From assembly GCA_023384675.1 (NCBI GenBank), contig JAHDVK010000010.1, positions 62,001 to 126,000 of the forward strand: 64,000 nucleotides of DNA, given 5' to 3'. The notes below the pieces were generated by a model that saw only the letters and a program-made list of their open reading frames with translations, was not told the DNA's origin and did not search any database. Positions 1 through 64,000 of the stretch are shown here, piece by piece. A program made the position numbers and the translations under genes. Source of the DNA: Bryobacteraceae bacterium. Its GTDB lineage: Bacteria > Acidobacteriota > Terriglobia > Bryobacterales > Bryobacteraceae. Positions within the stretch are counted from its first letter, which is position 1. Each line of letters starts with the position of its first letter.

Positions 1-826
1 AATTGCCGTCGTGCGAGAGCAGCACCTGCCCCAGCCGCCCCTCGGTCTTCATCATCTGGACCAGCGCCCGGTGCCGCTCCACGTTTTCCGGCGCGATGCC
101 GTCGAAGCTCAACCACGCGCCCGCTCGCACCGCCTCGAGCAGCGCCCCCTCGTCCCGGCAGTTGTTCGCATGCACCCAGATCCACGCCTCCGGCTCCACC
201 CCTTCTTCGGCCAGAAGGGCGAGTTGCCGCCGCACCGCCTCCGGGTTATCCCCCGTATGCACCGCGATCGTCAACCCCGTCTGCCGGTGCGCGATGGCCG
301 CCGCCCGGATCATCTTTTCGTCCACCGGCTTCAATGGACCGCCGTCCACCCCGAGCTTGATAAAGCCCGGCCGGATGCCCGACGCGCCGATGCCGGCGTG
401 GAACTCCGCCACCCAGCGCGACGCGATCCGCCCCGCGGATTCGTCATTGACATGCGCCGGCACATACCGCCCCTCCGCCGCCCCGTAGTAGCCCGTGTTC
501 GTGATGATATGGACGCCCGTCCCCTCGGAGATCCGCTTCAGCAACTCCGGAGCACGCCCGAAATACTGCGTCGTGCAGTCCGCGATCGCGTTGGCGCCCA
601 GGTATTTCACGCTGTTGACGTAGCGCAGCACCTCGCGCAGCAGGCGCTGGGTGTCGTAGACCGGCGGATCGGCCGGATCAAGTCCAAAGTTGGAGAAAAG
701 GTGCTCGTGCGGCAGGCACACGCCAAGTTCGTCCGGACGGATCGCCCCCCGCACAGTCAGAATTCGGCCATTGGGAATGGAGAAGGCCGGCACGAGGCCG
801 GCCTGAAGAAAGGTGCGGCGGTTCAT
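1..826 (-). CDS. Phosphotriesterase-family metallohydrolase, C-terminus cut off
   Basis: About 275 residues are visible; the gene runs off the left edge. The product resembles the phosphotriesterase/PHP family of binuclear-metal TIM-barrel hydrolases. Visible family marks are the first metal motif PHEHLF near residue 40, a FIKLG stretch that should hold the carbamylated bridging lysine, AVHTGDN, VHANNC, and LSHDGN at the window edge, which should hold the last metal-binding aspartate. The N-terminus NRRTFLQAG is a good twin-arginine signal, so the enzyme is probably exported folded. It starts at ATG 826, 40 bases after the receptor gene ending at 867 on the same strand, so the two may be co-transcribed. 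Substrate is unknown: members of the family include lactonases and esterases, and phosphotriesterase activity should not be assumed. Confidence 0.85.
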   Translation of the reverse strand, partial: MNRRTFLQAGLVPAFSIPNGRILTVRGAIRPDELGVCLPHEHLFSNFGLDPADPPVYDTQRLLREVLRYVNSVKYLGANAIADCTTQYFGRAPELLKRISEGTGVHIITNTGYYGAAEGRYVPAHVNDESAGRIASRWVAEFHAGIGASGIRPGFIKLGVDGGPLKPVDEKMIRAAAIAHRQTGLTIAVHTGDNPEAVRRQLALLAEEGVEPEAWIWVHANNCRDEGALLEAVRAGAWLSFDGIAPENVERHRALVQMMKTEGRLGQVLLSHDGN

Positions 827-866
827 CACGTTGTGATGATACCGCCGCGCTGCGGTTGGTTACGCC

Positions 867-3800
867 TTAGAAGCGGTAGTACAGGCCGAACTGGATCACG
901 CGCCGGGCGGAAGCCGTTGACGTGATGCGGCCAAAGTTCGTCGAGTTGATGTTGCCGCCGTTGTAGTAGAACATCGGGGTGTTCGTGAAGTTGAACCACT
1001 CCGAGCGGAACTCCACGCGCTGCGTCTCGGTAATCGGGAACGTCTTCAGCACAGCGAGGTCTGTGTTGTAGAAGCGCGGCCCGGAGAAGTAGTTCCGCTG
1101 CAGCGTGCCCAGGTTGCCCGGGCCGGGGTTGTAGAAGACCTGCCCGTCGAATGGCGCGCGGCCGTCCGGTTGCACGCCGCGGGTGTCGGCGCCGATCACG
1201 TTGGCGTTCACGAAAAACGGCCCGTCCGGGGTCATCCGGAAGCCGAACACGTTCCCGTCCAACTGGTTCTTGTCCGCGAAGGCGATCGCCGTGTTCACAC
1301 CGGAACGCGCCGCGCGGTTCAACGTGCCGCGGCCCGACGTGATTGAGAACGGGTTGCCGGATTGCAGGGTCATGAAGCCCGAAATCGTCCAGCCGCCGAA
1401 GATTTGGTTCAGCACCGGGTTGGCGATCTCAAACCGCTGGCCGCGCCCGAATGGCAGGTCCCATACGCCGTTCAGCTTGAAGGCGTGGGTCAGATCGAAG
1501 GGAACGCGAGCGTATTCTATGCCGGGGTTGCGGATGTCCAGGAAAGGTTCAAACCGGGCCTGGCTTTCGCCCGCGGCGTCCGACATCACCTTCGAATAGG
1601 TGTAATTGGCCTGTACTTGCACGCCCGAACGGAAGGTCCGCCGGAAGTCCACCTGCAAGCCGTGATACGCCGTCGCCGAGTAGTTCGACATCATGTTTGT
1701 CGCCAGCGCGTTCCGGTTCGGGAAGAAGCTGAACGGGCCGTTCAGCCGGTTGGTCTGGTACACGCTCGCCAGGTTGCCCACTTCGCCGCGCTGAATGTTG
1801 CCGATAATTGTCGCATTCGTCAACAAGCCGCCCGAGGGCAACTGGTTGAAGAACGGCAGGGGCTGCGAACCGGCGATGTTCGGGTTGTAGATAGGCCGGA
1901 ACGCGCCCGTCGCCGCCAGTGAGCGCAGACCGTTTTCGTACGCCCGCATGAAGTCGTCGAAGTAGCCCGGCAGTTCGTCCGGCCGCACCAGCACCTGGTT
2001 GTAGTCGAACGCGCGGAACTGCTTCACCGCGCGGTTGCCCACGTAGCGCACATCCAGTACGCCTCTGGCGATCTCACGCTGCACGCCGAAGTTCCACTGC
2101 ATCACGTACGGGGTCCGCAGGTTCGGGTCCGGCATGCCGAACGCCGAACCCGGATCTGCCGCGAAGTTCTCCGCGAAAGTCCTAGGCACCTTGAACGCCG
2201 GCACCGGCACCCGGGTCGGATTCGAGGCCACCGACGTAAGGTTGGGCACCGTGATGTCCTGGAACAGGCCACGGTTGGTCAACACGTTGTTGTCCACCGA
2301 ACGGATGAAATCGTCGTTCGGAAACTGCGTCGAGAACCCGGCCCGGATCACCGTCTTGTTGTCGCCAAACGGCTGGTACGCAATACCCAGGTTCGGTCCG
2401 AAATTATTCAAATCCTTTCCGTACCAGGGCCGGTTCAGCACCGTGCCAGCGAAGTCGAGCACCCCGTTGGGGTTCGCGAGGGTCTGAATGACGTTCCCGT
2501 TTTCCAGCCGCGGAAGCAGGATCAGGCCATCCTTCTCGGTCACCCGGGAGTAGGTCTCCCAGCGAACGCCCATCGTCAGCGTCAGCTTCCGGCTCACCCG
2601 CCAGGTGTCATTGAAGTACAGGGAGATGTTGTTCATGCGCAGACGGCGCGCCTGGGTGGCCCCGTCCACGAAGCCCGAATCAATCCCCGTGATGTTAAAG
2701 CGCTGACTCACGGATGACAGGAAGCCCGCGTGGAGCGACAACAACCCGTTCGCGATACCCACGTCCGTCGCCCGCAGGCCCGGCACGTTCGAGCCGTCCA
2801 GCCCGTTCGGGTTCGCCGCCGAAATGCCCATTGCATACTCCGGGAGATTCAGTGCGTCGTTGAAGGGATCCGCATTGATCTTCTGGAACTGCACCCCGAA
2901 GGCCATGCTGTGCTTGCCTTTGAAGTAGCTCGAATTGTTCTGGAAGTTGTAGGTGTCAGTGTAGCGCCCCTGCGCACGGAACGTGTTGATTGGATTCGAG
3001 ACCAATGGCAACAAGAAGATGGCGTTGCCGAAATTCTCATCCGTCAGGAACACGCCCGGCGTCAGATTGAAACCGCCACGCAACTCGTTGGTGAAGGATC
3101 CACTCGGCGAGAACCGCCAAGTACCCTGCGTCATGCGGGTCGCGCCATCGTTCTTTACTTTGGGCGCGGTTGAAAAATTGTTTGCCAAATCAGGCCGGTC
3201 CACGATGTCGCGGTTCCACAGCAAAGTCCAGGCAAACACGTTCTTCGTGTTCGCCACATAATCCACCTTGGCGGTGATGTTATCGCGAGTGCGATTGTTC
3301 TGGATGTTGAACTGGTAGCCGCCGGTGTTCAGGCCATCGCCGATATCGTCCCGGTTGATGTTCTCGGGACCCGGAATCATGCCAATCAGTGCTCGTGTCC
3401 GCGGGTCGGCATTCACCCCAACGGTCGTCAGCGGATTGATCGTCCGAACATTCCCCGCCGTATCCCGGTACGTCAGAATTCCATTCCGCGCGTCGGGCCG
3501 CAGAATCGTCCGCGTCGCGTTCGACTGCTGCCGCAGCCGGAATAGTTCATAGTTTCCATAGAAGAACAACTTGTCCTTCACCACCGGGCCGCCCAGCGCG
3601 CCGCCGGTTTGATTCTGGTTGAGGAACGGCCGGGGCGTATTGTTCTGGTTGCCAAACCAAGTGTTCGCCGAAGCGATGTTGTTCCGGTTAAACCAATAGA
3701 GCGAGCCGCGATACGCATTCGTGCCCGAAGGCGTCACGAACTTCACCTGCGAAGCCCCGCCGCCATCGGCGGCGCTGGTGTTCGATGACGCCACCGTCAT

Positions 3801-4436
3801 CTCCGCCACCTGATCCAACAACAGCAGGTTCGGCAGAAAGTCCAGCGCGTTCGTCCGGATGAAATTGTCCTGAATATTCACGCCGTCAATCGTCACGTTC
3901 GTGAACGAAGGCCGCATCCCGTTGATCGATGTGTTCGACCGGTTGTTCGAGTTCACCCCCGCCTGGGTCGTGATCAGCGCCAGCGGCGAACGGTTTAACT
4001 GTGGCAGGCGCCGGATCTGTTCGTTCGTAATCGAGGTCGCAATCTCCGCGTTCGAGGTCTGCACGCCCTGCACTTCGGCGGTCACTTCCACCACCTCGGC
4101 CTGCGTGCTCACTTCCAGCGTAATCGGCGGCATCGACAGCGTCAGACCCGCGTCCACCTTGATCCCGCGAATGATCTGCTTCTGAAACCCTTTGGACTCG
4201 AAGGAAAGATCATAGAAGATCGGGCGGACGCCAACAAATTGAAAAAGCCCTTCCTGGTTCGTTTCCCGTATTGCCACAGGCGAGGTACCCCCCTGAACAA
4301 ACAGTTGTATGTTCGTTCCGGGAATCGCTGCGCCGGAAGCATCGAGCACCAGGCCGGAGATCTGGCCCGTGCTTTGAGCGGACAGCACGCTAACAGTCAG
4401 AGCGGCTGCCAATACCAACCATAAACTGAGCTTCAT
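867..4436 (-). CDS. Oar-like TonB-dependent receptor with carboxypeptidase-regulatory domain
   Basis: A 1189-residue outer-membrane protein. It has a signal peptide (residues 1-20, ending SVLSAQ), a carboxypeptidase-regulatory-like beta-sandwich (about 25-105, starting GQISGLVLDASGAAIPG), a plug-like region with LPQLNRSPLALI and the INGMRPSFTNVTIDGVNIQD stretch, then a long Asn/Phe/Tyr-rich beta barrel ending in an aromatic residue (LYYRF), as expected for a BAM-recognised outer-membrane protein. Large families of such Oar/SusC-like proteins are characteristic of Acidobacteriota. The ATG at 4436 is preferred over the upstream in-frame start at 4490, because GGGGAG lies just before it and the signal peptide begins there. 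Ligand is unknown; a carbohydrate or peptide is an inference from the family. It precedes the phosphotriesterase-like gene on the same strand. Confidence 0.9.
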   Translation of the reverse strand: MKLSLWLVLAAALTVSVLSAQSTGQISGLVLDASGAAIPGTNIQLFVQGGTSPVAIRETNQEGLFQFVGVRPIFYDLSFESKGFQKQIIRGIKVDAGLTLSMPPITLEVSTQAEVVEVTAEVQGVQTSNAEIATSITNEQIRRLPQLNRSPLALITTQAGVNSNNRSNTSINGMRPSFTNVTIDGVNIQDNFIRTNALDFLPNLLLLDQVAEMTVASSNTSAADGGGASQVKFVTPSGTNAYRGSLYWFNRNNIASANTWFGNQNNTPRPFLNQNQTGGALGGPVVKDKLFFYGNYELFRLRQQSNATRTILRPDARNGILTYRDTAGNVRTINPLTTVGVNADPRTRALIGMIPGPENINRDDIGDGLNTGGYQFNIQNNRTRDNITAKVDYVANTKNVFAWTLLWNRDIVDRPDLANNFSTAPKVKNDGATRMTQGTWRFSPSGSFTNELRGGFNLTPGVFLTDENFGNAIFLLPLVSNPINTFRAQGRYTDTYNFQNNSSYFKGKHSMAFGVQFQKINADPFNDALNLPEYAMGISAANPNGLDGSNVPGLRATDVGIANGLLSLHAGFLSSVSQRFNITGIDSGFVDGATQARRLRMNNISLYFNDTWRVSRKLTLTMGVRWETYSRVTEKDGLILLPRLENGNVIQTLANPNGVLDFAGTVLNRPWYGKDLNNFGPNLGIAYQPFGDNKTVIRAGFSTQFPNDDFIRSVDNNVLTNRGLFQDITVPNLTSVASNPTRVPVPAFKVPRTFAENFAADPGSAFGMPDPNLRTPYVMQWNFGVQREIARGVLDVRYVGNRAVKQFRAFDYNQVLVRPDELPGYFDDFMRAYENGLRSLAATGAFRPIYNPNIAGSQPLPFFNQLPSGGLLTNATIIGNIQRGEVGNLASVYQTNRLNGPFSFFPNRNALATNMMSNYSATAYHGLQVDFRRTFRSGVQVQANYTYSKVMSDAAGESQARFEPFLDIRNPGIEYARVPFDLTHAFKLNGVWDLPFGRGQRFEIANPVLNQIFGGWTISGFMTLQSGNPFSITSGRGTLNRAARSGVNTAIAFADKNQLDGNVFGFRMTPDGPFFVNANVIGADTRGVQPDGRAPFDGQVFYNPGPGNLGTLQRNYFSGPRFYNTDLAVLKTFPITETQRVEFRSEWFNFTNTPMFYYNGGNINSTNFGRITSTASARRVIQFGLYYRF

Positions 4437-4615
4437 TGAAGAACTCCCCAAAAGCAGTTCGGACCGCGGTCCCGTTACAGATGTGAACACGTTCCGTAAT
4501 GCGAATTTACCACAAGATAGCTCAAGATGAATCGCAAAGTTGCAGTTTCTCTACTCCGAAATGGGTATTCCGGCGCACTACCCGCGCCTGCTCCCCAACC
4601 GCTACAATCGAAACA

Positions 4616-5530
4616 ATGTCCCTTGTTATCGTCGGTTCCGTCGCCTACGACGGCCTCCAGACCCCCGCCGGCAAAGTGGATCGCGCCCTCGGCGGCGCCG
4701 CCACCTATATCGCCCTGGCCTCCTCCTACTTCGTCCCCTCCTCCATCGTCGCTGTAGTAGGTGACGATTTCGATCAGCAGGACTATAACTTCCTCGCTTC
4801 CCGCAACATCGGGCTCGAAGGCCTCGAACGCGTCCCCGGCAAAACCTTCTTCTGGGCCGGCGTCTACAGCGACGACATGAACGACCGCACCACCCTCACC
4901 ACCGAACTCAACGTCTTCGCGGACTTCAACCCCAAACTCCCCGCCGCGTACCGCGCCCGCCCCTACCTCATGCTCGGCAACATCCAGCCCGCCCTCCAGC
5001 GCTCCGTCCGGGCCCAGATGAACGCGCCGCGTCTCGCCGGCGGCGACACGATGAACTTCTGGATCAACGACTTCCGCGCCGAACTGCTCGAAACCCTCAA
5101 GGACTGGGACTTCCTCCTCATTAACGACTCCGAAGCCCGCCTGCTCTCCGGCGAATCCAACCTCAAGCGCGCCGCCGCCGCCATCCGCGCCCTCGGCCCC
5201 CGCATCCTGGTGATCAAACGCGGCGAGTTCGGCGCCACGCTCTTCCACGACGGCGGCTCCTTCTCCGTTCCCGGCTATCTGCTTGATTCCTTGAAAGATC
5301 CCACCGGCGCCGGCGACTGCTTCGCTGGCGGCTTCATCGGCTACCTCGCCTCCAGGGGCGTGTCCCTCGACGCCGCTGCCCCCGCCGCCGAACTCGCCCG
5401 CGCCGTCGTCTATGGCTCCGTCATGGGCAGCTTCTGCTGCGAAGCCTTCGGCGTGGACCGCTTCCGTACCCTCACCCGCGACGAAATCGATGCCCGCTTC
5501 GCCGAATTCCAGCAGTTCACGGCGTTCTAG
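4616..5530 (+). CDS. PfkB/ribokinase-family sugar kinase
   Basis: A 304-residue cytoplasmic kinase. The N-terminal region has the GG-containing substrate motif (ALGGAATYIALA) and the C-terminal signature DPTGAGDCFAGGF, which carries the anion hole and the catalytic aspartate. NDSEARLL and IKRGEFG are further PfkB marks. The family phosphorylates sugars or nucleosides using ATP; the substrate cannot be read from sequence. ATG 4616 is preferred over an in-frame start at 4499, because the MSLVIVGSVAYD stretch is the normal beginning of this fold. The next gene starts inside its 3' end (40-base overlap), suggesting coupled expression. It is divergent from the receptor gene. Confidence 0.88.
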   Translation: MSLVIVGSVAYDGLQTPAGKVDRALGGAATYIALASSYFVPSSIVAVVGDDFDQQDYNFLASRNIGLEGLERVPGKTFFWAGVYSDDMNDRTTLTTELNVFADFNPKLPAAYRARPYLMLGNIQPALQRSVRAQMNAPRLAGGDTMNFWINDFRAELLETLKDWDFLLINDSEARLLSGESNLKRAAAAIRALGPRILVIKRGEFGATLFHDGGSFSVPGYLLDSLKDPTGAGDCFAGGFIGYLASRGVSLDAAAPAAELARAVVYGSVMGSFCCEAFGVDRFRTLTRDEIDARFAEFQQFTAF

Positions 5531-7085
5531 CGTCTGGCTCCACGCCCTCGCCGCCCTCGTGCTGCTCGGCGCGCTCTCCGCCACCGCCTTGCACTACGTC
5601 CACGACCAGGGCTGGACCCTCTGGTACGGCGACGCCGAAGCCCACCTGAACATCGCCCGCCGCATCACCGATGCCCGCGAACCCGGCTACGAACAGATCG
5701 GAACCGTCTGGCTGCCCCTGCCCCACCTGCTTAGCGCGCCGCTCGCCCGCGACGATGAACGGTGGCAGGACGGCCGCGCCGGTGCGATTCCCGCCGCTGC
5801 GGGTTTCGTGCTCGGCGGTTTATTCCTGTTCCTGGCGATCCGGCTTGTTTTCAATAACGTGTGGGCTGCCTGGACCGCGCTGGGGGCGTACGCGCTCAAC
5901 CCCAACCTGCTCTACCTGCAAAGCGCGCCCATGACCGAACCGCTGTTCTTTGCGTGTTTTTTCGGGACGTTCTGGCTGCTTTTCCGCTATCGCGAGCGCC
6001 CCCACTGGGCGAACGCCGCCGGCGCGGGCCTGTTTGCGCTGCTCGGCGCGCTCACCCGCTACGATGGCTGGTTCGTGCTGCCGTTTTTCGCGTTTTTCGT
6101 GCTTTTTTGCGTCAAAAACCGGTCCTGGAAGCATGTTTTTGCCTTCTCCTGCATCGCCGCCCTCGGCCCGCTCTGGTGGCTCGCCCACAACCAGGTCATT
6201 TACTCGAACGTCCTCGAGTTCTACAACGGCCACTGGTCCGCCAAAGCGATATATCAGCGGGCGCTCGACGGCGGCATGGCGCCGTATCCCGGCGATCACG
6301 ACTTACTCAAGGCCGCACAATACTTTATGGCCGCGGCGCGGCTCTGCCTCGGCTCGGCGCTGTTCTGGGTGGGATTGATCGGGGCGGCGGCGGCGGCGTG
6401 GCTGCGGGCATGGTGGGCGCTGGGGCTATGTCTTGTGCTGCCAGTGTTTTACGTGCTCAGCCTGTACTCTTCGGGCACCCCCATCTTCGTGCCGCACTTG
6501 TGGCCGAACAGCTACTACAACACCCGCTACGGCTTGAATCTGTTGCCTTTAGCCGCGCTGGGCAGCGCGGCGCTGGTGACGCTCGCGCCGAAGCGCTTCC
6601 GGTGGGCTTCCGCAGCCGTTTTTTTGGCGATTTTTGCGTCATTTTGGGCCATAAAACCCTCTCCGGAACGCGTTATTTGCTGGAAAGAATCGCAGGTGAA
6701 CTCCGAGCACCGCCGCTTCTGGACCGCCGAAGCCGCCGCCTACCTCGGCCCGCGCTACAAGCCCGGCGCGGGCATCTTTATGATGTTCGGCGACTTAACC
6801 GGCATCCTCCGCGCGGCGGGCATCCCGCTGCGCGAGTCCTTCCACGAATCCGACCGCCCCCCCTGGATGGCAGCCGCGGCGCGCCCCGAATTGTTTTTGC
6901 GCGAGGAATGGGCCATATCCTTCTCGGGCGATGCGGTTTCGCGAACGATGCACCGGCTGGGGCGGGGTTCGCCGCGGTATCAATGTGTGAGAATGATCAG
7001 CACCAAGGGATCACCCGTGGTCGAGATCTGGAGGCGTATCAATGACCCGGATACCATTCACCAAAGCGCATGGCGCGCGCAATGA
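5490..7085 (+). CDS. GT39-like multi-pass membrane glycosyltransferase
   Basis: About 531 residues with roughly ten hydrophobic helices. The first periplasmic loop carries WYGDAEAHLNIARR, and a later segment has SAPMTEPLFF, both typical of ArnT/PMT-like enzymes that move a sugar from a polyprenyl-phosphate donor in the membrane. A soluble C-terminal tail follows (about 410-530). Start ATG 5490 lies within the end of the kinase gene and there is no strong ribosome-binding site; a start further downstream is not offered by any ATG before the first helix. The 3' end overlaps dapF by 44 bases in another frame. Acceptor and sugar are unknown. Confidence 0.75.
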   Translation: MPASPNSSSSRRSSVWLHALAALVLLGALSATALHYVHDQGWTLWYGDAEAHLNIARRITDAREPGYEQIGTVWLPLPHLLSAPLARDDERWQDGRAGAIPAAAGFVLGGLFLFLAIRLVFNNVWAAWTALGAYALNPNLLYLQSAPMTEPLFFACFFGTFWLLFRYRERPHWANAAGAGLFALLGALTRYDGWFVLPFFAFFVLFCVKNRSWKHVFAFSCIAALGPLWWLAHNQVIYSNVLEFYNGHWSAKAIYQRALDGGMAPYPGDHDLLKAAQYFMAAARLCLGSALFWVGLIGAAAAAWLRAWWALGLCLVLPVFYVLSLYSSGTPIFVPHLWPNSYYNTRYGLNLLPLAALGSAALVTLAPKRFRWASAAVFLAIFASFWAIKPSPERVICWKESQVNSEHRRFWTAEAAAYLGPRYKPGAGIFMMFGDLTGILRAAGIPLRESFHESDRPPWMAAAARPELFLREEWAISFSGDAVSRTMHRLGRGSPRYQCVRMISTKGSPVVEIWRRINDPDTIHQSAWRAQ

Positions 7086-7839
7086 CTTTCTTCTGACCTG
7101 GGCGCACGAGGCCCCGCAATCGAACCTGCGGGCGGCAGCCATCGCCATCATGGACCGCCATGCGGGTGTGGGCGCCGACGGCTGGCTGCTCGTCAGCCCG
7201 CCGCGCGAACCGGAACCCGCGTCCATCCGCTTGTTCAACCCCGACGGCGGCGAAGTGGAGATCTCCGGCAACGGCACGCGCTGCGCCGCGGCGTTTCTCG
7301 CCGATTCCGGCCACACGGCTGAGCAAGTGCAGATCCGCACCGGCGCGGGGGTCAAGGATCTGAGGCTGCTCGAGCGCGGCGGCCTGCGCTTTCAGTTCGA
7401 GATGGACATGGGCGAGGTGCAGTGCGTCGCGCTCACACACACGCTGATTCTGCGCGGCGGCGCGCGCGAGGCCACGCTGCTTGACGCCGGCAATCCGCAG
7501 TGCGCGCTGTTCGTGGAGGACTTCGAGTTCGACTGGAAGTCGCTCGGCGCGGAGATCGAAGTCCATCCCGACTTTCCGAACCGGACCAACGTGAGCTTTG
7601 TCCGCGTGGTGGACCGCCGCACGCTGGATGTGCGCTTCTTCGAACGCGGCGCGGGCTTCACGATGAGTTCGGGGACCGGCTCGACAGGGGCCTTCGCAGC
7701 GGCCCGCGCGCGGGCGCTCGTGGATGACGAAGTGACGGTACGGACCCTGGCCGGGGACCTGGCGCTGCGGTATGAAAACGGCCACATTCTGCTGCAAGGC
7801 CCGGCGGAGATCGTGGCGGGCGGCGAGTTTTATCTGTAG
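7042..7839 (+). CDS. dapF: Diaminopimelate epimerase-like protein, second active-site Cys replaced by Ser
   Basis: A 265-residue protein with the DapF fold: FTKAHGARNDF at the start, the first half-site ISGNGTRCAA with its catalytic cysteine, NVSFV in the middle, and FERGAG before the second half-site. DapF interconverts LL- and meso-diaminopimelate for lysine and peptidoglycan, using two cysteines as acid and base. Here the expected ACGTGAC-like second motif reads MSSGTGST, so the second catalytic cysteine appears to be serine. The protein may still be an epimerase of altered activity, or act on another amino acid. It overlaps the upstream membrane-protein gene by 44 bases. No other dapF is in this window. 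Confidence 0.82.
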   Translation: MTRIPFTKAHGARNDFLLTWAHEAPQSNLRAAAIAIMDRHAGVGADGWLLVSPPREPEPASIRLFNPDGGEVEISGNGTRCAAAFLADSGHTAEQVQIRTGAGVKDLRLLERGGLRFQFEMDMGEVQCVALTHTLILRGGAREATLLDAGNPQCALFVEDFEFDWKSLGAEIEVHPDFPNRTNVSFVRVVDRRTLDVRFFERGAGFTMSSGTGSTGAFAAARARALVDDEVTVRTLAGDLALRYENGHILLQGPAEIVAGGEFYL

Positions 7840-7882
7840 CGGGGAAGTCCGTTGACAACAGAGCAGGCCGGGTGAAAGCCAG

Positions 7883-8533
7883 CTATTCGGTGAGGTGGTG
7901 CTGGATGGCGAACTTCACGAGGCCGGCGACATCGTGGATATCGAGTTTACGCATGAGGCTTGAGCGGTAGGTATCCACGGTCTTGGGGCTGAGGTTGAGG
8001 CGTGCGGCGATCTCTTTCGCGCGAATCCCCTCGACGAGTAGAGAGAACACCTGGTGTTCGCGGGCGCTGAGGGTGTCGAGTGGCTGCCTTGAAGACCGCG
8101 GCCCATCGGACTGGAACAGTTGATGGACGTCGATACCCGGGGAGACGTAGATGCCGCCCGCGGCCATGCGTTCGAGCCCTTCGAGCATGGGCTCGGCCGG
8201 GTCGGACCGGAGGAAGATGCCGCGGGCTTGGGCGCGCAGGATTTCCAGGAAGGTCTTGCGGTCATGGCGGAGGGTGAGAATACCGGCGCGGGTGGGTAAC
8301 TGGCTGTCTTCGATGCGGCGTGCAATTTCGAGAACATGCAGGCCATGGAGGGCGAGATCGAGAAGAGCGAGATCGGGCTGCTGTTCGCGCAGCCGGGCCC
8401 AAGCCGCCTCGCCATCGGCGGCCTGGGCCACGACGCGGAAGCGTCCGGATGTCTCGCAGAGGCAGGCCACGCCTTCCCGGATGAGAGCGAACTCATCGGC
8501 CACGAGCAAAGTGAGCGGAGCGGCATCCGCCAT
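7883..8533 (-). CDS. NarL/LuxR-type response regulator
   Basis: A 216-residue two-domain regulator. The receiver domain (about 7-125) has the acidic pair D13-E14 and the probable phosphoacceptor D59 in LALLDLALHG; the usual conserved lysine near the end of the domain reads as arginine (IFLRSD). The C-terminal GerE-type helix-turn-helix (about 152-216) contains LSAREHQVFSLL, IAARLNLSPKTVDTYRS and LMRKL. No cognate kinase is beside it. It lies 29 bases downstream of the STAS gene on the same strand, so it may belong to one regulatory operon with the anti-sigma genes. Lysine-to-arginine change may alter phospho-signalling; that is inference. Confidence 0.9.
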   Translation of the reverse strand: MADAAPLTLLVADEFALIREGVACLCETSGRFRVVAQAADGEAAWARLREQQPDLALLDLALHGLHVLEIARRIEDSQLPTRAGILTLRHDRKTFLEILRAQARGIFLRSDPAEPMLEGLERMAAGGIYVSPGIDVHQLFQSDGPRSSRQPLDTLSAREHQVFSLLVEGIRAKEIAARLNLSPKTVDTYRSSLMRKLDIHDVAGLVKFAIQHHLTE

Positions 8534-8562
8534 GGACAGGATCCCGGGCGACGGCCTCCGCG

Positions 8563-8910
8563 CTAGTCCTGGAAGCTGGACAGCGCGACGGCCTCGTCGT
8601 CGAACACCTCGAAGACGGTGTAGAGTTTGGTGATCTGCAACAGGTCCTGCACGCGTTTGGTGAGGTTGAGCAGTTTCAGCTGGCCGCCGGCGTTCGAGAC
8701 GCTGGTGAAGCCGGAGACCATTTCACCGATGCCCGAGCTGTCGATGTAGCTGATCTCGGCGAGGTTCAGCAGGATTTTTTTCTGGCCCTTGGCGACCAAG
8801 TCCTTGACCGCCTCCCGGAACGCCGTAGAACCCTCGCCGAGGGTGATGCGTCCGGCGGCGTCGATCACAGTCACGTCCCCGATTTGCCGGGATGACATTT
8901 TCACGCTCAT
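8563..8910 (-). CDS. STAS-domain anti-sigma factor antagonist
   Basis: A 115-residue single STAS domain similar to SpoIIAA/RsbV. The motif YIDSSGIGEM (residues 55-64) holds the serine that is phosphorylated by the partner kinase in this family. In the unphosphorylated state such proteins bind the anti-sigma factor and free the sigma factor. Its natural partner is the ATPase-domain protein encoded just upstream (8925 onwards, a 14-base gap). The strand, spacing and family pairing make a partner-switching module likely; the target sigma factor is not evident here. Confidence 0.9.
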   Translation of the reverse strand: MSVKMSSRQIGDVTVIDAAGRITLGEGSTAFREAVKDLVAKGQKKILLNLAEISYIDSSGIGEMVSGFTSVSNAGGQLKLLNLTKRVQDLLQITKLYTVFEVFDDEAVALSSFQD

Positions 8911-8924
8911 GCGTTAACTACCTC

Positions 8925-9410
8925 CTAGGAATTCGCCGCCTCGGGGGCGGAGGCCGCCGATGGATCCAAGGGCGGCAATCTTTTGACCAGCCGGGCCAGG
9001 GTGCCTTTTGAAGGCGCCGGCCCCACTTCAAATTCGTCTGTGAAAGCCCGAATCAGGGTCAGGCCCCGGCCGGACTGGTTGAGCAAATTTTCCTCGGCGA
9101 GCGGGTCGGACTGCTCGTCGAGGCGGAAACCGTCGCCCTCGTCGGTGATGGCGACTTCGATGGCTCCGCGTTTGCGGGCGACCACGAAGCGGACGCGCTT
9201 GTTCGAGCTGTAGCGGTTGCCGTGGACGACGGCGTTGACCATGGCCTCGCGCACGGCGTAGCCGAAGCGGAAGATTTCCTCCTCGGGGAAGCCCATGGCG
9301 GAGGCGGCCTCGGTGACGCGGACTTCGGCTGCGTCCACGCTATCCAAGGTGGATTCCATGGATTGATCGACGACAATATCTTCAGGCCGGTCCGGAGTGC
9401 CCATGCGCAT
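8925..9410 (-). CDS. RsbW/SpoIIAB-like anti-sigma regulatory ATPase
   Basis: A 161-residue GHKL-type ATPase domain. The N-box is EAMVNAVVHGN, the G1 box is DEGDGF, and the G2 region is SGRGLTLIRAF. These features match anti-sigma serine kinases that phosphorylate a STAS antagonist and sequester a sigma factor. Two ATGs (9410 and 9404) and a later one (9359) are possible starts; none has a strong ribosome-binding site, and a 62-residue N-terminal extension to 9596 is unlikely, because it is proline/arginine rich and unlike the family. It heads the three-gene set with the STAS protein and the response regulator. Confidence 0.85.
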   Translation of the reverse strand: MRMGTPDRPEDIVVDQSMESTLDSVDAAEVRVTEAASAMGFPEEEIFRFGYAVREAMVNAVVHGNRYSSNKRVRFVVARKRGAIEVAITDEGDGFRLDEQSDPLAEENLLNQSGRGLTLIRAFTDEFEVGPAPSKGTLARLVKRLPPLDPSAASAPEAANS

Positions 9411-9624
9411 TCTATGCAGCCGCCCGCAAGCTGGCAGGAAAACGTTACGGTAAGCCAGTGTGGAGTGGAAAGTCAAGCAAGGGCGCGGGAGCCGGCGGAA
9501 GTTTCCGTGGCGGGGCCAAATTGGAGGCTCCACTCTGGCCTTCTGGGCGCGCATCCCAGGGGATGTTCGCGCGGCCGCGTCTATTCGCCCACGCATCGCC
9601 GGGCCTTGGGCAGGAGGCGGGCCG

Positions 9625-11166
9625 TCAGTCGGCTTTGCGGGTGGCTGACCACTTCAACCTGCCGTTGTTGTAGGTGCCGGACATCTCGTCGCCGGTGACT
9701 TCGCCCACATAGGTGTGGGCGCTGCTGACCCAGCGGAAGGTGATCTCTCCCGTGGCGGGATTGAAGCTGATGCGGTCGACCGGATGGCGGTTGACTCCGA
9801 ATTGGATGTATCCGGTCCACCCCGCTCCCGCCCGGCTGAACACCAGCGGCACGGTCACATTAGAAACCAGGGTCCAAGTCCCGGCGATATCCGCTTTCGG
9901 AGCAGCAGGGGCGGCGGGCTGGGTTGCCGGGGGGCGCGGCGCAGTCCGCGTGGTAGTGGTGGAGGGCGGAGCCGAGGCCGGGGCAGGCGCAGTGGCGCCG
10001 CGTCTCGCCCTCCACTTCAACCTGCCGTTGTTGTAGGTGCCGGACATCTCGTCGCCGGTGACTTCGCCCACATAGGTGTGGGCGCTGCTGACCCAGCGGA
10101 AGGTGATCTCTCCCGTGGCGGGATTGAAGCTGATGCGGTCGACCGGATGGCGGTTGACTCCGAATTGGATGTATCCGGTCCACCCCGCTCCCGCCCGGCT
10201 GAACACCAGCGGCACGGTCACATTAGAAACCAGGGTCCAAGTCCCGGCGATATCCGCTTTCGGAGCAGCAGGGGCGGCGGGCTGGGTTGCCGGGGGGCGC
10301 GGCGCAGTCCGCGTGGTAGTGGTGGAGGGCGGAGCCGAGGCCGGGGCAGGCGCAGTGGCGCCGCGTCTCGCCCTCCACTTCAACCTGCCGTTGTTGTAGG
10401 TGCCGGACATCTCGTCGCCGGTGACTTCGCCCACATAGGTGTGGGCGCTGCTGACCCAGCGGAAGGTGATCTCTCCCGTGGCGGGATTGAAGCTGATGCG
10501 GTCGACCGGATGGCGGTTGACTCCGAATTGGATGTATCCGGTCCACCCCGCTCCCGCCCGGCTGAACACCAGCGGCACGGTCACATTAGAAACCAGGGTC
10601 CAGGCGCCGGCGATATCCGCTCGGACGGCTGCCGGTTTGGCGGGGGCGGGGGCGGGGGGCCGGGTCGCCGGGGCGGGTGTTGGGGTTGCAGCGGGCGGCG
10701 GAGACAACCGCTTCCAGACCACGCGCCCGCCGCCGCCGCCCGAGGGCAGTTCCGTGCGCCCGTCCAGTTCCACACCATCGGCGGAAAGTCTCATGGAGTA
10801 GGACTGGGTATAGCCACTGTGAGAGGGCTTCAGCCCTTCGGTGTAGCGCAGTAAACCGGTGAGGACGCCATCGCGGTTGATGCGGCCCTCCATCCGCCAG
10901 CTGAAGACGGTCCCATAGTCAGTGCGGTGGGTATGCGTGGCGACGAAGGAACCGGCCGTTTGTTTGATTTCGATCTGGTGGTGCGAGAAGGTGTCGAACC
11001 AGGAGCCTTCGATACTCGGGAAACCCTGGCGGTCGATGGCCGATTGTGGTGATGCGGCCAACGTCATGGCTGGAGGGAGCGGCGCGGGATGGCCAAGCGC
11101 CGCCTGGCCGGCGTCGCACACGCTCCCGGAAAAGAGAGAAGCTGTGAGTAAGACCAGATAGGACAT
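9625..11166 (-). CDS. Secreted protein with three near-identical 121-residue repeats
   Basis: A 513-residue protein of unknown function. A signal peptide (MSYLVLLTASLFSGSVC) is followed by a unique domain (about 35-150, SIEGSWFDTFSHHQIEI), then three copies of an 83-residue unit (ADIAGTWTLVSNVTVPLVFS to NNGRLKW), separated by 38-residue Pro/Ala/Thr linkers. Each unit looks like a small lipocalin-like or beta-rich fold, judged from alternating hydrophobics; this is inference. ATG 11166 is chosen because GGAGAG lies just upstream. The repeats are identical at DNA level (see repeat entries), implying recent duplication or gene conversion. It is divergent from tatA. Confidence 0.8.
   Translation of the reverse strand: MSYLVLLTASLFSGSVCDAGQAALGHPAPLPPAMTLAASPQSAIDRQGFPSIEGSWFDTFSHHQIEIKQTAGSFVATHTHRTDYGTVFSWRMEGRINRDGVLTGLLRYTEGLKPSHSGYTQSYSMRLSADGVELDGRTELPSGGGGGRVVWKRLSPPPAATPTPAPATRPPAPAPAKPAAVRADIAGAWTLVSNVTVPLVFSRAGAGWTGYIQFGVNRHPVDRISFNPATGEITFRWVSSAHTYVGEVTGDEMSGTYNNGRLKWRARRGATAPAPASAPPSTTTTRTAPRPPATQPAAPAAPKADIAGTWTLVSNVTVPLVFSRAGAGWTGYIQFGVNRHPVDRISFNPATGEITFRWVSSAHTYVGEVTGDEMSGTYNNGRLKWRARRGATAPAPASAPPSTTTTRTAPRPPATQPAAPAAPKADIAGTWTLVSNVTVPLVFSRAGAGWTGYIQFGVNRHPVDRISFNPATGEITFRWVSSAHTYVGEVTGDEMSGTYNNGRLKWSATRKAD
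9649..10011. repeat. 363-bp coding tandem repeat, copy A
   Basis: First copy (in plus-strand order) of an exact tandem duplication inside the secreted-protein gene. It matches copy B base for base over 363 bases, including the Pro/Ala/Thr linker. The period is 121 codons, so the frame is kept. Confidence 0.97.
10012..10374. repeat. 363-bp coding tandem repeat, copy B
   Basis: Second copy, identical to copy A along its whole length as read here, with no silent differences. Confidence 0.97.
10375..10602. repeat. 363-bp coding tandem repeat, partial copy C
   Basis: Third copy, identical to B for 228 bases; divergence begins at 10603, where the linker changes to a different Pro/Ala-rich sequence. 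It encodes the most N-terminal repeat of the protein. Confidence 0.95.
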
Positions 11167-11263
11167 CGGCTCTCCGTATCCGAATATCGGCAAATATATC
11201 AGGTGCGGCTGCGGGAGTCATGCGGCGGTGGGGGCGCCGCCAGCCCCCTCGGGTGCGGGCGCG

Positions 11264-11293
11264 TTGAGCGCAACCCCCGCGGTCCGCTATGAT
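11264..11293 (+). promoter_or_regulatory. Likely sigma-70 promoter of tatA
   Basis: TTGAGC (11264-11269) and TATGAT (11288-11293) with an 18-base spacer, ending 26 bases before the tatA start codon. Matches to consensus are 4/6 and 5/6. Confidence 0.45.
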
Positions 11294-11319
11294 ACGGTGG
11301 AGACTAGGAGAGGCACCGA

Positions 11320-11841
11320 ATGGGTCCTTTGGGCTGGCAAGAAACCGTCGTCATTTTCGTGCTCGCTCTCCTTCTGTTCGGCCCCAAGAAGTTGCCCGAA
11401 CTGGGCAAGAATTTGGCGAAGGCGCTGGGCGAATTCCGCCGGGCGTCGAGCGAGTTGAAGCAGACCTGGAGCCGGGAGATGGAATCCATCGAGCGGGAAA
11501 CCAGGGATATCAAGAAGGAAGCAGAATCGCTGGGCCAGGTGGCGACGGACTACAACAGCGACTCGAACTATAACTACGACTACGATTCGTCCTACGATTA
11601 CGGGGCCTACGGCTATCCGGATTCGGACGCATCGTCGCCGACGGCAGAGACCACCACGGTAAGCGCATCCGCAACTCAGGGCGCTGACGACGCCGCTCCG
11701 GCGGCCAGTGAAGCGGAGACAGGCACGGAGGCCGCCGCCGAAGACACCGAACCGCGCCGCAATGAGACGCCTGAAGGTGATTCTTCCGCGAGCAGCGAAG
11801 CCGGGGCATCCGACCCGGCCGAGTCCACGCCGTCCCGCTGA
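11320..11841 (+). CDS. tatA: TatA/TatB-type translocase subunit with long Tyr/Asp-rich tail
   Basis: A 173-residue protein. Residues 6-21 form the single membrane helix (ETVVIFVLALLLFGP), followed by the hinge and amphipathic helix FGPKKLPELGKNLAKALGEF, diagnostic of Tat pore subunits. The twin-arginine translocase moves folded proteins across the inner membrane. Beyond about residue 70 the family-typical part ends, and an unusual acidic tail begins: a stretch dense in Tyr, Asp, Asn and Ser (residues 78-103), then a Glu/Ala/Thr-rich end. AGGAGAGG precedes the start. tatC follows after 56 bases, so they are probably one operon. TatA versus TatB role cannot be decided by sequence alone. Confidence 0.88.
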   Translation: MGPLGWQETVVIFVLALLLFGPKKLPELGKNLAKALGEFRRASSELKQTWSREMESIERETRDIKKEAESLGQVATDYNSDSNYNYDYDSSYDYGAYGYPDSDASSPTAETTTVSASATQGADDAAPAASEAETGTEAAAEDTEPRRNETPEGDSSASSEAGASDPAESTPSR

Positions 11842-11897
11842 ACTCCCGGCCCCCGGGCTGTTATCACAGTCAAAGAAGAAGCAAGCAGTACGCGCCC

Positions 11898-13025
11898 ATG
11901 CCGCAACCGCCAGATGAGCAGGATCCGCGTCCGGAGACCGATCCGGAGACCGACGGGCGAACCCCGCCCGAGTCGCTGGATCCGGCCGAAGACGCCTATG
12001 CGCCCGAACCCGGGCAATTTGAGGACACGAGTCTGACACCGGTGGAGGAGGCGCCCGTCGCGGCGCCTCCTCCGGCGCCCCCGCCGGCGCCCCCGGCCGC
12101 CACGCGCGACGATCCCGGCGGAGGCGGCGGCGAGGAGGACGACGAGGACGACGGCATGCTGCGCATGTCGTTCCTCGATCATCTCGAGGAACTGCGCGCG
12201 CGCCTGATCCGCGCCTTGATGGGCGTGGGCGTGGCGTTCGCGGCGTGCATATTTTTTGCCGATTTCCTGTGGGACAAAGTGCGGCAGCCCGCCGCGCAGG
12301 CGCTCACCGAACTCGGTTATCCCGAAGATCTTGCGCAGATCACGCCGACCGAGGCTTTCGCGATCATCTGGGTGAAGCTGCCCGTGCTGGCGGCGCTGTT
12401 TCTGGCCTCGCCGTGGGTGGTGTATCAGGCGTGGTCGTTTATCTCGCCGGGCCTGTACAAGCGCGAGCGGCGCATGGCGATGCCCTTCATCTTTTCCACC
12501 GCCGGGTTGTTCGTGCTGGGGGGCAGTTTCGCCTACTTCGTCGCGTTCCGATTCGGCCTGGTTTTCCTGCTGGGCATCGGCGGGGACAAGGGTGTGCGGC
12601 CGCTGATCTCGCTCACCGAATACTTCGACCTGTTCGTGAACGTGGTGCTGGGCATCGCGCTGGTTTTTCAATTGCCAGTGCTGATTTTCTTCCTGACACT
12701 GCTGCGCATCGCATCGCCATCGTTCCTGATCCGCAATTCGCGCTACGCCATCCTGTTGATCGTGGTGGCGGCGGCGATCATCACGCCGACGCCGGACGTG
12801 ATGAACCTGACGCTGTTCGCGGCGCCGATGATTCTGCTGTATTTCGTGGGCGTGTTCGCGAGTTACTTACTGGTGCTGAGCCGCGAGGGGAAACGCTTCC
12901 CGTGGGGCAAGGTGCTGTTCATCATCGGATCGATCGCGCTGGTGTTCGCAGCGGGTGCGTACATGGCGATGAGCGTGTATGAGATGAAGTGGATCTGGGA
13001 GTGGCCGTTTTTGGTGAAGCGGTAG
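11898..13025 (+). CDS. tatC: Sec-independent translocase TatC with Pro/Glu-rich N-terminal extension
   Basis: The C-terminal part (from about residue 87) is a normal six-helix TatC: FLDHLEELRARLIRAL at its start, PTEAFAIIWVKL, SPWVVYQAWSFISPGLY, and TPTPDVMNLTLFAAPM near the end. TatC recognises the twin-arginine signal. The first about 86 residues are Pro, Glu, Asp and Ala rich and have no TatC counterpart. An in-frame ATG at 12156, preceded by GAGGAGG-like purine stretches, could be an alternative start giving a standard-length protein; the open frame with ordinary codon use upstream favours the longer form only weakly. Operon partner of tatA. Confidence 0.92.
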   Translation: MPQPPDEQDPRPETDPETDGRTPPESLDPAEDAYAPEPGQFEDTSLTPVEEAPVAAPPPAPPPAPPAATRDDPGGGGGEEDDEDDGMLRMSFLDHLEELRARLIRALMGVGVAFAACIFFADFLWDKVRQPAAQALTELGYPEDLAQITPTEAFAIIWVKLPVLAALFLASPWVVYQAWSFISPGLYKRERRMAMPFIFSTAGLFVLGGSFAYFVAFRFGLVFLLGIGGDKGVRPLISLTEYFDLFVNVVLGIALVFQLPVLIFFLTLLRIASPSFLIRNSRYAILLIVVAAAIITPTPDVMNLTLFAAPMILLYFVGVFASYLLVLSREGKRFPWGKVLFIIGSIALVFAAGAYMAMSVYEMKWIWEWPFLVKR

Positions 13026-13032
13026 GGGGGGC

Positions 13033-13470
13033 TCAGGCGGCGTCGGCGATCATCACCACGAGGCGCTTGCCGAGGGCGGCGAGTGCCGCTTGCAGCTTCT
13101 CCGGGCGGGTGTCGTGCCTGGGATTCAGCATCCGGCGAACGACAGTCTCACTCACGCCGAGACGGCGCGCGAGTGCGGACTTCGACAGACCCCTCTCACG
13201 AATGGCGAGGTAAAGGGCCAACTTAGGGGCAATTGGCAGGGGAACGCCGATAGGGAACTGGCCGCGCCTCAGTCGCGAAGGAGTTGGGATGTCGTCCCCG
13301 CGTGCTATCCTCCCGGCGATCGCCTCGGCAAGACAGCCGGCCGCTTCGGCGAGGGCCTCCTGGAGGTCCGTACCGCCAGTGAGCGCTTCCGGCAAATCCG
13401 GAAAGCGGACGTGGAAGCCGCGTCCGTCTGCTTCGGGCAGCAAGGTGGCAGGGTAGGTTGCGGTGAACAC
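13033..13470 (-). CDS. HicB-family antitoxin-like protein with helix-turn-helix
   Basis: A 145-residue protein: an N-terminal HicB-like fold (about 1-65; FTATYPATLLPEADGRGFHV, FPDLPEALTGGTDLQEALAEA) and a C-terminal Xre-type DNA-binding domain (LSKSALARRLGVSETVVRRML, about 95-120). HicB proteins neutralise HicA RNases and repress their own operon. The start is GTG 13470, because AAAGGAGG lies 6 bases upstream; an ATG at 13542 would add 24 residues unlike the family. No HicA gene is seen beside it. It ends 7 bases from the convergent tatC stop. Confidence 0.85.
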   Translation of the reverse strand: MFTATYPATLLPEADGRGFHVRFPDLPEALTGGTDLQEALAEAAGCLAEAIAGRIARGDDIPTPSRLRRGQFPIGVPLPIAPKLALYLAIRERGLSKSALARRLGVSETVVRRMLNPRHDTRPEKLQAALAALGKRLVVMIADAA

Positions 13471-13517
13471 TACAGATCCTCCTTTCGGATCCCGAGTTGC
13501 CTGCAGAATTGCTTCTA

Positions 13518-13537
13518 CCCCCACCTGACGGTGGGGG
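13518..13537. other. Perfect 8-bp stem hairpin between two HicB-like genes
   Basis: CCCCCACC, loop TGAC, GGTGGGGG. It lies between the two minus-strand HicB-like genes. No run of T follows on either strand, so it is not a standard intrinsic terminator; it might be a regulatory hairpin or a relic of a mobile-element end. Confidence 0.6.
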
Positions 13538-13563
13538 CTCATATCAAATTGAAAATAAATTAG

Positions 13564-13758
13564 TTATGGGTTGTCCTGTGCCAGCCGCTGACCTGACGTG
13601 GCAAGCCCTCTGGCAGCCGCCAGGTATTCCTCGATGGCGGCCTTCACGTTCGCCAGGGCCTGTTCTTCGGTCTTCCCTTGCGACCAGCAGCCGGGCAGAC
13701 CCGGGCACGAGACGCTATAGCCTTCCTCGGATTGTGTGAGCGCCACGGGGTACTTCAT
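13564..13758 (-). CDS. Small HicB-like protein
   Basis: A 64-residue protein of the HicB/UPF0150 family. The core MKYPVALTQSEEGYSVSCPG LPGC, followed by GKTEEQALANVKAAIEEYL, is the classic HicB partial RNase-H-like fold. It lacks a DNA-binding domain. In many genomes such a gene sits next to a HicA toxin; none is found here, and the next same-strand gene is a second HicB-like protein. It may be a solitary regulator or the remains of a toxin-antitoxin locus. Confidence 0.8.
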   Translation of the reverse strand: MKYPVALTQSEEGYSVSCPGLPGCWSQGKTEEQALANVKAAIEEYLAAARGLATSGQRLAQDNP

Positions 13759-13797
13759 CGTCGTGCTTTCTTCCTCCAGAATGTGCGTGGCCCGCCC

Positions 13798-14475
13798 CTA
13801 CCGCTTAAAGAACCACAGCCAGAAATACTGCCCTCCGGCGCCGTGGCGGTATCTGGGTTCGAAGCCGCAGCGTTCGGCCATGGCGACGGCTTCCTCGTCG
13901 CTGAAGGCGGCGCCGAGCCAGGTGTCGTCGGGTTCGGTCTGGATGGACGCGTCGCCCTGCACCTGGAATTTGAAGAGCGCGCCGGGCTTGAGCAGGCGGT
14001 GCACTTCGCGGACGTAATTTTCGATCACTTCGCGCGAGGGGATGTGTTGAAAGACGATGGTGGAAAACGCGAAGTCGAAGTCCGCGACAGGGACGATAGA
14101 GAGGTCCATGCCGTTGTTCTGATAGACGCGTGCGTGGGGCATGTCCTTCAGGGCTTCGCGGGCGAAAGAGACCATCTCGCCGCTGACGTCCACGCCGTGC
14201 ACCTCGCCGAACAGGCCGGCGAGCGCGCGGGTGACGCGTCCCGCGCCGCAGCCGATCTCGAGTACGCGCATCTGGGAGGGTTCCTTGCCCTGGCAGATGT
14301 TGGTCATGTCGGTGAGGATCTCTTCGGCGATGGTGCGGCGGCCGGAGGCGAAGAAATCGTCGTCAGTCCAGTCTGTGCGTTCGGTGTTGACGTAAAAGCG
14401 GGCGTTTTCGCGGGCGCGCTCGTCCCAGTCGCGCCGCATTTTTTCGAGAGTGGGGTCCAATTTCGACTGCTCCAT
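13798..14475 (-). CDS. Class I SAM-dependent methyltransferase
   Basis: A 225-residue soluble protein. Motif I is VLEIGCGAGRVTRAL (about 70-84), motif II region has VHGVDVSGEMV, and FDFAFSTIVFQHI resembles the motif IV of UbiE/Coq5-like and Methyltransf_11 enzymes. Substrate unknown; the neighbours (tRNA-Ala, HicB-like genes) give no pointer. The ATG at 14475 has only a weak ribosome-binding site. Confidence 0.8.
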   Translation of the reverse strand: MEQSKLDPTLEKMRRDWDERARENARFYVNTERTDWTDDDFFASGRRTIAEEILTDMTNICQGKEPSQMRVLEIGCGAGRVTRALAGLFGEVHGVDVSGEMVSFAREALKDMPHARVYQNNGMDLSIVPVADFDFAFSTIVFQHIPSREVIENYVREVHRLLKPGALFKFQVQGDASIQTEPDDTWLGAAFSDEEAVAMAERCGFEPRYRHGAGGQYFWLWFFKR

Positions 14476-14491
14476 GAGGGTTCAGTACCCA

Positions 14492-14519
14492 TTGTAGCGG
14501 GCTTGCTTCGTGATATAGT
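14492..14519 (+). promoter_or_regulatory. Possible promoter of tRNA-Ala
   Basis: TTGTAG (14492-14497), 16-base spacer, TATAGT (14514-14519), 18 bases before the tRNA. The -10 is good, the -35 matches only weakly. Confidence 0.4.
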
Positions 14520-14537
14520 TGAGGTGGAGACCCAAGT

Positions 14538-14613
14538 GGGCGGCTAGCTCAGCTGGGAGAGCACCGCGTTCGCAATGCGGGGGTCGTGGGTTCGAATCCC
14601 ATGCCGTCCACCA
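14538..14613 (+). tRNA. tRNA-Ala (anticodon CGC)
   Basis: A 76-base cloverleaf with a fully paired seven-base acceptor stem (GGGCGGC with GCCGTCC, one G-T pair), D arm, anticodon loop TTCGCAA, T arm with GGTTCGAATCC and an encoded CCA. The anticodon CGC reads the alanine codon GCG, frequent in this GC-rich genome. Confidence 0.96.
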
Positions 14614-14656
14614 AATCCTCTTCCTTCCCCGTTTCCATCAGCTACCATAGCCGGAT

Positions 14657-15232
14657 ATGGTTCTTTCCGACGCCGATATCCGCCGCGCCATTGCCGAGGG
14701 GCGCATCCGGATCACTCCCGAGTTGCCCCCCGAACAGTTCGGCAGTTGTTCACTCGATTTCCGTCTGGGCAGCGAATTCAGCGTGTTCGAGCACAGCCGG
14801 CATGCGTACATCGACATTCGCGACCGCGCGGGCGTTCAGGAGATGATGCGCACGGTGATTGTGCCGCCGGGCGAACCGTTCATCCTCCAGCCGAGTGAAT
14901 TCGCGCTGGCCATTACGGAAGAGACGCTGGAGTTGGCCGACGACATCCTGGGCCGGCTGGAGGGACGCTCGTCGCTCGGCCGCATCGGCATTATTGTGCA
15001 TGGCACGGCCGGATTGTTCGATCCCGGCTGGGTCGGCCAGGCGACTCTGGAGTTGAGCAACCTCGGACGCATGCCCGTGGCGCTCTATCCCGGCATGCGG
15101 ATCTGTTCGATGACCTTCGAGCCGCTTTCCTCGCCGAGCACTATGCCCTACCGGCAAAAGCCGGGAAACAAGTACTCCGGGCAAACGCGCCCGCTGGCGA
15201 GCCGGCTGGCCTCGGAGGCGGGCGGGGAATAG
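14657..15232 (+). CDS. dcd: dCTP deaminase
   Basis: A 191-residue trimeric dCTP deaminase family protein, making dUTP for thymidylate synthesis. It has MVLSDADIRRAIAEGRI, GSCSLDFRLG (nucleotide binding), EGRSSLGRIGIIVHGTAG (active region with the conserved arginine and serine) and LFDPGWVGQATLELSN, the family's best signature. Length is normal for Dcd. The bifunctional dCTP deaminase/dUTPase of archaea is close in sequence and cannot be fully excluded. It lies directly after tRNA-Ala. Confidence 0.92.
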   Translation: MVLSDADIRRAIAEGRIRITPELPPEQFGSCSLDFRLGSEFSVFEHSRHAYIDIRDRAGVQEMMRTVIVPPGEPFILQPSEFALAITEETLELADDILGRLEGRSSLGRIGIIVHGTAGLFDPGWVGQATLELSNLGRMPVALYPGMRICSMTFEPLSSPSTMPYRQKPGNKYSGQTRPLASRLASEAGGE

Positions 15233-15234
15233 TC

Positions 15235-16506
15235 TCAGGGCGCCTGGCAGCGGCCGAGCCGGGCGGCGAAGTCGCCGAGGAACTGTTCGCGCCAGCGGCT
15301 GACGTGTTTGGCGCCGGGGTGAATGCCTTCGGCGGCGTCCGGGTGCTGGTCGTCGATCCACCAGTTGGGGCGTGCGGCGTCATGACGGCGGGTCTTCTGG
15401 GGCGATGGATGAACGGCGGTGAATCGTCCGGTCTGGCCGTGCAGCGCGGGATGGCTGCTTTCCATCACATAGGGCCACACCTTTGCATCGCGGGGCGAGA
15501 AGCGGAACCGCAGAATGCCGCCTTCGCGCGCGCCTTCGGCGGGAATACGGCCGTCAAAGACGATGCGGGCGGTGGCGCCTCCGGGCGCGGGCAGGACGAA
15601 CTCCACCACGCCGAAGGCTTCGGCCTGGTCGCGTTCGGTGGTGAGGCGGGTGAACACAGTCTTGCGGTTGTGCCAGAGGCGGACGAACCGCCCGCCCCAG
15701 GAAACCTGCATCGGGTCCCCCGGGGTGCCGCGCAACAGGTATCCCACCGAGGGGCTGTCGCCCATCTTGAGGCTGCCGCCGAGCAGGGAGGCGAAGTAAT
15801 CGCCCAGCGCGCCGCGGCCGGCGCCGTGGGCGGGGGCAAAGCCGCGGTTGCTCCATTCGCCCTGCTGATTGCCGCCCACGAACCAGCCGCGGTAGGTGGA
15901 GTTGGCCTCGATCATCCAGAGCCGCGGATGGCGGGTGTGGATGTAATCGTAAGCGTTCACGCTCCACATTTTGTTCGGACCGCCGATGAAAAAGACGCGG
16001 AGCTTAGGCAGGATTTCGGGAGCGTCGTGGAGCGCCTGGGCCACATCCTCAAGCCCACCCCAGACAAGGACGTAGAGCGGGCGCGGATCGGCACGGCGCG
16101 CCTGTTCGACGATCCGGCGCGAGCCTTCGGTGGGCGAGCCGGTCCCCGAGGGGCCGGGGTCATCGGTTGCGCCCTGAAAGGTGAGGGCGCGCAGCGCGGC
16201 CGGCTCGGGATAGGCGGGGGAGTGGGCGCGCAGCCGGGAGAAGTCCTTCTCGTAATGATCGACCACATGGAGGATATGCTCGCGGCGCCCCGGGCCATAA
16301 GGCGAGGAGATCAGCCCTTCGATCTCGAGAACATCCGCGTAGAGCAGCAGGTGGACCAGCGACTGCAGGTCGTCGGGGTCGGTGCCGCCGGCGTCGGTGG
16401 AAACGATCACGCGGAGCCGCGCGCCCGCCAGCGCCCCGCCCGCGGGCTGGTCCTGCGCCGGAAGCAGCAGGGCCGCGAACGCCAAGGCTGCGATGGCGCT
16501 TTTCAC
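15235..16506 (-). CDS. DUF1593 nucleoside-hydrolase-like secreted protein
   Basis: A 423-residue protein with a signal peptide (KSAIAALAFAALLLPAQ). The N-terminal domain has VIVSTDAGGTDPDDLQSLVHLL, resembling the Asp-rich calcium-binding motif of nucleoside hydrolases, LYVLVWGGLEDVAQAL, and a later WMIEANSTYRGWFVGG; this is the DUF1593 pattern, seen in secreted cellulose-binding or glycan-related proteins. The start is GTG 16506; it overlaps the upstream tauE-like stop as GTGA, so the two genes are probably translationally coupled. The C-terminal part (about 270-423) is a beta-rich domain. Natural substrate is unknown; nucleosides are not assured. Confidence 0.8.
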   Translation of the reverse strand: MKSAIAALAFAALLLPAQDQPAGGALAGARLRVIVSTDAGGTDPDDLQSLVHLLLYADVLEIEGLISSPYGPGRREHILHVVDHYEKDFSRLRAHSPAYPEPAALRALTFQGATDDPGPSGTGSPTEGSRRIVEQARRADPRPLYVLVWGGLEDVAQALHDAPEILPKLRVFFIGGPNKMWSVNAYDYIHTRHPRLWMIEANSTYRGWFVGGNQQGEWSNRGFAPAHGAGRGALGDYFASLLGGSLKMGDSPSVGYLLRGTPGDPMQVSWGGRFVRLWHNRKTVFTRLTTERDQAEAFGVVEFVLPAPGGATARIVFDGRIPAEGAREGGILRFRFSPRDAKVWPYVMESSHPALHGQTGRFTAVHPSPQKTRRHDAARPNWWIDDQHPDAAEGIHPGAKHVSRWREQFLGDFAARLGRCQAP

Positions 16507-16865
16507 TTCGCGAAGAGAAGCATTCTGCCCGCCACGACGAGCAGGAAGATGCCGTAGATACGCCGCACCAACTCCGGCGGCAGCCCCAATGTAATCCGCG
16601 CTCCAAAATACGCGCCCAGGAAAATCCCCAGGGCGATCAGCGCCGCATACTTCAGGTTCACGTGCCCGTTGCGCCAGTATTCGATCGCCCCGAGCAGCCC
16701 CACTGGGGGGATGAGCGCCGCCAGCGATGTGCCCACGGCTTCGAATTCCTTCAATTTCACGACGAAAAGCAGCGCGGGCACGATCACCAGCCCGCCGCCG
16801 ATGCCGAACATGCCGGAAAGCACGCCCGCCACCAGCCCGATCAACAGGAGCAGAAAATAGGTCAT
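16503..16865 (-). CDS. Half-length TauE/SafE-type membrane protein
   Basis: A 120-residue inner-membrane protein with about four helices. GVLSGMFGIGGGLVIVPALLF and VGTSLAALIPPVGLLGAIEYW match the first repeat of the TauE/SafE (DUF81) permease family; family members are usually about 250 residues with two such repeats, so this one might work as a dimer. ATG 16865 is chosen over 16961 because the extension lacks family similarity. Its stop overlaps the downstream GTG start. Substrate (sulfite or organosulfonate in relatives) is not established. Confidence 0.78.
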   Translation of the reverse strand: MTYFLLLLIGLVAGVLSGMFGIGGGLVIVPALLFVVKLKEFEAVGTSLAALIPPVGLLGAIEYWRNGHVNLKYAALIALGIFLGAYFGARITLGLPPELVRRIYGIFLLVVAGRMLLFAK

Positions 16866-16949
16866 TCCGCCCCGGAGCATACCAGAAACTTGCGGCATCA
16901 GGTAATCCCGAAGGCGCAAACCGGCGTCTAGCTGGGTAGGATGGGTGCG

Positions 16950-17525
16950 ATGGCCGAACAACTCGTGGCCGCGGGGCCGGCGGCAGCCGCCCTGTCGAAC
17001 TTCGCCGGCTGGATGGCCACGGAGCAGCGCCGCGTATTCATGTTGTGCCTGCGGATGCTCGGCGATGCCGATGACGCGGATACGGCCACTCAGGACGTCT
17101 TCCTGAAGGCCTACCGCACGTTGGAAAAGCAGGAGAGCGAGATCGGCGACCTCACCCGCTGGGTGACGCGCGTCGCGGTCAACACCTGCCTTGATAAGCT
17201 CCGGTCGCGGCGCTGGCAGTTCTGGCGCAAGCGGCCCAACCAGGATGATGAGGAAGTGATCCTCGCGATGGCCCCCAGCCGGGGGCCGGACGCCGAGGAC
17301 AAACTATACGCGCAGCAGATCGGCGCCCGCCTGCAGACCGCGATGGAGCGGCTGTCGGAGCGGCAACGCGCGGTCTTCGCGCTGCGCCACTTCGAGGACC
17401 TGAGCCTCGATGAAATTGCCACTCTGCTCGGTCTCGACGTGGGTACTGTGAAAGCCCACCTCGCCCGGGCGCTTGCGAAGATGAGGGAAGACTTGCGGGA
17501 CCTCTACGAGGCCCGGCGAGATTGA
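16950..17525 (+). CDS. ECF-type RNA polymerase sigma factor
   Basis: About 191 residues. Region 2 includes RRVFMLCLRMLGDADDADTATQDVFLKAYRTL (read in overlapping short motifs), with the aspartate-rich core-binding helix, and region 4 has LSERQRAVFALRHFEDLSLDEIATLLGLDVGTVK, the -35-binding helix-turn-helix. No region 3 is present, as usual for extracytoplasmic-function factors. ATG 16950 has AGGA about 9 bases upstream; an ATG at 16941 is equally in frame. It is followed by a zinc-motif anti-sigma candidate and a CpxP/Spy-like gene, the usual signal-transduction set for envelope stress or metal stress. Its target promoters are unknown. Confidence 0.9.
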   Translation: MAEQLVAAGPAAAALSNFAGWMATEQRRVFMLCLRMLGDADDADTATQDVFLKAYRTLEKQESEIGDLTRWVTRVAVNTCLDKLRSRRWQFWRKRPNQDDEEVILAMAPSRGPDAEDKLYAQQIGARLQTAMERLSERQRAVFALRHFEDLSLDEIATLLGLDVGTVKAHLARALAKMREDLRDLYEARRD

Positions 17526-17546
17526 AGTTGTGCTGGAGTTTGCGCC

Positions 17547-18044
17547 ATGAAGAACGAAAGGGAGTTTCCGAACCGGCCGCCCGGCGGGCACTGGTCCGAG
17601 GACCGGATGCTCGAGCGCCTCTATGGGCTGGAGGCGCCGCCGGAGCTGAATGAGTCCCATCTGGACGAATGCCCCGAGTGCGTCCCTCGCTGGCAGGCGC
17701 TCACGGAACGCCGCGCCGCGCTGCTCGCGCAGCCCGCCCCGCCGGTCAGTGAGCAGCGTCTGCGCCACCAGCGCCAGACCGTTTTCGCTCGGATCGAACA
17801 GCGGCGTCCGCACGGGGTCTGGGCACTCGCTCCCGCCGCCGCCACAGCGCTGCTGATCGTGTTCGGCGTTGCACTACAGACGCCGGCTCCCGTGCCCGAG
17901 ACCCCGACCGCCGCCGTGATTTCCCAGACCGACCGGGAACTCTTCACCGAGATCGCCGCGCTCATGGAAGACGACATGCCGCGCGCCACCGGCGCCTTCC
18001 GCGGTCTGTTCGACACCGACAACTCCAGGACGGAGGTGCAATAA
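17547..18044 (+). CDS. Probable membrane-bound zinc-type anti-sigma factor
   Basis: A 165-residue protein. Residues 38-45 give HLDECPEC, the HxxxCxxC core of ZAS anti-sigma domains. A hydrophobic segment (about 92-109, APAAATALLIVFGVAL) is a membrane helix, so the N-terminus would be cytosolic and the C-terminus periplasmic. The position 21 bases after an ECF sigma gene supports that it holds that factor. The family function is inferred from the motif and context, because the sequence is otherwise poorly conserved. It is followed by the periplasmic LTxxQ protein with one base between. Confidence 0.72.
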   Translation: MKNEREFPNRPPGGHWSEDRMLERLYGLEAPPELNESHLDECPECVPRWQALTERRAALLAQPAPPVSEQRLRHQRQTVFARIEQRRPHGVWALAPAAATALLIVFGVALQTPAPVPETPTAAVISQTDRELFTEIAALMEDDMPRATGAFRGLFDTDNSRTEVQ

Positions 18045-18045
18045 C

Positions 18046-18528
18046 ATGCGCTGGCTGCTCACCCTCTTGCTGTGCGTCCTGCCCGCCGCGGCCCAGAATC
18101 CGCGCGGCCTCTTCAATTGGTGGGACTCCCCCATCGCCCGGGACTTGAATCTCACCGATTCCCAGCGCGAACAGATCCGGAGCACCGTCCGCGACTATCG
18201 CGGCAAGCTGGTGGACCAGCGGGCCGCGGTAGAGAAGGCCGAACTCGAAGTCGAGGACGTCTTCAACAGCGACGCGCTGGATCAACAGCGCGCCACCGCC
18301 GCCATCGACCGGCTCGCCAACGCCCGCGGCGACATGATCCGCGTCTTCTCCCAGATGAGCTTGCAGATGCGCACGGTGCTCACGCCGGAGCAGTGGCGGC
18401 AACTCCAAAGCCGCCGGCCGCGGATGGGCCCCTCCGACCGGATGGGTCCCGGAGGCCCAGCCGGACCCATGGGCCCCCGCCGCGGTCCCATGCGCCGCGG
18501 CCAGGGCCCCGGACCCGGACTGGACTAA
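18046..18528 (+). CDS. Spy/CpxP-like periplasmic LTxxQ protein
   Basis: A 160-residue exported protein: signal peptide (RWLLTLLLCVLPAAAQ), two LTxxQ-type motifs (LNLTDSQREQI and LTPEQWRQL) on a predicted helical core, then a Gly/Pro/Arg/Met-rich tail with repeated MGP. Such proteins are periplasmic chaperones or metal sensors that control envelope stress; CnrX and CpxP are examples of roles for this fold. Placed with a sigma/anti-sigma pair, it is a plausible periplasmic sensor, as in CnrYXH systems. The tail is unusual. Its stop codon overlaps the convergent stop of the next gene by 3 bases. Confidence 0.75.
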   Translation: MRWLLTLLLCVLPAAAQNPRGLFNWWDSPIARDLNLTDSQREQIRSTVRDYRGKLVDQRAAVEKAELEVEDVFNSDALDQQRATAAIDRLANARGDMIRVFSQMSLQMRTVLTPEQWRQLQSRRPRMGPSDRMGPGGPAGPMGPRRGPMRRGQGPGPGLD

Positions 18529-20645
18529 GGCTTCCTCAAGTAAACGTCGTGCGGCTGCGCGCAGATGAGTTCGCCGTCCGGCTCCGCGCGGCCGCACACC
18601 AGCACCGCTGTTGACATCGCCGGCAGATCCTCGGGGACGATAAAGCGCAGCAGGCGCACCCCGGCGGGCTCCTCCACGCCGTCCATCCGCAGAAACTCCT
18701 CGATGTCGCGGTCGTGGATCCGCACAAACACCGGCTCTACGGCCAGCCTCAGCCCGGTGACCAGGAGCGCCAGCGCGCTGCCCGTCCGAACCGGATCTTC
18801 GGCCGAGTTCAGTTTGCCGTCGTCCTCATTCATCGCCAGCACGACGGCTGGGGCTACGGGCGCGATCTCCACGCCCCAAGGCGCGCTGATCTTGCCGCCC
18901 CGGTCCACGCGCACGGGGGCGCGGCCAATCGCCGGATCCAGCGCGGGCGGCACTTCAATCATGATTTCTCCCACGTTCACGAAGATGATCCTCGCGGGAA
19001 TGCCGGCCACGGTCACCGCGCTGCTATCGCCGAAGTTCTCGCCTAGCACATAGGCGAGCGACCCTGGCGCGACGGGCCCGGGCAGACGGTTGCCCGCATT
19101 CACCACGTCTCTGACCACGGGCGATGGCTCGGCGGGAGGCAGGGGCATCGTCACTGTGAGCTGTATCGGGATGATGGCCTCGCCCGCGTTGGCCGCGGCC
19201 GTGATCACTAGTTGGGCCGCATACTCCCCGGGCGTCAACTGTCCGGGCAGAACGTCGTAGCGGATGGTCGCCCGTCCCACGCCGATTTCGGGGAAGACGC
19301 GAATCCAGCCGCCAACGCCGGGAAAACGTGTGGTCACGCGCCACTCCAGCAAATCTCCGCCCGTGTTCTCCACAATCACGTTGCCGATCTGATGGCCCGA
19401 GCCGGACGGCGCCGTGAACTCTGTGGGCGAGATCGGAGTCACGCGCAGCCGGGGGAAGTAAGGCGCGGCGCAATCGTTCAGCAGCGGGCAGTCCGGGATG
19501 GCCTCATTGGGCGCGAATCTCGGCACAGGCGCGGTTTCGGAGGGTCCGCGTACATTCGACACGGGGCCGATGCTGGCCTGCGACCGGATCACCGGCCCGC
19601 CCTCGCGCCATTCCGGCGGCATCACCACCCAGGCAGGGAACTGCGCCGATTCAAGCTGACCTTCGTTGGCGTCCAGCACCTCGTACACCACGTAGTGATG
19701 ACCCTCCACCACATCCGCGGGCGCCACCTGGCCCAGGACATTCAGCCCGGGCAGCACATTGAATTCCACCGCGCCTCCCGCGCCGTTCGCATCGGCCCTC
19801 CGGACGCGGGCCAACAGCAGCGTAGGGGGCGACCCCGCGTTGTACTGGCCGGCGCTGGCCGCGAGACCAAGGTTGCCGCCGGAAGTCGGTTGCAGCGCGT
19901 TCAGGCCCGCGACCGCCTCGGGGACATACACGCGTCCCGGCTCGGGTACGCGGCCGAATCTGACAATCACCCTGGTTCCGATCTCGTGTTGCGAACCCTT
20001 GGGCCGCAGCACCGCCGGCCCGGCTTCAGTCACGCGCGTGGAGAGGAACGGCGCCCTCGCGGCCAGCAGCCCCTCGAAGTCAATATCCTGAGGCAGCGCC
20101 GGGGATGCGCGGGGAATGGTGGCCGTGCTGGACGATCCCAGGCCGAGGCCAGTCGCCCGGCCCACAACGACTGTGGCGAACGGAACCGGCAGTTGCGGCG
20201 TTCCCGTGTAGCTCAGCAGCGCGATCACCTCGCTGCCGCTTTCGGTCCGCAAGCCGGCGACCCGCATGCCGAGCTGCCCGTCGGCTCCGAAGGCGACGTC
20301 GATATTCTCGATCAGCACCACGTTGGCCGAGAGCGCGCGGACCCGAACTCCCGGCACAGGCTGCCATGTGCCGGTGAAGTCCAGCGACAGCGACACTTCG
20401 TTGAGGAAGCCCTGGTCGAGCCGGTTCGAGATAATTGAGTTCAGGGCCACCTGCAACGAACCCTTCACGGGGCTGAAGGGCGCGCCGCCCACGCAGCGCA
20501 GCACGATTTCGCCGGCCGGCTCTGCCAGGCCATTGACACGCATCTGCAGGGGCGTCCCCGAGAGCTGACACTGCGTTACGGCATGAACTGGCGCGGCCCA
20601 ACCCAGCGCGGCCAGCAAACCGGCGATCTGTATGAATGAGCGCAT
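18525..20645 (-). CDS. Secreted protein with BACON-like and TIGR03437-like domains
   Basis: A 706-residue exported protein with signal peptide ending VHA. The C-terminal part (about 505-615; VVNAGNRLPGPVAPGSLAYV, VGEIMIEVPPALDP, SALALLVTGLRLA) closely resembles the TIGR03437 domain that is abundant in Solibacter-type acidobacteria. A middle segment (about 430-500) with NTGGDLLEWRVTTRFPG, followed by GQLTPGEYAAQLVI, resembles a BACON domain. The N-terminal region is unrecognised. GGAGGAG lies upstream of the start. No catalytic motif was found; the protein may bind glycans or be part of a surface structure. It shares three bases with the convergent LTxxQ gene. Confidence 0.8.
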   Translation of the reverse strand: MRSFIQIAGLLAALGWAAPVHAVTQCQLSGTPLQMRVNGLAEPAGEIVLRCVGGAPFSPVKGSLQVALNSIISNRLDQGFLNEVSLSLDFTGTWQPVPGVRVRALSANVVLIENIDVAFGADGQLGMRVAGLRTESGSEVIALLSYTGTPQLPVPFATVVVGRATGLGLGSSSTATIPRASPALPQDIDFEGLLAARAPFLSTRVTEAGPAVLRPKGSQHEIGTRVIVRFGRVPEPGRVYVPEAVAGLNALQPTSGGNLGLAASAGQYNAGSPPTLLLARVRRADANGAGGAVEFNVLPGLNVLGQVAPADVVEGHHYVVYEVLDANEGQLESAQFPAWVVMPPEWREGGPVIRSQASIGPVSNVRGPSETAPVPRFAPNEAIPDCPLLNDCAAPYFPRLRVTPISPTEFTAPSGSGHQIGNVIVENTGGDLLEWRVTTRFPGVGGWIRVFPEIGVGRATIRYDVLPGQLTPGEYAAQLVITAAANAGEAIIPIQLTVTMPLPPAEPSPVVRDVVNAGNRLPGPVAPGSLAYVLGENFGDSSAVTVAGIPARIIFVNVGEIMIEVPPALDPAIGRAPVRVDRGGKISAPWGVEIAPVAPAVVLAMNEDDGKLNSAEDPVRTGSALALLVTGLRLAVEPVFVRIHDRDIEEFLRMDGVEEPAGVRLLRFIVPEDLPAMSTAVLVCGRAEPDGELICAQPHDVYLRKP

Positions 20646-20746
20646 CCTGCCTCCTCCCCGCGCGTGGCGGAAGAAAACCTACATGAGCCATAGATAGGGA
20701 CAGGCCAGCAAGTCCATCATGACGCAAAACCTTACCGGATGCCAGC

Positions 20747-20752
20747 TATACT
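20747..20752 (+). promoter_or_regulatory. -10 element before tRNA-Pro
   Basis: TATACT, 17 bases before the tRNA 5' end. No convincing -35 was found at the proper distance. Confidence 0.3.
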
Positions 20753-20769
20753 GAATGGAGCAGAAGAGT

Positions 20770-20846
20770 CGGGGCGTAGCGCAGCCTGGTAGCGCACCTG
20801 CCTTGGGCGCAGGGGGTCGCAGGTTCAAATCCTGCCGCCCCGACCA
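20770..20846 (+). tRNA. tRNA-Pro (anticodon TGG)
   Basis: A 77-base cloverleaf: acceptor CGGGGCG pairs with CGCCCCG, anticodon loop CTTGGGC, T arm GGTTCAAATCC, encoded CCA. It reads CCA and, by wobble, other proline codons. The last about 22 bases overlap in antisense the end of the glycosyltransferase gene. Confidence 0.96.
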
Positions 20847-21640
20847 TCCTGTTGCCGCCCCTGGCGCGGACGGAACAGTCTCCGCCGGCGAAATTCCGCA
20901 TGCATCCGCAGAATCGCAGCAAACTGGCGCACGCAAATCGCGAATAAACCGCTGATAAAGAAAATGGTGGTCGAGCCGATTTTCCGCGCATAGTGATGCA
21001 CCGGCACTTCGTGGATGCGGAAGCCCGCGTGGTGCGCCCGCACCACGAATTCGGCGGTAAAGAACGAAAGGTGCCGGATCTCGCCGGCCACGGCATCGTA
21101 CGCCACTTTCCGGAACAGGCGGAAGCCCGTGTCCATGTCGCGGTAGGGCACGTTGAAGAACCGCCGCAGCAGCCAGTTCTGCCCCGCCGAAAGCCAGACG
21201 CGGTAAAACGGGTCGCGCCGCGGGCGTTTGATACCCAGGATGATGTCGTGCGTGAGGCGGTACGGCTCGAGCCGCCAATAGTCGATCGCGGCGAACTGGT
21301 AATCGGAATCCACCACGAAGACCCAAGGCTTCGAGGCCCGCGCCACAGCGTCCATGACTGCGCGCTGGTATCCCTTGCGCTCGTTGCTCAGGTAGAGCTG
21401 GAAGCCCAGTTCCTCGGTCAGCCGTTCGAGCACCGCCTTGGTGTCGTCGGTGCTGCCGTCTTCGCAGACGATAAACTCGCAGTCCGGCAAACGCGCGCCG
21501 AGTTCGGCGATATAGTTTCGCAAGGTCTGCTCAATGATGAAGGACTCGTTGTGGACCGGGAAAACGATCGAAACGCCGCCACAGTCAGGGGTGGCGGGCG
21601 CGCGGACCGGCGTTCCGGGCGATGGTCTTTCGAGGGTCAT
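20825..21640 (-). CDS. Polyprenol-phosphate-type GT2 glycosyltransferase
   Basis: A 271-residue GT-A enzyme. VSIVFPVHNESFIIEQTL opens the nucleotide-sugar domain, CEDGSTDDT and VDSDYQF hold the metal-binding acidic motifs, and a hydrophobic segment follows (SGLFAICVRQFAAIL). It fits dolichyl/undecaprenyl-phosphate mannose or glucose synthases. Start ATG 21640 overlaps the stop of the upstream GT39 gene by one base (TGATG), so they are coupled; the pair would make a polyprenyl-linked sugar and use it. The C-terminal tail (RPRQGRQQDGRGGRI) is low-complexity and reads into the tRNA-Pro antisense, so its real end is uncertain. Confidence 0.85.
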   Translation of the reverse strand: MTLERPSPGTPVRAPATPDCGGVSIVFPVHNESFIIEQTLRNYIAELGARLPDCEFIVCEDGSTDDTKAVLERLTEELGFQLYLSNERKGYQRAVMDAVARASKPWVFVVDSDYQFAAIDYWRLEPYRLTHDIILGIKRPRRDPFYRVWLSAGQNWLLRRFFNVPYRDMDTGFRLFRKVAYDAVAGEIRHLSFFTAEFVVRAHHAGFRIHEVPVHHYARKIGSTTIFFISGLFAICVRQFAAILRMHAEFRRRRLFRPRQGRQQDGRGGRI

Positions 21641-23181
21641 CAATGCGTGTCCAGGACCAGCGGGCTGCTCTGCGTCACGCGAATCAGCTGCGCGCGGCCT
21701 TCCTCCTCCATGATCTCCTGCCGGGCGGAGTGCCTGGCCAGCGCGGCGCCGATCCAGCTGGGCGGGCGCCTCGTTCTCAACAGGAGGAACGGCTCGCCCA
21801 CCGGCAATTCGCGTGGATGCATTACCGGCAGCGCGATGGTGCGGGCCAAGCGGGCGAGGCTCTGCTCCGGACTGTCCGTGCCGGTGTAACGCAGCGCGGC
21901 TTCGGGAGAAACGGCATAGCGTATCCGCTGCCGCTCCTGTTCGGTCGCGCCGTGCCAAAACTCGAGAAACGTCAGGGGCGAGTCCACCAGGACGAGAGAA
22001 GGCGCGGGCTGACGCGCCAGCAACCCCTGGAGCAGCGTTTGCGGCAGCGCCCCGTGGTCGGGCATCTGGAGATTGCGCTGGAAGTAGACCGTGGCCGCGC
22101 TTCCGGCGAGAAAGACGGCAAGAATGGCCGGCATCACGAGACGCCTGCCGCCCTCCAGTCTGCTCACCACCCATCCAGCGAGCAGCGCCCATCCCATGGA
22201 GAGGAACGGGACATAGCGGAAGACATATCCGCCCGCGGCTTTATGAATGAGGGGAGGCCCCACCACAGCCATCAGAACCAGGCCGCATACGAGGCAGGCT
22301 TCACGTGGAGTCAAAGCACCGGCGCTCCGCGCGTTCACGAAAATCCAGCCGGTGGGCGCGAGAGCCAGAAGCAGCAGCGTAAGCAGCAGCGGATACGGTG
22401 GGAAGTAGAGAGTGGCCGTGCTTTCAATGGCGGCGGCGAAGGTGGGCTGGGACCAGAAGACCGTCGAGAACTTACGGATCTCCAACAGCAACGGAACATA
22501 CACCAGCAGCGCCGCCGCTCCGGCGCCCAGAGCCAACAGAACCGGCCAGTCCCAGCGGCCCGTCTGGTATCTTCTCCACGCCTCGGCGCCGAGCAGTGGG
22601 GCCAGCGCAAGCGGCGCCAGATAGTGCAGAGAACCCAGGAGGAACACGCAGATGGCGAGAGGCGGGAGCCACCGCCGGCGGCGTTCTTCCGCAGCGGCCT
22701 GCCAGCAAAGCAGCAAAACGCCAAATACGCCTAGCACCAGGCCGTACGGCCGGGCCTCGGCCGCGAAGTAGAGCGGGCGGCCCATGGTCATAGTGAGCAG
22801 GCCGCAAAGCGCCGCCAGCGGTCCCGTCCGGCGGCGGAGAAAGGCGTAAACACAAAGGCAGGCGATCCAGACGCCGGCGATCTCGGGGAGACGGATAGCC
22901 ACTTGCGTGCCGCCCGGGATGGAGAGCGAGAGCCGCGTCAGCAGGTAGAACAGCGGCGGCTGCTGGTCCGCCGCAAGGCGCAGCGTGTCAATCAGCGCGG
23001 AGAACGACTCGAATTGGGACAGATAGAGGCTGAATAGTTCGTCGTTCCATAGCGGTTTACGCCGCACGAGCGCAAGGCAATGGCTGAAATAGGCCAGCGA
23101 GAACAAGCTGAGCGCCAGGAACTCCCACCCCCGCAGCCATCCTGGCGCACCGCGAGACGAATCCTCCGGACGTCCGGGCAC
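21640..23181 (-). CDS. GT39-family membrane glycosyltransferase
   Basis: A 513-residue multi-pass membrane protein. The first periplasmic loop carries PLWNDELFSLYLS with the conserved acidic DE, the presumed catalytic site of PMT/ArnT-like transferases. A second family mark is FAAEARPYGLVLG. About ten helices are visible, then a soluble tail. The start appears to be GTG 23181 (no better in-frame start before the first helix). It would use the polyprenyl-phosphate sugar made by the downstream GT2, with which it overlaps. Acceptor (lipid, glycan or protein) is unknown. Confidence 0.78.
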   Translation of the reverse strand: MPGRPEDSSRGAPGWLRGWEFLALSLFSLAYFSHCLALVRRKPLWNDELFSLYLSQFESFSALIDTLRLAADQQPPLFYLLTRLSLSIPGGTQVAIRLPEIAGVWIACLCVYAFLRRRTGPLAALCGLLTMTMGRPLYFAAEARPYGLVLGVFGVLLLCWQAAAEERRRRWLPPLAICVFLLGSLHYLAPLALAPLLGAEAWRRYQTGRWDWPVLLALGAGAAALLVYVPLLLEIRKFSTVFWSQPTFAAAIESTATLYFPPYPLLLTLLLLALAPTGWIFVNARSAGALTPREACLVCGLVLMAVVGPPLIHKAAGGYVFRYVPFLSMGWALLAGWVVSRLEGGRRLVMPAILAVFLAGSAATVYFQRNLQMPDHGALPQTLLQGLLARQPAPSLVLVDSPLTFLEFWHGATEQERQRIRYAVSPEAALRYTGTDSPEQSLARLARTIALPVMHPRELPVGEPFLLLRTRRPPSWIGAALARHSARQEIMEEEGRAQLIRVTQSSPLVLDTH

Positions 23182-23353
23182 CGGCTCAGTATATCAGGCT
23201 CTTGAGGCTGGCCGGTGCGTGAGTCTTGGCCCGTCCTGTGTTGGGAATGGGAAATGCCGGGGTCAGTTTGCGGCTGCCCGGCTGGAGCAACTCTTTCCTG
23301 GAAAGTGCCGGACTGCCGCCCTTGGGCTTGAGGCCTGTCCCGGCGCGGGATCA

Positions 23354-23429
<76 letters not shown>

Positions 23430-23445
23430 TCGCCGGTACCTTCCT

Positions 23446-23474
23446 ATTGTGCTGCATGCCCGTTGATCTGTCAA
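23446..23474 (-). promoter_or_regulatory. Promoter of tRNA-Gly
   Basis: On the minus strand a perfect -35 TTGACA (23474-23469), a 17-base spacer and CACAAT (23451-23446), ending 17 bases before the tRNA. -35 is exact, -10 is 4/6. Confidence 0.65.
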
Positions 23475-23527
23475 ACCACTCAGTAGGTTGCATTGTCAGG
23501 CGAACATTTTCAAAGCGAAATGACACT

Positions 23528-23536
23528 GTTTCCACA
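23528..23536 (+). promoter_or_regulatory. Weak DnaA-box-like site
   Basis: GTTTCCACA, 7 of 9 matches to TTATCCACA. Low-confidence on its own; listed because it sits upstream of dnaA with others of the same type. Confidence 0.3.
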
Positions 23537-23718
23537 AGCTGCACAGAATAGTGTATACCTTTATTTTCAAGGTGTTACAAAAGTGTGTCGGGAACTCTTG
23601 GAAGGGCCGTCTTTTGTGATATTCTGAAAGCCGTTCGCACGATGGGTGGTCCGGCAGAGGGGGTACCTCAAGCTGCCGGGACGTCGCGCGGCAGGAACCC
23701 AGATAGCTGGAGATCCTG

Positions 23719-23739
23719 TGAAAATCCTGTGGATTTTCA
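23719..23739 (+). promoter_or_regulatory. Hairpin in the dnaA leader just before the ribosome-binding site
   Basis: A perfect 9-bp stem (TGAAAATCC and GGATTTTCA) with a TGT loop. It lies one base upstream of the dnaA Shine-Dalgarno run GGAGGAGG (23740-23747). A folded leader could affect dnaA translation or protect the mRNA; function is inference. Confidence 0.55.
23728..23736 (-). promoter_or_regulatory. Weak DnaA-box-like site within the leader hairpin
   Basis: Minus strand AAATCCACA, 7 of 9 matches to the consensus box. It lies within the hairpin, so the match may be a by-product of the stem. Confidence 0.25.
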
Positions 23740-23752
23740 GGAGGAGGATTCT

Positions 23753-25087
23753 GTGTTGACTGTGGAAAACAACCACTGGGAAGCAATCAAACATCAACTC
23801 CACGACAAGATTTCAACGGAGGCTTTTCAGAACTGGATAGCAAGGACCCGTCTGCTCGCTGATGAAGGTTCGGCGCTGCGGGTGATGGTGCCTGACGATG
23901 TCACCCGGCTGTGGCTCGAGCGGGAGTACGCGCCTCGAGTGAAGTCAGCGATTCTCGAGCTAAACCTGCCAGTGGCGGAGGTGCGCTACGAAGTGGCGGA
24001 GCACGCGGCAGTGCCCGTGCCGGCGGCGAAGCCGGCGGGAGAAAACGGTTTCTCGCGCTTCGAGGAAGCGACGCGCCAGCTCAATCCCCGCCTGCGTTTT
24101 GAGAGTTTTGTGGTCGGTTCGTCCAACCAGTTTGCTCACGCCGCGGCCGAAGCCGTGGCGAAGCAACCCGCCAAGGTGTACAACCCGCTGTTCATTTACG
24201 GCGGCAGCGGGATGGGCAAGACGCACCTGTTGCATGCGATTGGGATCCGGCTGCTTGAGTTATTTCCGGGCCTGCGAGTAGTATTCACAACCGGCGAGCG
24301 GTTTATCAACGATACCGTCACCTCGATGCGCACCCAGCGCATGGAAGCGTTTCATGAACACTACCGGCGGGCTGATGTCCTGCTTGTGGACGACGTCCAC
24401 ACTTTGGGCGGTAAGGAGCGTACGCAGGAGGAGTTCTTTCACACTTTCAATGAACTCTTTGACGCTCAGAAACAGATTGTGATCACCAGCGACTCGCTGC
24501 CGCGCCAGATCCCGGGCCTTGTGGACCGGCTCCGCACCCGTTTCGAGTGGGGTCTGATGGTAGACGTTCAGCCGCCCGACCTCGAGACGAAGATGGCGAT
24601 TCTCGACCTGAAGGCGAGGCAAGAGAACATCGACTTGCCGGAAGACGTCCGCATCTACCTTGCAACCAAAACCCGTTCCAACGTTCGCGAACTGGAGGGC
24701 GCATGGACCAAGCTACTGGCCTTCTCGTCAGTTACTCAGTCCCCGATCACCCTCGGGATGGCGCAGCAGGCCTTGAAGCCGATTCTACCCTCTCAGGAGC
24801 GCAGGATCACCATCGAAGCTGTGGTGCGTGCCGTCGCGGAACGCTATTCTCTTCAACCCTCGCAGTTGAAGCAGAAGACCAACGCGCATGGCATCAGCCG
24901 GCCCCGTCAGATTGCGATGTATCTGGCCAAAGAACTCACCGGCGCCTCATTGCCGGAGTTAGGCCGGGCCTTCGGAGGTAAGCACCACACGACGGTGCTC
25001 CATTCGATTCGCAAGGTAGAACAGGCCAGGGCCACCGATCCGGATCTCAACAGGATCATACACAGTCTAATGGATTCATTCAATTAG
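23753..25087 (+). CDS. dnaA: Chromosomal replication initiator DnaA
   Basis: A 444-residue DnaA of typical length. Domain I (about 1-80) is followed by a short linker, then the AAA+ domain: Walker A GGSGMGKTH (about 150-158), Walker B LLVDDVHTL, sensor regions ITSDSLPRQI. The C-terminal duplex-binding domain IV carries LPELGRAFGGKHHTTVLHSI, a variant of the usual signature (GRDHTTV in many bacteria). It starts at GTG 23753, preceded at 5-8 bases by GGAGGAGG; longer in-frame readings to 23585 lack DnaA similarity. dnaN follows with a 246-base gap. It marks the neighbourhood of the replication origin. Confidence 0.97.
   Translation: MLTVENNHWEAIKHQLHDKISTEAFQNWIARTRLLADEGSALRVMVPDDVTRLWLEREYAPRVKSAILELNLPVAEVRYEVAEHAAVPVPAAKPAGENGFSRFEEATRQLNPRLRFESFVVGSSNQFAHAAAEAVAKQPAKVYNPLFIYGGSGMGKTHLLHAIGIRLLELFPGLRVVFTTGERFINDTVTSMRTQRMEAFHEHYRRADVLLVDDVHTLGGKERTQEEFFHTFNELFDAQKQIVITSDSLPRQIPGLVDRLRTRFEWGLMVDVQPPDLETKMAILDLKARQENIDLPEDVRIYLATKTRSNVRELEGAWTKLLAFSSVTQSPITLGMAQQALKPILPSQERRITIEAVVRAVAERYSLQPSQLKQKTNAHGISRPRQIAMYLAKELTGASLPELGRAFGGKHHTTVLHSIRKVEQARATDPDLNRIIHSLMDSFN
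23761..23769 (-). promoter_or_regulatory. DnaA-box-like site at dnaA start
   Basis: TTTTCCACA on the minus strand, 8 of 9 matches to TTATCCACA, overlapping the first codons of dnaA. Could allow autoregulation. Confidence 0.4.
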
Positions 25088-25097
25088 ACTTATTTCG

Positions 25098-25106
25098 TTT
25101 TCCACA
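25098..25106 (+). promoter_or_regulatory. DnaA-box-like site after dnaA
   Basis: TTTTCCACA, 8 of 9 matches, same sequence as the site at the dnaA start. Confidence 0.45.
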
Positions 25107-25223
25107 GAACAGCCAGTGAATATGCTCTGCAGGGTTGTGAGTGAATCGAGCCTCTCCACTGCGCCAGGTCCGAACCGGGTGCTTTCACCACAGGCGCCTC
25201 AGCGGACAACCGCAAGAGTTTTG

Positions 25224-25229
25224 TATAAT
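25224..25229 (+). promoter_or_regulatory. -10 element of a dnaN promoter
   Basis: Exact TATAAT, preceded by TG (positions 25222-25223 read TG), 105 bases before dnaN. No clear -35 is visible, but an extended -10 could compensate. Confidence 0.4.
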
Positions 25230-25245
25230 TTAGAGGGAAATCGAC

Positions 25246-25254
25246 ATTTCCACA
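25246..25254 (+). promoter_or_regulatory. Weak DnaA-box-like site before dnaN
   Basis: ATTTCCACA, 7 of 9 matches to the consensus. Confidence 0.3.
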
Positions 25255-25333
25255 ACGCCTATCGCTATCATTCTCTAATACGATACTTATTGAGTCCTGA
25301 GTCAGCAATAGAGTTTAGGGGGTTCAGCACGTC

Positions 25334-26452
25334 ATGGAGTTCACCATCAGCAAGGCCGACCTGGTCAGGGAACTGAATCTTTCCCAGGGTGTGGTCGAAA
25401 AGAAGACGACGATTCCGATTCTTTCGAACGTGCTGATTGAGGCGGCCGGGGATGAATTGACCATCACGGCTACGGATTTGGAACTGGGCATCCGGACGAC
25501 AGTGCCTGCGCGCGTGAAGTCGGGCGGTTCGGGAACGATCCCCGCCAAGCGCCTCCTGGACTATGTACGGCTGCTGCCGGATGCGGATCTCCAGGTGAAA
25601 TTCAGCGACAGCCACTGGGCGAGCCTTTCATGCGGGCGCTCGAAGAGCCGGATTGCGGGCATGTCGCGTGAGAGCTATCCGGATCTGCCGGGGATGGGCG
25701 AACCGTTGGGCCAGATCCCGATCGGGCTCCTGGCGTCGATGATCTCGAAGACGGTCTTCTCGATCTCCGCGGAGGAATCCCGTTTTACGCTCAACGGGGC
25801 GTTGCTGCTGCTTCGCGAGGGCAACATGACGATGGTGGCGACCGATGGCCACCGGTTGGCGCTGGTGGAACAGCCCAACCCGCTTGCGCCCGCCGGTTTG
25901 GATCACCGCGCGCTGCTGCCGCGCAAGGCCATGATGGAACTGCAGAAATTCGCCTCGGACTCCGAAGACAAGGATGCCCCGGTGGATTTCGGCCAAGATG
26001 ACAACCACCTGTTCTTCCGCCTTGGCGCGCGTTTGCTGATGAGCCGGAAGCTGACGGGCAACTTCCCGGATTTCGAACGGGTGCTGCCGCGCAGCCACGC
26101 GCACGAGGTGGTGATCGAACGCGAAGAATTGCGGGCTTCGATCGAACGCGTAGCCCAGTTTGCGGACGAGCGTTCGCGGGCCATCAAGCTGCGGTTCTCC
26201 GACAACGAAGCCACCGTTCATTCGTCCCTTTCCGAAAGCGGTGAATCGGAGGAGAGCCTGCCGGTGAACTACACCGGGCCGACCGTGGAGATCGGCTTCA
26301 ACGCCCAGTATCTTTTGGATTTTCTGCGGGCCGTTCCAGAGCCCCGCGTCGCCTTTCATTTCAAGGACGCACAAAGCGCCGGAGAGATCCGGCCGTCGGG
26401 CGAGGACATCGCCTATAACTACCGCTACGTCGTCATGCCGATGCGCATTTGA
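25334..26452 (+). CDS. dnaN: DNA polymerase III beta sliding clamp
   Basis: A 372-residue protein of normal clamp length, with the three-fold repeated clamp fold. Marks are MEFTISKADLVRELNLSQGV with the following KKTTIPILSNVLIEA, ATDLELGIRT in the first domain, DGHRLALVE in the second, and YRYVVMPMRI at the end, where the peptide-binding pocket lies. It tethers polymerase III and other repair partners to DNA. It lies between dnaA and gyrB, a conserved arrangement at bacterial origins. Confidence 0.97.
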   Translation: MEFTISKADLVRELNLSQGVVEKKTTIPILSNVLIEAAGDELTITATDLELGIRTTVPARVKSGGSGTIPAKRLLDYVRLLPDADLQVKFSDSHWASLSCGRSKSRIAGMSRESYPDLPGMGEPLGQIPIGLLASMISKTVFSISAEESRFTLNGALLLLREGNMTMVATDGHRLALVEQPNPLAPAGLDHRALLPRKAMMELQKFASDSEDKDAPVDFGQDDNHLFFRLGARLLMSRKLTGNFPDFERVLPRSHAHEVVIEREELRASIERVAQFADERSRAIKLRFSDNEATVHSSLSESGESEESLPVNYTGPTVEIGFNAQYLLDFLRAVPEPRVAFHFKDAQSAGEIRPSGEDIAYNYRYVVMPMRI

Positions 26453-26459
26453 GCCGTAG

Positions 26460-28904
<2,445 letters not shown>

Positions 28905-28916
28905 GACTGTAGCGGG

Positions 28917-30335
28917 ATGGTCGCCTCATCGAGTTTTCGCAAGCAGGTTGAGCGGTTGCTCCGGATTTCGCCGGAGGCCAAGCCCCGTGTCTACAAGACG
29001 GTCTTCGACGCCTCCGAAGTGATCTCCCTGAACTACGGCCTGGAGCTGATCCTCTCGGCGGGGATCGCGACTTTGGGCCTGGTGTTGAACAGTCCGGCGG
29101 TGGTGATCGGCGCGATGCTGGTTTCGCCGCTCATGGGGCCGATTCTTGCCGCGGGTCTGTCGCTGGCGGCCTCCGACCTGTACCTGGGCGTCAAATCGTT
29201 GATCGGCGTCACGCTGAGCATCGTTGGCGCGATCTTGTTTTCGGCGGGCATCGTTTGGCTGTTGCCGTTCCATGTCCCCACGGCGGAAATTCTCGCGCGC
29301 ACGCAGCCCAACGTGCTGGATCTCGGCGTGGCGATCCTGTCGGGTCTCGCCGGGTCGATTGTGATCTGCCGCGGCGGCGAGGGCGGGGGCGTCACCGCGA
29401 TGCCGGGCGTGGCGATCGCCGTGGCGTTGATGCCGCCGCTCTGCGCGGTGGGTTTTGGCATCGGCGCGGGCTTCGACTGGCCCATCATCTCGGGCGCCGG
29501 ACTGCTGTTCCTCACCAACCTCGTAGCGATCACGGCGAGCGCGTTTGTCGTCTTCTACATCGTGCGCATGGACGCGCCCGACGTGCGCGAGTCCATTCAG
29601 GAGGCGCTGGCTGGGTCCAAACATCTCGACTGGATCGATCGCACGCTGCGCCGCACCACGCTCTCCTCGGCGCTCGGCGACATCGGGCGCATGCGCTATC
29701 GCACACTGTTGATCCTTGGCGTCTTCATACCCTTGTTTATTCCGCTGCAGAGGTCGTTTACACAGGTCCGCGACGAGACGATCGCACGCACGGTGGCGCG
29801 GGATGCCGTGCGGCTGATCGTGCCGGCGTCGCAGATCGTAACCCAGGCCGTGGACGTGACGCGCGAGCGCGTGATCCTGCGGCTGAACGTGGCCTCCGAA
29901 TACCAGGCGGAGGACGTGGAACGCGCCAAGGAGATGCTGCTGCGCCGGACGGGCAAGGCGGTGGAGATCGACATCCGCCGCGTGGCCGGCGAGGACGACC
30001 TGCGCATGATCCGGGAAACGCTGGCCTCGCGCGTGGCCGAACCCAGGGCGGTGGATCCTCTGGCCGACCTGCCGCGCGTGGGCGCGGACCTGTTCATGCG
30101 CGTAGAGAAGGCATTGAGCGAGGCGTGGCCCGCCGAATCCGCGCCGCGGGGCAATGCCGAGGTGGCTTTCGATGCCGATGGGATGCTGATCCGGGTGAAG
30201 TACAAATCCGAGCGGGATCTGGCGCCGCCCGCGCTGGAGGCCATCACGATCTCGCTCCGCTCCAAGCTTCGAAACCAGCGGATTCGTCTGGAAGCGAACC
30301 GCGAAGCGCCGGCTCCCGCCCCACGCCGGCGCTGA
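28917..30335 (+). CDS. DUF389-family membrane protein with long C-terminal tail
   Basis: A 472-residue protein. The N-terminal half (about 30-230) matches DUF389: LNYGLELILSAGIATLGLVL, SPAVVIGAMLVSPLMGPILA, GVAIAVALMPPLCAVG, with about six helices. The remaining about 240 residues are soluble, alternating acidic and basic, with a further hydrophobic segment near 265-280, probably a stalk. The family's function is unknown. It starts 12 bases after gyrB, and no strong ribosome-binding site was seen. Confidence 0.85.
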   Translation: MVASSSFRKQVERLLRISPEAKPRVYKTVFDASEVISLNYGLELILSAGIATLGLVLNSPAVVIGAMLVSPLMGPILAAGLSLAASDLYLGVKSLIGVTLSIVGAILFSAGIVWLLPFHVPTAEILARTQPNVLDLGVAILSGLAGSIVICRGGEGGGVTAMPGVAIAVALMPPLCAVGFGIGAGFDWPIISGAGLLFLTNLVAITASAFVVFYIVRMDAPDVRESIQEALAGSKHLDWIDRTLRRTTLSSALGDIGRMRYRTLLILGVFIPLFIPLQRSFTQVRDETIARTVARDAVRLIVPASQIVTQAVDVTRERVILRLNVASEYQAEDVERAKEMLLRRTGKAVEIDIRRVAGEDDLRMIRETLASRVAEPRAVDPLADLPRVGADLFMRVEKALSEAWPAESAPRGNAEVAFDADGMLIRVKYKSERDLAPPALEAITISLRSKLRNQRIRLEANREAPAPAPRRR

Positions 30336-30382
30336 CCGGCATGGCCCTGCGCGGCATTCTCGATCCAGGAGATTGGCTGGGC

Positions 30383-31435
30383 ATGAAGCCCCGGCTGGAT
30401 CCCGCCGCTACGCCCATCCGCCTTCAATTCGAGCCCGATCCCGCAGAAATCCGGCTGCGCTTCTGGGTCGGCGGGGTGATTCTTGGCGTGGCGGCATTGG
30501 CCGTCGTTTACGGCAGTGGCATCGTGGTCTTCGTGGCCAGCGGATTTGCCTTCTTTGCGCTGTTGAACTTGCTTTACGCGCTCCTCCAAATTCGCTTCCG
30601 CTTCGAGATGACGATTACGGGACTCGAGGTCTCGGTGGCGCGGAGATCCATCCTTGGCCGGAAGAACTGGCGCGAACCGCTCCGGAATTACCGTGGCGTT
30701 GTGCTGCGCGACGCCGAAGTGGAGCAGCACAGCGGATCGAGCAAGACCCGCTCCTGGAAGCGCTATTTCATCGTCGAACTTCAGCACGCCGATCCCGCCA
30801 GGACCGTACCGCTGTTCGTCAGCGAGTCCGGCCTGCCGCCCCGCGATGAGCACGTGGCCTTTGCTTCACGCTTCAGACTGCCTGCGCTCGAAGAGGATCT
30901 GGGCACGCAGATCGAAGCCGCCGGGCCGAGGGCCTTGACGTCCCCAGGCCCGCCGCCGCCCCGTGTTCGCATGCAGGAGGTGGACGGCGTGGTGTGTCTC
31001 GGTCTTGCGCCCCGGCGGCTGTGGCGCGTGGCCGCGGTGCTGTTCTGGCTGCTGCTGCCAGCCGTCATCGGCGGGTTCCTCTATCAGATCGACCCGCATT
31101 TCGGGTTGATGGCGGGTGTGATGACTGCCATCTTCGCGCTGGTTATGTTGGGCATGAGCTGGATCGCGGAGCGCGGCGCTTCGGGCAAGCCGCAAGGACT
31201 CTGCCTGAGCCGCGAGGCGATTTGGATCGGCGCAGCCGGGCCGCCGCCACGGATCTTTGTGCCCATCGAGTTGGTCCGGGAAGTAAGGCTGGCGCGGCGA
31301 AACGGCCGCCTCTCGCTAAACGTTACCGGCGGCACGAGCTGGCTCAGCTTCGGCGGAACTCGCGAAGACCGCGAAGCGCTCGAGTGGATGCGCGCCTGGC
31401 TGGTTTACCAGCTTGCCGGACGGCGCGTACAATAG
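30383..31435 (+). CDS. Membrane protein of unknown function with two helix pairs
   Basis: A 350-residue protein not recognised. It has two hydrophobic hairpins (about 28-67, GGVILGVAALAVVYG, and about 210-255, VAAVLFWLLLPAVIGGFLY). Each is followed by a beta-rich segment, ITGLEVSVARRSILGR and LSREAIWIG, so the layout is an internal duplication of helix pair plus beta domain, similar in outline to bacterial PH-like membrane proteins. Start ATG 30383 is chosen since AGGAG lies 11 bases upstream; ATG 30341 in frame is possible. Not co-linear with a known system. Confidence 0.55.
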   Translation: MKPRLDPAATPIRLQFEPDPAEIRLRFWVGGVILGVAALAVVYGSGIVVFVASGFAFFALLNLLYALLQIRFRFEMTITGLEVSVARRSILGRKNWREPLRNYRGVVLRDAEVEQHSGSSKTRSWKRYFIVELQHADPARTVPLFVSESGLPPRDEHVAFASRFRLPALEEDLGTQIEAAGPRALTSPGPPPPRVRMQEVDGVVCLGLAPRRLWRVAAVLFWLLLPAVIGGFLYQIDPHFGLMAGVMTAIFALVMLGMSWIAERGASGKPQGLCLSREAIWIGAAGPPPRIFVPIELVREVRLARRNGRLSLNVTGGTSWLSFGGTREDREALEWMRAWLVYQLAGRRVQ

Positions 31436-31439
31436 CGGA

Positions 31440-32147
31440 ATGCTGGGACGATGCATTCTGGGACTCCTGCTGGCGGCTGCCTGCCCGGCACAGCAGATGG
31501 ACGATTACGTCTTCGCATTTCTGCGCGCTCATCCCGAACGCAGCGAGATTTCGCGCGAACAAGCGATCGAGATTCAGAAAGCGCACATGGCGCACATCGG
31601 CAAGATGGCGAGCGACGGCGTGCTGGTGGCCGCGGGTCCGCTGGTGGATTCCCCCGACCTGCGCGGCATCCTGATCTTTCGTGGCATCACGCTTGAGCAG
31701 GCCCGCCGTACGGCGGCCGAAGACCCCGCCGTGGTGGCCAAGCGCCTGCGGGTGGACCCGGCCGCCTGGCGCGCCCCCGCCGGCATTGGCAGGAGGGTGG
31801 CGGAATGGTCGAAGGCGAACCCCGGCGGAAACGCTCCGATGACCAAACGCGTGTTACTGATCTACTGGAAGACACCCGCCACGCCCGCCGATTGGGTTTC
31901 GCCCGAAGCCCGGGAGGGGGTGGCAGGCCACATGGAGTTCGTCCGGAAGGCGCTTGCGACGGGAGAGGCACTGGCCGCCGGGCCGATGCAAGGCTCGGAG
32001 GAATTCGTAGGCGTGATGGTGTATCGGGGAGAGGACGCGGGCGCGGTCATGAAGAAGTGTGAAGCCGACCCGTTCGTAGCCCGCGGCTGGGCCCGGCCGC
32101 AGGCGTTTGTCCTGTACATCGCCGAGGCGACGTTCGAGCGGCCGTAA
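31440..32147 (+). CDS. Exported tandem YciI-domain protein
   Basis: A 235-residue protein with signal peptide (LGRCILGLLLAAACPAQ) and two YciI-like domains, about 20-115 and 130-230. The similar elements are HMAHIGKMASDGVLVAAGPL in the first and HMEFVRKALATGEALAAGPM in the second; each has the histidine typical of the family. YciI-like proteins are usually cytosolic and of unclear function, so an exported duplicate is unusual. ATG 31440 follows the upstream stop by four bases. Confidence 0.75.
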   Translation: MLGRCILGLLLAAACPAQQMDDYVFAFLRAHPERSEISREQAIEIQKAHMAHIGKMASDGVLVAAGPLVDSPDLRGILIFRGITLEQARRTAAEDPAVVAKRLRVDPAAWRAPAGIGRRVAEWSKANPGGNAPMTKRVLLIYWKTPATPADWVSPEAREGVAGHMEFVRKALATGEALAAGPMQGSEEFVGVMVYRGEDAGAVMKKCEADPFVARGWARPQAFVLYIAEATFERP

Positions 32148-32149
32148 GT

Positions 32150-34387
32150 TCACCGCAGCACGGTTTTCGCCAGGCCCGGGTTGCCAGCGGCGTCGAGCGC
32201 GCGGATCACGATGGTGTGCTCGCCCGGAGGCAGGTTCGGCAGGCGGAGCGTGAAGGTCTCCCGCAGACCGTCGGTGATGCCGTCGTCGGCTTGCATGAGC
32301 CGCCACGGGGCGGCGTCGAGGGAGTACTCGACGCGGCGCAGAGGCGAGGCCGAATCTTCGGCGGTGATGCGCAAGACAATCGCTTCCCCCTCGCGCGTGG
32401 CGGGCGCGATGTTGACGGCGGGCGGGGTCTGGTCAATTACCACCGGCGGGCTGACGAGCTCGGCTTCGCGCGCGTCGGCGGGGGTGTTCGAGAGCCGGTC
32501 GCTCGCCACCACGCGGAAGAAATAGCGGCCGTCGGCGAAGGCTTCGGCGTCCTGGACGTACGTGTTTTCCGTGAGGTGAGCCTTCAGGAGCTTCCATTCG
32601 CGTTCGTCGTCGCCGCGAAAGTGGAGCGCGTATTCGAGCTGATCCTTGTCGGGATCTTCGGCCGTCCAGGAGATATAGAGCTGCGGCTGGCCGCTGCGCT
32701 CCACACGCTGCGTGGGCGTGCCTGAGGATGTGGACGGCCCCGCCGCGCCGGTGTCGGTGACGGTGATCGAGTAAGCTGCGGCCGCGCTGGCCGTGGCGGA
32801 GGCGGCGCCGCCCGCGCGCGCCGTCCATTGCGGCAGCACCGAGATGCCGCGCACGATGGGGCGCGTGTTCTGGGGCTGATAGGTGAGCGTCACCGAATCG
32901 AGCGCGGGCGGAATAGAGCCCGATTTCAGTTCGGCCTTCCACTGGATGTAGCGCGCGTTGGGGCTGGCGATCATGGTTTTATCCGGATCGGTCAGGGGTG
33001 CGGACCATTCGCTCCAGGTGCGGTCGGGCCGCGCGGAATTGCCCGACCGCGTGCGGAACGCGAACGCGCCCGTGGCGGGCGAGCCGGCCCAATCCAGGCG
33101 GCCCCAGCGCGCCACGTTGCCGGCGTCATGCACCGGCGATTCGTAGCTGCCCGAAGGCTGATCGTTGCCGTGCAGGCGGAAGAGCTTGCCCAGGTTCGCG
33201 GTGGCGGCGTAAATCGAGCCATTATGCGCCGCCAGCCGGGTGGTTTCGCCTTCCTGCGTTTCGGCAAGCAGAGTCGCTTTCAGGTCGCTGCCGAGCGAGT
33301 AGAGCCGGCCGCGCTGGTCGGTGGAAAAGACGATCGTGCCATTGCGCAGCGCGATGTCGAAGACGTTTTCGTCCTGCGAGGTCCACAGCGTCTCGACGGT
33401 GTGGTCGGGATGGATGCGGTAGATCGCGGTGCGCTCGACGCCCGGCATTTCATAGACGCTGGCGGGCAGCGCGGTTTCGGGCACGGGCGGCGGCGTCTTG
33501 GCGGCTTCGGCTGGAGGCTTCACCTCGACGCCACCCTGCGCGCGCGCGGCATCGGAGGTCACGGTGATGGTGGTGGTCACGACGCCCAGCGGAGAAGTGG
33601 GCGAGGGCGCGGTTTGCGCCCCTTCCGCCTGCTTGCGCGCCAGCGATCCACCGAGTGCGGCCACGTACAACGAGCCATCGGGCGCGCACAGGATCGAGCG
33701 GATTTCTGGAAGGGGCGAATCATACAGGACAAACGCCTTATCCTTCGCCTCGATGCGGTACAGGATGCCGTTGGGCTCGCTGCCGGCCAGCAGGCGGCCC
33801 TGCGTGTCGAATGCAAGGCTGGTGACGTGCGATTGTCCGGTTTCGTACCAAAGCTCGCCCTGCCCGGCGGCCGTGGCGCGGTGGATGCGGCCGCTGTCGC
33901 CGGTCCCGATAAACAGGGAGCCATCGGCGGCGGGCGCCAGCGCCCAGATGTAGGTCGCCTGGGGGTCGTAGTATTCGCTGGCCTGTCCGTTCTCGATCTT
34001 CCACACCTTGCCGTTGGGCGAGGAGGCCGCATAGAGAAGGCCTTTGGCGTCGAGGGCGAGCGCGAACACACCGGGATGCGGCGCGGACCAGAACACTTCG
34101 GCCTGCTGCCCCGGCCGGATGCGATAGACGCGGCCGCGATGGCCGGTCCCCAGATAGAGCGTGCCATCCGGCGCGGCAGCCACCGCGAACACCGCCGCTT
34201 CGCCCGAACTGAACACCTCATCGAGCCGCGGCGCAAGCGTCAGCCGCCCCTCGCGCGTCAGCGAAACGCCCTGAAAGCGGCCCTTCACGAAGTCCGCATA
34301 GGAGTTTGATTCCCACGCGGCGGAGCCTCCGCCGCGCAGCGCGGCGGGCGCGAGCAAAAGGGCGAGAGCAATCAGGCGCAGCGGCAT
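32150..34387 (-). CDS. Exported beta-propeller protein with C-terminal Ig/Fn-like domains
   Basis: A 745-residue secreted protein: signal peptide, then at least seven propeller-type repeats with blades such as PDGTLYLGTGHRGRVYRI, AKGLLYAASSPNGKVWKI, ADGSLFIGTGDSGRIHRA, HNGSIYAATANLGKLFRL. Near residue 500 a beta-sandwich region begins, and later segments such as PPAVNIAPATREGEAI and GEHTIVIRALDAAGN look like Ig/fibronectin type folds. A possible surface-associated or periplasmic binding protein; no catalytic site was seen. It starts at ATG 34387, 10 bases after the S55-like gene on the same strand, so the two are probably an operon. Confidence 0.8.
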   Translation of the reverse strand: MPLRLIALALLLAPAALRGGGSAAWESNSYADFVKGRFQGVSLTREGRLTLAPRLDEVFSSGEAAVFAVAAAPDGTLYLGTGHRGRVYRIRPGQQAEVFWSAPHPGVFALALDAKGLLYAASSPNGKVWKIENGQASEYYDPQATYIWALAPAADGSLFIGTGDSGRIHRATAAGQGELWYETGQSHVTSLAFDTQGRLLAGSEPNGILYRIEAKDKAFVLYDSPLPEIRSILCAPDGSLYVAALGGSLARKQAEGAQTAPSPTSPLGVVTTTITVTSDAARAQGGVEVKPPAEAAKTPPPVPETALPASVYEMPGVERTAIYRIHPDHTVETLWTSQDENVFDIALRNGTIVFSTDQRGRLYSLGSDLKATLLAETQEGETTRLAAHNGSIYAATANLGKLFRLHGNDQPSGSYESPVHDAGNVARWGRLDWAGSPATGAFAFRTRSGNSARPDRTWSEWSAPLTDPDKTMIASPNARYIQWKAELKSGSIPPALDSVTLTYQPQNTRPIVRGISVLPQWTARAGGAASATASAAAAYSITVTDTGAAGPSTSSGTPTQRVERSGQPQLYISWTAEDPDKDQLEYALHFRGDDEREWKLLKAHLTENTYVQDAEAFADGRYFFRVVASDRLSNTPADAREAELVSPPVVIDQTPPAVNIAPATREGEAIVLRITAEDSASPLRRVEYSLDAAPWRLMQADDGITDGLRETFTLRLPNLPPGEHTIVIRALDAAGNPGLAKTVLR

Positions 34388-34396
34388 CACGTGGGT

Positions 34397-36142
34397 CTAT
34401 TCCTTCACTTCGATGGCGATGGTCTTCATTCCGGTCATCATGTAGCCGCCGGAGGCTATTTCGATCTCGTCGATCTTCGCCCCGGGCGTCTGCACCTGGG
34501 AGCTGCCCAACAGCAGCGTGAGCGAAGGCGGCGGCGCGGGCATGGTCTCGCCCTGCACGATCCAGGACGGGGCGCTGCGCCACACGCGCACGAACGCCTT
34601 CGTATTCGGCCGCAGGCCGCGCAAAAAGCCGAGCAGTTGCGGCTCGGTTTTCGGCGGCGCGATCAGGAACTGGCGGTACTCGGCGAGGTTCGATTGCGCG
34701 CCGTCGGCCACGGTGAAATACAGCGGCCCCAGCGGCGCACCCACGGGAACCGTGTAGCTCACCGTGCGCGTCATCTCGCGGCCATTGTCGCCGGTGAACA
34801 GGGCGGTCAATTCGACCGTTTCCCCCGGCCGCGCCTCGCGCTTCGAAGCCCACAAGTTCTCGATCTGAAGCTGCCGCTTCTCGTTCGTCACCTCGATATC
34901 CAAGTGGATCGCCGCCACCTTCAGCCGGTCGAAGCCGCTTTGCATCAGCGCGGAAATGGGAGCGGCCAGCGCGCCCGAGGCCATATTCGGCGCTGCCAGT
35001 TCGGAGGTGTACACGTTTTCGAACGGGATGGGCGGAAGCCCGTCGGCCAGGTCGATGCGGGCCTTTACATCGAGGCTGGCCAGTCCGGTGGTGCGTTCGG
35101 TGGCGTCAATGGCGGAGAACACGGCCATCTGCAGCAGCAGTGGCGTGAACAGGCGGTCGCGGACAATGTTCATGCGGTAGGTGTGTTCGCGCGCCGCGCC
35201 GGTGCGGCTATGCAGGCGGATGGTGACTGGCGTCAGCGTGGCTTGGCCGCCGAGCCGCCCGGTGATGGCGGCCGAACGGTCCTGCGTGATCACGCCCAGC
35301 GTCTCCTTCGTCTCCGAGATCTTGAACGACACGTTCTGGCTGGCGAGCAGCGTCATCACCTCGGCGCGCGCGAACGGCATCTCGCTATCGCCCATCGACA
35401 AGAAACGGTGGCCGAAGGCGTACACCGTGTCGCCCTCCACATGCGTCACCGTCCCATCGGCGCCCGCCGCCAGGTCGCCCGTAATCAACTGAACGCTGAT
35501 CATCGACCCTGGCTCGAGCGGCGCGGGCTTTGCGGCTGCCTGCTGCCGGCTTTGTCCTCCCGAAAGGCCCTGCACCGGTTCGAGGCCCGCCGCCCGCAGC
35601 AGCGGCGCGAAATGCTCGAAGGCGGCGCGGGTGAAACCGGACATCCAGAAAGGCGTCGCGATCTCGGTCAGCCGCGTGGGTCCAAGATCATAGTGCACGG
35701 GCGCCGGCAAAAGCGAAGCCAGGTCGAAGGGATTGCCGGGACGTTCAGCCCGTGGCGGCGCGGGCGGAGTCGAGGCGGCCTGCAGCATCTCCTCGATGGG
35801 ACGAATGCCCGCGATGGGATCTTTGGAAAAGGGAAACGACAGCGCGACCGCGCCAATGAGCCGTCCTTCGTAATACACCGGCGAGCCGCTCATGCCCTGC
35901 AGCACGCCCGTGCGCTCCAGCGGCCCGCCGCTGAGCCGCGCCAGGATGATCGATTGTTTCGGACCAATATTCTCCAGAACGCCCAGGATTTCCGCGCGGA
36001 ATTCTTCGATTTTCGCGCCTTCGAAGACGGTGCGGCCGGTGGCGGTCATCCCGGGGCGCACCTCGCGCAGGGGCAGGATCCGGGTCTGCGCCAGCGCCGA
36101 AACCGCCACAGCCAGAAAGACATAGATGACAGCGAACCGCAC
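34397..36142 (-). CDS. SpoIVB/S55-like serine peptidase, apparently circularly permuted
   Basis: About 581 residues. The segment LQGMSGSPVYYEGRLIGAV (about 81-99) is nearly the SpoIVB serine signature, and the preceding EGAKIEEFRAEILGVL matches the strand before it. The histidine motif, which in SpoIVB precedes the serine one, appears here later as TVYAFGHRFLSMGDSEM (about 239-255). So the order of catalytic parts is reversed. Likely active-site residues are S85 and H245; this is inference. The start is GTG 36142, giving a signal peptide (AVIYVFLAVAVSALAQ) in the first 20 residues. A mixed beta region with EHTYRMNIVRD follows. It leads an operon with the propeller protein. Confidence 0.72.
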   Translation of the reverse strand: MRFAVIYVFLAVAVSALAQTRILPLREVRPGMTATGRTVFEGAKIEEFRAEILGVLENIGPKQSIILARLSGGPLERTGVLQGMSGSPVYYEGRLIGAVALSFPFSKDPIAGIRPIEEMLQAASTPPAPPRAERPGNPFDLASLLPAPVHYDLGPTRLTEIATPFWMSGFTRAAFEHFAPLLRAAGLEPVQGLSGGQSRQQAAAKPAPLEPGSMISVQLITGDLAAGADGTVTHVEGDTVYAFGHRFLSMGDSEMPFARAEVMTLLASQNVSFKISETKETLGVITQDRSAAITGRLGGQATLTPVTIRLHSRTGAAREHTYRMNIVRDRLFTPLLLQMAVFSAIDATERTTGLASLDVKARIDLADGLPPIPFENVYTSELAAPNMASGALAAPISALMQSGFDRLKVAAIHLDIEVTNEKRQLQIENLWASKREARPGETVELTALFTGDNGREMTRTVSYTVPVGAPLGPLYFTVADGAQSNLAEYRQFLIAPPKTEPQLLGFLRGLRPNTKAFVRVWRSAPSWIVQGETMPAPPPSLTLLLGSSQVQTPGAKIDEIEIASGGYMMTGMKTIAIEVKE

Positions 36143-36189
36143 TATCCTCAATTGTAAGCGGGGGCGTGGAGCGGAAGACAGGCCTGGGT

Positions 36190-36195
36190 TATAGT
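36190..36195 (+). promoter_or_regulatory. -10 element before tRNA-Cys
   Basis: TATAGT, 22 bases upstream of the tRNA. The expected -35 position has only TGGAGC, a poor match. Confidence 0.3.
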
Positions 36196-36217
36196 AGGAG
36201 AGTACCTGCCACGTTCG

Positions 36218-36292
<75 letters not shown>

Positions 36293-36327
36293 GGCTCTTC
36301 CCGCTCCCTCCTGATAGTCTGATAGCC

Positions 36328-37146
36328 ATGCGCACCGTTTTCAACGTGGCGTTCGTCGTGGGTCTGTTCCTGCTCTTCGCGCATCTTCTCGCCCGGATGT
36401 CGCTCTATCACCCCATGCGCTACCCCGATGGCTATTGGGACCTGCGTCACGCCCTGAAGGCCGATGACGTCCTCCTCACCACGAGCGACGGCGTGAAGCT
36501 CCACGGGTGGTATGTCAAGCACGAGGATCACCCGCTGGCGACCCTCTTTCTTCATGGCAACGCCGGCAACGTCACGCATCGCGGCGAACATATCGCTCAT
36601 TTACGCCGCGCAGGCAGCGCCGTGCTTGTGCTCGACTACCGGGGCTACGGCAGGAGCGAGGGTTCACCGTCGGAAAGCGGCCTGCTCCGCGATGCCCGGG
36701 CGGGCTATGAGTGGCTGCTCGGCCAGGGCTGGTCCCCCGAGAACATCATCATCCACGGCGAATCGCTTGGCTCGACCGTCGCCGTCTTGCTGGCCGCCGA
36801 TGTGAAATGCGCCGGCGTCGTACTGGAAGCGCCGTTTCCCTCGGTTCAAGCTGTTGCGGCGGGAATCCTGCCCGGAATTGGACCCCTGGTGGCCCGTGGC
36901 TACAATGCGGGCGCTGTGATCGAGAAGATTGGGGCTCCGCTGCTGATCATCCACGGCGACCGGGACGAGGTGATCGCGCAGCGCCACGGCCTGCGCCTCT
37001 TCGAGATGGCCACCGAACCCAAGTCCTTCTGGAGCGTACCCGGCTCGGGCCACAACGATCTCGTCATGACCGCCGGCGAGCAATACACCGAGCGCCTACG
37101 CGCCTTCTACCAGCTTCAAGCCGTACCCCACCCAAACCAGGAATGA
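36328..37146 (+). CDS. Membrane-anchored alpha/beta hydrolase
   Basis: A 272-residue protein. A single hydrophobic N-terminal helix (4-22) may anchor it. The hydrolase fold has the oxyanion motif FLHGNAGN, nucleophile S146 in HGESLGS, the acid in IHGDRDEV and the base histidine in GSGHND. It resembles the BEM46/ABHD13-like group of serine hydrolases; substrate unknown. ATG 36328 is chosen over longer readings, since the anchor starts there. A terminator-like hairpin follows the stop by 14 bases. Confidence 0.82.
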   Translation: MRTVFNVAFVVGLFLLFAHLLARMSLYHPMRYPDGYWDLRHALKADDVLLTTSDGVKLHGWYVKHEDHPLATLFLHGNAGNVTHRGEHIAHLRRAGSAVLVLDYRGYGRSEGSPSESGLLRDARAGYEWLLGQGWSPENIIIHGESLGSTVAVLLAADVKCAGVVLEAPFPSVQAVAAGILPGIGPLVARGYNAGAVIEKIGAPLLIIHGDRDEVIAQRHGLRLFEMATEPKSFWSVPGSGHNDLVMTAGEQYTERLRAFYQLQAVPHPNQE

Positions 37147-37160
37147 GAAAAATGGTGGAG

Positions 37161-37187
37161 AAAAATGGTGTCAGACACCATTTTTTT
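37161..37187 (+). terminator. Rho-independent terminator, REP-like palindrome
   Basis: AAAAATGGTG, loop TCAGA, CACCATTTTT, then more T (a run of seven in all). The palindrome core is GGTGTCAGACACC. It follows the hydrolase gene. A 13-base direct repeat precedes it (37145-37157 and 37158-37170). Confidence 0.75.
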
Positions 37188-37264
37188 CAACAGAAAGCGT
37201 TTATTATCAATAACTTAAGAAGCTATGGCGCGTCTTGACCCAAATGGGCCCATCCTCGATTCGC

Positions 37265-38896
37265 CTACCCCAGCTCGACCGTTAGCCGCGTCACCGAAGC
37301 GGCCGGACACCGGTACCGCACCACCCCAGCCGCCAATTCCGCCTTCGCCGCCCGCGGCTCCACACTGCGCGGCGCCTCGAAGCTGTTATGCGCGCGTGGA
37401 TCCGGAGCGGCCAGCGCCAGCGCCTCCACTTTCCCCGGCCGCCCTCCATGCACGCGGATCTCAACCTCCGCCGCCTCGGTCATGTGCAGATTCGACACGC
37501 ACACCGTCAGCCGCTTATCATCGAGCGAGGCCGAACTGCTCAGCCGCGGCAGCATCCCGGTCCCTTCGCCGCGCCGGTAACTGATCGAGGGCGCCGCGAT
37601 CTCGGTCCGCAAAGCCTGCGCCCCCTGGTGGGGCGCGTACATCGCGAATACGTGATACGTCGGCGTCAGTGCGAACTTGTCCTCGTGGGCGAAGAACAGC
37701 GACTGCAGGCAATTCACCAATTGCGCGATATTCGTCATCGCCACCTTCTCGGCATGCCGGTGGAAGATGTCGAAGCTCAGCGCGGCCAGCACCGCGTCGC
37801 GCATCGTGTTCTGCTGCCCGAGCAGCGCCTCTGGGAACGGCTCCGTCCCCGGCGCGTGCCAGGAGCCCCATTCGTCGATCGCCAGTTTCACGCGGTGCTG
37901 CGGATCGTACTCGCCCATCACGCCCCATTGGGACCGGATCAGGCTCTCCATGTCGTTCCCCTCGCGCAGCAGCTCGTAATACTGCTCCTCCTGATACAGC
38001 ACGGCGTCGCCTTTGCCTTCGAACCAATTCCGCGTGCGGCCGCCGCTCACGTTCCACGAATAATGGTGCGCGCCCCAACCCCACAGTTTGCCCAGTCCCG
38101 CCCCCCCCGCGCGTTCGAAGAACCGTCGTGTCCAAGCCCGGTTGTCGCTGTTCGGACCCGACCCGATCAACGCCAGCCGTACCCCATACGATGGCGTCCA
38201 CGCCGTGAACCGCCGGAATTCCACCGCATACTCCTCGGCCGTGAAGTTGCCCCCGCATCCCCAACTCTCGTTGCCCACGCCCCAGTAACTGACGTTCAGC
38301 GGCTCGCGTTCGCCGTCGGCCTCGCGCTGGCGCGCCAGCGTCGTTGAGCCGGCCGGCGAATTGCAGTACTCGATCCAGCGCCAGAAATCCTGCGCCGGCA
38401 GGCTGCGCAGGTTCGCCGCCAGGTACGGCGCCGCGCCTGTCTCACGGCACAACCGCACGAATTCCACCGTGCCGAAGTGATTCGGGTCGAAGTTCTCCGG
38501 ACCGTCGCGCCGCGCCTGCTTCGCCCACTCGCGCGAGTCCACCCAGAAGTTCGTGCGCACCGGACGCTGAGCGTGCGGACCCGTTCCATCCCGCCAGTCA
38601 TACTGATCCGCGAAGCATCCGCCCGGCCACCGGATCACCGCGGGCTTCACCGCGCGCAACGCGTCCAGCAGCGCCTTGCGCAACCCGCGCTCGTTCGCGA
38701 TCTTCGACTTCTCCCCCACCCAGATCCCGTCATAAACCACCGCGCCCAGATGCTCCACGAAGTGCCCATACACCTCCGGCGCAATCCGCCCCACCGGTTC
38801 GCCGATCATCACGTCTATTCGCGCAGCCGGCTCCTGTGCGCGCAGAGGCAGCGACAGCGCGGCCGCGGAGGTCAGGAAGGAGCGTCGTTTCATCAT
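37265..38896 (-). CDS. Exported GH51 alpha-L-arabinofuranosidase
   Basis: A 543-residue protein of the GH51 family. The acid/base glutamate lies in WGVGNESWGCGG, the nucleophile in AIDEWGSWH; early marks are YGHFVEHLGAVVYDGIW and RWPGGCFADQYDW. The enzyme releases arabinofuranose from plant arabinan or arabinoxylan. MMKRRSFLTSAAALSLPLRA is a twin-arginine signal, so export by the Tat system is expected, and the periplasm or cell surface is its likely site. Start is one of the two adjacent ATGs at 38896 and 38893. A C-terminal beta domain is present, as usual. Divergent from the small beta-sandwich protein gene. Confidence 0.93.
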   Translation of the reverse strand: MMKRRSFLTSAAALSLPLRAQEPAARIDVMIGEPVGRIAPEVYGHFVEHLGAVVYDGIWVGEKSKIANERGLRKALLDALRAVKPAVIRWPGGCFADQYDWRDGTGPHAQRPVRTNFWVDSREWAKQARRDGPENFDPNHFGTVEFVRLCRETGAAPYLAANLRSLPAQDFWRWIEYCNSPAGSTTLARQREADGEREPLNVSYWGVGNESWGCGGNFTAEEYAVEFRRFTAWTPSYGVRLALIGSGPNSDNRAWTRRFFERAGGAGLGKLWGWGAHHYSWNVSGGRTRNWFEGKGDAVLYQEEQYYELLREGNDMESLIRSQWGVMGEYDPQHRVKLAIDEWGSWHAPGTEPFPEALLGQQNTMRDAVLAALSFDIFHRHAEKVAMTNIAQLVNCLQSLFFAHEDKFALTPTYHVFAMYAPHQGAQALRTEIAAPSISYRRGEGTGMLPRLSSSASLDDKRLTVCVSNLHMTEAAEVEIRVHGGRPGKVEALALAAPDPRAHNSFEAPRSVEPRAAKAELAAGVVRYRCPAASVTRLTVELG

Positions 38897-38959
38897 TGAC
38901 CCGAATCGTATGCTTTGCGCGCGATACGAGTCAACCGGCGGGGATAGAATGGGAAAGCC

Positions 38960-39574
38960 ATGCTCCGGCGCACGCTGCTCACCCTCCCCCTTCTCGCCGT
39001 CCAACGCGCGCTTCCCGCCGACCGCCTGGAAGCCTTCGGCCGGCGCTGGTCCGTGCCGCTCGGCGCCGACTGGCGGGTCGCTCAGGAAGAGGGCGAGGAA
39101 ACCCTGCTGCTGGTCACCGCCCGCCCCAAAGCGGACAGCCCGCGAAAACCCTTCCAATACGCGCTGATGGAGGGCCCTCCGCTCGAACGGTTCACGCTCG
39201 AAGTGGAAGCCCGCCGCCAGCAGCCGCGCGGTTCGCTCATCATCGTCTATGCCTGGCGCGGCCCCTCCCATTTCAATTACGTCCACTTGAGCGACGACAC
39301 GGGCAGCGAACAGCCCGTCCACAATGGCATCTTTCACGTGTACGGCGGCGACCGCGTTCGCATCAGCCCCGAGCAGGGCCCCTGCGCCCTGCCCGGCCCT
39401 GGCTGGCACAAGTGCCGCATCGCCTACGACGCCGCCACCGGACTGGTGGAAACCTGGATGGACGGCCAGTTGAATCCGTCGCTGCGCGCGGTGGACATCA
39501 GCCTCGGCGCGGGCCGCATCGGCCTCGGCTCCTTCTTCAACACCGGAGCCTTCCGCCGCTTCCGTCTCGAATAG
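38960..39574 (+). CDS. Exported DUF1080-like/concanavalin-type protein
   Basis: A 204-residue protein with a short N-terminal signal that has an RR pair (MLRRTLLTLPLLAVQRALP). The rest is one beta-jellyroll with YAWRGPSHFNYVHLSDD, PGWHKCRIAYDAATGLVETW and RIGLGSFFNTGAFRRFRL, typical of the DUF1080/LamG-like sugar-binding or 3-keto-glucoside hydrolase fold. It lies 63 bases from the divergent arabinofuranosidase start, so a shared role in glycan breakdown is likely but not proved. Confidence 0.78.
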   Translation: MLRRTLLTLPLLAVQRALPADRLEAFGRRWSVPLGADWRVAQEEGEETLLLVTARPKADSPRKPFQYALMEGPPLERFTLEVEARRQQPRGSLIIVYAWRGPSHFNYVHLSDDTGSEQPVHNGIFHVYGGDRVRISPEQGPCALPGPGWHKCRIAYDAATGLVETWMDGQLNPSLRAVDISLGAGRIGLGSFFNTGAFRRFRLE

Positions 39575-40033
39575 CCAACAACCTGCCGCAGGGCGCGCCT
39601 TCAGGCCCGCCCCGGTGTTCGCCAATAGCAAATATTTTTATCCCGCCCCATTTCAACGAATTACCACGATTTCCGCCCTCCACCGCCCCATTGACAATTC
39701 CTTCGCAATGCTACCGTGGAACCGGAGCAGGTTCCCAGCCGGCCGGCAAAGACCTCTCAAACGCTGACGAACCAAATTCGCCCAAGCGTAGCCGTCGAGC
39801 CAGCGATGTGACAGAACGGCGCCGATTCACAGTGGCTATCTGGCCTTGGCCCCGAGTCGGACCCGATGACGCGTATTGATGTTCTGCGTGACCATAATAG
39901 TCGCCCTTCCAGCTCCCTCGGGAGCACGTGGCGGCGGGCGCCCGGCATACATTGCGGCCCCCGGGTTTTTATAGGGTGGGAGTTGAAAAGGACACTGGAA
40001 GCCTCTCCCGCCCTCCGTTGGCTATTGATTTTG
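39575..40033. other. Intergenic region before the 73-bp tandem array
   Basis: No convincing gene. A possible TTGACA at 39691-39696 is followed by only a weak -10. Short open frames here are not protein-like. Confidence 0.5.
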
Positions 40034-40302
40034 CCCCTTGCTGACGCTCGGGGCTTCGAAGCACCGACCGTAAGGGAGGTGGATCGCATGGAACGGCGAA
40101 GCGCAGCCCCTTGCTGACGCGCGCGGCTTCAAAGCACCGACCGTAAGGGAGGTGGATCGCATGGAACGACGAAGCGCAGCCCCTTGCTGACGCGCGGGGC
40201 GTCAAAGCACCGACCGTAAGGGAGGTGGATAGCATAGAACGACGAAGCGCAGCCCCTTGCTGACGCGCGGGGCGTCAAAGCACCGACCGTAAGGGAGGTG
40301 GA
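40034..40302. repeat. 73-bp tandem repeat, about 3.7 copies
   Basis: Units start at 40034, 40107, 40180 and 40253 (last one 50 bases). They share the core CTGACGC and ACCGACCGTAAGGGAGGTGG, with few substitutions. The period is not a multiple of three and no frame stays open, so it is not coding. It lies between the sugar-binding gene and the alr 3' end. Confidence 0.95.
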
Positions 40303-40346
40303 AAGCGCCTCAATCCATCATGCGATGCCGGAGTGTGTCCGTTCGC

Positions 40347-41477
40347 TCAATAATACACCCGCTTCACCCGTTGTCCAATTCCACACAAAATGCTGTAGCT
40401 AATCGTCCCCGCTGTCCGCGCAATTTGCTGCGCATCCAGCGAAACATCGCCTTCCGCTCCGAGCAGAGTCACGGGGTCGCCGGGAGCCAGGGGAGTGCAT
40501 TCGGTGATGTCAATCGACGTCAAATCCATCGAAATCGCGCCCAAAATGGGCGCCAGGCGGCCGTTGGCGATCACTTTTCCCTTGTTCGAGAGCCGGTGGT
40601 GGAGCCCATCGGCGTAGCCCACGGCCAACACGGCCATCTTCGTTGGCCGCTCGCAACGGTGCATGCCGCCGTATCCGACCAGCGCGCCGGCGGGCAGGTC
40701 CTTCACTTCGAGGATGCGGGCCTTCCAGTTCATCGCCGGCTTCACGTCCACCACCGCGGGCGGCGCGCCGCCGCGTACGGGACTCACATACCCATAGATG
40801 GCGTGTCCCGGCCGCACCATGTTCCCCCAGGCCTCGCGCCGCCCATAGGCCACGGGGATGCTGGCGGACAGGTGCACGTATTTCGGATCGATGCCCGCCA
40901 CGGTGAACGCCTCCCGCACGGCCAGAAACGCGCGCAGTTGCTCCGCGGTCTGCGGCGATTGGTAGTTGGACGCGGAAGCGAAGTGGGTCATCAAACCCTC
41001 CAGCCGGGCGGCCTTGGCCGCGAGCACGCCCTCGACGATCGCGGCGGGATCGGCGCGCATGCCCAGGCGGCTCATTCCGGTATCCACGGCCAGGTGATAG
41101 CGCAGCGGCCGGCCCATTGCCGCCGCCATGCGGTGGTAATCGGCGAGTTGGGGGAGCGAGTGGATGCAGGGTGTGAGGTCGTAATCGATCAACGCGGGGC
41201 GTTCGAACGGCAGGAAATCGCCCATGATGAGGATGTTCGTGGTGACGCCCCCCTGCCGCAGCACGACGCCTTCCTCAACGTTCGACACCGCGAGCCAGCG
41301 GGCTCCCTGCTGCTGGAGAACGCGGCCGGCTTCCACCGAACCGTGGCGGTAGGCGTCGGCCTTCACGACGGGCATCACGTCCACACCAGCACCCACGGCC
41401 TTGCAGACCGCGCTGTAGTTCGCCGCCAGTTGTGCGCGCGACACTTCCATCCAGCAGCGATAGGTGATGGGGACCAT
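40347..41477 (-). CDS. alr: Alanine racemase
   Basis: A 376-residue PLP enzyme of the usual length, making D-alanine for peptidoglycan. The PLP lysine K39 lies in VVKADAYRHG (commonly VKANAYGHG), a change from N and G to D and R. The other catalytic residue, a tyrosine, is in LVGYGGMHRC; the middle domain has HLAVDTGMSRLG, and the C-terminus GTISYSILCGIGQRV. Start ATG 41477; a second ATG at residue 10 is possible. It is 7 bases after the upstream GT4 gene, so it is probably the last gene of the glycosyltransferase operon. Confidence 0.93.
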   Translation of the reverse strand: MVPITYRCWMEVSRAQLAANYSAVCKAVGAGVDVMPVVKADAYRHGSVEAGRVLQQQGARWLAVSNVEEGVVLRQGGVTTNILIMGDFLPFERPALIDYDLTPCIHSLPQLADYHRMAAAMGRPLRYHLAVDTGMSRLGMRADPAAIVEGVLAAKAARLEGLMTHFASASNYQSPQTAEQLRAFLAVREAFTVAGIDPKYVHLSASIPVAYGRREAWGNMVRPGHAIYGYVSPVRGGAPPAVVDVKPAMNWKARILEVKDLPAGALVGYGGMHRCERPTKMAVLAVGYADGLHHRLSNKGKVIANGRLAPILGAISMDLTSIDITECTPLAPGDPVTLLGAEGDVSLDAQQIARTAGTISYSILCGIGQRVKRVYY

Positions 41478-41484
41478 GCAGTCT

Positions 41485-42582
41485 CTATTGTCGCCGCTCG
41501 CTGAGGCGCTGGAACAGAGATTCGTACGCGTTGGTGACGGCGTTCCAGCTATAGCGCGTGCGCACGCGCTCCACTGCCGTCGCGCGCAGCCGCTCGCGCT
41601 GGTCTTCCGTCATGGCGAGCACTTCGCGCATGAGCCGAACCAGCCCTTCCTCGTTCTCGAAGGCCAGACCCGCGCCGCCGGCCACTTCCTCATTCTCAGG
41701 CGTACGGAGATAGAGGACCAGCGCGCCGCGGCCCATCGCTTCGATGAGCGCGGGATGCGTGCCGCCGACTTCGGTGGCGTGGACGTAAGCGAAGGAGTTG
41801 GCTTGCAGCTCGTGGTAGCCCGCGCCGTAGATGCCGCCGGGCAGCACGACGCGCGCATCGCGGGTGTCGCGGATGGCGCGGATGTAATCGGCGGCGTAGG
41901 GGGCGTCGCCAATCAGGGCCAGCCGCATCGGCGTGTCCACCTGTTCAAAGGCGCGGCGCACGAGCAGCGGGTTGTTCTCCGGCTCGAAGCGGGTGACGTA
42001 GAGGAAGTAGCGCCGGCGTTCGAGGCCGAGGGCGCGCAGCGTCTCGCCGGGCGGCACCTGGCCCATCGGCGCGCCGTAGGAAATGAACGTGGAGTGCGCT
42101 TTCCACCGCTGGAGGTAGTAGTCCTGAATCCGCTCGGCGTCGGTAACGATTTCAGTGGGGCAAAAGGTGGAGAGCCACTCGGAGAAGTAATACCAGGCGC
42201 GGGCCGCGCGGTTCCATTTCTTTCGCTTCCGTTCGAGGCCGTCCACATTCAGCGCCACGGGCATGCCGCGCAGCCGGGGGAGCCACGTGAAGATGGCGTT
42301 CGCGCCGTTGCAGTACAGAACTACATCGGCGGGGTTGCGCAACAGATGGAGCGTGGACGCGAACGTGTGCGCAAGGGTCTCGGCGTACTTGTGGCGGACG
42401 GGTGGAATATGCACCAGGCGGACGCCGCGGTAGTGCGGTTTCGGATGCGCGTCGCGGCAATAGACCGTCACCTCGTGGCCGCGCTCCACCAGGCGCGTCG
42501 AGATCTCCTCGGCGAACGTCTCGAAGCCGCCGTAGCGCGCGGGGATGCCGCGGGTACCCAGCAGGGCTATGCGGAGCTTCAC
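41485..42582 (-). CDS. DUF1972/GT4-type glycosyltransferase
   Basis: A 365-residue GT-B enzyme. The N-terminal IALLGTRGIPARYGGFETFA is the DUF1972 pattern found in rhamnosyl and mannosyl transferases of surface polysaccharides; the C-terminal Rossmann domain has YVTRFEPENNPLLVRRAFEQ and the EX7E-type THPALIEAMGRG. Start is GTG 42582; it overlaps the GH106 stop as GTGA. It is followed closely by alr. Confidence 0.88.
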   Translation of the reverse strand: MKLRIALLGTRGIPARYGGFETFAEEISTRLVERGHEVTVYCRDAHPKPHYRGVRLVHIPPVRHKYAETLAHTFASTLHLLRNPADVVLYCNGANAIFTWLPRLRGMPVALNVDGLERKRKKWNRAARAWYYFSEWLSTFCPTEIVTDAERIQDYYLQRWKAHSTFISYGAPMGQVPPGETLRALGLERRRYFLYVTRFEPENNPLLVRRAFEQVDTPMRLALIGDAPYAADYIRAIRDTRDARVVLPGGIYGAGYHELQANSFAYVHATEVGGTHPALIEAMGRGALVLYLRTPENEEVAGGAGLAFENEEGLVRLMREVLAMTEDQRERLRATAVERVRTRYSWNAVTNAYESLFQRLSERRQ

Positions 42583-45389
42583 GCGAGCACCTGCCAGAGA
42601 ACGGGCCCGGCGAGTCCGCTCAAGGGGAGAGGGCTGAAGGCGAGATCGCGCTTCCAGCCCGCAATTTGCCGTTCGGTGGCGGGGCTCGCCGCTCCGTAGT
42701 GGGGACGCAGGTCTTCATCGATGTCCGGCGGATTGTGGAGACTTTGGACGTGCGCCAGCAAGGTGTTGCGGACCTGGATTTCAAGTTCGTTCCGGCCCCC
42801 GCGCACCAGGCGGCGGGGGATGTCGAAGCGGTAAGGCCGCATCCAGCGGACGCCGAGAGGCTGGCCGTTCAGAAATGCTTCGGCAGTACAGCCCACGCTG
42901 CCGAGGTCGAGAACGGCGTCGCGACGGGGGACATTCGCGGCCATCCGGTAAATGCCTTCGCCGGACAAGTGGCGCAGGCCGGGATGTTCGTTCCATGGCT
43001 GCAGGGAGGGCAGAGTGAATTCGCGGCGTGGAAAACGGACGCCTTCGGCGCTGAGTTGCCAAGGACCCGCGAGCGACTGCTGCTCGCGGATGCGGCGCGG
43101 CGGACGCGGCTTCTGCGCGCGACGATTCGAGAAGACGGCGAAAACGGACTGCCAGGGCTCCAGGCGGAGTTCGAGGTCAGGCGCCGCAGCCGCCCCCGTG
43201 ATTTCGCCGGAGAGGGCATCCCACAACTCCGCGCGCACACCCGGCGGGACACGGACCTTGATCTCGCCCGCGAACGGCTCGGGGCGCAAGTTGGTGATGA
43301 AGAACAGGTCCATGCCATCGATATTGCGCTGCTGGAAGGTGACCCCTTCGGGAGCGACGAACTGCGGCGGGACGTGGCGGCCGATCTCGGCCAGAAGCCT
43401 CCGTTGCCCGGCCGTGAGTGCGGGCAAAGGGACGAAATGCTGCTCCTGGGGCGAAAAGGCGTTGGGCCGGAATCCGTAATCGATACGGATGAAGCTGGGC
43501 GTGGCCGCGCGGAAGCTCCCTTCTTCGTTGGGCTCCAAACCCACGCCGGCCGCGGGCAATTGATCCAGGGCAATCACCGTGCCGCCGTTCACCGCGAAGT
43601 AATGGAGCTTTTGGACAGTGGCTACAGGCATGGTGCGGATGCTGGGCAGGATGAGGATACGGTATCGGTGGCCCAGAAGCTCAAGGGCGCCGTCCTTGAC
43701 CTGCATTTTGTTCTGCAGCAGTTCGTCATTCACCAGGTCGTAGTCGTAGCCGTGCTGAAGCAGCAGGCGCGGCACATCGCCATACTTCATCACGCGCTGC
43801 TCGATGTTGAAGATGGCTCGTTCACTCCACACCTGCGCCTGCGGCGAGTACAACAGGATGTCGGCGACGAAGCGGCCCTGGCGCAGCAGCCACGAGGCGC
43901 GCGCGATATAGGCCGACAGGTGTTTGTAGTGAGGCCACCAGGGCATCCAGGGCTGGATGCGTTCGCAGGCGAAGAAATCGCGCGTGGGCGCGACTTCGGG
44001 TTCGGGCGTAAACAGCCAGCCGTGATTCCAGAACTGCGTCACGCCATCGCGCAGGAAGGCGTCGGAGGCGATCTTCATCTCTTCGAGAGTGGAGCGGTAG
44101 CGCTCGCGGTGAAGGAAGGTGTAGGACTCGGCGGACACCGTTGACCGGCCTGCGAAGCGGGCGCCCGAGGCGGTGGCTTTGCGGGGATCGGCGACGGTTT
44201 CGAAGCGCGCGGTGGTGACCTCGGTGTCGGCCTGGTGCGCGCGTCCGGCGCCCGCGATGATCTCGGCGTTGAAACGGTAATGCGGCTGCATGCGGCCTCT
44301 CACGCCGAGCTTGCTGCAGGCGGCGAGGAAGGGATCGTAGCAGAACTCGAGCGCGATCTGGTGCAGGACGTCATTCACGTCATAACGGACGCGCGGTGTT
44401 TGGGGACCGATGTCGAACCAGATCGCGGGCAGGTACCGCGTGAGGTCATAAGCCTTGCGGCGCTTGAACTCGGCCAGCGTCGAGTTGCTCCACAGCAGCG
44501 TGTCGCGGAGCGGGACGACCTCGAAACTGTCTGAGAAAATCGACTCGATGGTGGACCCAAGCCACGGCTTGAACTCGCGGGAGAACTGATCGGTGATGGG
44601 CGCGAGGTAGCGTTGCATCGCCTCACGGCTGAGGTGATCGACGACGAAGCTGCGCGGTTTGTCCAGGTCCTGGGATGCGTTCTGCTGGCCCGTATAGAGG
44701 AGGCGGAAGGCCATCAGGCGCCAGCGGCCCTGCTCCATGCGCCAGCGTCCTGCTTCGCCTTGGAAATCGGCGGTCAGATCCACCAGCGAGGCGGGATCCA
44801 GGCTCTGGCCGTCCAGCCGCGCCCCCACGACGGCGATGGCCTGGTTGTGATCCTCCGGCTTTCCTTCCACGCTGGTGAGGTAGGCGTAGAGGCCGGTGTT
44901 GGGCGTGCCGGCGTCTTTGTACCGGGGTAGCGGACCCTCGTATGAAAAGGGACCCTGGAAATCCTCCCAGCAGACGGCGAGCACTTTGCTGCGGTCCCTG
45001 GGAGCCACCCATGGCCCGCCGAAATCCCATCCTGGAGCGAACGTGAGCGCCACGGCCAGATCCAGCCGTTCACATTCGCGCAGCACATGGCGTACGGCGT
45101 CGAACCAGGCGGGTGAAAGGTAATCGATGTTGCCCTTCTCGAAGAACCGCCACACCACAGTGACTTCCAGTCCTCCCAGGCCCGCGCGCTTCATCTCTTC
45201 CAGGTCGCGCGTGAGCAGAGGGTGCGTCACAGCACTGCCGGGCCACCACCAGCGCGTGTGCGGCCTGGCGCTGCGCGGCGGGTTGCGGAAGCCTGCCAGC
45301 AGGCGGTCACGGGTTGCCTGACCCCGAAGTGCCGGCGCGAGAGCGAATCCGGCCGAAGCGAGAACGGCGCGCCGGGTCAGGTCGGACAT
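42579..45389 (-). CDS. Exported GH106-like alpha-L-rhamnosidase
   Basis: A 936-residue protein with a twin-arginine-like signal (TRRAVLASAGFALAPALRG). The N-terminal RPHTRWWWPGSAVTHPLL and LGGLEVTVVWRFF are the typical opening of the GH106 family, which cleaves rhamnose from plant pectins and glycosides. The C-terminus has a galactose-binding-like beta domain (AVLDLGSVGCTAEAFLNGQ). ATG 45389 is chosen over 45479. It starts 14 bases after the end of a GT2 gene, inside the glycosyltransferase run, and its stop overlaps the GT4 start. Rhamnosidase in such a setting could remodel the cell's own glycan or be a degradative enzyme; both fit. Confidence 0.85.
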   Translation of the reverse strand: MSDLTRRAVLASAGFALAPALRGQATRDRLLAGFRNPPRSARPHTRWWWPGSAVTHPLLTRDLEEMKRAGLGGLEVTVVWRFFEKGNIDYLSPAWFDAVRHVLRECERLDLAVALTFAPGWDFGGPWVAPRDRSKVLAVCWEDFQGPFSYEGPLPRYKDAGTPNTGLYAYLTSVEGKPEDHNQAIAVVGARLDGQSLDPASLVDLTADFQGEAGRWRMEQGRWRLMAFRLLYTGQQNASQDLDKPRSFVVDHLSREAMQRYLAPITDQFSREFKPWLGSTIESIFSDSFEVVPLRDTLLWSNSTLAEFKRRKAYDLTRYLPAIWFDIGPQTPRVRYDVNDVLHQIALEFCYDPFLAACSKLGVRGRMQPHYRFNAEIIAGAGRAHQADTEVTTARFETVADPRKATASGARFAGRSTVSAESYTFLHRERYRSTLEEMKIASDAFLRDGVTQFWNHGWLFTPEPEVAPTRDFFACERIQPWMPWWPHYKHLSAYIARASWLLRQGRFVADILLYSPQAQVWSERAIFNIEQRVMKYGDVPRLLLQHGYDYDLVNDELLQNKMQVKDGALELLGHRYRILILPSIRTMPVATVQKLHYFAVNGGTVIALDQLPAAGVGLEPNEEGSFRAATPSFIRIDYGFRPNAFSPQEQHFVPLPALTAGQRRLLAEIGRHVPPQFVAPEGVTFQQRNIDGMDLFFITNLRPEPFAGEIKVRVPPGVRAELWDALSGEITGAAAAPDLELRLEPWQSVFAVFSNRRAQKPRPPRRIREQQSLAGPWQLSAEGVRFPRREFTLPSLQPWNEHPGLRHLSGEGIYRMAANVPRRDAVLDLGSVGCTAEAFLNGQPLGVRWMRPYRFDIPRRLVRGGRNELEIQVRNTLLAHVQSLHNPPDIDEDLRPHYGAASPATERQIAGWKRDLAFSPLPLSGLAGPVLWQVLA

Positions 45390-45402
45390 GCGTCTGAAAA
45401 TA

Positions 45403-46455
45403 TCAGCTTTCGGCGGTCTGCGCGCGGGATTGCAGCACGGCCTCGCGCTTCTTCGGCGCCGGGCGGCTAACCGGCTCAAAACGGAACCAGCCCGCGATGT
45501 ATTCGTCGCTCACGCGCTTGTGGGCCATGATCAGCTTGCGCTTCTCCCAGGTGCGGCGCCAATTCTTCAGAACGTGCCAGAAGGCGCGCAGTGAATAGTG
45601 TTCGTAGAGCAGACAGCAGGAGGCGACCACGAGATCGCGCGCGGTGATGGCGAACCAGTGGCGGCGGTAGAGGTCGCCGGTCATGTTCTTCATGCGCATC
45701 AGGAAGCGGTTCTTCACCGAGTGCATGTTGATCTCGCGAGGCAGCACGCGCCGGTTGCCGGGCAGGACGGCGCGCACGTGATAACCGCGGGCATACGGCG
45801 TGTAAAGACAGCGCCAGCCCATGAGCTGCGCGCGCCAGGCGACATCGGCGTCCTCACGGTACACGAAGAAGTCAGGGTCGAAGAACTCGCCGTTGAGCGA
45901 GATGTCGTCGATCATCGCGCGGCGGTAGAGCGCGGCGGCCGCGGTGGCGCCGAAGACGTATTCGCGCTTCAGGTAGTGGCCGTTGTCCACCTCGCGGCTG
46001 CCGCGGTCGAGGTGGCGCAGATGCGGGGTGAAATAGATGCCTGTGGAATCGACGCGCGGCCGGGCCTCGATGTCGAAATCGGGGCTCATCGCCAGCAGCT
46101 TTCCGCAGACCGTGCCGATACGGTTGTCCAGACGGCCGGCCTCGAGCAGGGCCTGGATGAAATACGGCATCAGCAGCACGTCGGGATTCAGCGTGAGAAT
46201 CCAGGAACCTCGCGACAGCTCGATTGCCTGGTTCTGGGCGGCGGCAAAGCCGGCGTTCAGGGTGTTGTAGATGATCCTGCAGCGCTCCTCGAAGCCTTCG
46301 AGGATAGCGCGGGTGCCGTCGGTCGAGTTGTTATCGATGACGATAATTTCGATCCGCGGACCCTTTTGGGCGAGGACGGATTCAAGGCAGCGCTTGATAT
46401 AGCGCCCGCTATTATAGGTCACCAGGGTGACGGTCACTAATTCGTTCGAAGCCAT
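45403..46455 (-). CDS. GT2 glycosyltransferase, rhamnosyltransferase-like
   Basis: A 350-residue enzyme of the GT-A fold. VTLVTYNSGRYIKRCLESVL begins it, IDNNSTDGT and LNPDVLLMP hold the nucleotide and metal motifs, and DPDFFVYREDADVAWRAQ has the catalytic ED. The product resembles WbbL-like rhamnosyl transferases. A long basic tail follows (about 245-350). Start ATG 46455; the ribosome-binding site is weak, the leader A-rich. Gap to the next gene, GH106, is 13 bases. Confidence 0.88.
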   Translation of the reverse strand: MASNELVTVTLVTYNSGRYIKRCLESVLAQKGPRIEIIVIDNNSTDGTRAILEGFEERCRIIYNTLNAGFAAAQNQAIELSRGSWILTLNPDVLLMPYFIQALLEAGRLDNRIGTVCGKLLAMSPDFDIEARPRVDSTGIYFTPHLRHLDRGSREVDNGHYLKREYVFGATAAAALYRRAMIDDISLNGEFFDPDFFVYREDADVAWRAQLMGWRCLYTPYARGYHVRAVLPGNRRVLPREINMHSVKNRFLMRMKNMTGDLYRRHWFAITARDLVVASCCLLYEHYSLRAFWHVLKNWRRTWEKRKLIMAHKRVSDEYIAGWFRFEPVSRPAPKKREAVLQSRAQTAES

Positions 46456-46485
46456 GAAAAAAAGGCAAAATCTCCAGTAGTTTGC

Positions 46486-47460
46486 TCACATCCGTGAACG
46501 AATGTCATCGGCACACCGAGCCCCGACGGGTGCTGTGCCGGGCTTTGACCGCCCGGTTCGCAGGCATCCCATGGCGAGCCGAACCAACTGACCATAAACC
46601 CCCAATGGTTGGATCGACCGGCGCTGGATCATCCCCGTCGCAGCTTTCGGCGCCGACCCAAGGATCACAGCGGCCGCCACCATGAAAGCTCCGGGCAGAC
46701 GGAAGTGGCGGACCGTGTATCTCAGAAGACTACCATACCAGTATAGACTTCTGGAATCCCAGGCCAACTGGCGGATGGAATGGGCTCCGGCGTGAAATGC
46801 CCGGGCGGCGGGCAGATACCGCACGCGAAAACCGGCCGCGTGCAATCGTTTGAGGAAGTCCACATCCTCGAACCACAGGGGGTGAAATCCTTCGTCGAAG
46901 CCGCCCGCCTGTACCCAGGCCTCGCGGCGAATCAGCAGAAAGGCTCCGGCGGGCTGCTCGACATCCGCCGCCGCGCTGTAGTCAAAATCGAGGCAGCGGT
47001 AGCGGCGGTTCACCGGGTTGCGCGGCCAGAGGCGGTTGAGGCCGAGGGATTCGAAGGCCAGCGCGGCGGGCGTGGGGAATGCGCGGACGGAAAAGCCGCG
47101 CTGCGGCTGGCTGGTTTCGTCCACCAGCGCCCCGGCGGCGACGGCGACATCGGCGCTGGCTTCCAGTTCGGCCGAGAGCGCGTCGAGGCCTGCCAGCAGA
47201 ATCGCGTCGGGATTCAACAGCAGGACGGCGCCGCAATCGTCCAGAGCGGCGAAGCCCTGGTTGGCGGCTGCCGCGAAGCCGCGATTGGCGCGGTTGGCGA
47301 TCACCTCAACGCCCGGAACCGAGGCGGCGACCTCGCGCGAGTTGTCGGCGGAGGCGTTATCCACCACCAGGACGCGGGCGGCGTGGCGCAGTGCCGCTTC
47401 CAGGCAGGGGCGGAGCACCCCGGCCGAGTTCCACGTGATGATAAGAGCGCCTGTTTTCAT
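46486..47460 (-). CDS. GT2 glycosyltransferase
   Basis: A 324-residue enzyme. ALIITWNSAGVLRPCLEAAL opens it, VDNASADNS and LNPDAIL give nucleotide and metal motifs, and WFEDVDFLKRL is the catalytic ED region. A hydrophobic stretch (about 265-283) near the C-terminus may associate it with the membrane. ATG 47460 is only 4 bases from the stop of the gene before it (47465), which points to one transcript. Confidence 0.87.
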   Translation of the reverse strand: MKTGALIITWNSAGVLRPCLEAALRHAARVLVVDNASADNSREVAASVPGVEVIANRANRGFAAAANQGFAALDDCGAVLLLNPDAILLAGLDALSAELEASADVAVAAGALVDETSQPQRGFSVRAFPTPAALAFESLGLNRLWPRNPVNRRYRCLDFDYSAAADVEQPAGAFLLIRREAWVQAGGFDEGFHPLWFEDVDFLKRLHAAGFRVRYLPAARAFHAGAHSIRQLAWDSRSLYWYGSLLRYTVRHFRLPGAFMVAAAVILGSAPKAATGMIQRRSIQPLGVYGQLVRLAMGCLRTGRSKPGTAPVGARCADDIRSRM

Positions 47461-47464
47461 CACT

Positions 47465-48442
47465 TTACTCGGCGCGGGTGAGCGCGCAATAGAGCTGCCA
47501 GAACCGGTCTGGATGCGCGCGCGTGTAGGCGCGCAGTTCCCGCTCGTTTTGACGCAAAAACTCGCGAAAAACGGCTTCCGGAGCGCGATTTTGGCCCCGA
47601 AATGCACGATATTCGCGCATCCCGCGCCACTTGCCGGCGAACCAGGCGCGGAAGCGGCCCCGCCGCAGCGCGGCCAGGCCCCACAACGCCTGCGCCACCA
47701 GCACCGGCCAGCCTTCGCGCCGCCACCAGCCATCGGGATAATGGCGGGCGAGCAGCAGCACCTGGTTGCGCGCGATCAGCCGCACCATGTGTTCGCTCCA
47801 GGCCCCGTCCGTGGCGCTGCCATGATGGCGGACGGCGGCGGAAGGCTCGTACCAGATGGCGTGGCCATTGAATTGGAGCCGCAGGGAGAGTTCGACATCC
47901 TCGAGATAGGAACCGAATGCCTCGTCCAGTTCGCAAAGTTCGCGGCGGATCAGGGCGGCGGTCAGCGGAGCAAGCGGGATGCGGCGGGGCGTCCGCCAAG
48001 CGGGGCCATCGGGCACGCCGTGGCCGCAGCGCAGCGCGGCGCCGCCCCGGCAGAGCAGGTCCCACGCTCCATCGAGCGTGCCGGGATCGCGATGCGACAG
48101 CAGACGCGGCGCCACGCACGCGGCCTGATGGCGCGCGGCGGCGGCGAGCAGGGTGGAGAGGCAACCCGGCTCGAGTTCGGCGTCGTTGTTCAAGATCAGC
48201 ACCCACGGTTCGCTGCAAATCCTCACTCCGGCGTTCACCGCGGCGGCAAAGCCGCGATTTCCCGGCCATTCGATCACTTCAGCCCCCGCGCGGCGGGCGG
48301 CGCTCACGGAACCGTCCGTGGAGCCATTGTCCACCACCACGAGCCGGACCGGCTCATCCTGCCGGGCTACGCTCTCCAGCGCGCGGACCAGCAAGGCGGC
48401 ACGGTTCCAGTTCGGAATCACGACCGCGACACGGGGCGACAC
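47465..48442 (-). CDS. GT2 glycosyltransferase
   Basis: A 325-residue enzyme of the same group. VAVVIPNWNRAALLVRALES, VDNGSTDGSV, LNNDAELEPGC and SYLEDVELSLRLQ mark the catalytic domain. The start is GTG 48442, with AAGGA about 11 bases upstream. It lies between the polyprenol-type GT2 and the next GT2, all on the minus strand. Confidence 0.87.
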   Translation of the reverse strand: MSPRVAVVIPNWNRAALLVRALESVARQDEPVRLVVVDNGSTDGSVSAARRAGAEVIEWPGNRGFAAAVNAGVRICSEPWVLILNNDAELEPGCLSTLLAAAARHQAACVAPRLLSHRDPGTLDGAWDLLCRGGAALRCGHGVPDGPAWRTPRRIPLAPLTAALIRRELCELDEAFGSYLEDVELSLRLQFNGHAIWYEPSAAVRHHGSATDGAWSEHMVRLIARNQVLLLARHYPDGWWRREGWPVLVAQALWGLAALRRGRFRAWFAGKWRGMREYRAFRGQNRAPEAVFREFLRQNERELRAYTRAHPDRFWQLYCALTRAE

Positions 48443-48530
48443 TCTACGCGGTCCTTATCACAAATCGAAAGCGATGGGAATCCCGGTGCAGGCACGCACC
48501 GGACACAGGCTGGCTGCAAGCAGAATAGCA

Positions 48531-49229
48531 TTAACGGCCACCCCGCGCAAAGCGTTTTTTCACCAGGAAGAGTAAATTGTGGATGCCGTCGCGCCAGGGA
48601 TTGAGCTTGATTTCGCCGAGACGCGACGAGTACAGAATGGAGAGTTCCTCGAAGCGGGTCTTCGGATCGAGCAGCGCCTCGATCTTGATCTCCTCGCTGA
48701 AGGCCATGCCGTCGGATTCGAGTTTCATCCGTTCGAGGATCGAGCGGCGGAAGACCCACATGCCGCTCTGCGAGTCTCGCACCCAGCGGAAAAACAGCAG
48801 GGACATGGCGAGCGAAAGCACAAGGTTTCCGAACATGTGCTTGAAGCTCATGGCGCGGCGGTCGCGCACGGGGAAGCGCGAGGCGTTGAGGAAGTCGGCC
48901 TCGAGATGGAGAAAGGCTTCGAGCAGATAGCTGATGGCGTCGGGCGGGTAGCTGTGGTCGCCGTCGAGGGTGACGATGACGTCGCCGGTGGCGACGCCGA
49001 AGCCGCGTTTGTAGGCGCGTCCGTAGCCGCGTACGTCCTCGCGGATGACCTTGGCGCCATAGGCGGCGGCGACATCGGCGGTGCGGTCCGTCGAGCCGTT
49101 GTCCACGACCACGATTTCATCGACAAAAGCGGGCATGGCGCGCAGGACGCGTTCGATGCCCTGCTCCTCGTTGAGGCAGGGGATGACGACCGTAATGGCG
49201 AGGGATTTGTACACGTGCGAAGTTTCCAT
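48531..49229 (-). CDS. Polyprenol-phosphate-type GT2 glycosyltransferase
   Basis: A 232-residue enzyme: VVIPCLNEEQGIERVL, VDNGSTDRT, TLDGDHSYPPDAI, DSQSGMWVFRRS and LYSSRLGEIKLNPWRDG. It fits dolichol-phosphate mannose-synthase-like enzymes and glucosyl-3-phosphoglycerate-like relatives; without a C-terminal membrane helix pair it would be peripheral. First gene of the minus-strand glycosyltransferase run; it is divergent from the small secreted protein gene, with 28 bases between starts. Confidence 0.87.
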   Translation of the reverse strand: METSHVYKSLAITVVIPCLNEEQGIERVLRAMPAFVDEIVVVDNGSTDRTADVAAAYGAKVIREDVRGYGRAYKRGFGVATGDVIVTLDGDHSYPPDAISYLLEAFLHLEADFLNASRFPVRDRRAMSFKHMFGNLVLSLAMSLLFFRWVRDSQSGMWVFRRSILERMKLESDGMAFSEEIKIEALLDPKTRFEELSILYSSRLGEIKLNPWRDGIHNLLFLVKKRFARGGR

Positions 49230-49257
49230 TGTACGGCGCGAGTATGATGGGGAGGTG

Positions 49258-49767
49258 ATGCGAGTTGTATTCCTTTTGATTTTGGCGGTGGCGGCGCTGG
49301 CCCAGCAGGCGGCTCCGGTGGCGCTGTCTTCGGTGCGGACCGTCTATGTATTGCCCATGACGTCGGGATTGGACCAGTATCTGGCGAATCATCTGACAAG
49401 GACGGGCCTGTTCGAGGTGGTGGTGGATGCGGCGCTGGCCGACGTCGTGGTGACCGGGCAAATCGGTGCAGGCTTCGAAGACAAGCTGAAAGAACTCTAT
49501 CCGCCGCCGGTCGTAGAGGCCGAGGCCGCGCAGGAAGAGAAGGCGGAAGATTCGCGCGATGCCGACCAGCGCGAGTATCAGACGTTCCAGCGCGGATCGG
49601 GCTTTTCGCGCGGCCGGGGCAACGTGTTTCTGGTGGACCCGAGAGCGCGGCGCGTGCTGTGGTCCACGTGGCTGCCGCCCAAGAGCGGGATGGCGAAGGA
49701 CCTGGACCGGGCCGCTCGGTCGGTGGTGAAGCGGCTGGAGAGCGACCGGCAAAAGCCCGGACAGTAG
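49258..49767 (+). CDS. Small exported protein of unknown function
   Basis: A 169-residue protein, not recognised. Signal peptide MRVVFLLILAVAALAQQA, then LSSVRTVYVLPMTSGLDQYL and LTRTGLFEVVVDAALADVVV, similar in outline to small periplasmic proteins of the Acidobacteriota that have an alpha-beta core. A C-terminal region (about 115-165) with FLVDPRARRVLWSTWLPP resembles a GNA1162-like pattern, weakly. GGGGAGGTG gives a very strong ribosome-binding site. The DUF3137-like gene follows after 30 bases. Confidence 0.65.
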   Translation: MRVVFLLILAVAALAQQAAPVALSSVRTVYVLPMTSGLDQYLANHLTRTGLFEVVVDAALADVVVTGQIGAGFEDKLKELYPPPVVEAEAAQEEKAEDSRDADQREYQTFQRGSGFSRGRGNVFLVDPRARRVLWSTWLPPKSGMAKDLDRAARSVVKRLESDRQKPGQ

Positions 49768-49797
49768 GCCCTCCGCTGGGGTATCCTGACCGGATAT

Positions 49798-50838
49798 ATG
49801 GATGCGCCCTCCCCTTTCCTTTCCGCGCTCGAGGCGCGCCTGGCCGGCATCGCGGAAGTGCGGCGGCGGGAGGAAGCCGCGAACCGCCGCAGCCTGCTGA
49901 GGCTGGTTTCGGCCGTCGTGGCAACGGTTGTCCTGCTGGCCGGGGGAACCATCGGCGTGCTGTGGGTGATGGGGAACTTCGTCAGCCGTCAGCCGCTCGC
50001 GCTGTTCGCCGCCGCGCTGTGCGTCTGGGCGCTTGTGGGGTATCTGGCATACCGGATGTTCGGCGGGTCGCTGCGAACCGGCGATGCCGAAGCGCACGAC
50101 CTGAAGCGGGCCTTCCGGGAGCAGGTGTTGCTGCCTACGCTGCGGGAGGCGCTGCCGGGCTGCGAAGTGACCACGGACACGCTCTTCGACCAGGACGCGG
50201 TGCGGGCGAGCCGGCTTTTTCATGGGAACTTCAACCGGCTGGCGCACACGTGCGGTTTCGCCGGCCAGGCGGGCGGAGCGGCATTCCAAGCGACGGTACT
50301 GCGGATCGCCTACCGCGAGTTCCGCGAGCCGCTGCAGCCCCGGCTGGGCAGAGGGGGACACAAACGAAAGTGGAACGACCACCGGTTTGGGCACTTTTTC
50401 TCCGGGCTGCTGGTGAGGATCGATCGGCCCGGGCCCTTTGCGAGCACGGTTCGGCTGGCCGATCCGGTTTATCAACACAGACCGTATGGCTACGAGACAG
50501 CGCGGGCGGTGAATGTGGTGTTGGCGAAGACCGGCGATGCGGCATTCGACAGCGAGTTCCTGCTGGTGCTGGACCAGGAACACCCGCAGGCGCCGCCCAT
50601 TCCCGAGGCGCTGCGGCGGCTGTGCGGCGAACTGAGTCAGCGGTTTGACCGGCCCGTGTTTCTGTCGTTCACGGCTACCGGCATCTATCTCGCCGTGGCG
50701 ACGGGCGATGGGCGGCTGCCGCTGCAGGTGGAATTCCTCGAAGAACCGGCGGCAGAGGTGCTTGCCGAGGAGTTGGAACTGATCCGAAAAGCGCCCGCGG
50801 CGGTGGAGGTGGTGCAGAGGGCGCTGGCGGCGGGGTAA
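49798..50838 (+). CDS. DUF3137-like membrane protein
   Basis: A 346-residue protein. Two hydrophobic helices (about 34-60 and 64-83) after an arginine-rich start; the large C-terminal part is probably cytosolic. The part FREQVLLPTLREALPG, ASRLFHGNFNRL and FSGLLVRIDRP fits the DUF3137 pattern. Function is unknown in the family. No neighbours give a clue, apart from the preceding secreted protein gene. Confidence 0.6.
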   Translation: MDAPSPFLSALEARLAGIAEVRRREEAANRRSLLRLVSAVVATVVLLAGGTIGVLWVMGNFVSRQPLALFAAALCVWALVGYLAYRMFGGSLRTGDAEAHDLKRAFREQVLLPTLREALPGCEVTTDTLFDQDAVRASRLFHGNFNRLAHTCGFAGQAGGAAFQATVLRIAYREFREPLQPRLGRGGHKRKWNDHRFGHFFSGLLVRIDRPGPFASTVRLADPVYQHRPYGYETARAVNVVLAKTGDAAFDSEFLLVLDQEHPQAPPIPEALRRLCGELSQRFDRPVFLSFTATGIYLAVATGDGRLPLQVEFLEEPAAEVLAEELELIRKAPAAVEVVQRALAAG

Positions 50839-50980
50839 GGAGAGGCTTTGGTTGCGCAGCGCTCGAGGGATTCCACTGGAGCCTTTGGGAGCCGGTACAC
50901 CAGTCTCCCGATGCGAGTTGGAGACTTTTCCGGGGCGCCCGCGAGGACTTGCAGACGCCCCAGGATGTTCAAGGACTTGG

Positions 50981-52987
50981 TCAGAAGGTGACCGTGACTT
51001 GATTCGAACAGGCGGAAGTTCCAGCCTCGCAGACCTGATAGGTGTAGGTGCCGGAGCCTCGCCGGTTGATGTGGTCCGTGTAGGCGCCGGTGTTTGTAAC
51101 AGTGGCGATGACGGCCCCATTGCGTTTTACCTCCACCGAGGCCGAAGTGGCGCCGCTCCAGCTCAGGTCTGCTTTTTGGAGGCCCTGGACTTTGTACCCG
51201 GTTGCGGAGAGTTGGATTGAGCCGGCTGCCAGTGTTGTCGCGGAGGCGGAATCGGAATAGCCTGAAGCGCCGCCGGCATTGTAGGCGCGGACGCGGTAGG
51301 TATACGCAGTGTTTGCGGATAAGCCCTGGTCACTGTAGCTGGTGGCCGTTCCGCCCGCGTCCGCGATCTTGGCGTAGCCGGCGGTACATGGCGAACCGGG
51401 GCAGCGCTCAATCTCGATGCCCGTGGCATTCGAGGAGGTGTTCGTCCAACTGAGATTGATCTGGCTGGAAGAAACAGCGCTGGCCGCGAGGCTGGCGGGT
51501 GCGGACGGCAGCGGCTCGGCGAGCGTGGTAGCACTGGCCGGTCCCGCCGCTTCGGACGTTCCGCCGGAATTGAAGGCGCGGACTATGTATGAATAGGCCG
51601 TGGAGGCGCTGAGTCCCGAGTTGCGGTAACTGGTAACGCCCGCCCCGACGGTGGCGATCTCGGCGAAATTGGCGCAGCCGGCGCCCGTACAACGCTCGAT
51701 CTTGAATCCTGTCTCGTTGCCGGAATTATCGTTCCAGACCAAATCGATTTCGCTGGAGGAGGCAGCCGAGGCGCTGAGACCGGTGGGGGCCGCCGGCGGG
51801 GCCGGTGGTGCGGACGGCGCGGCAAGCTCCGCGTTCACGAGTCCATAGCCGTAAAGGCTGTCGCGACCGGCGGCGCCGAGATCGGTGGCCGTGCTTTGCA
51901 GCCGGGCTCTGACCTCGTCGCTGATGCGGCCGTTCGAGTTGGTATCCGCGATGCCGGCGGCGATCACCAGGGCGGCGACGCCCGCCACATGCGGCGAGGC
52001 CATTGATGTTCCGCTCAATGTCCGGTAACCAGATGAAGCGCAGTTTGCGCAGCTTCCGGTTGGCACCGTCGAATTGATATTCACGCCGGGCGCGGCGAGT
52101 TCGGCTTCGGGGCCGCGGCAGGAAAAGCTGGCGATGGCGTTACTGGTGTCCGTCGCGGTGACCGCGATGACGGAGCTGTAGCGGGCGGGGAAAGAGATTG
52201 CGTTGCATGTCCGGAAGAACGACGACTGATTGCCCGCGGCGGCGACGTTGACGAGTCCCGCCAACTCGGCGTTGTCATACGCCTGCCTGATATCGCTGCC
52301 GGGATCTGAAGAGGTGCCGAAACTGCTGTTGGTCACCTGTCCACCCGCCTGAATGCAGCTTTGCAGGGCGGCAATCGCATCGCTGACGTAGCCTTGGCCG
52401 TTTTGATCTAGGATTTTGTAGGCCAGAAGCTGGGCTTCCGGGGCGACGCCCACAACACCGGCACTATTTCTGGCCGCGAGGACGGTGCCTGACACGTGGG
52501 TGCCGTGGCCCCGGTCGTCAAACGGATCGCTGGTTCCGGCGACAAAGTTATAGCCGCCCATATAGCGGCCTGCGAATTCGGAATGGGTGTAGTCGATTCC
52601 CGAATCGATTACGCAGACCTTAACTCCGGTACCGAGGTTTCCGTTGCCATGAACCACACCTGAGCCGATTCGCTTCACACCCCAGGTATTGTCGAGTTCC
52701 TGATCAACTTCCTGCACGATGGCATCGATATCGACATGGGTCACGAGCGGGTTGTTCCGCAATCCCTGCACTGCCGCTTGCGGTACCCGCGCGGCGATGG
52801 ATGGCACAAGCCAATAGGTGTGGATGGGTGTGCCGCCCGCCGCGCGCACCAGCGCGATTTCAGCAGGGCCGGGCAGTTGACGAAATCCGATCAGGACTCG
52901 AACCGGGTCGGCCGGGCCCGCCTGAGCAAGCAGGTTCATGGCTAAAGCCAGTAGAACCAAAACGAGGTGAATTGTCGCTCTTTGCAT
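50981..52987 (-). CDS. Secreted subtilisin-like serine protease with fibronectin repeats
   Basis: A 668-residue S8 protease. Signal peptide (ending LLAQA), an inhibitor I9-like propeptide (about 26-95; PVRVLIGFRQLPGPAEIALV), and the catalytic domain with D128 in VCVIDSGIDYTH, H161 in RGHGTHVSG, N253 in AAAGNQSS and S328 in LSGTSMASPHVAG. Two fibronectin type III domains (about 415-595) follow, then a C-terminal domain found in other secreted bacterial proteases (about 600-668, VQGLQKADLSWSGAT and YTYQVCEAGTSACSNQ). A cysteine-containing pattern suggests disulfides. ATG 52987 is chosen over 53095, as the signal starts there. Role: extracellular protein breakdown. Confidence 0.95.
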   Translation of the reverse strand: MQRATIHLVLVLLALAMNLLAQAGPADPVRVLIGFRQLPGPAEIALVRAAGGTPIHTYWLVPSIAARVPQAAVQGLRNNPLVTHVDIDAIVQEVDQELDNTWGVKRIGSGVVHGNGNLGTGVKVCVIDSGIDYTHSEFAGRYMGGYNFVAGTSDPFDDRGHGTHVSGTVLAARNSAGVVGVAPEAQLLAYKILDQNGQGYVSDAIAALQSCIQAGGQVTNSSFGTSSDPGSDIRQAYDNAELAGLVNVAAAGNQSSFFRTCNAISFPARYSSVIAVTATDTSNAIASFSCRGPEAELAAPGVNINSTVPTGSCANCASSGYRTLSGTSMASPHVAGVAALVIAAGIADTNSNGRISDEVRARLQSTATDLGAAGRDSLYGYGLVNAELAAPSAPPAPPAAPTGLSASAASSSEIDLVWNDNSGNETGFKIERCTGAGCANFAEIATVGAGVTSYRNSGLSASTAYSYIVRAFNSGGTSEAAGPASATTLAEPLPSAPASLAASAVSSSQINLSWTNTSSNATGIEIERCPGSPCTAGYAKIADAGGTATSYSDQGLSANTAYTYRVRAYNAGGASGYSDSASATTLAAGSIQLSATGYKVQGLQKADLSWSGATSASVEVKRNGAVIATVTNTGAYTDHINRRGSGTYTYQVCEAGTSACSNQVTVTF

Positions 52988-53116
52988 TTCCCGCTTTCCT
53001 CCAGTGCGTTTGCCAGCTGGATTACTGGCAATAGTGCGATTAACCCCTACGCAATCGCATTCTGGGATTATACGGGGACACCCATCGGTTGTCACGCGAA
53101 AAAAGCACGTAGGGTG

Positions 53117-55453
53117 CTACAGAATTGCCCGCGTTTTGAGTACCAGGGCCGCGCGGTAGGACAGTTCGAGGGAGGAGGTCATCTTGGGGATGTCGCGCTC
53201 GGTTTCGACGAGGGTGCGGGCGCGGTGAGCCATGGCGGAGGCTTGATCCGGTTCGGTGAAGAGGTCGAGGACGGCCTGGGCGAACTGTTCGGGCGAATCG
53301 GCGAGGCGGCAATACTCGCCATCGGTATCCCCGAAGCCTTCGGCGCCGACGCGCGTGGAGACGGCGGGGATGCCGCTGGCGAAGGCTTCGAGGAGTTTGA
53401 CGCGGAGTCCGGAGCCGCCAAGGATGGGGCAGATAAAGACGGCGTAGCGCTGGAGCGCGGCTTGGATGTCGGGCACAAAACCGAGGATTTCGACGCGGCC
53501 GTCGAAGGTGGGCAGGGTGTGGGCCGGAGGCGGGTCGGAGCCGATGACCACGAGGCGGGCTTCGGGGTCGCGGGCAGCGACAAGGGGCATCACCTGGCGG
53601 AGAAACCAGTTCAGGGCGGCGGCGTTGGGGGCGTGGCGGAAGCTGCCGAGGAACAGCATGGTGCGGGGTTCGCGGCTGTCGGGCGTGAAGCGGTAGCGGG
53701 CGGTTTCTATGCCGGCGCGGAGGTGGGGATCCATGCGGGGGGCGAGTTCGGGTAGAAAGCCGAGCAGGTAATCGCGGTTTTCGAGCGTGCAGGTTTGAAT
53801 GCGATCCATCTGGGGGAGCAGGCGGAGTTCGTAGCGGAGGGCGCGAAGGTATTCGACGGTAGCCGCGAGGCGCTTGAGGGGAGGGCGTGAAGGCAACACG
53901 CGGGCGATGGACTGGAAGTAGATGTCGTGCTCGAAAAGACAGACGGCGATGCGCTGGAAGCCGAGCCCGTATTGGCCCATGTTGGTGTATTCGACCTGGA
54001 AGACGTCGATCTGCTCGTTGTAGATGGTGCGCTGGATCACCCATTCGAGTTCCCGGCTGGCGAATTCGCGCACGGCGAAGGGGCTGAGAGCACCGGGGTT
54101 GGCTCCCTGGCCTTCGAGCCGGGTGAGGAATTGGAGGGAGCGAACCAGGGGGATGAGCGGGGCGTGGGCGTCCGCTTCGGCGGGGGCGTCGATCAGAGTG
54201 ACGAGGTGGACGTCGGCAAGGCGCGCGAGGTTCTCGACGGTTTGCGACATGAACACGGCGCCGCCATGGACTGGCGGGCAGATCGGGTAGGGCGAGAGGA
54301 AGAGGACGCGGAGGCGGTCGCGCCGGGGGTCGATGGGTAGGAAACGATCGCGGTAGTAACCGGCGAGGGGGCGGCGGAAGGCTTCGGTGTCGCCGATCAC
54401 GGCGAGGGAGCGGGCACGCCAGCGAGCGGCGATCGCGCCAGGCAGTTGGAGGAAGGCGCGGGCGAGAGCGGGAAAGGAGGAGCGTTCGAAAGAGTCGCCC
54501 GCGAACATGCTGAGCAGGGCGCCGGCCCAGGTGTAACCGAAGTGGGCGAGGAGGCGGCGGGGTTCGTGGATGTTCTTCCAGGCGAATAGGAGGAAGTTCT
54601 TGCGGATGACGTTGTCGATGTAGGAGCGCGGGAACTTACGGCCGATGGTGCCCCGGTGTTCGTGCCAGACGTGGCTGGCGGGCTGGTAGAGGACGCGCCA
54701 GCCGCGTTTCCAGGCGGCGAAGCCGAGATCGGTGTCCTCCAGATAGAAGGGCCGGAAGAGATGGTGGAAGCCGCCGAGTTCGAGGAACTTGCGGCGGTCG
54801 AAGGCGCAGGAGCCGCCGCCGCCGTAGAAACAGGGATAGAGGGTGGTGACCTTTTCGTCGATAACGTGCCGGACGCGGAGCGAGCCTTCGGCCCACCAGG
54901 CGTGGGTGAGACCGGTTTCCTCGCGCGTCTTGCGGGGGTCGGGGAAGAAGATCTGACAGGATACGGCGAAGACATCGGGGTGCGCGAAGCCGTCGAGCAG
55001 AGGCTGGAGGAAATGGGGAGCTACGCGCATGTCGCTGTTGAGCAGGACGACGATGTCGTTTTTCGCGGCCCGGAAGCCTTCATTCGAGCCGCCCCCAAAG
55101 CCGAGGTTCTTCGGGAGGGCGAGCAGGCGAACCTGCGGGAAGCGCTGACGGACGAACTCGGCGCTGCCGTCGGTGGAGCCATTGTCCACGACAATGATCT
55201 CGTTGTCCGGGTGGCCGGACATGGCCTCAATGAGCGGAGGGAGGTACTTTTCCAGCAGATCTCGGCCATTCCAGTTGGGGATGACGGCGGAGGCGGCATC
55301 GCGGCGAGGAGCGGCGGTGGCCGGGGGGCGGCGGCGGCCGAGCAGTTTCCAAAACAGGTCGGTGCAGTAAAGTCCGAGGGCGGCGAGGGCAATGAAGACG
55401 GGGGAAAGCAGGGCCAGCGGCAACTGGCGCAGGATGCGGAGCAGCAGGGCCAT
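53117..55453 (-). CDS. GT2-GT4 fusion glycosyltransferase
   Basis: A 778-residue protein with two catalytic parts. An N-terminal hydrophobic stretch (about 1-35) could anchor it. The GT2 part (about 55-330) has VIPNWNGRDLLEKYLPPLIE, VDNGSTDGS, LNSDMRVAP and YLEDTDLGFAAWKRG. The GT4 part (about 385-770) begins VLFLSPYPICPPVHGGAVF and has the donor-binding ILGGSGLRVKLLEAFASGIP with the EAF-type glutamate. Such fusions make two linkages of a surface glycan. It follows the methyltransferase gene by 4 bases; the last gene of the Wzt set. Confidence 0.88.
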   Translation of the reverse strand: MALLLRILRQLPLALLSPVFIALAALGLYCTDLFWKLLGRRRPPATAAPRRDAASAVIPNWNGRDLLEKYLPPLIEAMSGHPDNEIIVVDNGSTDGSAEFVRQRFPQVRLLALPKNLGFGGGSNEGFRAAKNDIVVLLNSDMRVAPHFLQPLLDGFAHPDVFAVSCQIFFPDPRKTREETGLTHAWWAEGSLRVRHVIDEKVTTLYPCFYGGGGSCAFDRRKFLELGGFHHLFRPFYLEDTDLGFAAWKRGWRVLYQPASHVWHEHRGTIGRKFPRSYIDNVIRKNFLLFAWKNIHEPRRLLAHFGYTWAGALLSMFAGDSFERSSFPALARAFLQLPGAIAARWRARSLAVIGDTEAFRRPLAGYYRDRFLPIDPRRDRLRVLFLSPYPICPPVHGGAVFMSQTVENLARLADVHLVTLIDAPAEADAHAPLIPLVRSLQFLTRLEGQGANPGALSPFAVREFASRELEWVIQRTIYNEQIDVFQVEYTNMGQYGLGFQRIAVCLFEHDIYFQSIARVLPSRPPLKRLAATVEYLRALRYELRLLPQMDRIQTCTLENRDYLLGFLPELAPRMDPHLRAGIETARYRFTPDSREPRTMLFLGSFRHAPNAAALNWFLRQVMPLVAARDPEARLVVIGSDPPPAHTLPTFDGRVEILGFVPDIQAALQRYAVFICPILGGSGLRVKLLEAFASGIPAVSTRVGAEGFGDTDGEYCRLADSPEQFAQAVLDLFTEPDQASAMAHRARTLVETERDIPKMTSSLELSYRAALVLKTRAIL

Positions 55454-55457
55454 GGGC

Positions 55458-56717
55458 TTAACTGTTCAGATCGGGACCAAGGCCCATGCTGCGGCCGAGA
55501 CGGAGCCAGCGGGAGGCCTGGACCGCGGCGAGCCGGGCTTCGAGCTGTGTGAGCTGTCCCTGAAGGGAGAGCGCCCAGCGCGTGCGCTCATCGGCGCGGG
55601 CTTCGGCGGCATCGAGTAGCGCGACGCATTTCGCGAGTTCGTTACGGGACTTGAGGACTTCCTGTTGGAGGTCGCGGACTTGGGTTTCGTAGGCTGCCGT
55701 GCGGGCGGCGAGTTCGGATTCGAGATCAGCCACCTTGGCGTTGTAAGCGGCGGCGGTTTCGAGGGCCTGGGCTTGGGCGGAGGCGAGTTCGTCCTGGAGT
55801 TCGACGACGCGCGCACGCACGCGTCCGAGTTCGGAGTCGAGGTCGCGCGCCCATTGTTGGGCGTCGCCTAATTCCTTCTCGTGGATTGCAACGTAGCGGG
55901 CGTATTCCGACGATTTTTCGTCGAGCCACTGATCCTTGAGGGCTAATTCGTGTTCGAGTTTTTCGATATGGTGCTCACGCTCGCGGAGAACGTTGCCGGC
56001 TTCGGGCAGGAATACGTAGGTGGGTGCTCCAGTTTGAGCAGTGAGAGCGCAAACAGCCACGAAAAAGTGGCTGGTTTCGGGAGCGGGGGATTTCCGGGCG
56101 AGCAGGGTTTCAGCGGTGCTGGGGCCGGCCGGCGCGGCAGGCTGGAAGGCGATGGCGGCGGTATGGTTCTGCAAAAAAAGGATGACCGAAGGGAAGATCT
56201 CGCTGAGGACAGCCTGAAATTCCGGGTAATCGAATTCGTGAACGTGAAACGGATTGGGTCCGCTGAGACGGCGGGTTTCGGCGTAGTATTCGCGGTTGGG
56301 CGTGGAGACCACAAACTGCCCGCCGGGAGCGAGCAGACGGCGGGCTTCGTTCAGCAGGGCGGGCCAGTCTGTAAGGTGTTCGATGACCTCGAAGGCGGTG
56401 ATGAGGTCGAAGGACTGGTCCGGGAAGGGGAGGGCGGCGGCGGAGGCGGCGGCGTAAGAGAGGTTCGGAGCGGCGTATCCATAGGAGGCGGCGCGGAGGA
56501 CGTCAGGGTCGACATCGATGGCGGTGACGCGCGCAGCGGCACGCGCGAGTTCCATGGAGCCATAGCCTAGCCCGCAACCGATGTCGAGGACACGCTTGCG
56601 GCGGGCGAGGCGGGCGGCGAAGGCGTAGCGGGCGAAGTGTTCGTTGAAGAGGTCGGGGTTGGCGCGGCCGGGGACGAGCCTTTCGCCGGTGAATTCGGGC
56701 GGTGCCTGGTCAGGCAA
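55458..56717 (-). CDS. SAM methyltransferase with 160-residue coiled coil
   Basis: A 419-residue protein. The class I methyltransferase domain (about 20-230) has VLDIGCGLGYGSMELA, TAIDVDPDVL and FDLITAFEVIEHL, then a probable coiled coil (about 242-402), rich in Glu, Gln, Arg and Leu heptads, without prolines after the domain boundary. The end RWLRLGRSMGLGP is typical after such coiled coils. Start TTG 56717 is favoured, as GGCGGAGG lies 6 bases upstream; ATG 56762 is a longer alternative. The start lies within the 3' end of the ABC ATPase gene. In E. coli O9a the WbdD protein has a similar order; here the kinase domain is absent. Role inferred. Confidence 0.82.
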   Translation of the reverse strand: MPDQAPPEFTGERLVPGRANPDLFNEHFARYAFAARLARRKRVLDIGCGLGYGSMELARAAARVTAIDVDPDVLRAASYGYAAPNLSYAAASAAALPFPDQSFDLITAFEVIEHLTDWPALLNEARRLLAPGGQFVVSTPNREYYAETRRLSGPNPFHVHEFDYPEFQAVLSEIFPSVILFLQNHTAAIAFQPAAPAGPSTAETLLARKSPAPETSHFFVAVCALTAQTGAPTYVFLPEAGNVLREREHHIEKLEHELALKDQWLDEKSSEYARYVAIHEKELGDAQQWARDLDSELGRVRARVVELQDELASAQAQALETAAAYNAKVADLESELAARTAAYETQVRDLQQEVLKSRNELAKCVALLDAAEARADERTRWALSLQGQLTQLEARLAAVQASRWLRLGRSMGLGPDLNS

Positions 56718-58023
56718 GGCGGGCCTCCGCCTGCGGGCTGGCCTTGCCGGCGAGGCGGCCATTGAGTTCGACTTTGCAGGGCAGGTGAATGTAGCCATAG
56801 ATGGGGTTGTCGGTGTGGCCCATCTGGAGGGTGATGGCGTTGTCGATCCAATCGCACATATGGTAGCTCACGAGCGTGCCGTCAGCGATGGCGGGGGAGA
56901 AGGAGAACTCGCTGGGGTAGAGTTCGGGGATCATGACGTGGAAATCGACGGTGTAGATATCGCCGGCGCGCATGGGCGGGAGGTCGAAACCTTCGCGAAG
57001 GGTGTTAGTGCCTGCGAAGTCGACGCCGAGATGGTTGCGCAGGACAAAGCCGACGTTGGGCATGGCAATGTTCTCGCGGGCGCGGACGGAGATGCGCACC
57101 ACGCAGACTTCACCGGGCCGGAGGAGGGGGAGTTTCTGGCCGTAGCGGTCAAAGACGGCAATGCCGAGGATCTCGGCGCGTTCATCGCCGTAACGGTGAT
57201 CGATGTTCGGGATGGTGGTGACGACCTCGGGAGCTTCGACGGCTGGCCCATCGGCGCGCGGCGCCGGGGGCTTGAGTTCGAGGTAGGCCGAGTCCTTTTC
57301 GACCATGGCGGCAAGGTATTGGGCGACGACTTTGTCGGTTTCGCCCAGAGCGCGGATGCGGCCGTGATCCAGCCACAGGGTGCGGTCGCCCAGGGCTTTC
57401 ACGTCACCTGCTGAGTGTGAGACGAACAGGATGGTGACGCCGCGGTTGCGGAGTTCGTGGACTTTGCGGAGGCAGCGCTGGCGAAAGTAGATGTCGCCTA
57501 CGGCGAGGGCTTCGTCCACAATGAGGATTTCGGGTTCGACGTGGATGGCGACGGCGAACGCGAGGCGGACGACCATGCCGCTGGAGTAGGTCTTGACGGG
57601 CTGATGAATGAAGTCGCCGATCTCGGCGAACTCTTCAATCTGGCGATAGATGCGGTCGACCGCGGCGCGGCTGAAGCCGAGGATGGCCGCGTTCAGGTAG
57701 ACATTGTCTTTGCCGCTGAACTCAGGGTTGAAGCCGGAGCCGAGTTCCAAAAGGGCGGAAACGCGGCCGGTGACGGCGGCGGCACCTGTGGTCGGGGCCA
57801 GGATGCCGGCCACGATCTGGAGTAGCGTACTCTTGCCCGAACCGTTCTCACCGACGATGCAGAAGGTTTCGCCTCGGTTGATTTCGAAGGAAATGTCGCG
57901 GAGCGCCCAGAAATCCTCGTGGAAGCGGCGGCGGTTGAAGAAAAGCAGCTCCTTGAGGCGATCGCTGGGGCGGCGGTAGATCGGGTAACTCTTGGAAACC
58001 CCTTGAAACGAGATGAGACTCAC
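56710..58023 (-). CDS. wzt: Wzt-type polysaccharide ABC transporter ATPase
   Basis: A 437-residue ABC ATPase. Walker A GENGSGKST, signature SSGMVVRLAFAVA and Walker B EILIVDEALAVGD belong to the teichoic-acid/O-antigen export family. The long C-terminal part (about 265-437, VCVVRISVRARENIAMPNVG, VDFAGTNTLREGFD) is a Wzt-C-like carbohydrate-binding domain, which in O-antigen systems recognises the chain terminus. No Wzm-type permease gene is found next to it in the window. The start is GTG 58023. The methyltransferase gene starts inside its last codons. Confidence 0.88.
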   Translation of the reverse strand: MSLISFQGVSKSYPIYRRPSDRLKELLFFNRRRFHEDFWALRDISFEINRGETFCIVGENGSGKSTLLQIVAGILAPTTGAAAVTGRVSALLELGSGFNPEFSGKDNVYLNAAILGFSRAAVDRIYRQIEEFAEIGDFIHQPVKTYSSGMVVRLAFAVAIHVEPEILIVDEALAVGDIYFRQRCLRKVHELRNRGVTILFVSHSAGDVKALGDRTLWLDHGRIRALGETDKVVAQYLAAMVEKDSAYLELKPPAPRADGPAVEAPEVVTTIPNIDHRYGDERAEILGIAVFDRYGQKLPLLRPGEVCVVRISVRARENIAMPNVGFVLRNHLGVDFAGTNTLREGFDLPPMRAGDIYTVDFHVMIPELYPSEFSFSPAIADGTLVSYHMCDWIDNAITLQMGHTDNPIYGYIHLPCKVELNGRLAGKASPQAEARLA

Positions 58024-58482
58024 GGAGGTGCCGGCCGGGGGCGGAAAGACCAGATCCCGACGCTAACTCTGACTCTACAGAAGGCCTGGAATAGTGTCAA
58101 ACCCCTGGAAGCAGAAGGAAAACAGGGCGACCGCCGGAACCTGAGACGCCACTTCCGCCACTTATCGGCGGGAGCATTTACTGGGTGCGTTGAGCCTCGT
58201 GGAAATTGCGGGATTTTGAACCGCACGCCTAGCGTTGATCAAGCAACGGGTTGGGCGTACAAGAGGCGCGCATCCAGGCCGTTCAGGGATCAGGTAGCCG
58301 CCCTGCGAAGTGCTCTATTTCGATGAAAAAGCCTCCTCTCCCGCCCGCTATCGGGCGCCCATCGATTTGGCTTGGACCGGACATCCGGAACCGAAATTCC
58401 CGACCCGGCCTCTGCCCTTAATATGAACCCGGCGGCGGTTTGTGTCAAGAGATTTTTGCTGATCTTGACAAAGAAGTGCGAT
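58024..58482. other. Intergenic region before tRNA-Met
   Basis: No gene, repeat or clear hairpin was recognised. The next 50 bases hold the tRNA-Met promoter. Confidence 0.5.
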
Positions 58483-58511
58483 TTGACAGTGCGCAGAGGA
58501 GTTCGTACGCT
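58483..58511 (+). promoter_or_regulatory. Likely promoter of tRNA-Met
   Basis: Perfect -35 TTGACA at 58483-58488 and TACGCT at 58506-58511 with a 17-base spacer, 19 bases before the tRNA. A second TTGACA lies at 58465. Confidence 0.5.
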
Positions 58512-58530
58512 GAGAATGTACCGGGCGCGT

Positions 58531-58607
58531 GCCGGCGTAGCTCAGGTGGTTAGAGCGACGGTCTCATAATCCGTAGGTCGTAGGTTCGAGTCCTACCGCC
58601 GGCACCA
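58531..58607 (+). tRNA. tRNA-Met (anticodon CAT)
   Basis: A 77-base cloverleaf with acceptor GCCGGCG/CGCCGGC, anticodon loop CTCATAA, T arm GGTTCGAGTCC and an encoded CCA. The stem has a T-T mismatch next to the loop. The first acceptor pair G-C argues for an elongator rather than an initiator tRNA; tRNA-Ile with a lysidine-modified CAT is the alternative. Confidence 0.92.
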
Positions 58608-58622
58608 ACATCGCCTGCCAGG

Positions 58623-59498
58623 TTACTTCCCCACAATCGTTTCGTAGATCCGCGTGAGGTCTTCGAGAGAGTAATAGTCGATCTCGATGCGTCCGCGCTG
58701 GTCAGATTTCGTAACAATGCGCACACGTGTGCCGAGGGTCCGTTCGAGCTCCTGGATGGCGGCGCGGACATTGGGGTCGAGGGCGGCTTCTGCGGCTGGC
58801 TTGGGATCGCGGGGCTCATTCATTCGCTGGACGAGGCGCTCGACCTGGCGGACGGAGAGGCCTTCGCTGGCTATGCGTCCGGCGACTTCGATTTGGTTCT
58901 CGGGGTCTTCGAGGCCGAGCAGAGCGCGGGCATGGCCCATGGAGAGGCGGTGTTCAGCGAGCATCACTTGAATATCGCCTGGGAGTTTAAGCAGGCGAAG
59001 CAAGTTGGTGACCGTGCTTCGATCCTTGCCGGTGCGCTGGGCAATTTGCTCGTGGGAGAGTTTGAACTGCTTATTGAGGCGTTCGAAGGCCTGGGCGACT
59101 TCAATCGGGTTGAGGTCCTCGCGCTGGATGTTCTCGACCAGGGCGATTTCCATGAGCCGGTCTTCGGCGAAGTCCTGGACAACCGCCGGAACGTGGGTGA
59201 GACCGGCAAGACGCGCGGCGCGCCAGCGGCGTTCCCCGGCGATGAGCTGGAAATGGCCTCCTTGGCGGCGAACGACGAGGGGTTGAATGATGCCGTTCTC
59301 ACGAATGGACTGGGCGAGTTCGTTGAGGCGGTCGGGCTGAAAGACAGAGCGGGGTTGGACCGGGTTCGGCTCGATCTTCTCGATAGGGAGCGAGAGCAGG
59401 CCGGATTCCGCAGGGGGGGCGGCGCCGCCGCGGGTGGGGAGCAGAGCTGAAAGTCCCTTGCCTAGGGCGCGTTTAGGCGGATTGGACGCGGCGCTCAT
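58623..59498 (-). CDS. parB: Chromosome partitioning protein ParB
   Basis: A 291-residue ParB/Spo0J. After the start (RALGKGLSALL, a typical beginning that contacts ParA) comes the CTPase part with the LIAGERRWRAARLAGL motif and IALVENIQREDLNPIEVAQA. The helix-turn-helix QRTGKDRSTVTNLLRLLKLP recognises parS. The C-terminal dimer domain ends at YETIVGK. ATG 59498 is chosen over 59579; it overlaps the parA 3' end by 26 bases. It binds the parS-like sites near 60324-60399 in all likelihood. Confidence 0.96.
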   Translation of the reverse strand: MSAASNPPKRALGKGLSALLPTRGGAAPPAESGLLSLPIEKIEPNPVQPRSVFQPDRLNELAQSIRENGIIQPLVVRRQGGHFQLIAGERRWRAARLAGLTHVPAVVQDFAEDRLMEIALVENIQREDLNPIEVAQAFERLNKQFKLSHEQIAQRTGKDRSTVTNLLRLLKLPGDIQVMLAEHRLSMGHARALLGLEDPENQIEVAGRIASEGLSVRQVERLVQRMNEPRDPKPAAEAALDPNVRAAIQELERTLGTRVRIVTKSDQRGRIEIDYYSLEDLTRIYETIVGK

Positions 59499-60252
59499 TT
59501 TGGACGATCTCCTTGGCGAGTTTGATATAGGCTTCCGCACCGCGGGAGCGCGGGTCATAGCTGATGATGGGCTTCCCAAAGCTGGGGGCTTCGGCGAGGC
59601 GGATGCTGCGAGGGATGACGGTTTCGAAGACCTGGCTCTGGAAAAACTCCTTCAGGTCTGAGGCGACCTGGCGGGTGAGATTCGTGCGGTCGTCGTACAT
59701 GGTGAGCAAGATGCCTTCGATCGCGAGGGTGGGCTGGAGGCCGTCGCGGAGGCGATCAATGGTGTCGAGGAGCTGGGAGATGCCTTCGAGAGCGAAGAAC
59801 TCGCACTGGATGGGCACGAGGACGGTATCGGCGGCGACAAGGCTATTGATAGTGAGGAGGTCGAGGGCGGGAGGGCAATCAATGATTGTGTAGTGATAGG
59901 CGTCGCGGACGGGTTCCAGGGCGCGTCTGAGTTGTTTTTCGCGCTCATCCCGGTCGACGAGTTCGAGATTGGCGGCGACCAGGTTCTTGTCGGCAGGTGA
60001 GAGCAGTAGACCTTCAAATTCGGTGGGGACCAGGGCTTCAATGAGCGGGATCCTGCCCAAGACGGCATCGTACGTGGTAGGCATACCCGGATGTTTTTCG
60101 ACGCCTAGGCCCGTCGTGCAGTTGCCCTGTGGATCCATATCGACGAGCAGGATACGGAACTCGTTGGCGGCGAGGGAGGCAGCGAGGTTGATCGCGGTGG
60201 TGGTTTTGCCCACCCCGCCCTTTTGGTTGGCGACGGCAATGACACGGCCCAT
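59473..60252 (-). CDS. parA: Chromosome partitioning ATPase ParA (Soj)
   Basis: A 259-residue ParA of the short Soj type without an N-terminal DNA-binding domain. The deviant Walker A motif is KGGVGKTTTAINLAASLA, and switch regions are VDMDPQGNCTTGLG and IIDCPPALDLLTINSL. ATP-dependent dimers bind DNA and move ParB-parS complexes. It lies downstream of rsmG with two parS-like sites between. Confidence 0.96.
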   Translation of the reverse strand: MGRVIAVANQKGGVGKTTTAINLAASLAANEFRILLVDMDPQGNCTTGLGVEKHPGMPTTYDAVLGRIPLIEALVPTEFEGLLLSPADKNLVAANLELVDRDEREKQLRRALEPVRDAYHYTIIDCPPALDLLTINSLVAADTVLVPIQCEFFALEGISQLLDTIDRLRDGLQPTLAIEGILLTMYDDRTNLTRQVASDLKEFFQSQVFETVIPRSIRLAEAPSFGKPIISYDPRSRGAEAYIKLAKEIVQNERRVQSA

Positions 60253-60323
60253 GAGAAGACGTCCGAGGATAGCGATTTCGAGCCCGAGAGGCTGGAAAGA
60301 CCTATGCTATCACGGGGACTGTA

Positions 60324-60339
60324 GGTTCCACGTGGAACC
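60324..60339. promoter_or_regulatory. parS-like site 1
   Basis: GGTTCCACGTGGAACC, a perfect 16-base palindrome, 12 of 16 matches to TGTTTCACGTGAAACA. Confidence 0.8.
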
Positions 60340-60383
60340 GGGCGCGCAGTCGACAGCAGAGGTCGCGGAAGGCACAAGTCCGA

Positions 60384-60399
60384 AGTTCCACGTGAAACC
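60384..60399. promoter_or_regulatory. parS-like site 2
   Basis: AGTTCCACGTGAAACC, 13 of 16 matches to the parS consensus. It reaches the last base of the rsmG stop codon. Confidence 0.8.
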
Positions 60400-60989
60400 T
60401 ACGAACGCACAACCTCTGCGACAACGAGCCACCGGGCCGCACCCCAAGGCAATTGCAGAGCCTGGACCGCCTGAAGCCGCTTGTCCAACATTAGCCGCTC
60501 TTTCTCACTCTCACCGACCAGCAGAGCAATCCGCGCCGCGATTCGAATCGCCGGCTCCATGAGATCCTCCAGCCGCACCGCTCGCCCAACCACCCAGTCT
60601 GCCGCCTCGGCCAATTCGGATCCACGCGCGCAGACGACGCGGATATTGCCCGCCAGGTCCGATGCTTCGCGAAGGAAAGCCGCTTTCCGTTGGTCCGATT
60701 CCACCAAACGGACCCGCGCATCCGGCCGCGCTACCGCAAGTGGCAAGCCCGGAAAGCCCGCGCCCGACCCGACGTCACAAATCGTGCCACCAGGCACATG
60801 CGCGGCCAGGAAAAGGGATTCGGCATAGTGCCGCTCCACAGCATCTTCCATGTCCGTGATGGTTGTCAGATTGAGCCGATGATTCCAGCGCAGGAGCAAG
60901 GAATAGTGGGCTTCCAGAATACAGATCTTTTCATCGGAGACCGGAAGGATCCCGGTCATCCGCTGCCGCAGCAATCTCGAGAAGCTCAT
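60399..60989 (-). CDS. rsmG: 16S rRNA m7G527 methyltransferase RsmG (GidB)
   Basis: A 196-residue protein of normal length. [20 protein letters not shown] and the SAM-binding [15 protein letters not shown] are diagnostic. It methylates G527 of 16S rRNA. Its start overlaps the mnmG stop as ATGA, so translation is coupled. The parS-like site 2 touches its stop codon. Confidence 0.94.
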
Positions 60990-62842
60990 TGGGGACGCGC
61001 CCGCAGGCTGAGGTAGCAGTCGATCACGGCAATCGCGGCAGGCGTGACACCGGGTATCCGGCCCGCCTGGCCGAGCGTTTCGGGGCGCACCAGATCAAGC
61101 TTGTCACGGATCTCGCGGCTCAGGCCTGGTACGTCCGAATAGGAAAACCCGGCCGGGATACGCCGGCCCTCGGCCTCTTGCAGCCTCTGGATCTGGCGCT
61201 GCTGCTGAGTCAGGTAACCGGCGTACTTGATCTCGGTTTCGACCGTCAGCAGCGCGCCGGGCCTGAACTCCGCGCCGAGATGCGGGCGTAAATCCTCGAT
61301 GGATGCCTCGGGCCGACGTAGCCACGCTTCGGCCGTGGGCCGGTCGCCGTTCAGGCCAGGCAGATCGTGCAAATCGGCACGCAGGCGCAGCGTACCGAGC
61401 AACTGTTTCACCTGCTGTTTCTGTTCGAGTTTGATGTTCAACTGGCGCCAGCGCTCATCGCATGCGAGCCCGGCCTTGCGGCCTATCGGCGTCAAGCGCT
61501 CATCGGCGTTGTCAATGCGGAGATGCAAGCGGAACTCCGCACGCGAAGTGAACATGCGGTAGGGCTCGTCGGCGCCCTTAGTCACCAAGTCGTCTATGAG
61601 AATTCCGGCGTATCCATCCGAGCGGGCCAGCACGACGGGATCGCCCCCCCCAATTCGTGCCGCGGCGTTCAAACCGGCGAGCAACCCCTGACAGGCCGCC
61701 TCTTCATAGCCGGACGTGCCGTTGATCTGCCCGGCCAGGAACAGCCCCTCGATTTGCTTCAGCTCCAGCGAATGGTGAAGCTCGCGCGGATCGATGGCAT
61801 CGTACTCGATAGCATACCCCGGCCGGATCATCTCGGCATTTTCCAGACCGGGGATCGAGGCGACCATCTCCTCCTGGACATCCACCGGCATCGAAGTGGA
61901 CATGCCATTCACGTACACTTCGTAGGTGTCGAGGCCCTCGGGTTCGAGGAAGATCTGATGCCGGATCTTGTCGGGGAATTTGACGACCTTGTCTTCGATG
62001 GAAGGGCAGTAGCGCGGGCCGACGCCCTCGATCTGCCCGGAGTAAAGCGGCGACCGTGCCAGACTGCGCTGGATGGCCGCGTGCGTCTCGGGAGTGGTAT
62101 ATGCGATGTGGCAATGGACCTGTTCGCGCTCGATCCGGTCTGTCAGAAAGCTGAACGGCGTAGGATGGGGATCTCCCGGTTGCGGTTCGAACCGGGACCA
62201 GTCGATGGTACGGCCGTCGAGCCGCGGCGGTGTTCCTGTCTTCAGGCGGGTCCACTGGAGGTTCAGCGAACGGAACTGGTTTCCCAACAGGTTTGAGGGC
62301 GCCTCACCACTGCGCCCGCATTCCGACTTCGATTCGCCCACATGCGCCAGTCCGTTCAAGAAGGTGCCGGTGGTGACGATGACGGCCTGTGCACGCAAGA
62401 TGCGGCCATCACGAAGCCGCAGACCTGTGATGCGGCGCCGCGCGCCGCCTTGCTCGATCAGCATCTCCGCAACTTCGGCTTGGACGATGCGTAACGCCGG
62501 TTCGCGCTCCAGCGTCTCGCGCATCACGACGCGATACTGCTTCTTGTCCATCTGCGCACGGGGACTCCAGACGGCTGGTCCGCGGCTGGTGTTGAGCAAC
62601 CGGAATTGGATCCCCACCTTGTCGGCCACTTCGCCCATTACGCCGCCCAGGGCGTCGATCTCGCGCACCAGGTGTCCCTTGGCGATGCCGCCGATGGCGG
62701 GGTTGCAGGACATCTGCGCGATCAAGTCGATGTTCATGGTGACCATCGCGGTGCGCAGGCCGAGCCGCGCGCACCCGCGCGCGGCTTCGCAGCCGGCATG
62801 GCCGCCGCCGATCACAATTACTTCGTAACGCAGTTCCCTCAT
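60986..62842 (-). CDS. mnmG: tRNA uridine-5-carboxymethylaminomethyl modification enzyme MnmG (GidA)
   Basis: A 618-residue FAD protein, close to the usual length. The dinucleotide fold [13 protein letters not shown] begins it, and the family signatures [24 protein letters not shown] (in shorter parts) and [17 protein letters not shown] are seen. Together with MnmE it modifies the wobble uridine of several tRNAs. ATG 62842 is chosen over 62926. Its short 45-base divergent gap to purD must hold both promoters. Confidence 0.96.
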
Positions 62843-62887
62843 CCGTCCCAGATGTTCTACTATATTGTAGCTAAAGGAGATAGTGTC
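62843..62887. promoter_or_regulatory. Divergent mnmG/purD intergenic region
   Basis: Contains TATATT (62861-62866) on the plus strand, and on the minus strand TACAAT (62869-62864), both possible -10 elements. AAAGGAG at 62873-62879 is the purD ribosome-binding site. Confidence 0.4.
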
Positions 62888-64000
62888 TTGAAAGTCCTCG
62901 TGATCGGCGGCGGCGGCCGCGAGCATGCCATTTGCTGGCGCTTAAGCCGCAGCGCATCCGTCTCTCAAGTGTTCGTGACCCCCGGCAATCCAGGCTGCGC
63001 CACCGAAGCCACTCCGGCTGTCCCTCCGGACAATACCCCCCAGGGGTATCTGGCGGTTGCCCGTGAAGCCGGCGCGGACCTGACCATCGTCGGACCCGAG
63101 GCGCCCCTTGTCGACGGTATCGTGGATGCTTTCCGCGAGGACGGCCGCTTGATCTTCGGACCCGCCAAAGCAGCCGCCCAACTGGAAGGCAGCAAGATTT
63201 TCGCTAAGAAGTTTATGGAGCGGGCCAACATCCCCACGGCGCGCTTTGTCGACGCATACGAACCGGAAGACGCCATCGCCGCGCTCCCGCAGTTCGAGGG
63301 CCCGGTGGTCATCAAGGCGGACGGCCTCGCCGCCGGCAAGGGCGTGGTGATAGTTGAAGACCGCAACGAAGCCGAAGCGGTGATCCGGGCCATGTTCGCC
63401 GGAGCGCTCGTTGGCGCCGCCGGCGCCAAGGTCGTGATCGAGGAGTTCCTGGAAGGGGAAGAGATCAGCTTTATCGGGCTTGCCGATGGCGAGCGCGTCG
63501 CGGCGCTTGAGCCTTCTCAGGACCACAAGCGGATTGCCGACAACGATGAAGGCCCGAACACCGGAGGCATGGGCGCGTATTCCGATTCCCGGCTGCTCGA
63601 CGCCGCCACGCGCGAGGAAATCATGAAGACCGTGATGCAGCCAGTGATCGATCAGTTCCGGCGCGAAGGCACGCCCTTCACAGGCTTCCTTTATGCCGGA
63701 CTGATGATGACCGCAAGCGGGCCGCGCGTCCTGGAGTACAACGTGCGGCTGGGCGATCCGGAAACGCAAGCGCTCCTGCACCGCATGGATGGGGACTTCG
63801 GCGCGCTGCTGCACGGTGCGGCGGCTGGCCGGATTGACGAAGCCCATCTCAGTTTCCGCAAGGATCCTTCGGTATGTGTCGTGCTGGCGGCCGCGGGCTA
63901 TCCGGGGAAAGTCCGCACGGGGGACCTCATCCACGGCATCGAGGAGGCGGAAGCGGCTGGGGCGGCGGTCTTCCACGCGGGCACGAAATCGACACCTGAA
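62888..64000 (+). CDS. purD: Phosphoribosylamine-glycine ligase PurD, C-terminus cut off
   Basis: The visible 371 residues cover most of the enzyme; the gene goes past the window end. PurD makes glycinamide ribonucleotide in purine synthesis. [15 protein letters not shown] is the family start; the ATP-grasp domain has [16 protein letters not shown] and [12 protein letters not shown], and the NTGGMGAYS and [13 protein letters not shown] motifs bind metal and ATP. The start is TTG 62888 with AAAGGAGA 7 bases upstream, a strong site. Confidence 0.96.

Follow-up and report, generated by a model that had tools for sequence, protein, structure and literature searches.

A DapF-family protein with serine at both catalytic cysteine positions, conserved across much of Acidobacteriota

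We found that a DapF-family protein encoded in a 64,000-nucleotide stretch of a Bryobacteraceae genome (hereafter the window) has serine in place of both catalytic cysteines, and that this concerted exchange of the whole catalytic pair is conserved across much of Acidobacteriota, a large phylum of soil bacteria. The protein is a new variant of a known family, a DapF with a paired Cys-to-Ser change, whose chemistry is so far read from its sequence and a predicted model. The window protein probably still epimerises LL- to meso-diaminopimelate (DAP) with a Ser75/Ser210 pair, a reading to which we assign a probability of a little under 0.6. No natural Ser/Ser DapF was described in the titles and abstracts listed by our searches of an open-licence library.

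Results

The window protein belongs to the DapF family

The gene under study is as follows.

7042..7839, + strand: dapF-family gene with Ser/Ser catalytic positions, an intact ORF of 265 aa

The 265-aa product matched Pfam DAP_epimerase and scored 190.8 bits against the DapF equivalog model TIGR00652 (cut-off 114.65), which bears out the initial annotation of a DapF-like protein at 7042-7839; the Ser/Ser proteins scored in this work all pass the same model. In an alignment with four solved DapFs, these were the nearest solved sequences. The gene is under purifying selection (dN/dS of 0.124 and 0.132 relative to two relatives).

An AlphaFold2 model of the protein (mean pLDDT 97.1) has the predicted fold of two pseudo-symmetric domains that is typical of DapF. 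The best solved match to the model was 9mro (Z 36.8, rmsd 1.6, 255 residues aligned, 38% identity), and the four nearest structures by Z were 9mro, 3ejx, the O-ureidoserine racemase 7vdy and 5m47, of which 9mro, 3ejx and 5m47 are ligand-bound DapFs. The best hydroxyproline epimerase match reached Z 28.3 at 16% identity and DapFs ranked first; thus the protein is not nearer to ProR, 4HypE or t3HypD than to DapF, as a member of the proline racemase superfamily, with its Cys/Cys, Ser/Cys or Cys/Thr pairs, would be.

Both catalytic cysteines are serine

In canonical DapF the catalytic residues are a thiolate and a thiol, each at the N-terminus of a helix, inside a closed and almost water-free pocket (PMC12039745). 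In H. influenzae DapF (Hi-DapF), Cys73 is followed by Gly74-Asn75, such that the first catalytic Cys stands directly before GNG (PMC8225329), and in the Anabaena enzyme LL-aziDAP alkylates Cys75 while DL-aziDAP alkylates Cys224 (PMC12039745). The corresponding codons in the window, together with that of a nearby cysteine, are these.

7264..7266, + strand: codon TCC, Ser75, aligned with the first catalytic Cys (Hi Cys73, Anabaena Cys75)
7669..7671, + strand: codon TCG, Ser210, aligned with the second catalytic Cys (Hi Cys217, Anabaena Cys224)
7282..7284, + strand: codon of Cys81 in NGTRC, a side cysteine that the initial annotation supposed to be catalytic

We conclude that both catalytic cysteines are serine in the window protein, because the alkylated Anabaena residues Cys75 and Cys224 align with Ser75 and Ser210 (by a manual residue count along 9mro). 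Ser75 is found in the context EIS-GNG-TRC and Ser210 within MSSGTGST, at the place where all four aligned solved DapFs have the second catalytic Cys; the Cys pair that DapFs carry before GNG and in ACGTG is here Ser75 and Ser210. In the model, predicted helices 76-88 and 211-223 begin right after these two residues. The initial annotation had recognised the serine in MSSGTGST as replacing the second catalytic Cys, as the alignment to solved DapFs confirms. It was also right that a Cys-to-Ser change bears on the reaction, but not that one catalytic Cys remains. Selenocysteine or other recoding at both sites was rejected, the codons being TCC and TCG.

The catalytic pair changes together

Among 234 unique DapF homologues (earlier rows plus later additions, with identical or short rows dropped), we counted 162 Ser/Ser, 69 Cys/Cys, 2 Cys/Ser and 1 Ala/Ser proteins. 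An earlier set of 233 rows, duplicates included, held 181 Ser/Ser, 39 Cys/Cys and 1 Cys/Ser, with 12 rows too partial for both columns to be read. The catalytic pair thus changes together, between Cys/Cys and Ser/Ser. All unique full-length Bryobacteraceae-type rows (71/71) are Ser/Ser. Among the matches listed, which answer to a query with the window protein and so favour its relatives and under-sample distant Cys/Cys forms, 137 Acidobacteriota genomes from 53 families divide into 119 with Ser/Ser, 17 with Cys/Cys and 1 with Cys/Ser; by family, again among the matches listed, 37 of the 53 have only Ser/Ser, 13 only Cys/Cys, 2 both and 1 Cys/Ser. These genome and family counts use unique rows only and include the window's own family.

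Of 200 genomes in the window's family, 189 gave a dapF match, 8 of them two matches; for the phylum the figure was 239 of 247 genomes, 16 of them with more than one match, seven of these in the family f22. One f22 genome (G257) has a Ser/Ser gene and a second, low-scoring DapF-like gene that is Cys/Cys, and only Cys/Cys forms were recovered from its sister genomes G225, G236 and G285. The DapF of another genome, G066, is also Ser/Ser; it and the second gene of G257 stand outside the 234 rows.

Ser/Ser also occurs outside the phylum. Each of six spirochaete genomes (6/6) has a single DapF match, which is Ser/Ser, and so is the protein of a Solirubrobacterales MAG (row L113). In Lachnospirales, DapF was matched in 48 of 58 genomes, and the proteins that were read comprise 30 Cys/Cys and three Ser/Ser proteins; genomes G446 and G484 have both a Ser/Ser and a Cys/Cys form, G456 has a single match that is Ser/Ser, and G468 has one Cys/Ser and one Ala/Ser form. 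The evidence therefore points in two directions, since a Ser/Ser protein may be the only DapF of a genome or come from an additional gene.

Phylogenies were built from the unique rows without the two catalytic columns, 153 of the 234 being used in FastTree and 56 in IQ-TREE and the AU tests. The distribution of Ser/Ser on these trees requires five changes, three or more of which are imposed by strongly supported branches. A single origin of all Ser/Ser rows was rejected by the AU test (all in one clade, p-AU 0.0008), mainly through row L236; one Ser/Ser clade without L236 gave p 0.024. A clade uniting the Acidobacteriota with the spirochaete and Lachnospirales rows, which includes the Cys/Ser row L290 and excludes L113 and L236, was not rejected (p 0.52). 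The case for two or more origins of Ser/Ser thus depends for the most part on the single row L236.

Residues that bind DAP are kept

In Anabaena DapF, Asn66, Asn164, Asn197, Glu215 and Arg216 hold the distal amino and carboxyl groups of DAP (PMC12039745). We looked up the equivalent residues, and the residue that follows GNP, in the window protein and in the 162 Ser/Ser proteins.

7237..7239, + strand: Asn66, DAP ligand (Anabaena Asn66); kept in 162/162 Ser/Ser proteins
7492..7494, + strand: Asn151, DAP ligand (Anabaena Asn164); 161/162
7498..7500, + strand: Gln153, His in most DapFs (GNPH); Gln in 91 and His in 63 of 162
7588..7590, + strand: Asn183, DAP ligand (Anabaena Asn197); 162/162
7642..7647, + strand: Glu201-Arg202, DAP ligands (Anabaena Glu215-Arg216); 162/162 each

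The window protein has all five of the residues expected to hold the distal half of DAP (Asn66, Asn151, Asn183, Glu201 and Arg202). Position 153, which is Gln in the window's family, is His in 65 and Gln in 4 of the 69 Cys/Cys proteins, and since it varies between Gln and His among the Ser/Ser proteins, Gln153 is not a fixed new base. Inspection by eye of the table of conserved columns brought out no new conserved base. These residues and the model suggest that the window protein is suited to binding DAP in a pocket of the DapF kind.

Gene neighbourhood

Two genes stand upstream of dapF in the window.

4499..5530, + strand: PfkB-family kinase (PF00294), conserved upstream neighbour
5412..7085, + strand: membrane glycosyltransferase-like ORF running into dapF (PF13231, a weak match of 26.5 bits, cut-off 26.1)

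The order PfkB kinase, glycosyltransferase-like ORF, dapF is widely kept, with both neighbours present at 43 of the 49 named loci (contig ends cut five of the remaining six) and a relative of the glycosyltransferase-like ORF in 47 of 49. In a genome of the same class (locus L295), the genes after dapF are a muramoyltetrapeptide-carboxypeptidase-like one, whose 164 bits fall short of the cut-off of 378, and then one for the meso-DAP tripeptide ligase Mpl, which scores 456.7 bits against a cut-off of 388.7. Along the spirochaete locus L102 lie, in order, a nagA-like gene, alr, Ser/Ser dapF, an M20 amidohydrolase gene, a peptidase C26 gene (on the other strand) and lysA; the alr-family gene beside the spirochaete Ser/Ser dapF scores 377.7 bits with TIGR00492 in locus L095 and matches Pfam Ala_racemase in L102. 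These contexts suggest a role in cell-wall and lysine metabolism rather than in a new pathway. By eye, no lysine operon was recognisable in 15 kb around LysA in the 6 of 11 genomes viewed, and a search of window positions 4300-9800 against Rfam gave no match.

The genome encodes LysA and MurE, and other routes to meso-DAP were sought

The window dapF is the only full DapF of its genome. The statement in the initial annotation that there is no second dapF therefore extends to the whole genome for full genes, although a 73-residue C-terminal fragment is found on another contig. LysA acts on meso-DAP, and the genome encodes a LysA (485 bits, cut-off 297.9) on another contig. It also encodes, away from the dapF locus, a MurE over cut-off with the DNPR motif, which we take to be a meso-DAP signature. 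All 22 Ser/Ser Acidobacteriota genomes that were checked, G066 among them, have a LysA (21 over cut-off), compared to 1 over cut-off in 10 other genomes of the phylum (nine Cys/Cys, one Cys/Ser), but this co-occurrence follows lineages and is not independent evidence. MurE over cut-off with DNPR was present in 13 of 13 genomes, 10 of them Ser/Ser. Among the papers listed in the relevant open-licence searches, none indicated that meso-DAP has been measured in the peptidoglycan of Acidobacteriota.

A Ddh route would make the epimerase unnecessary. With TIGR01921, no Ddh over cut-off was found in the window's genome (only a 22-bit partial match), and across the phylum Ddh is over cut-off in 2 of 119 genomes. 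The initial annotation had also suggested a DapL-type aminotransferase as a way round the epimerase. DapL would not solve the problem, because its product is LL-DAP, from which an epimerase is still required to make meso-DAP. Furthermore, no DapL over cut-off was found in the genome: the best DapL-like aminotransferase scores 427 bits against the 593 of TIGR03540 and is closer to an alanine transaminase model, although it falls short of that cut-off as well, and the best TIGR03542 score is 119 (cut-off 364.7). We therefore rejected the DapL route as an explanation.

Discussion

A serine pair as the probable catalytic residues

In the reading that we favour, Ser75 would take the alpha proton from LL-DAP and Ser210, where the opposite helix begins, would return a proton from the other face, the reaction taking place in the closed, desolvated pocket. 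The fold, the DAP ligands and the placement at the helix starts are all kept, the pair changes together, and the gene is conserved and under purifying selection, all of which argue for epimerisation by the serine pair. So do the presence of LysA and a DNPR-motif MurE beside a single full DapF and no Ddh over cut-off, the gene contexts at L295 and in the spirochaetes, and the precedent of a working Ser93/Cys255 epimerase of the same fold. Against it stand the engineered relatives: single Cys-to-Ser mutants of PddB keep <0.1% of activity (PMC8225329), and the C67S and C209S mutants of HisR are greatly reduced (PMC11602996). A natural Ser pair is surprising, given that these engineered proteins are nearly dead. 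Moreover, where Ser/Ser coexists with Cys/Cys (G446, G484 and G257), the Ser/Ser protein need not be the epimerase.

We are more hesitant about a wider proposal, namely that this is a cofactor-independent Ser-Ser two-base epimerase whose pair was swapped as a unit at least twice, which became the standard DapF of much of Acidobacteriota, possibly because it is disulfide-proof; taken as a whole, it falls somewhat short of an even chance. Its last element starts from Corynebacterium DapF, which is switched off by a disulfide (PMC5296763). By analogy, a Ser pair might have the advantage that no such inactivating disulfide can form, but this is a guess.

Alternative explanations

The Ser/Ser protein might instead bind DAP without being its epimerase, as a regulator, a scaffold or the catalyst of a different, weak reaction, with meso-DAP made by an unrelated enzyme, for example a PLP-dependent one of the alanine-racemase type. 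The near-inactivity of the single Cys-to-Ser mutants fits this account, as do the alr-family gene that adjoins the Ser/Ser gene at L095 and L102 and the coexistence of Ser/Ser with Cys/Cys in some genomes. However, we consider this main rival less likely than epimerisation by the serine pair: the Ser/Ser gene is the only full dapF of its own genome, where no Ddh is over cut-off, and the sole DapF match of the six spirochaete genomes; the DAP ligands are kept; and it is specifically serine, rather than the product of free drift, that stands at both places in 162 of 234 rows.

There is still less to be said for a takeover by another cysteine, with Cys81 (NGTRC), Cys154 (GNPQC) or Cys37 acting as the thiol base or acid. 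Two of these positions are enriched for Cys among the Ser/Ser proteins, 154 in 133 of 162 (compared to 11 of the 69 Cys/Cys proteins) and 37 in 97% (compared to 35%), as such a role would lead one to expect. However, the window protein itself has Met at position 37, and three of the 162 Ser/Ser proteins have Cys at none of the positions tabulated around the catalytic site, although all three retain Cys37. As for Cys81, its equivalent is Cys in 142 of 162 Ser/Ser proteins but also in 59 of 69 Cys/Cys proteins, where it accompanies the catalytic Cys. We therefore regard a thiol substitute of this kind as highly improbable.

The initial annotation had described a one-cysteine DapF, in which NGTRC supplies the first catalytic Cys and the sole loss is that of the second. 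We found nothing in favour of this reading and give it almost no weight. Hi-DapF numbering puts the catalytic Cys before GNG, and the solved, alkylated enzymes place that residue (Cys73/Cys75) in alignment with Ser75, so that Cys81 was rejected as the first catalytic residue. Finally, a sequencing error, which the initial annotation had allowed for, an assembly error or a decaying pseudogene can be set aside despite a recent, 96.4% identical gene fragment elsewhere in the assembly, since the frame is intact, dN/dS is 0.12-0.13 and the same residues occur in 162 unique proteins from many genomes, with Ser at both places throughout the Bryobacteraceae-type rows.

Significance and comparison with known systems

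The thiolate-thiol pair is regarded as what defines this class of enzymes, and covalent DapF inhibitors are directed at it. If the Ser/Ser enzyme works, the rule that a thiolate is required is too narrow, and resistance to thiol-directed inhibitors and to oxidation would be expected. If it is inactive, a large part of the phylum must have an unrecognised route to meso-DAP. Either way, annotation by TIGR00652 hides an open question about Ser/Ser chemistry.

The window protein resembles DapF (TIGR00652; PDB 9mro, 3ejx, 1gqz and 5m47) in family score, fold and DAP-binding residues, and in the model its serines start the same two helices as the DapF cysteines. It differs in having Ser for both catalytic Cys and GNPQ instead of GNPH. 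The same Cys-to-Ser changes, made singly, are found in the engineered Hi-DapF variants C73S and C217S (PDB 2q9h and 2q9j). Those are single mutants made in the laboratory, whereas the pair in the window protein is natural, joint and conserved.

The aspartate/glutamate racemases EcL-DER and MMP0739 belong to another racemase family. Like the window protein, they naturally have a hydroxyl residue in place of one catalytic Cys, but they keep the other Cys, and the residue is Thr rather than Ser (PMC8142540). This Cys/Thr pair is linked to one-way conversion in EcL-DER and predicted to act so in MMP0739 (PMC8142540). In the proline racemase superfamily, some clusters are described as lacking one or both Cys (PMC4113996). 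One member, the 4-hydroxyproline epimerase Avi_7022, shares the general fold with the window protein and works with a Ser93/Cys255 pair, and therefore serine can stand on one face; unlike the window protein, Avi_7022 keeps one Cys, and it acts on another substrate (PMC4113996).

LysA and the residues of DapF

Among the Acidobacteriota genomes that we checked, we observed co-occurrence of LysA, which acts on meso-DAP, with DapF proteins bearing serine at both catalytic cysteine positions (Ser/Ser): LysA was found over the cut-off in 21 of 22 Ser/Ser genomes, compared to 1 of 10 others. On this pattern, Cys/Cys lineages may obtain lysine via another route.

Mixed residues occur in a Lachnospirales genome (G468; loci L290 and L291), which encodes one Cys/Ser and one Ala/Ser DapF-like protein, with no third DapF match in the genome search; these two proteins are possibly intermediates or decaying copies.

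Genomic context of dapF

Window 4499-7839, comprising a PfkB kinase gene, a membrane glycosyltransferase-like ORF and dapF, forms a conserved block without evident metabolic reason, kept in 43 of 49 Bryobacteraceae-type loci. These neighbors adjoin dapF in two records labelled Arcobacter and Acidimicrobiia (L050 and L086), where DapF is of the Bryobacteraceae Ser/Ser type; both are probably mislabelled or mis-binned MAGs.

A separate contig of the window's own genome holds a partial second copy of the window dapF (its final 223 bases, 96.4% identity):

G000:C42:87167-87385 (L013:1502-1724), dapF 3′ fragment, copy of the end of the window dapF

The fragment is fused in frame downstream of unrelated sequence, transposase-like by eye, and the DapF portion is the sole part of the fused ORF named by Pfam.

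Downstream of dapF, repeat analysis revealed:

window 9649-10621, tandem repeat inside ORF 9625-11193 (− strand)

The protein of this ORF matched no family over the cut-off in a Pfam search. The repeat, with a coding unit of 363 bases present in 2.7 copies (99% matches), is a recent in-frame amplification.
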